A stretch of 12,513 bases of DNA from the NCBI GenBank assembly GCA_031272375.1, contig JAISTY010000048.1, forward strand, positions 1 to 12,513, read 5' to 3'. The DNA comes from Opitutaceae bacterium. GTDB lineage: Bacteria > Verrucomicrobiota > Verrucomicrobiia > Opitutales > Opitutaceae. Each line of letters begins with the position of its first letter. Positions within the stretch are counted from its first letter, which is position 1. Made by a program: the position numbers and the translations under genes. The notes beneath the pieces were generated by a model, which was not told the DNA's origin, made no database searches, and saw nothing but the letters and a program-made list of their open reading frames with translations. Below are positions 1 to 12,513 of this stretch, in pieces.

Positions 1-57
1 AATTGGATCGGGGTGCTATTGTCAGAATTTATCAGAAACAATCAGCAAAGGAACCCT

Positions 58-1371
58 ATGTTCAAGGAAGACAAAACTCACGAATTCAAAAGCGAATACA
101 CCGACGGAATCAAGAAGGCCGTCGTCGCGTTCGCCAACACCGATGGCGGCGAAATTCTCATCGGCATCGGCGACGACGGGACGGTGCTTGGCGTGCCGTC
201 GCCCGATGCCGCTCTGCTGCAAGTCGCCAATGCGATTCGCGACGCGATTCGTCCCGATGTGACGATGTTCACGGTTTGCGAAGTGCGGCAGATTGAGGGG
301 AAGCCGGTCGTCGCTGTCGTCGTTCAGCGCGGCACGGCGCGTCCCTACTATCTTTCCGGGAAAGGAATCCGCCCCGAGGGCGTTTTTGTGCGGCATGGTT
401 CGGCAAGCGTTCCGGCAACGGAGGCGGCGATAGTTGCGATGTTGCGCGAAACGGCCGGGGAAAGTTATGAGATGGGGCGAAGCCGTTTGCAGAAACTTGA
501 TTTCGCTTATGCGTCCGAATACTTCGCGCGCAAGGGCGTGGCGTTTGGCGATACCCAACGGAAGACCCTTGGTTTGTTCGGCGAGGACGGAATGTTCACC
601 AATGTGGCGCTGTTGCTGTCGGAGCAATGTCCGCATTCCATGAAGGTTGGAGTGTTTGGCGGTTCGGACAAGGCGACATTTCTCGACCGTCGTGAATTTT
701 CGGGTTCGATACTCCGGCAATTGGAGGAGGTTTTCACGTTTGTTGACCTGCACAATCCGATTTGCTCCGGCTATGAGGGACTTGAACGGAAGGACGAGCG
801 GGGCTATCCAATTGGCGCCATCCGGGAGGCGTTGCTCAATGCGGTGGTTCATCGCGATTACGGGCTTTCCGCGAGCGCGCTTGTCAGCATTTTCCCCGAT
901 AGAATGGAGGTGGTAAGCGTGGGCGGGTTGGTAAAGGGAGTTTCACTCTCCGACATACTGCTTGGCGTTTCCGCGCTTCGCAACCCGCGCCTTGCTAACA
1001 TTTTCTATCGTCTGCAACTCATTGAGGCATACGGCACCGGCATCGCGAAAATAATGGGGAGTTACGCCTCGTCCGCAATCCAGCCGGAAATCACGGTGTC
1101 GGAGAACGCCTTCAAGGTGGTTTTGCCAAACCTCGGCGCGGTCAGGCCAGGGAAAGTGACGGTTCAGGTTCCGCCAACCCATGCGGATGTTCGGGAGGGA
1201 AAAGTTTTGTCGCTTTTGCGCGAGCGGGGACGCATCACCCGCCGGGATGTTCAAGAGGTGGCCGGCATATCGCAATCGGCGGCGATTTTATTGCTGCGAA
1301 TTATGTTAACCAAGGGCACCATTTGCAAAACAGGGCAAGGCAAGTCCTCCACATACACACTTCCGTTATGA
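58..1371 (+). CDS. AlbA_2/Schlafen-like ATP-binding protein with C-terminal winged helix
   Basis: Probable ATP- and DNA-binding regulatory protein of 437 residues. The N-terminal AlbA_2 (Schlafen-type) domain covers about residues 5-125 and shows the hallmark HEFKSE start and FANTDGGEILIGI (25-37). A middle region with REALLNAVVHRDY (256-268) and NPRLANIFYRLQLIEAYGTGI (309-329) matches the HATPase_c_4-type domain that follows AlbA_2 in this family. Residues about 378-437 look like a winged helix (RGRITRRDVQEVAGIS). I chose ATG 58 because AAAGGA lies just upstream and the AlbA_2 domain begins there. The frame is open to base 1, and a GTG at 13 would add 15 residues, so the true start could be further upstream. 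Its stop overlaps the next start as ATGA, so it is probably translationally coupled to the Type III Res. Family members are often annotated as putative transcriptional regulators; a role in controlling or assisting the restriction system is inference. Confidence 0.85.
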   Translation: MFKEDKTHEFKSEYTDGIKKAVVAFANTDGGEILIGIGDDGTVLGVPSPDAALLQVANAIRDAIRPDVTMFTVCEVRQIEGKPVVAVVVQRGTARPYYLSGKGIRPEGVFVRHGSASVPATEAAIVAMLRETAGESYEMGRSRLQKLDFAYASEYFARKGVAFGDTQRKTLGLFGEDGMFTNVALLLSEQCPHSMKVGVFGGSDKATFLDRREFSGSILRQLEEVFTFVDLHNPICSGYEGLERKDERGYPIGAIREALLNAVVHRDYGLSASALVSIFPDRMEVVSVGGLVKGVSLSDILLGVSALRNPRLANIFYRLQLIEAYGTGIAKIMGSYASSAIQPEITVSENAFKVVLPNLGAVRPGKVTVQVPPTHADVREGKVLSLLRERGRITRRDVQEVAGISQSAAILLLRIMLTKGTICKTGQGKSSTYTLPL

Positions 1372-4300
1372 AACTCAAATTCAAGCATCAAGCATTTCAG
1401 GAGGAGGCGGTGAACGCGCTTTGCGACTGCTTCGAGGGACAGCCGTTCGCGTCCGCCAAATACCTGATTGACAGCGGGAAGGACGCCATCAACCTCGAAT
1501 ACACCGGTTTCAGGAACGCGGGGATCGCCCTCCGCGAGGACGCGCTTCTGCGGAATCTGAAAACGGTGCAGGTGCGTCACCAACTGCCGTTCGCGCGGGA
1601 GTTGGAATTGTTGAACGGCAAGCCCGCCTACACGGTGGAGATGGAGACCGGCACCGGCAAGACCTACGTTTATATCAAGACGATGTATGAACTGGCCAAA
1701 CGCTATGGTTGGACGAAGTTTATTATTGTGGTTCCGTCCATTGCCATTCGCGAGGGTGTGCTGAAAACATTCCAAATCACCGACGAGCATTTCGCCGGCG
1801 ACTACGGCAGACGGGCGCGTTTCTTTGTCTATAATTCGTCGCGGTTAAACGAACTGGAACAATTTGCCTCCGACAGCGGGATTAACGCGATGATTATCAA
1901 CACGCAGGCGTTCAACGCCCGCGGGGCGGACGCGCGGCGCATTGATATGAAATTGGATTCATTCCAGAGCCGCAAACCGATTGATGTGGTGGCAGCGGTG
2001 AATCCGATTGTGATTATTGACGAACCGCAAAGCGTTTTGGGAACAGACAGGAATGGCAACGCCACGCGCGAGAGTGTCAAAAAATTCAACCCGCTGTTTT
2101 ACATCACCTATTCCGCCACGCACCGCGAGAATTTCAACAGGGTGTATCGCTTGGACGCGGTGGACGCCTATCAGAAACAGTTGGTGAAGAAAATAATCGT
2201 CAAGGGAATAACGATTAAGGGCAGCACCGGCACGAGCGGTTATTTGTATCTGCAAAGAATCAACATGGCGGTGGGCGCGGCGCCGACGGCGACGGTGGAG
2301 TTTGAATGCAATTCCAAGACCTCGCCGACTGTGAGGCGAGTGGTGAAAACCCTGTCGCAGGGCGACAATATTTACCCCTTGTCCGGCGGGTTGGAGGTAT
2401 ATAAAAACGGCTGGATAATTTCCGGAATCAACGGCGCCGCCAACGAAATCGAATTGGTGAACGGCATGAAACTCTCGGTCGGCGAATGTGTTGGCGAATC
2501 GAACGCCGACGACCTTCGGCGCATTCAAATCCGTGAAACGATTGCTTCGCACTTGGAAAAGGAACGCGCTCTGTTTCGCAAAAACATAAAAGTGCTTTCG
2601 TTGTTTTTCATTGATGAGGTTGAAAAATACCGGACGAGCAACCGCGATGACGCCGAGAAATCGTTTTATGCGGAGACATTTGAAAATGAATACAAGTTGA
2701 CGGTTGAAAACCTGCTGGCGGAACTGCCGTTTGGAGAAGAAAAGGAATACCGCGCGTTTTTGGAACAATACAACGCCACGCCAAGCAAGGTTCACGCGGG
2801 TTATTTTTCCGGTGACCCGAAAACGGGGAAATTCAAAAACAGCGAGGTGAAACGCGGGGAGAGTGATAGCGATGACAAGTCGGCTTACGACTTGATTATG
2901 CGCGACAAGGAGCGGTTGTTGAGTTTCGACGAACCGGTGCGATTTATCTTCTCGCATTCGGCGTTGAAGGAGGGCTGGGACAATCCGAATGTTTTCCAGA
3001 TTTGCACGTTGCGTGACACGACAAGCGAGATTCGCAAGCGGCAGAGCATCGGGCGCGGGCTGCGCCTTTCGGTCAATGACGACGGCGAACGACAGGATGC
3101 TGAAGTGTTGCAAGACGCAGTGCAGGAAGTAAACGCGCTGACGGTCATCGCCAACGAAAGTTATGAAACATTCGCCGCCGGCTTGCAGAGCGAATATGAT
3201 GAGGTTTTGAAAAACCGGCCGAAAGAAATCACAATTGCTTTGTTCAAAGGACGAACATTAGTTGATGTGGCTGGGAAAACGAAAGAGATTGATGATGAAA
3301 CTGCCAGCGACATCTATCAAGCGTTGAAAACGTCAAGAATTATCGAAAACAAGCAACTGACAGGCGAATACTTGGCACTCAAACCCGAAGAACGCAAAGC
3401 GAAGGTGGAAATGGCACTTCCACCGGAACTGAAGCCGTTCGTAGAAAACATTATCCGCATAACGGATTTGGTTTATAGTGGCAAGGATTTGAAACCAGTG
3501 GATGCTCGGAAACGCGCCACTTTGCAGTTGGACAAAAAGAAATTCGCGAGCAAGGAATTCAAGGAACTTTGGAAACGAATCAACGCGAAAAGCTTTTACA
3601 CGGTTCGGTTTGACGAGGGCGAATTCGTTAAAAAAGCGGTGGCGGCACTCGACAAAAATCTGGTTGTCTCGCAGTTGTCGGTGCAAATCACATCAGGGAC
3701 GATGCAAGCGAACGGTGGAAGTGTCGGCTTTGACACAAAAAATTCGCGGACGGAAAACCTGAATGCGGTTTCCAGCGGCGTCAAATACGACCTTATTGGC
3801 GACTTGACCGACAAGACGGGTTTGACGCGCAAATGTGTTGGAGAAATTTTGCGCGGCGTGACGGGTGGCACTTTCGGGAAATTCAAACAAAACCCGGAGG
3901 AGTTTGTTGTCCGTGCTGCCCGCCTGATTGATGACCAGAAGGCGAGCACCATCATCGAGCATATCACCTACAACAAGTTGAGTGACACGTGGAACGAGGA
4001 GGCGGTTTTCTCGGAGGCGCAAATTTCAGGGGAATACGGCGTCAATGTTTTTGACAGAACCGGCGCCGGCGGGACGCATTTGCCGCTGCAAAAGCATTTG
4101 TTCGACAAGTTGCGCTATGATTCCGCCGGCGAGAGGAAACTCGCGGAAAAGTTGGATGCGGCGGAGGAGGTTGAACTTTACATCAAATTGCCGGGCGGCT
4201 TTTATATTCACACGCCGCTCGGAAAATACAATCCCGACTGGGCCATCTCGCTGAAGGAGAACGGTGTGAGGCATATTTACTTCGTCGCGGAAAGCAAGTT

Positions 4301-4448
4301 TTACGACAGTTTGGAACATGAATTGCGTAATGGTGAGAAAGCCAAGATTGAGTGCGCGAGGAAACATTTCGCCGCGATTTCAAACACGGAAGTCCGCTAT
4401 GATGTCGTGGACAGTTTTGAAACCCTGCTCAACAAAATTAGGAGTTAA
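1368..4448 (+). CDS. res: Type III restriction-modification system, restriction subunit Res
   Basis: ATP-dependent endonuclease subunit of 1026 residues that, with a Mod methyltransferase, would cleave unmodified foreign DNA after ATP-driven movement. Superfamily 2 helicase motifs are intact: Walker A METGTGKT (92-99), DEPQ box (218-221), SAT (249-251), EGWDNPNV (535-542) and the arginine-finger motif RQSIGRGLRL (558-567). The C-terminal PD-(D/E)xK nuclease is visible as YNPDWA (D957) followed by FVAESK (E975, K977). Length is close to known Res proteins (about 970-1000). I chose ATG 1368, which overlaps the preceding stop, over a TTG at 1323 that would lie inside the upstream gene. No Shine-Dalgarno sequence is seen, which fits coupled translation. 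No frameshift or missing catalytic residue was found, so the protein should be active if a Mod partner exists. No mod gene is in the window; it would be expected upstream. Confidence 0.95.
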   Translation: MKLKFKHQAFQEEAVNALCDCFEGQPFASAKYLIDSGKDAINLEYTGFRNAGIALREDALLRNLKTVQVRHQLPFARELELLNGKPAYTVEMETGTGKTYVYIKTMYELAKRYGWTKFIIVVPSIAIREGVLKTFQITDEHFAGDYGRRARFFVYNSSRLNELEQFASDSGINAMIINTQAFNARGADARRIDMKLDSFQSRKPIDVVAAVNPIVIIDEPQSVLGTDRNGNATRESVKKFNPLFYITYSATHRENFNRVYRLDAVDAYQKQLVKKIIVKGITIKGSTGTSGYLYLQRINMAVGAAPTATVEFECNSKTSPTVRRVVKTLSQGDNIYPLSGGLEVYKNGWIISGINGAANEIELVNGMKLSVGECVGESNADDLRRIQIRETIASHLEKERALFRKNIKVLSLFFIDEVEKYRTSNRDDAEKSFYAETFENEYKLTVENLLAELPFGEEKEYRAFLEQYNATPSKVHAGYFSGDPKTGKFKNSEVKRGESDSDDKSAYDLIMRDKERLLSFDEPVRFIFSHSALKEGWDNPNVFQICTLRDTTSEIRKRQSIGRGLRLSVNDDGERQDAEVLQDAVQEVNALTVIANESYETFAAGLQSEYDEVLKNRPKEITIALFKGRTLVDVAGKTKEIDDETASDIYQALKTSRIIENKQLTGEYLALKPEERKAKVEMALPPELKPFVENIIRITDLVYSGKDLKPVDARKRATLQLDKKKFASKEFKELWKRINAKSFYTVRFDEGEFVKKAVAALDKNLVVSQLSVQITSGTMQANGGSVGFDTKNSRTENLNAVSSGVKYDLIGDLTDKTGLTRKCVGEILRGVTGGTFGKFKQNPEEFVVRAARLIDDQKASTIIEHITYNKLSDTWNEEAVFSEAQISGEYGVNVFDRTGAGGTHLPLQKHLFDKLRYDSAGERKLAEKLDAAEEVELYIKLPGGFYIHTPLGKYNPDWAISLKENGVRHIYFVAESKFYDSLEHELRNGEKAKIECARKHFAAISNTEVRYDVVDSFETLLNKIRS

Positions 4449-4457
4449 TCATTAACT
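4443..4457. repeat. 15-base palindrome across the res stop codon
   Basis: AGTTAATCATTAACT is a perfect palindrome with 7-base arms and one central base. It contains the TAA stop of res (4446-4448). It could be an operator-like site or chance. It is too A+T-rich and has too short a loop to be a convincing terminator. Confidence 0.35.
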
Positions 4458-4681
4458 AACATTCTTCATCGAGCGACAATGGACAAACCTCTCGCACAAT
4501 CATCAAAGACCAGTGCCACCAAATCGACCCCGAATTCAAATCCGAAATGCCGGAAATCGGATTGCGATAGCAAAGCCATTCCCGGCCGAATAACAACCCG
4601 CGCGCTCCAAGCCAAACATGGGAGATGCGGCTTTCACGGATAAATCATTTGCAGACAGATTTTCGGGGGGCGTGGAAGTTT
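4449..4681. other. convergent intergenic gap with weak hairpin and fragmentary frame
   Basis: This 233-base gap lies between the convergent res and the DUF6398 gene. A 7-base stem with an 11-base loop (AATCCGA at 4539-4545, TCGGATT at 4557-4563) might end transcription, but no T-run follows it on either strand, so the terminator call is weak. One + strand frame (4460-4570) reads protein-like (TIIKDQCHQIDPEFKSEM) but has no start codon and ends in TAG, so it may be a gene remnant. A small ATG frame from 4479 has no protein-like character. I see no convincing gene here. Confidence 0.3.
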
Positions 4682-5104
4682 TTATGGAGCCAGCATATCA
4701 AGTGGGGAGAGGTCGAGCGCGTTGGTGACGAAGGCGGCTTTGGCGCTGGCGGTGCTTTGGGCGACGTTAAACCATGCGGCGATTTCCGGCGCGGATATCG
4801 CGTTTGGCAATGTCTTGTCGAACAGGAAATTATTGCGCGCGATGGCATGGGCGATGCCGCAGGCCCAGATCCGCGTCGCGCCCCTTGCAAGCGGCGACGG
4901 GCGTTTGCGGCAGAGTTTTGCAAGCGCGCCCAGCGAACTCTCCTTGAGTTCCTTGTTTTGTTTCTCATCCCAGAAACGGGAGAGAAGGGCGGAGATTTCA
5001 TTATATTGAACCGCCATCGCCTTCGGGACATTCAGGCTGACCGGTTTTTCGACGGGCGCGGCGGGGGGGCAGTGTTTTGACAATGCCGGATTGTCTTTTG
5101 GCAT
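4682..5104 (-). CDS. DUF6398 domain protein, probably the 3' part of a frameshifted gene
   Basis: The frame gives a 140-residue protein if started at ATG 5104. The segment beginning EKPVSLNVPKAMAVQYNEI and continuing through LAKLCRKRPSPLARG, WACGIAHAIA and NNFLFDKTLPN to APEIAAWFNVAQSTASAKA resembles DUF6398. The last part looks like a helix-turn-helix (AAWFNVAQSTASAKA). Function is unknown; DNA binding is inference. The first 14 residues of this frame (MPKDNPALSKHC...) overlap the upstream ORF and do not look like a natural start. Removing one base from the seven-G run at 5063-5069 joins it to the upstream frame as one 313-residue protein with the linker KTLPPAAPVEK. I therefore see it as the C-terminal half of a single gene that is mutated, wrongly sequenced or slippage-controlled, and less likely as a separate overlapping gene. 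Confidence 0.7.
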   Translation of the reverse strand: MPKDNPALSKHCPPAAPVEKPVSLNVPKAMAVQYNEISALLSRFWDEKQNKELKESSLGALAKLCRKRPSPLARGATRIWACGIAHAIARNNFLFDKTLPNAISAPEIAAWFNVAQSTASAKAAFVTNALDLSPLDMLAP

Positions 5105-5624
5105 TATTATACAATTCATGGAAAATCGCGCGATATCCCGGCCCGAATGAAATGTCCGGGGTCGTGGCCACGCCGTCCCAAACGATCCGTCCCTTGAACG
5201 GGAGCAGGGTTGTGGTGGCCAGAAGAGGCGTCGGGTAGCGGAGGACATCCGCCAATGGTTCCATCAGACCATGAACGCAATAAAACGCCGGTTTCCCCTC
5301 GAATGGCATGAGAACGGAATGATTGGTGAGGTGCTTATATACAATAAATCTCCCGTGAATGTGGTGCTTGCGCCAGGAGACGATGATGGCGCGCTCCTCG
5401 TTGGTGAATTCGTCGTTGTCATATTTGGCGAGGAAGTCGTCGGCCCATCCCGGATTGTTCCAAAGGGCGTTGCGCACTTTTGCCAGGTCCTTGAAGGGGA
5501 CGTTGACCTTCCCGAGGGCGAGCTTGCCAAATTGCGGAATGATATTGTGCGTTTCGTTCACGTATTCGAGCAACGCGAACCACAGTTTGAAAAAGAGTGT
5601 TTTCTCGTTTTGATCAAGGAGCAC
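5001..5624 (-). CDS. conserved hypothetical protein, N-terminal part of the frameshifted DUF6398 gene
   Basis: This 207-residue frame starts at GTG 5624; an in-frame TAA lies nine codons upstream, so the start cannot move far. The protein has a soluble, mixed alpha/beta look, without signal peptide or membrane segments. Notable stretches are KTLFFKLWFALLEYVNE (8-24), FTNEERAIIVSWRKHHIHGRF (73-93) and TTTLLPFKGRIVWDGV (137-152), followed by ISFGPGYRAIFHELYNNAKR (158-177). I recognise the general pattern from unnamed proteins in other bacteria but can give no function. Residues up to about P187 are natural. The last 20 (RRARRKTGQ...) are out of frame and stop at 5001, because the natural continuation is the DUF6398 domain in the other frame. 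It is the most downstream member of the minus-strand series, separated from the moeB-like gene by about 105 bases. Confidence 0.7.
   Translation of the reverse strand: MLLDQNEKTLFFKLWFALLEYVNETHNIIPQFGKLALGKVNVPFKDLAKVRNALWNNPGWADDFLAKYDNDEFTNEERAIIVSWRKHHIHGRFIVYKHLTNHSVLMPFEGKPAFYCVHGLMEPLADVLRYPTPLLATTTLLPFKGRIVWDGVATTPDISFGPGYRAIFHELYNNAKRQSGIVKTLPPRRARRKTGQPECPEGDGGSI
5063..5069. repeat. seven-G homopolymer at the frame break
   Basis: The run of seven G (seven C on the coding strand) sits exactly where the reading frame must change to join the two halves of the minus-strand gene. Six bases would restore a single 313-residue protein. Such runs are prone to sequencing error and to slipped-strand mutation. 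Confidence 0.75.
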
Positions 5625-5694
5625 GGCGGGATTTGTTCCGGGTTTTTATCGGTTCGATGGCGGCGGGGAGGTTTTGCGTCCCGCGGGGATAATC

Positions 5695-5752
5695 AGGGCG
5701 GGGCGGGGCGGAATGTTAATATTGTCGAGTCATGAGGGCGGGGCGGGGCGGA
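5695..5752. repeat. GC-rich direct repeat, two 18-base copies
   Basis: An identical 18-base unit built from GGGCG/GGGCG tandems (AGGGCGGGGCGGGGCGGA) is present at 5695-5712 and 5735-5752, 40 bases apart. The second copy forms the last codons of the moeB-like gene (RPAPPS). The first lies just beyond its stop codon. Confidence 0.8.
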
Positions 5753-6974
5753 GGCTTTTGATATTTCGGAAGCCGTGGAGGGATCGGAGGATGGGGAGGG
5801 CTTTCAGGCTGCGGACGCCTTTGGCGCAATGAACCACGGTGGGGGCGGTTTTATCGAATTGGGCAAGAATGCGTTCGGCGTCCGGTGTGGTTAATTGGTT
5901 GAGAGGGATGTGGATGGAGTCTTGGAAGAGAGGGCCGTCGCGGAGGCGTTCCCAATTTTCGCGGACATCAATGAATTGCGGCGGCTTGTCGAGGCGGTGG
6001 AGTTCGCCGGGGGTGATTTCGTCGGTGGGGTTTGGCGTTGGGTTTAAGGGACAGGTTATTTGCGGAGGGTCGGGAGGGAGTTCGCGGATGTTTTGGTTGG
6101 CGGGGTCGGCGGGGAAGGTGAGGACGCGCGAAGTCATTGTCAGGACGTTGATGAGTAATAACTTGCCTGAAAGCGGCTCGCCGATGCCGGTGAGGACTTT
6201 GATGGCTTCGGCGGCTTGCAGGGCGCCGATGATGCCGGGGAGCACGCCGAGGACGCCGGCTTCGGCGCAGGAGGGGGCGTCTTCGGGCGGCGGCGGTTCG
6301 GGGAAGAGGCAACGGTAGGTCGGCGGCGGGGATGAGGCGGCAGGTTGTTCCGCGGCAGGTTGTCGGGTGGGCGGAGCGACGGGGCACTCCGTCGAAAACG
6401 GCGACAAGTTGCCGCACTCCAAAGGCGGGGTGACGGCAACTTGTTCGGCGGCAGGTTGTTTCGGGGCGGGACGGTGATTGAAGACGCTGATTTGGCCGGT
6501 GAAGCCTTGGATGGCGCCATAGACGAAGGGGCGGCGGGCGATGACGCAGGCATCGTTGACGAGATAGCGGGTGGCGAAGTTGTCGGAGCCGTCGAGGACG
6601 AGGTCGTGCGCGGCGACGAGTGCGAGGGCGTTGTCGCGGTTGAGGCGTTCGGCGCGGGGTTCGATGGAGATGTGGGGGTTGAGGGCGCGAAGGCGTCGGG
6701 CGGCGACGAGGGCCTTGGGTTGTCCGGCGTCGGCGGTGGTGAAGAGGATTTGGCGTTGGAGGTTGGAGACTTCAACGGCGTCAGGGTCCATGAGGGTGAT
6801 GTGTCCGACGCCGGCGGCGGCGAGGTGGAGGAGGGCGGGGGAGCCGAGTCCGCCCGCGCCGATGACGAGGACGCGGGCGCGTTTGAGGGCAACTTGTCCG
6901 GCGAGTCCGAAGCCGGGCATGACAAGCTGCCGCGCGTAGCGGGTGAGTTCGTCGGGTGTGAGAGCAGTTTCCAT
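5730..6974 (-). CDS. ThiF/MoeB/MoeZ-type adenylyltransferase-rhodanese fusion with repeat insertion
   Basis: Predicted cytosolic E1-like enzyme of 414 residues that would adenylate the C-terminal glycine of a small sulfur carrier (MoaD, ThiS or CysO type) for sulfur transfer. It shows RYARQ (12-16), the nucleotide loop GAGGLG (39-44), DPD (63-65), SNLQRQ (70-75), K87, DGSDN (128-132) and the conserved cysteine in PSCAEAGVLGVLPG (C236). A rhodanese domain follows from about 316, with active loop CAKGVR (C383-R388). ATG 6974 was preferred over a TTG five codons earlier. Oddities: about 49 residues (170-218) with QPAAEQ repeats split the usual junction between ISVFN and CYRCLFP. The first zinc cysteine is threonine (T219-Y-R-C222). 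The second CxxC is reduced to a lone C308. The rhodanese end (usual LxGGIxAW) is replaced by RPAPPS. The exact carrier protein cannot be told, so no symbol is given. It may still be active, but this is uncertain. Confidence 0.88.
   Translation of the reverse strand: METALTPDELTRYARQLVMPGFGLAGQVALKRARVLVIGAGGLGSPALLHLAAAGVGHITLMDPDAVEVSNLQRQILFTTADAGQPKALVAARRLRALNPHISIEPRAERLNRDNALALVAAHDLVLDGSDNFATRYLVNDACVIARRPFVYGAIQGFTGQISVFNHRPAPKQPAAEQVAVTPPLECGNLSPFSTECPVAPPTRQPAAEQPAASSPPPTYRCLFPEPPPPEDAPSCAEAGVLGVLPGIIGALQAAEAIKVLTGIGEPLSGKLLLINVLTMTSRVLTFPADPANQNIRELPPDPPQITCPLNPTPNPTDEITPGELHRLDKPPQFIDVRENWERLRDGPLFQDSIHIPLNQLTTPDAERILAQFDKTAPTVVHCAKGVRSLKALPILRSLHGFRNIKSLRPAPPS
6321..6467. repeat. 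in-frame repeat insertion in the moeB-like gene, with inverted and 15-base repeats
   Basis: The segment encodes the extra residues about 170-218 of the moeB-like protein. It contains GCGGCAGGTTGT three times (6337-6348, 6352-6363, 6448-6459); the first two are in 15-base tandem register, each giving PAAEQ-type residues. Between them lie an 11-base perfect inverted repeat (ACAAGTTGCCG at 6404-6414, complement at 6434-6444) and a 6-base stem (CGACGG 6377-6382, CCGTCG 6389-6394). On the - strand it reads ECGNLSPFSTEC in one frame and LWSAATCRRF in another, peptides I associate with dispersed repeats in verrucomicrobial genomes; this recollection is not proof. Confidence 0.7.
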
Positions 6975-7061
6975 TGATTGAACGGCCAAGGCGCGGTGGA
7001 AAAATCGGAAGGGCGTTTCGCGGCTGGCGGCGGGGTGTTTCGCGTTCCGGTTGGGGCGGCG

Positions 7062-8120
7062 TCAGGCGGACATCAGGGCGTTGACGCGGGCGATGTCGGT
7101 TTCGATGTGGTGGAGGAAATCGGTTTCGATGAAGCGGTTGGCCGCGAGGATGGCGTGTTTGATCGCCTGGCGGTTCGAGGAGCCGTGGGATTTGAGGACG
7201 TTGCCGCGGAGGCCGAGGAGCGGGGCGCCGTTGTAGCGTTCGGGGTTGGTGCGGCGTTTGATGGCTTTGAACGCGCCCGAGCCGAGCAGGGCGCCGGCGA
7301 GCCGCAGCGGGTTGGCCTTCAACTCGCCCTTGAGCGTTCCGGTGAAAAAGCGCGCGAGCGACTCCCAGCTTTTGATGAGGACGTTGCCGGTGAAGCCGTC
7401 GCAGAGGACAATGTCGGCGTGGTCGCGGAACAGTTCGAAGCCCTCCATTTGGCCGGTGTAGTTGAGGAGGTTCGCGGCGGCGGCGTTTTTCAGGATTTCG
7501 TGGGCGGCGACGGTGAGCTTGGTGCCTTTGCCCTCTTCCGCGCCGATGGTCAGCAGGGCGACGCGCGGGGAGGCCTCGCCAAGGATGTCGCGCGCGTAAT
7601 GGGCGCCGAGGATGGCGTTGTGGACGAGGTTGGCGGGTTCGGCGTCGGGGCTGGCGCCGACGTCAAGGATGATGAAGACGCCGTTTTCGCGCGGGACGAT
7701 CGCGGCGAGCGCGGGGCGGTCAACGCCGGGCAAAGTCCGCAGGCGCAGGGTGCCGCAGGCCATCAGCGCGCCGGTGTTGCCGGAGGAGAGCACGGCGCCG
7801 GCGAGGTTGTTTTTGACCAATTCGATCGCGCGCACCATCGAGGCGTCTTTTTTCTGTTTCAGCGCGGCGATTGGTTTCTCATCCATCCCAATGACTTGCG
7901 ACGCGTGATGGATTTTGATGTCGCGGGCGGCGGCGAAGGGGTGGGCCGCCACGATGGGGTCGAGGACGGCGCGGTCGCCGACGAGGGTGACGGGGTTGAG
8001 GGCGGCGTTTTCGCGGAGGGCGAGGTGGAGTCCGGCAATAACTTCGGCGGGACCGAGGTCGCCGCCCATCGCGTCAATCGCGATGCGTTTGGAGGGGGAC
8101 GGGGTGCCGTTGTGGAGCAT
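7062..8120 (-). CDS. plsX: phosphate acyltransferase PlsX
   Basis: PlsX makes acyl-phosphate from acyl-ACP and inorganic phosphate, the first step of bacterial phospholipid synthesis before PlsY; it acts at the cytoplasmic face of the membrane as a peripheral protein. The 352-residue length is usual. Family signatures are clear: IAIDAMGGD (13-21), KKDASMVRA (90-98), SSGNTGA (112-118), LDVGASPD (152-159), CDGFTGNVLIK (240-250), GAPLLGLRG (298-306) and SHGSSN (311-316). ATG 8120 gives a short extension before the conserved AIDAMGGD. It follows rpmF with a 25-base gap on the same strand, the usual rpmF-plsX order, so the two are probably co-transcribed. Downstream, where fabH or fabD is common, a moeB-like gene is found after 87 bases. 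No Shine-Dalgarno sequence is obvious. Confidence 0.97.
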   Translation of the reverse strand: MLHNGTPSPSKRIAIDAMGGDLGPAEVIAGLHLALRENAALNPVTLVGDRAVLDPIVAAHPFAAARDIKIHHASQVIGMDEKPIAALKQKKDASMVRAIELVKNNLAGAVLSSGNTGALMACGTLRLRTLPGVDRPALAAIVPRENGVFIILDVGASPDAEPANLVHNAILGAHYARDILGEASPRVALLTIGAEEGKGTKLTVAAHEILKNAAAANLLNYTGQMEGFELFRDHADIVLCDGFTGNVLIKSWESLARFFTGTLKGELKANPLRLAGALLGSGAFKAIKRRTNPERYNGAPLLGLRGNVLKSHGSSNRQAIKHAILAANRFIETDFLHHIETDIARVNALMSA

Positions 8121-8145
8121 CGTCCGAGGGGGCTGTGGAGGCGGG

Positions 8146-8322
8146 TCAGACCTCGACGTTGAGGACTTGGCGTCCGCGGTAGGTGCCGGTGGTGGGGTTG
8201 ACGCGGTGGGGCCGGATGGGGGAGCCGTCGGCGTCGCGGGCGAGCTGGGGAGCCTTGAAGGCGTTGGCGGCGCGGCGGTTGGCGCTGCGGCGTTTGGATT
8301 GTTTGCGTTTTGGATTGGCCAT
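8146..8322 (-). CDS. rpmF: 50S ribosomal protein L32
   Basis: A 58-residue basic protein of the large ribosomal subunit. It begins MANPKRKQSKRRSANRRAAN, the usual L32 start, continues with KAPQLARD and ends with IRPHRVNPTTGTYRGRQVL, which matches the L32 C-terminal PHR..G.Y.GR pattern. The four zinc-ribbon cysteines of C+ L32 proteins are absent (RDADGS and NPTTG replace CPNCG and CPSCG), so this is the zinc-independent C- form. It is the first gene of the rpmF-plsX pair. The usual upstream partner yceD (DUF177) is missing; a divergent thrH lies there instead. The leader lacks a clear Shine-Dalgarno sequence. Confidence 0.96.
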   Translation of the reverse strand: MANPKRKQSKRRSANRRAANAFKAPQLARDADGSPIRPHRVNPTTGTYRGRQVLNVEV

Positions 8323-8554
8323 GTTGGTCGGTGTTGAAAGTGGGCGGAGGGCGCCTGCGGCGCGTGGATTGAGGGGCGGAGGGAAGGGGGATTTGCGCGG
8401 GCGTCAAGTGCGCTTTGCGCGCGGGGCTTGCGCGCGGGCCGGCTTCGCGTCCCGTCCGGACTTCCGGGATGTTCGCGGAAATTACAGGTTGAAAAACAGG
8501 TGCCGCGCCTCCCCTGTCTGCCCCGCCAATTCCCAGGACAAAACCCGCATTCCC
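8323..8554. promoter_or_regulatory. divergent intergenic region between rpmF and thrH
   Basis: This 232-base GC-rich region must carry the promoters of rpmF (leftward) and thrH (rightward). I cannot point to certain -35/-10 boxes. A perfect small hairpin GCGCC-TGC-GGCGC is at 8351-8363. An 11-base direct repeat TTGCGCGCGGG occurs twice, around 8413-8436. No convincing small gene is seen. Confidence 0.4.
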
Positions 8555-9166
8555 ATGAAACAAAGCATCGTCACCCTCGACATGGAGGGCGTTCTCACGC
8601 CCGAAATCTGGATTTCCGTCGCCCAAAAAACAGGCATCCCCGAACTCCGGCGCACCACGCGGGACGAGCCCGACTACGACAAACTCATGCGCCACCGCCT
8701 CGCCATTCTCGACGCCCGCGGCATCACCCTTTCCCAAATCCAATCCGTCATCGCCTCCCTCGCCCCGCTCCCCGGCGCCGCGCAGTTTATCCGCGACCTC
8801 CGCGAGTCCCTCCACGTTCAAGTTGTCATCCTGTCCGACACCTTCGAACAGTTCGCCGACCCCCTCGTAAAACAACTCAACTGGCCCGCGCTCCTCTGCC
8901 ACCGCCTCCTCGTCCGGAACGACAAAATCACCGGCTACCAACTCCGCCTGCCCGACCAGAAACGCCGCGCCGTCGAAGCGTTCAAATCCCTCAATTATAA
9001 AGTCATCGCCGCCGGGGATTCCTTCAACGACACCACCATGCTCGCCGCCGCCGACCACGGCATCCTCTTCCGCGCTCCCGACAACATCGTTGCCCAATTC
9101 CCCCAATTCCCCTCCGTCCGCGAATACTCCGATCTCCTCGCCCAAATCCGCTCCCGCCTCGGATAG
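8555..9166 (+). CDS. thrH: ThrH: phosphoserine phosphatase / homoserine phosphotransferase (HAD family)
   Basis: HAD-superfamily enzyme of 203 residues, close to the 205 of Pseudomonas ThrH, which hydrolyses phosphoserine and can transfer its phosphate to homoserine, linking serine and threonine synthesis. HAD motifs are present: nucleophile motif LDMEGVLTPEIWI (D9; the acid/base position is E11, as in ThrH, instead of the usual D), motif II ILSDTFEQF (S94), a motif III lysine at K136 (PDQKRR), and motif IV AAGDSFNDTTML (D155, D159). ATG 8555 is chosen because the HAD domain starts right there; the frame is open far upstream but that extension is Arg/Ala-rich read-through of the promoter region. 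There is no strong Shine-Dalgarno sequence. It stands alone, divergent from rpmF, with 168 bases before the receptor gene. Confidence 0.95.
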   Translation: MKQSIVTLDMEGVLTPEIWISVAQKTGIPELRRTTRDEPDYDKLMRHRLAILDARGITLSQIQSVIASLAPLPGAAQFIRDLRESLHVQVVILSDTFEQFADPLVKQLNWPALLCHRLLVRNDKITGYQLRLPDQKRRAVEAFKSLNYKVIAAGDSFNDTTMLAAADHGILFRAPDNIVAQFPQFPSVREYSDLLAQIRSRLG

Positions 9167-9334
9167 CCCCGCCCGACGCCAACGGCCCGCGCCCCCTGCT
9201 GATGGTCAACGGGCGACCGCCGTTCCGTTTCCCGCGCGCCCCCCGACGCTCATTTTGCCAAAAGTTCCTTCGTCCCCGCGCTTCTCCCCGGCTTTGCCCC
9301 GCGCCCCCCACTCCAACAGCTTCCTCTTTCCTCC

Positions 9335-11776
9335 ATGAGTTCCAATCAGATGCCCTCCTCCCTCCGCTCCGCGGTTGCCTTCTCCATGTTTCTCGCCGTC
9401 CCGCTGATTTCGGCGGAGACGCCCCCGGCCAACGCCATCCCCGCCGCCGATGACGCCGAGGTGATCACCCTGGAGGAGTTCACCGTCTCCACGGCCTCCA
9501 GCAGGGGCAGCTATATCACCACCGAGTCCGCCTCCGGCACCCGCACAAAGGAGGCCGTCGTCGAGCTGCCCTATTCCCTCCAAATCATGACCGAGGACTT
9601 CATGAACGACTTCGGCCTCTTCGATCGCGGCGACTCCAACGCCTACGTCGCTGGCGCCACCTTCGGCACCGGCAGCGAAACCGCCCTGCTTGGCGAGATC
9701 AGCACCCTCAACGGCTTTTCCTACGGCGCCGGGCGCGACGGCTTCCGCATCTCCCTCCCCTCCAACCCCGCCAACACCATCGGCTCCGAGGTCATCAGCG
9801 GCGCCCAGGGCACCTTTTACGGCGAGGTCGCCTTCGGCGGCGTCATCAATTACAAAAACCGCCGCCCCTACGTGAAACCCCGCTACATGCTCACCCTCAA
9901 CGCAGGCAACAACGACTACTACCACGCCTCCGCCTTCGCCTCCGGCCCCCTCGTCCCCAACAAGCTCTATTACCTCCTCACCCTTGACCATAAACACGAG
10001 CGCTTCAACGGCCCCTGGAGCGACAAGGACAGCTCCTCCGCCGGCCTCTCCCTCCTCTGGAAAATCAGCCGCGCCACCGCCCTCACCGTCGGCTACGAAT
10101 ACTCCTTCGTTGACCAGGAGGAGTTCCGCGCCTCCGCCAACCTTATCCGGCTCAACGGCGGGAGCGTCGTCGGCGTCGAACGCTACTGGACCGGCACCGC
10201 CGGCTTCAACCAATACGGCCCCGACACCCTCGACACCCGCAAGCAGGGCGGCCTCAACGTCCTCCTCGAACACCGCATCTCCTCCACATGGGCCGCCCGC
10301 GGCTCCCTCCAAACCTGGTTCTCCAAAAACGCCATCGAGCGCGACAACCGCACCACCATCTTCGTCGAGGACGACACCGGACGGCGCTTCTTCGGCACAA
10401 CCTCCTCCGCCTCGCGCGGCACCTCCCCGTTCAAGGACGACGGCAGCGATTCCAACATCGGCGGCCAGTTCGACATCACCGGCGTCTTCCGCACCGGCTC
10501 CATCCCCCACAAGGCCATCCTCGGTCTCGATTACGCCCGCCGCTCCATTAAAGTCCGCAACGCCTACATGCCCACCGCCTGGATAGACCGCCTCCCCGAT
10601 GAATGGATCTGGCTCGATTACGACAACCCCGTCTGGCTCTCCCACACCCACGGCACCATTGACCCCACCCAGCCCGGCACCTGGAACGTCGTGGATTACG
10701 ACCTCGTCAACCGCTACGCCGCCCGCCGCGATTACGACTACGAGAGCTTCGCCGCCGTCGGCTCCCTCCGCTCCCACCTCTTCAAGGACTACCTTATCAC
10801 CAACATCAGCGGACGCATCCAGGCGGATCACGCGTGGGCCTGGTCGCAACCCGACGAGGACACCACCCCCGTCCTCAATTCGGACGGCTCGTGGACCTAC
10901 CCCAAACAGGCCCGCACCGAGGGCTCCCTCCGCAACCACCCCTTCAACTACGGCCTCGGCCTCAACAGCAAAATCCTCGGCGACAACCTCGTCCTCTACG
11001 CCGTCGCCTCCACCGCCTTCACCACCAACCGCACCGGCACCATTGACAAGGTCACCGGCGCCCTCATCGAACCCGACAGGGCCGTCTCCCTCGAACTGGG
11101 CGGCAAGGGCTTCCTCCTCCAGGGCCGCCTCGCCTACACCGTCAGCGCCTACCAGATTAACCGCGAAAACGTCTCCGACGTGAACCCCGCCTATGACTCC
11201 GCCGACCTCGAAAACAGCCCCCCGCAATACATCACCGGACGCGAGGACCGCACCCGCGGCATCAAAACCTACTTCGTCTGGGTTCCCCTCCGCGACCGCT
11301 CCCTCAACGTCACCGCCGACATCGCCTACACCGACGGCATCATCGTCAAGGATGCCCCCGGAAACATCGCCGGCAAAAACCCCGACGGCACCACCTTCAA
11401 CTTCGACGGCTGGCGGCGCCGCGGCGTCTCCAAATGGAAAGCCAGCCTCGCCTCCTCCTATCTCTTCAAGTCCGGCCCCCTCAAAAACCTGAAACTCGGC
11501 GCCAGCCTCGCCTTCCGCTCCAACTTCCTCGGCATCGAACCCACCTACACCACCTCCACTTCCGCCTACAGCGTCTCCTATCCCGCCAAGTGGTTCCCCT
11601 CCCTCACAACCGTCAACGCCTTCGTCAACTACACCTTCGCCACAAAGTCCTTCGTCGCCGCGACCCACAAGCTCCAGCTCAACGCCCAGAACCTCACCAA
11701 CGAAAAGTATTACAGCCACGCCGGCCGCCTCTCCTTCGGCACGACCTTCAACCTCTCCTACACCCTCAACTTCTGA
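9335..11776 (+). CDS. TonB-dependent outer-membrane receptor
   Basis: Outer-membrane beta-barrel transporter of 813 residues, energised by TonB. A signal peptide is seen at 1-27 (hydrophobic VAFSMFLAVPLI, cleavage after ISA). A TonB-box-like stretch ITLEEFTVST (44-53) precedes the plug domain, about 68-178: KEAVVELPYSLQIMTEDF, GRDGFRI, then SEVISGAQGTFYGEVAFGGVINYKNRRP, the typical end of the plug. The rest is barrel with alternating aromatic strands, ending LSFGTTFNLSYTLNF with the C-terminal phenylalanine needed for barrel insertion. No carboxypeptidase-like N-terminal extension or SusD neighbour is present. The substrate cannot be told from sequence; siderophores or oligosaccharides are the usual cargoes. 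ATG 9335 was chosen; ATG 9350 is equally possible and keeps the signal peptide. The leader is pyrimidine-rich (TTCCTCTTTCCTCC) without a Shine-Dalgarno sequence. The secreted protein gene begins 35 bases after its stop, suggesting co-transcription. Confidence 0.93.
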   Translation: MSSNQMPSSLRSAVAFSMFLAVPLISAETPPANAIPAADDAEVITLEEFTVSTASSRGSYITTESASGTRTKEAVVELPYSLQIMTEDFMNDFGLFDRGDSNAYVAGATFGTGSETALLGEISTLNGFSYGAGRDGFRISLPSNPANTIGSEVISGAQGTFYGEVAFGGVINYKNRRPYVKPRYMLTLNAGNNDYYHASAFASGPLVPNKLYYLLTLDHKHERFNGPWSDKDSSSAGLSLLWKISRATALTVGYEYSFVDQEEFRASANLIRLNGGSVVGVERYWTGTAGFNQYGPDTLDTRKQGGLNVLLEHRISSTWAARGSLQTWFSKNAIERDNRTTIFVEDDTGRRFFGTTSSASRGTSPFKDDGSDSNIGGQFDITGVFRTGSIPHKAILGLDYARRSIKVRNAYMPTAWIDRLPDEWIWLDYDNPVWLSHTHGTIDPTQPGTWNVVDYDLVNRYAARRDYDYESFAAVGSLRSHLFKDYLITNISGRIQADHAWAWSQPDEDTTPVLNSDGSWTYPKQARTEGSLRNHPFNYGLGLNSKILGDNLVLYAVASTAFTTNRTGTIDKVTGALIEPDRAVSLELGGKGFLLQGRLAYTVSAYQINRENVSDVNPAYDSADLENSPPQYITGREDRTRGIKTYFVWVPLRDRSLNVTADIAYTDGIIVKDAPGNIAGKNPDGTTFNFDGWRRRGVSKWKASLASSYLFKSGPLKNLKLGASLAFRSNFLGIEPTYTTSTSAYSVSYPAKWFPSLTTVNAFVNYTFATKSFVAATHKLQLNAQNLTNEKYYSHAGRLSFGTTFNLSYTLNF

Positions 11777-11811
11777 CCCGGAAAAACACCTCCGCAAAAA
11801 TCCTCCCTCCC

Positions 11812-12513
11812 ATGAAACGCCACCCGCGCATCGCCGCCTCCTTCCTCTCCCTCCTGCTCCTCCCAGCGGCTTCCGCCTCCTCCCTCTGGAACCCCGGAAC
11901 CGACGCCTCCTTCGACAACCCCGCCAACTGGTTCCCCGGCGGCGTCCCCGCCGACGGCTCCGACCTCGTCTTCGACTCCGCCTCCTCCGCCGCCCTCCGC
12001 GTCAACGGCGCCAATCACACCGTCGCCAATCTCACCTTCTCCTCAAACGTCGCCAGCACCTCCATCACCCTCGAAAACGCCGCGACCCTCACCCTCACAG
12101 GCATCGTCACCGACAACGCCTACAAAATCCTCAACACCCCCGCCGACGACCCCTACCTCGGCTCCCTCTCCGCCTCCGCCTACAACCGCCGCCAGACCCT
12201 CCGCGTCAACAGCGGCTCCACCCTCGTCCTCGACGCCTCCGCCAACACCGGCGTCCTCATCATCGAAAACAACGGCTCCACCGTCGCCTATCGCGGCAAC
12301 TCCTCCGCCGGCGGCGGACAACCCGCCGTCAACGGCTCCGTCCCCGACGCCAACGGCACGCCCATCACCCGCGTCCTCAACAAGCACATCAACGCCACCA
12401 CCCTCCTCAACACCGCCGCCGGCGACGACGCCCTTCTCCTCTTCACCGACAACGCCACCGCCGCCTCCGCCAACATCATCAACACCGGCATCGGCGCCAA
12501 CGCCACCATCCTC
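11812..12513 (+). CDS. secreted beta-strand-rich protein, autotransporter-repeat-like (3' end outside window)
   Basis: The first 234 codons of an open frame that runs off the window. MKRHPRIAASFLSLLLLPAASA is a clear signal peptide (cleavage after A22). The mature part starts SSLWNPGTDASFDNPANWFPGGVPADGSDLVF, the W..G....F..P.NW..G.P...D.V.F pattern common at the start of autotransporter-associated beta-strand (PATR-type) and related extracellular proteins. It continues with short Ser/Thr/Asn/Ala-rich strands (NAATLTLTG, GSTLVLDASANTG) typical of a parallel beta-helix. No cysteine is seen, normal for exported proteins. No catalytic motif is visible, so an enzymatic or adhesive role cannot be chosen. 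It follows the TonB receptor by 35 bases. The leader TCCTCCCTCCC lacks a Shine-Dalgarno sequence. Whether a C-terminal anchor, autotransporter barrel or PEP-CTERM tail follows is unknown. Confidence 0.8.
   Translation, partial: MKRHPRIAASFLSLLLLPAASASSLWNPGTDASFDNPANWFPGGVPADGSDLVFDSASSAALRVNGANHTVANLTFSSNVASTSITLENAATLTLTGIVTDNAYKILNTPADDPYLGSLSASAYNRRQTLRVNSGSTLVLDASANTGVLIIENNGSTVAYRGNSSAGGGQPAVNGSVPDANGTPITRVLNKHINATTLLNTAAGDDALLLFTDNATAASANIINTGIGANATIL

Follow-up and report, generated by a model that had tools for sequence, protein, structure and literature searches.

A palindromic repeat, read as a REP dimer, in frame in a loop of a MoeB-family gene of an Opitutaceae bacterium and flanked by copies of an over-represented 12-mer

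The stretch of DNA analysed (the window, 12,513 nucleotides of contig JAISTY010000048.1 from an Opitutaceae bacterium) carries on its minus strand an open reading frame whose product matches PF00899 over residues 18-293 (E 5.5e-78) and PF00581 over residues 332-413 (E 2.7e-5) by domain profile, and the best fold matches of an AlphaFold model of this protein were Uba4, ThiF and MoeB. The features of the gene and its surroundings are as follows.

5730-6989, minus strand: MoeB/ThiF-type adenylyltransferase with a C-terminal rhodanese domain, its frame open across the insert
6321-6476, minus strand: extended loop, H172-P223 (52 residues), between QISVFN and TYRC, delimited by alignment, homologue loop lengths and model
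6337-6348, minus strand: 12-mer copy ACAACCTGCCGC (QPAA)
6352-6363, minus strand: 12-mer copy ACAACCTGCCGC, 15 bp from the copy at 6337-6348
6368-6423, no strand assigned: REP dimer of two stem-loops, ~56 bp, core 21/22, from BLAST copies, alignment and pair counts
6373-6390, no strand assigned: hairpin 2, which varies among copies, with compensatory changes
6398-6415, no strand assigned: hairpin 1 (core), which varies little among copies
6433-6444, minus strand: 12-mer copy ACAAGTTGCCGT, holding one arm of an 11-base inverted repeat
6448-6459, minus strand: 12-mer copy ACAACCTGCCGC, 15 bp from the copy at 6433-6444
5978-5989 (minus strand), 6922-6933 (plus strand) and 12318-12329 (plus strand): further 12-mer copies

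With its frame open across the insert, the gene apparently tolerates the insertion, as an earlier note on this DNA had supposed. At its C-terminus (5730-5760) the protein reads SLRPAPPS, as against SLRGGIKxW in relatives, possibly by a late frameshift or by divergence.

Residues 175-223 (window 6467-6321, minus strand) split the run QISVFN from YRCLFPEPP, and the phmmer alignment to the MoeB of PDB 1jw9 breaks at residue 173 and restarts at residue 222. In an alignment of 30 proteins the insert was found in the window protein only and was absent from all 29 relatives, these being the loci cut out from among the 50 of 57 genomes that gave a match (its own included), some of the remaining matches being distant ThiF-family proteins only. 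It is therefore not a loop conserved at the same place in all orthologues, which was the finding that the earlier note had set against its idea of an insertion. Measured from N171 to TYRC, the loop is 52 residues long in the window and five residues long in 117 of the best 120 of 7998 homologues scored (one of these, P0066, was read by eye); the longer loops among these 120 belong to P0001 (Opitutaceae TAV5), P0003 and P0002 (TAV4), with 11, 14 and 20 residues respectively, and all three differ in sequence from the window insert. These lengths indicate that this clade already had an enlarged loop, so that the interruption of about 49 residues that had been described, although present as residues 175-223, corresponds to a net gain of ~32-41 residues over the closest relatives. 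The precise ends of the insertion in moeB cannot be fixed, and no MoeB match was found in the Opitutaceae MAG Nm470_bin120 (G423; hereafter bin120).

The first Cys of the CxxC motif adjoining the insertion site is absent in nine of the 30 rows (L029-L036 and L044, the window included), and the same nine also lack the second CxxC, whereas the other 21 keep both. We take these cysteines to be the zinc ligands of MoeB, and the loss of the Cys pair beside the insert is a possible reason for the tolerance. The model built by AlphaFold from 40 sequences (mean pLDDT 82, pTM 0.67) has residues 181-230 as coil with block-mean pLDDT values of 51-62, and the insert encodes a flexible and probably disordered peptide; as low pLDDT extends to residue 248, beyond the insert, it is not a feature of the insert alone. 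We also considered the six open frames of the repeat as a sign of coding selection and rejected this, as all six were open in 585 of 2000 dinucleotide shuffles of the window copy and in 704 of 2000 shuffles of the consensus.

The centre of the insert is a degenerate copy of the consensus GGGCGGGGCGACAAGTCGCCCCGTCGAAAGCGGCGACAAGTCGCCGCACTCCAAA, with its coding-strand reading within LECGNLSPFSTECPVAPP, and it is not single-copy. A BLAST search of the window's own assembly (1.46 Mb, 67.6% complete) with positions 6300-6490 gave 27 matches, including the window itself and matches to QPAA only, and the best other copy of the repeat was 90% identical over 72 bases. The core, allowing up to three mismatches, was found at 36 places in this assembly (23 forward and 13 reverse), compared with a single place (one forward, none reverse) for the core read backwards. 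These places comprise 14 with no mismatch, six with one, eight with two and eight with three, and part of the 16 with two or three mismatches may be 12-mers and not REPs. The earlier note is thus borne out in its reading of a mobile-looking palindrome inserted in frame into a gene of the MoeB family, although what is dispersed is the double hairpin of ~56 bp and not the whole segment of 147 bases (6321-6467) that had looked mobile.

Thirteen copies from the window's own assembly align to a consensus of two stem-loops, and together with three copies from bin120 they formed the set (n=16) in which pairing was assessed. Overall, 95.5% of cells were paired (96.4% in hairpin 1), and four pairs were changed on both sides, all of them among the seven pairs of hairpin 2. 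The covariation score of 0.176, compared with 0.076 after shuffling, was reached in none of 500 shuffles and exceeded that of all slid versions, and ten cells showed a double change as against 1.8 in shuffles; further pair types were not above the control in these 16 copies, as 90 of 500 shuffles equalled or exceeded the observed count. Only a few groups of related copies contribute the double changes, which therefore represent a small number of independent events. The window copy itself has broken pairs in both hairpins, and for that reason its recent movement is not demonstrated. Given the two 7-bp stems with 4-nt loops, which agree with the short palindromic stem-loop of 20-50 nt expected of a REP, a high and dispersed copy number, modest though 36 places are for a REP family, and a mostly extragenic distribution (29 of the 36 core copies were not flagged as in-gene, some of these at contig ends), we read the dispersed repeat as a REP dimer. 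CGTC/GACG stands between the hairpins in 15 of the 16 rows and CGCC in the remaining one; on the coding strand GGAGTG precedes hairpin 1 and GACG precedes hairpin 2, and among the 13 aligned copies of the own assembly none has GTAG adjoining the hairpins. Hairpin 2 has the GGAGCGAC form in the window copy and in the copies on C149 and C137 (L009 and L010) but in none of the ten other own copies, three copies being too few to interpret.

On either side of the REP dimer lie the QPAAE-coding units, which are copies of a 12-mer separate from the REP. The 15-base QPAAE repeat of the earlier note is therefore present, but as pairs of copies of an independent word and not as the ends of a mobile element, and the 11-base inverted repeat (6404-6414/6434-6444), also present, does not mark the ends of one element either, since it is shared by an arm of a REP hairpin and a flanking 12-mer copy. 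One part of the 12-mer family, ACAACC[CT]GCCGC, occurs at 264 places in the assembly, compared with four for the pattern read backwards. The strict form of the 12-mer, ACAA[GC][CT][CT]GCCGC, was found 51 times in the loci fetched from this assembly and twice backwards when REPs were masked, and its single-mismatch versions have counts of 0-5, except for two with counts of 10 and 15. A looser pattern chosen post hoc, [AG]CAA[GC][CT][CT]GCCG[CT], takes in these two variants; in own loci totalling 107,372 bases (sequence fetched for other reasons) it was found 79 times, as against 5.4 expected under an order-5 Markov model (3.3-3.6 at lower orders) and five backwards, an approximately 15-fold excess over the model, and by extrapolation there are ~1000 copies in the assembly. 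In relatives it occurs once in 169,252 bases, a set with some overlapping loci and three loci from bin120, with 2.5-2.7 expected, and in other bin120 loci twice in 38,042 bases.

We found nothing common outside the 12-mer by eye at 20 fetched sites, and the flank columns of 75 sites hold little information beyond a G at position -1. One orientation prevails at likely coding sites (29 compared with 9, by a crude score). The copies at 6922-6933 and 5978-5989 appear to have arisen by substitution, because the corresponding stretches in the MoeB of TAV5 are, by reading, of equal length. A strong genome-wide excess with few near-misses is also what characterizes uptake sequences, and by analogy the 12-mer could be an uptake-signal or chromosome-architecture word. 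We know of no DNA uptake signal outside the Neisseriaceae and Pasteurellaceae, and among the paper titles listed by a literature search none reported one in Verrucomicrobia; if it were a true uptake signal, the 12-mer would be, as far as we know, the first outside those two families, and it is the less expected part of the finding. As the REP core contains the 12-mer, and opposite-strand and coding-strand copies pair in several inserts, the two may share an origin. It is a tentative proposal, which we hold to be rather doubtful, that the insert joins a RAYT-type REP, with a core also found in other phyla, to an undescribed uptake-signal-like 12-mer, which would originate in conserved stretches through substitution and increase in number within protein linkers.

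A crude codon score, for which 3,231 codons of the window served as training set, flagged seven of the 36 core copies as in-gene; among the 20 with at most one mismatch, two were flagged and one more lies at a contig end. A candidate insert in an Ig-like protein is a full dimer (core 22/22) and so is one in HrpB, where this first copy (core 22/22) lies at a contig end with one side seen. The second HrpB insert (core 20/22), in the opposite orientation, is absent from all five relatives in an alignment that leaves out a sixth locus, L189. The HemC insert (L105; core 18/22) is absent from six of the eight relatives aligned, and the RNase R insert (L113; core 19/22) has 42 residues compared with 19 in the solved RNase R 8cdu; a further copy in RNase R, L113:1531, was rejected as an insertion on its gapless alignment to solved RNase R. 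L106, a candidate flagged as in-gene by the score, holds one 12-mer and a core of 19/22, whereas an XerD-like copy (L107, named by eye; core 18/22) is not flagged by the score and lies near the 5' end of its gene. At least one coding-strand 12-mer is found in seven of the eight inserts compared, the exception being the first HrpB copy, which is cut by the contig end. In the RNase R, HemC and XerD-like inserts an opposite-strand and a coding-strand 12-mer pair into a hairpin, as if REP-like palindromes could be formed from the word itself. Alignment confirms the inserts of HemC and RNase R, but these could instead be built from paired 12-mers, and as they are only degenerately REP-like they slightly lowered our confidence in the explanation that we prefer.

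That explanation, which we consider highly likely, is that a surface loop of MoeB has taken up in frame, and would tolerate, a multicopy REP dimer, perhaps moved by a RAYT; the family is dispersed, its pairing is kept by compensatory change, and the insert is absent from the aligned orthologues and leaves the frame open. The leading alternative involves no mobile element: slippage in a linker rich in Pro, Ala and Gln would have lengthened an ordinary disordered loop specific to this lineage. The modestly longer loops of TAV5, P0003 and TAV4, with their other sequences, and the 15-bp tandem units on both sides of the centre agree with it, as do the HemC proteins of L175 and L176, which have unrelated expansions at the very place of the HemC insert described above, and slippage is the likely origin of the QPAA-rich flanks. 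However, the centre of 56 bp matches dispersed copies, at best with the 90% identity given above, and has covarying pairs, and as an account of the whole insert we regard this alternative as improbable. Less probable still is a single MITE-like transposon that spans all 147 bases and ends in terminal inverted repeats: the 11-base inverted repeat and the locus C149, which matches over 105 bases (query 66-170) and so takes in the REP and part of its flank, would fit such an element, but none of the other 26 BLAST matches spans the segment, and part of the 12-mer family occurs at the 264 places given above, with unrelated flanks at the 20 fetched sites and little flank information at the 75. A GC-rich RNA hairpin or attenuator acting in the mRNA, without mobility, is similarly hard to credit, for although the predicted hairpins are stable (-32.5 kcal/mol for the consensus and -21.1 kcal/mol for the window copy) and pairing is kept among copies, some of these copies are intergenic and others fall in genes that are not related to one another, and no Rfam family reached its gathering score (best 19.9 compared with 42.5 bits).

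The distribution of the core bears on where the REP dimer came from. When the DNA of window 6321-6475 was compared with the 57 genomes, matches were found in six, namely 15 in the window's own genome and one weak match in each of the other five (E 1.1e-5 to 8.4e-4). Among 387 genomes of the phylum, eight have the core with at most one mismatch, the own assembly at 17 places (20 by the core-pattern count) and the seven others at 1-3 places. A 31-base pattern was found in 12 stretches of genome contigs, four in Opitutaceae bin120, seven in the Terriglobia MAG Centralia_MAG_166 and one in a Planctomycetota MAG, in a survey that may have excluded sequences from the genome of the window itself. The exact core is thus seen in Acidobacteriota and Planctomycetota MAGs (L125, L126, L128-L132 and L134); the partner hairpins of the Terriglobia copies differ, and some of those copies contain CTAC/GTAG. 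Since identity over 31 bases is unlikely to arise by chance, common origin of the REP or its transfer between phyla is likely, although mis-binned MAG contigs could also account for the core in more than one phylum.

The own assembly has three Y1_Tnp matches, and in their fetched flanks we found no core with up to four mismatches, in an assembly that is 67.6% complete. Two of the 20 Y1 loci examined in four genomes have a core nearby. One, in a planctomycete (L150), has a core with one mismatch ~0.4 kb upstream; the other, L157:1392-2013 of Centralia_MAG_166 (Acidobacteriota), is a RAYT-like ORF with an inverted REP core on each side, both matching the consensus core of the window family exactly, one ending 18 bases before the ATG and the other starting 11 bases past the stop. 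The Y1_Tnp match of this ORF is borderline (22.1 bits alone, compared with a cut-off of 23, and 23.2 bits with its neighbours), and its protein has an HYH motif. From this arrangement we infer that L157 is a RAYT-type gene with its REPs. A search with its protein at E values up to 1 found nothing in the own assembly, and bin120 yielded one weak match (E 2.7e-4). A near-identical stretch of ~20 bases is present on both sides of the L157 unit. The presence of the core in other phyla, in one of which it brackets a transposase-like gene, makes the source of the repeats testable.

Taken together with the preferred explanation, the following course of events can be proposed. In an Opitutaceae lineage that is probably near strains TAV4 and TAV5, the loop would first have lost its conserved Cys and become tolerant of length, and the ~56-bp REP dimer would then have entered it in frame. 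Arrival may have been as single-stranded DNA via a RAYT/TnpA-REP HuH transposase, the bracketed gene of the Acidobacteriota MAG being a candidate of this type, and the extra length of the loop would have come from tandem copies of the unrelated, over-represented 12-mer. The position of the loop would account for its tolerance, and it presumably confers no new biochemical function.

In-frame palindromic insertions in a verrucomicrobium have already been published. In a 2013 survey, intragenic GTAG REPs were most numerous in Opitutus terrae, some of them in frame in genes such as those of DNA ligase, uvrA and RNA helicases; insertions in flexible linkers or loops were suggested to be possibly neutral, and those in repair genes were speculated to have changed function (PMC3733652). 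Like the O. terrae REPs described there, the present repeats are short stem-loops occurring as singlets, dimers and clusters, mostly extragenic and some in frame, in the same phylum (PMC3733652), but compared by description they differ in that the own aligned copies have no GTAG by their hairpins and lie in other host genes. Likewise by description, they resemble the Rickettsia elements RPE-1, RPE-4 and RPE-6, which the same survey gives as palindromic, dispersed and in the frames of unrelated proteins, RPE-4 and RPE-6 being classed as CGTC-tagged and RPE-1 as longer (PMC3733652). In-frame insertions absent from orthologues, as in RPEs, were found here for MoeB and the second HrpB copy, so that the comparison with Rickettsia drawn in the earlier note holds; in that sense a verrucomicrobial equivalent is found here as well, but it was anticipated by the O. 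terrae cases. What is new is another verrucomicrobial genome with other host genes. The bracketing of the Y1-type ORF of Centralia_MAG_166 by inverted cores is like that of REPtrons (TnpA-REP/RAYT with cognate REPs; PMC8266576), whereas the own 67.6%-complete assembly yielded no such arrangement and the Centralia match is borderline.

The 12-mer shares with the uptake sequences of Neisseriaceae and Pasteurellaceae (PMC1939737) and with HIP1 of cyanobacteria (PMC4390886) an occurrence far above Markov expectation with no shared flanks. It differs from them in sequence and phylum, and the likeness is one of word statistics only. A search of titles and the starts of abstracts in the mostly open literature found no paper on this REP or on the 12-mer. 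In a small set picked by eye, too small to establish a preferred reading frame, variants of ECGxLSPL are encoded by the inserts of MoeB, the Ig-like protein, HrpB (first copy), RNase R, HemC and the XerD-like protein. The MoeB insert is a case, supported by alignment, in which repeat DNA has become part of a protein.
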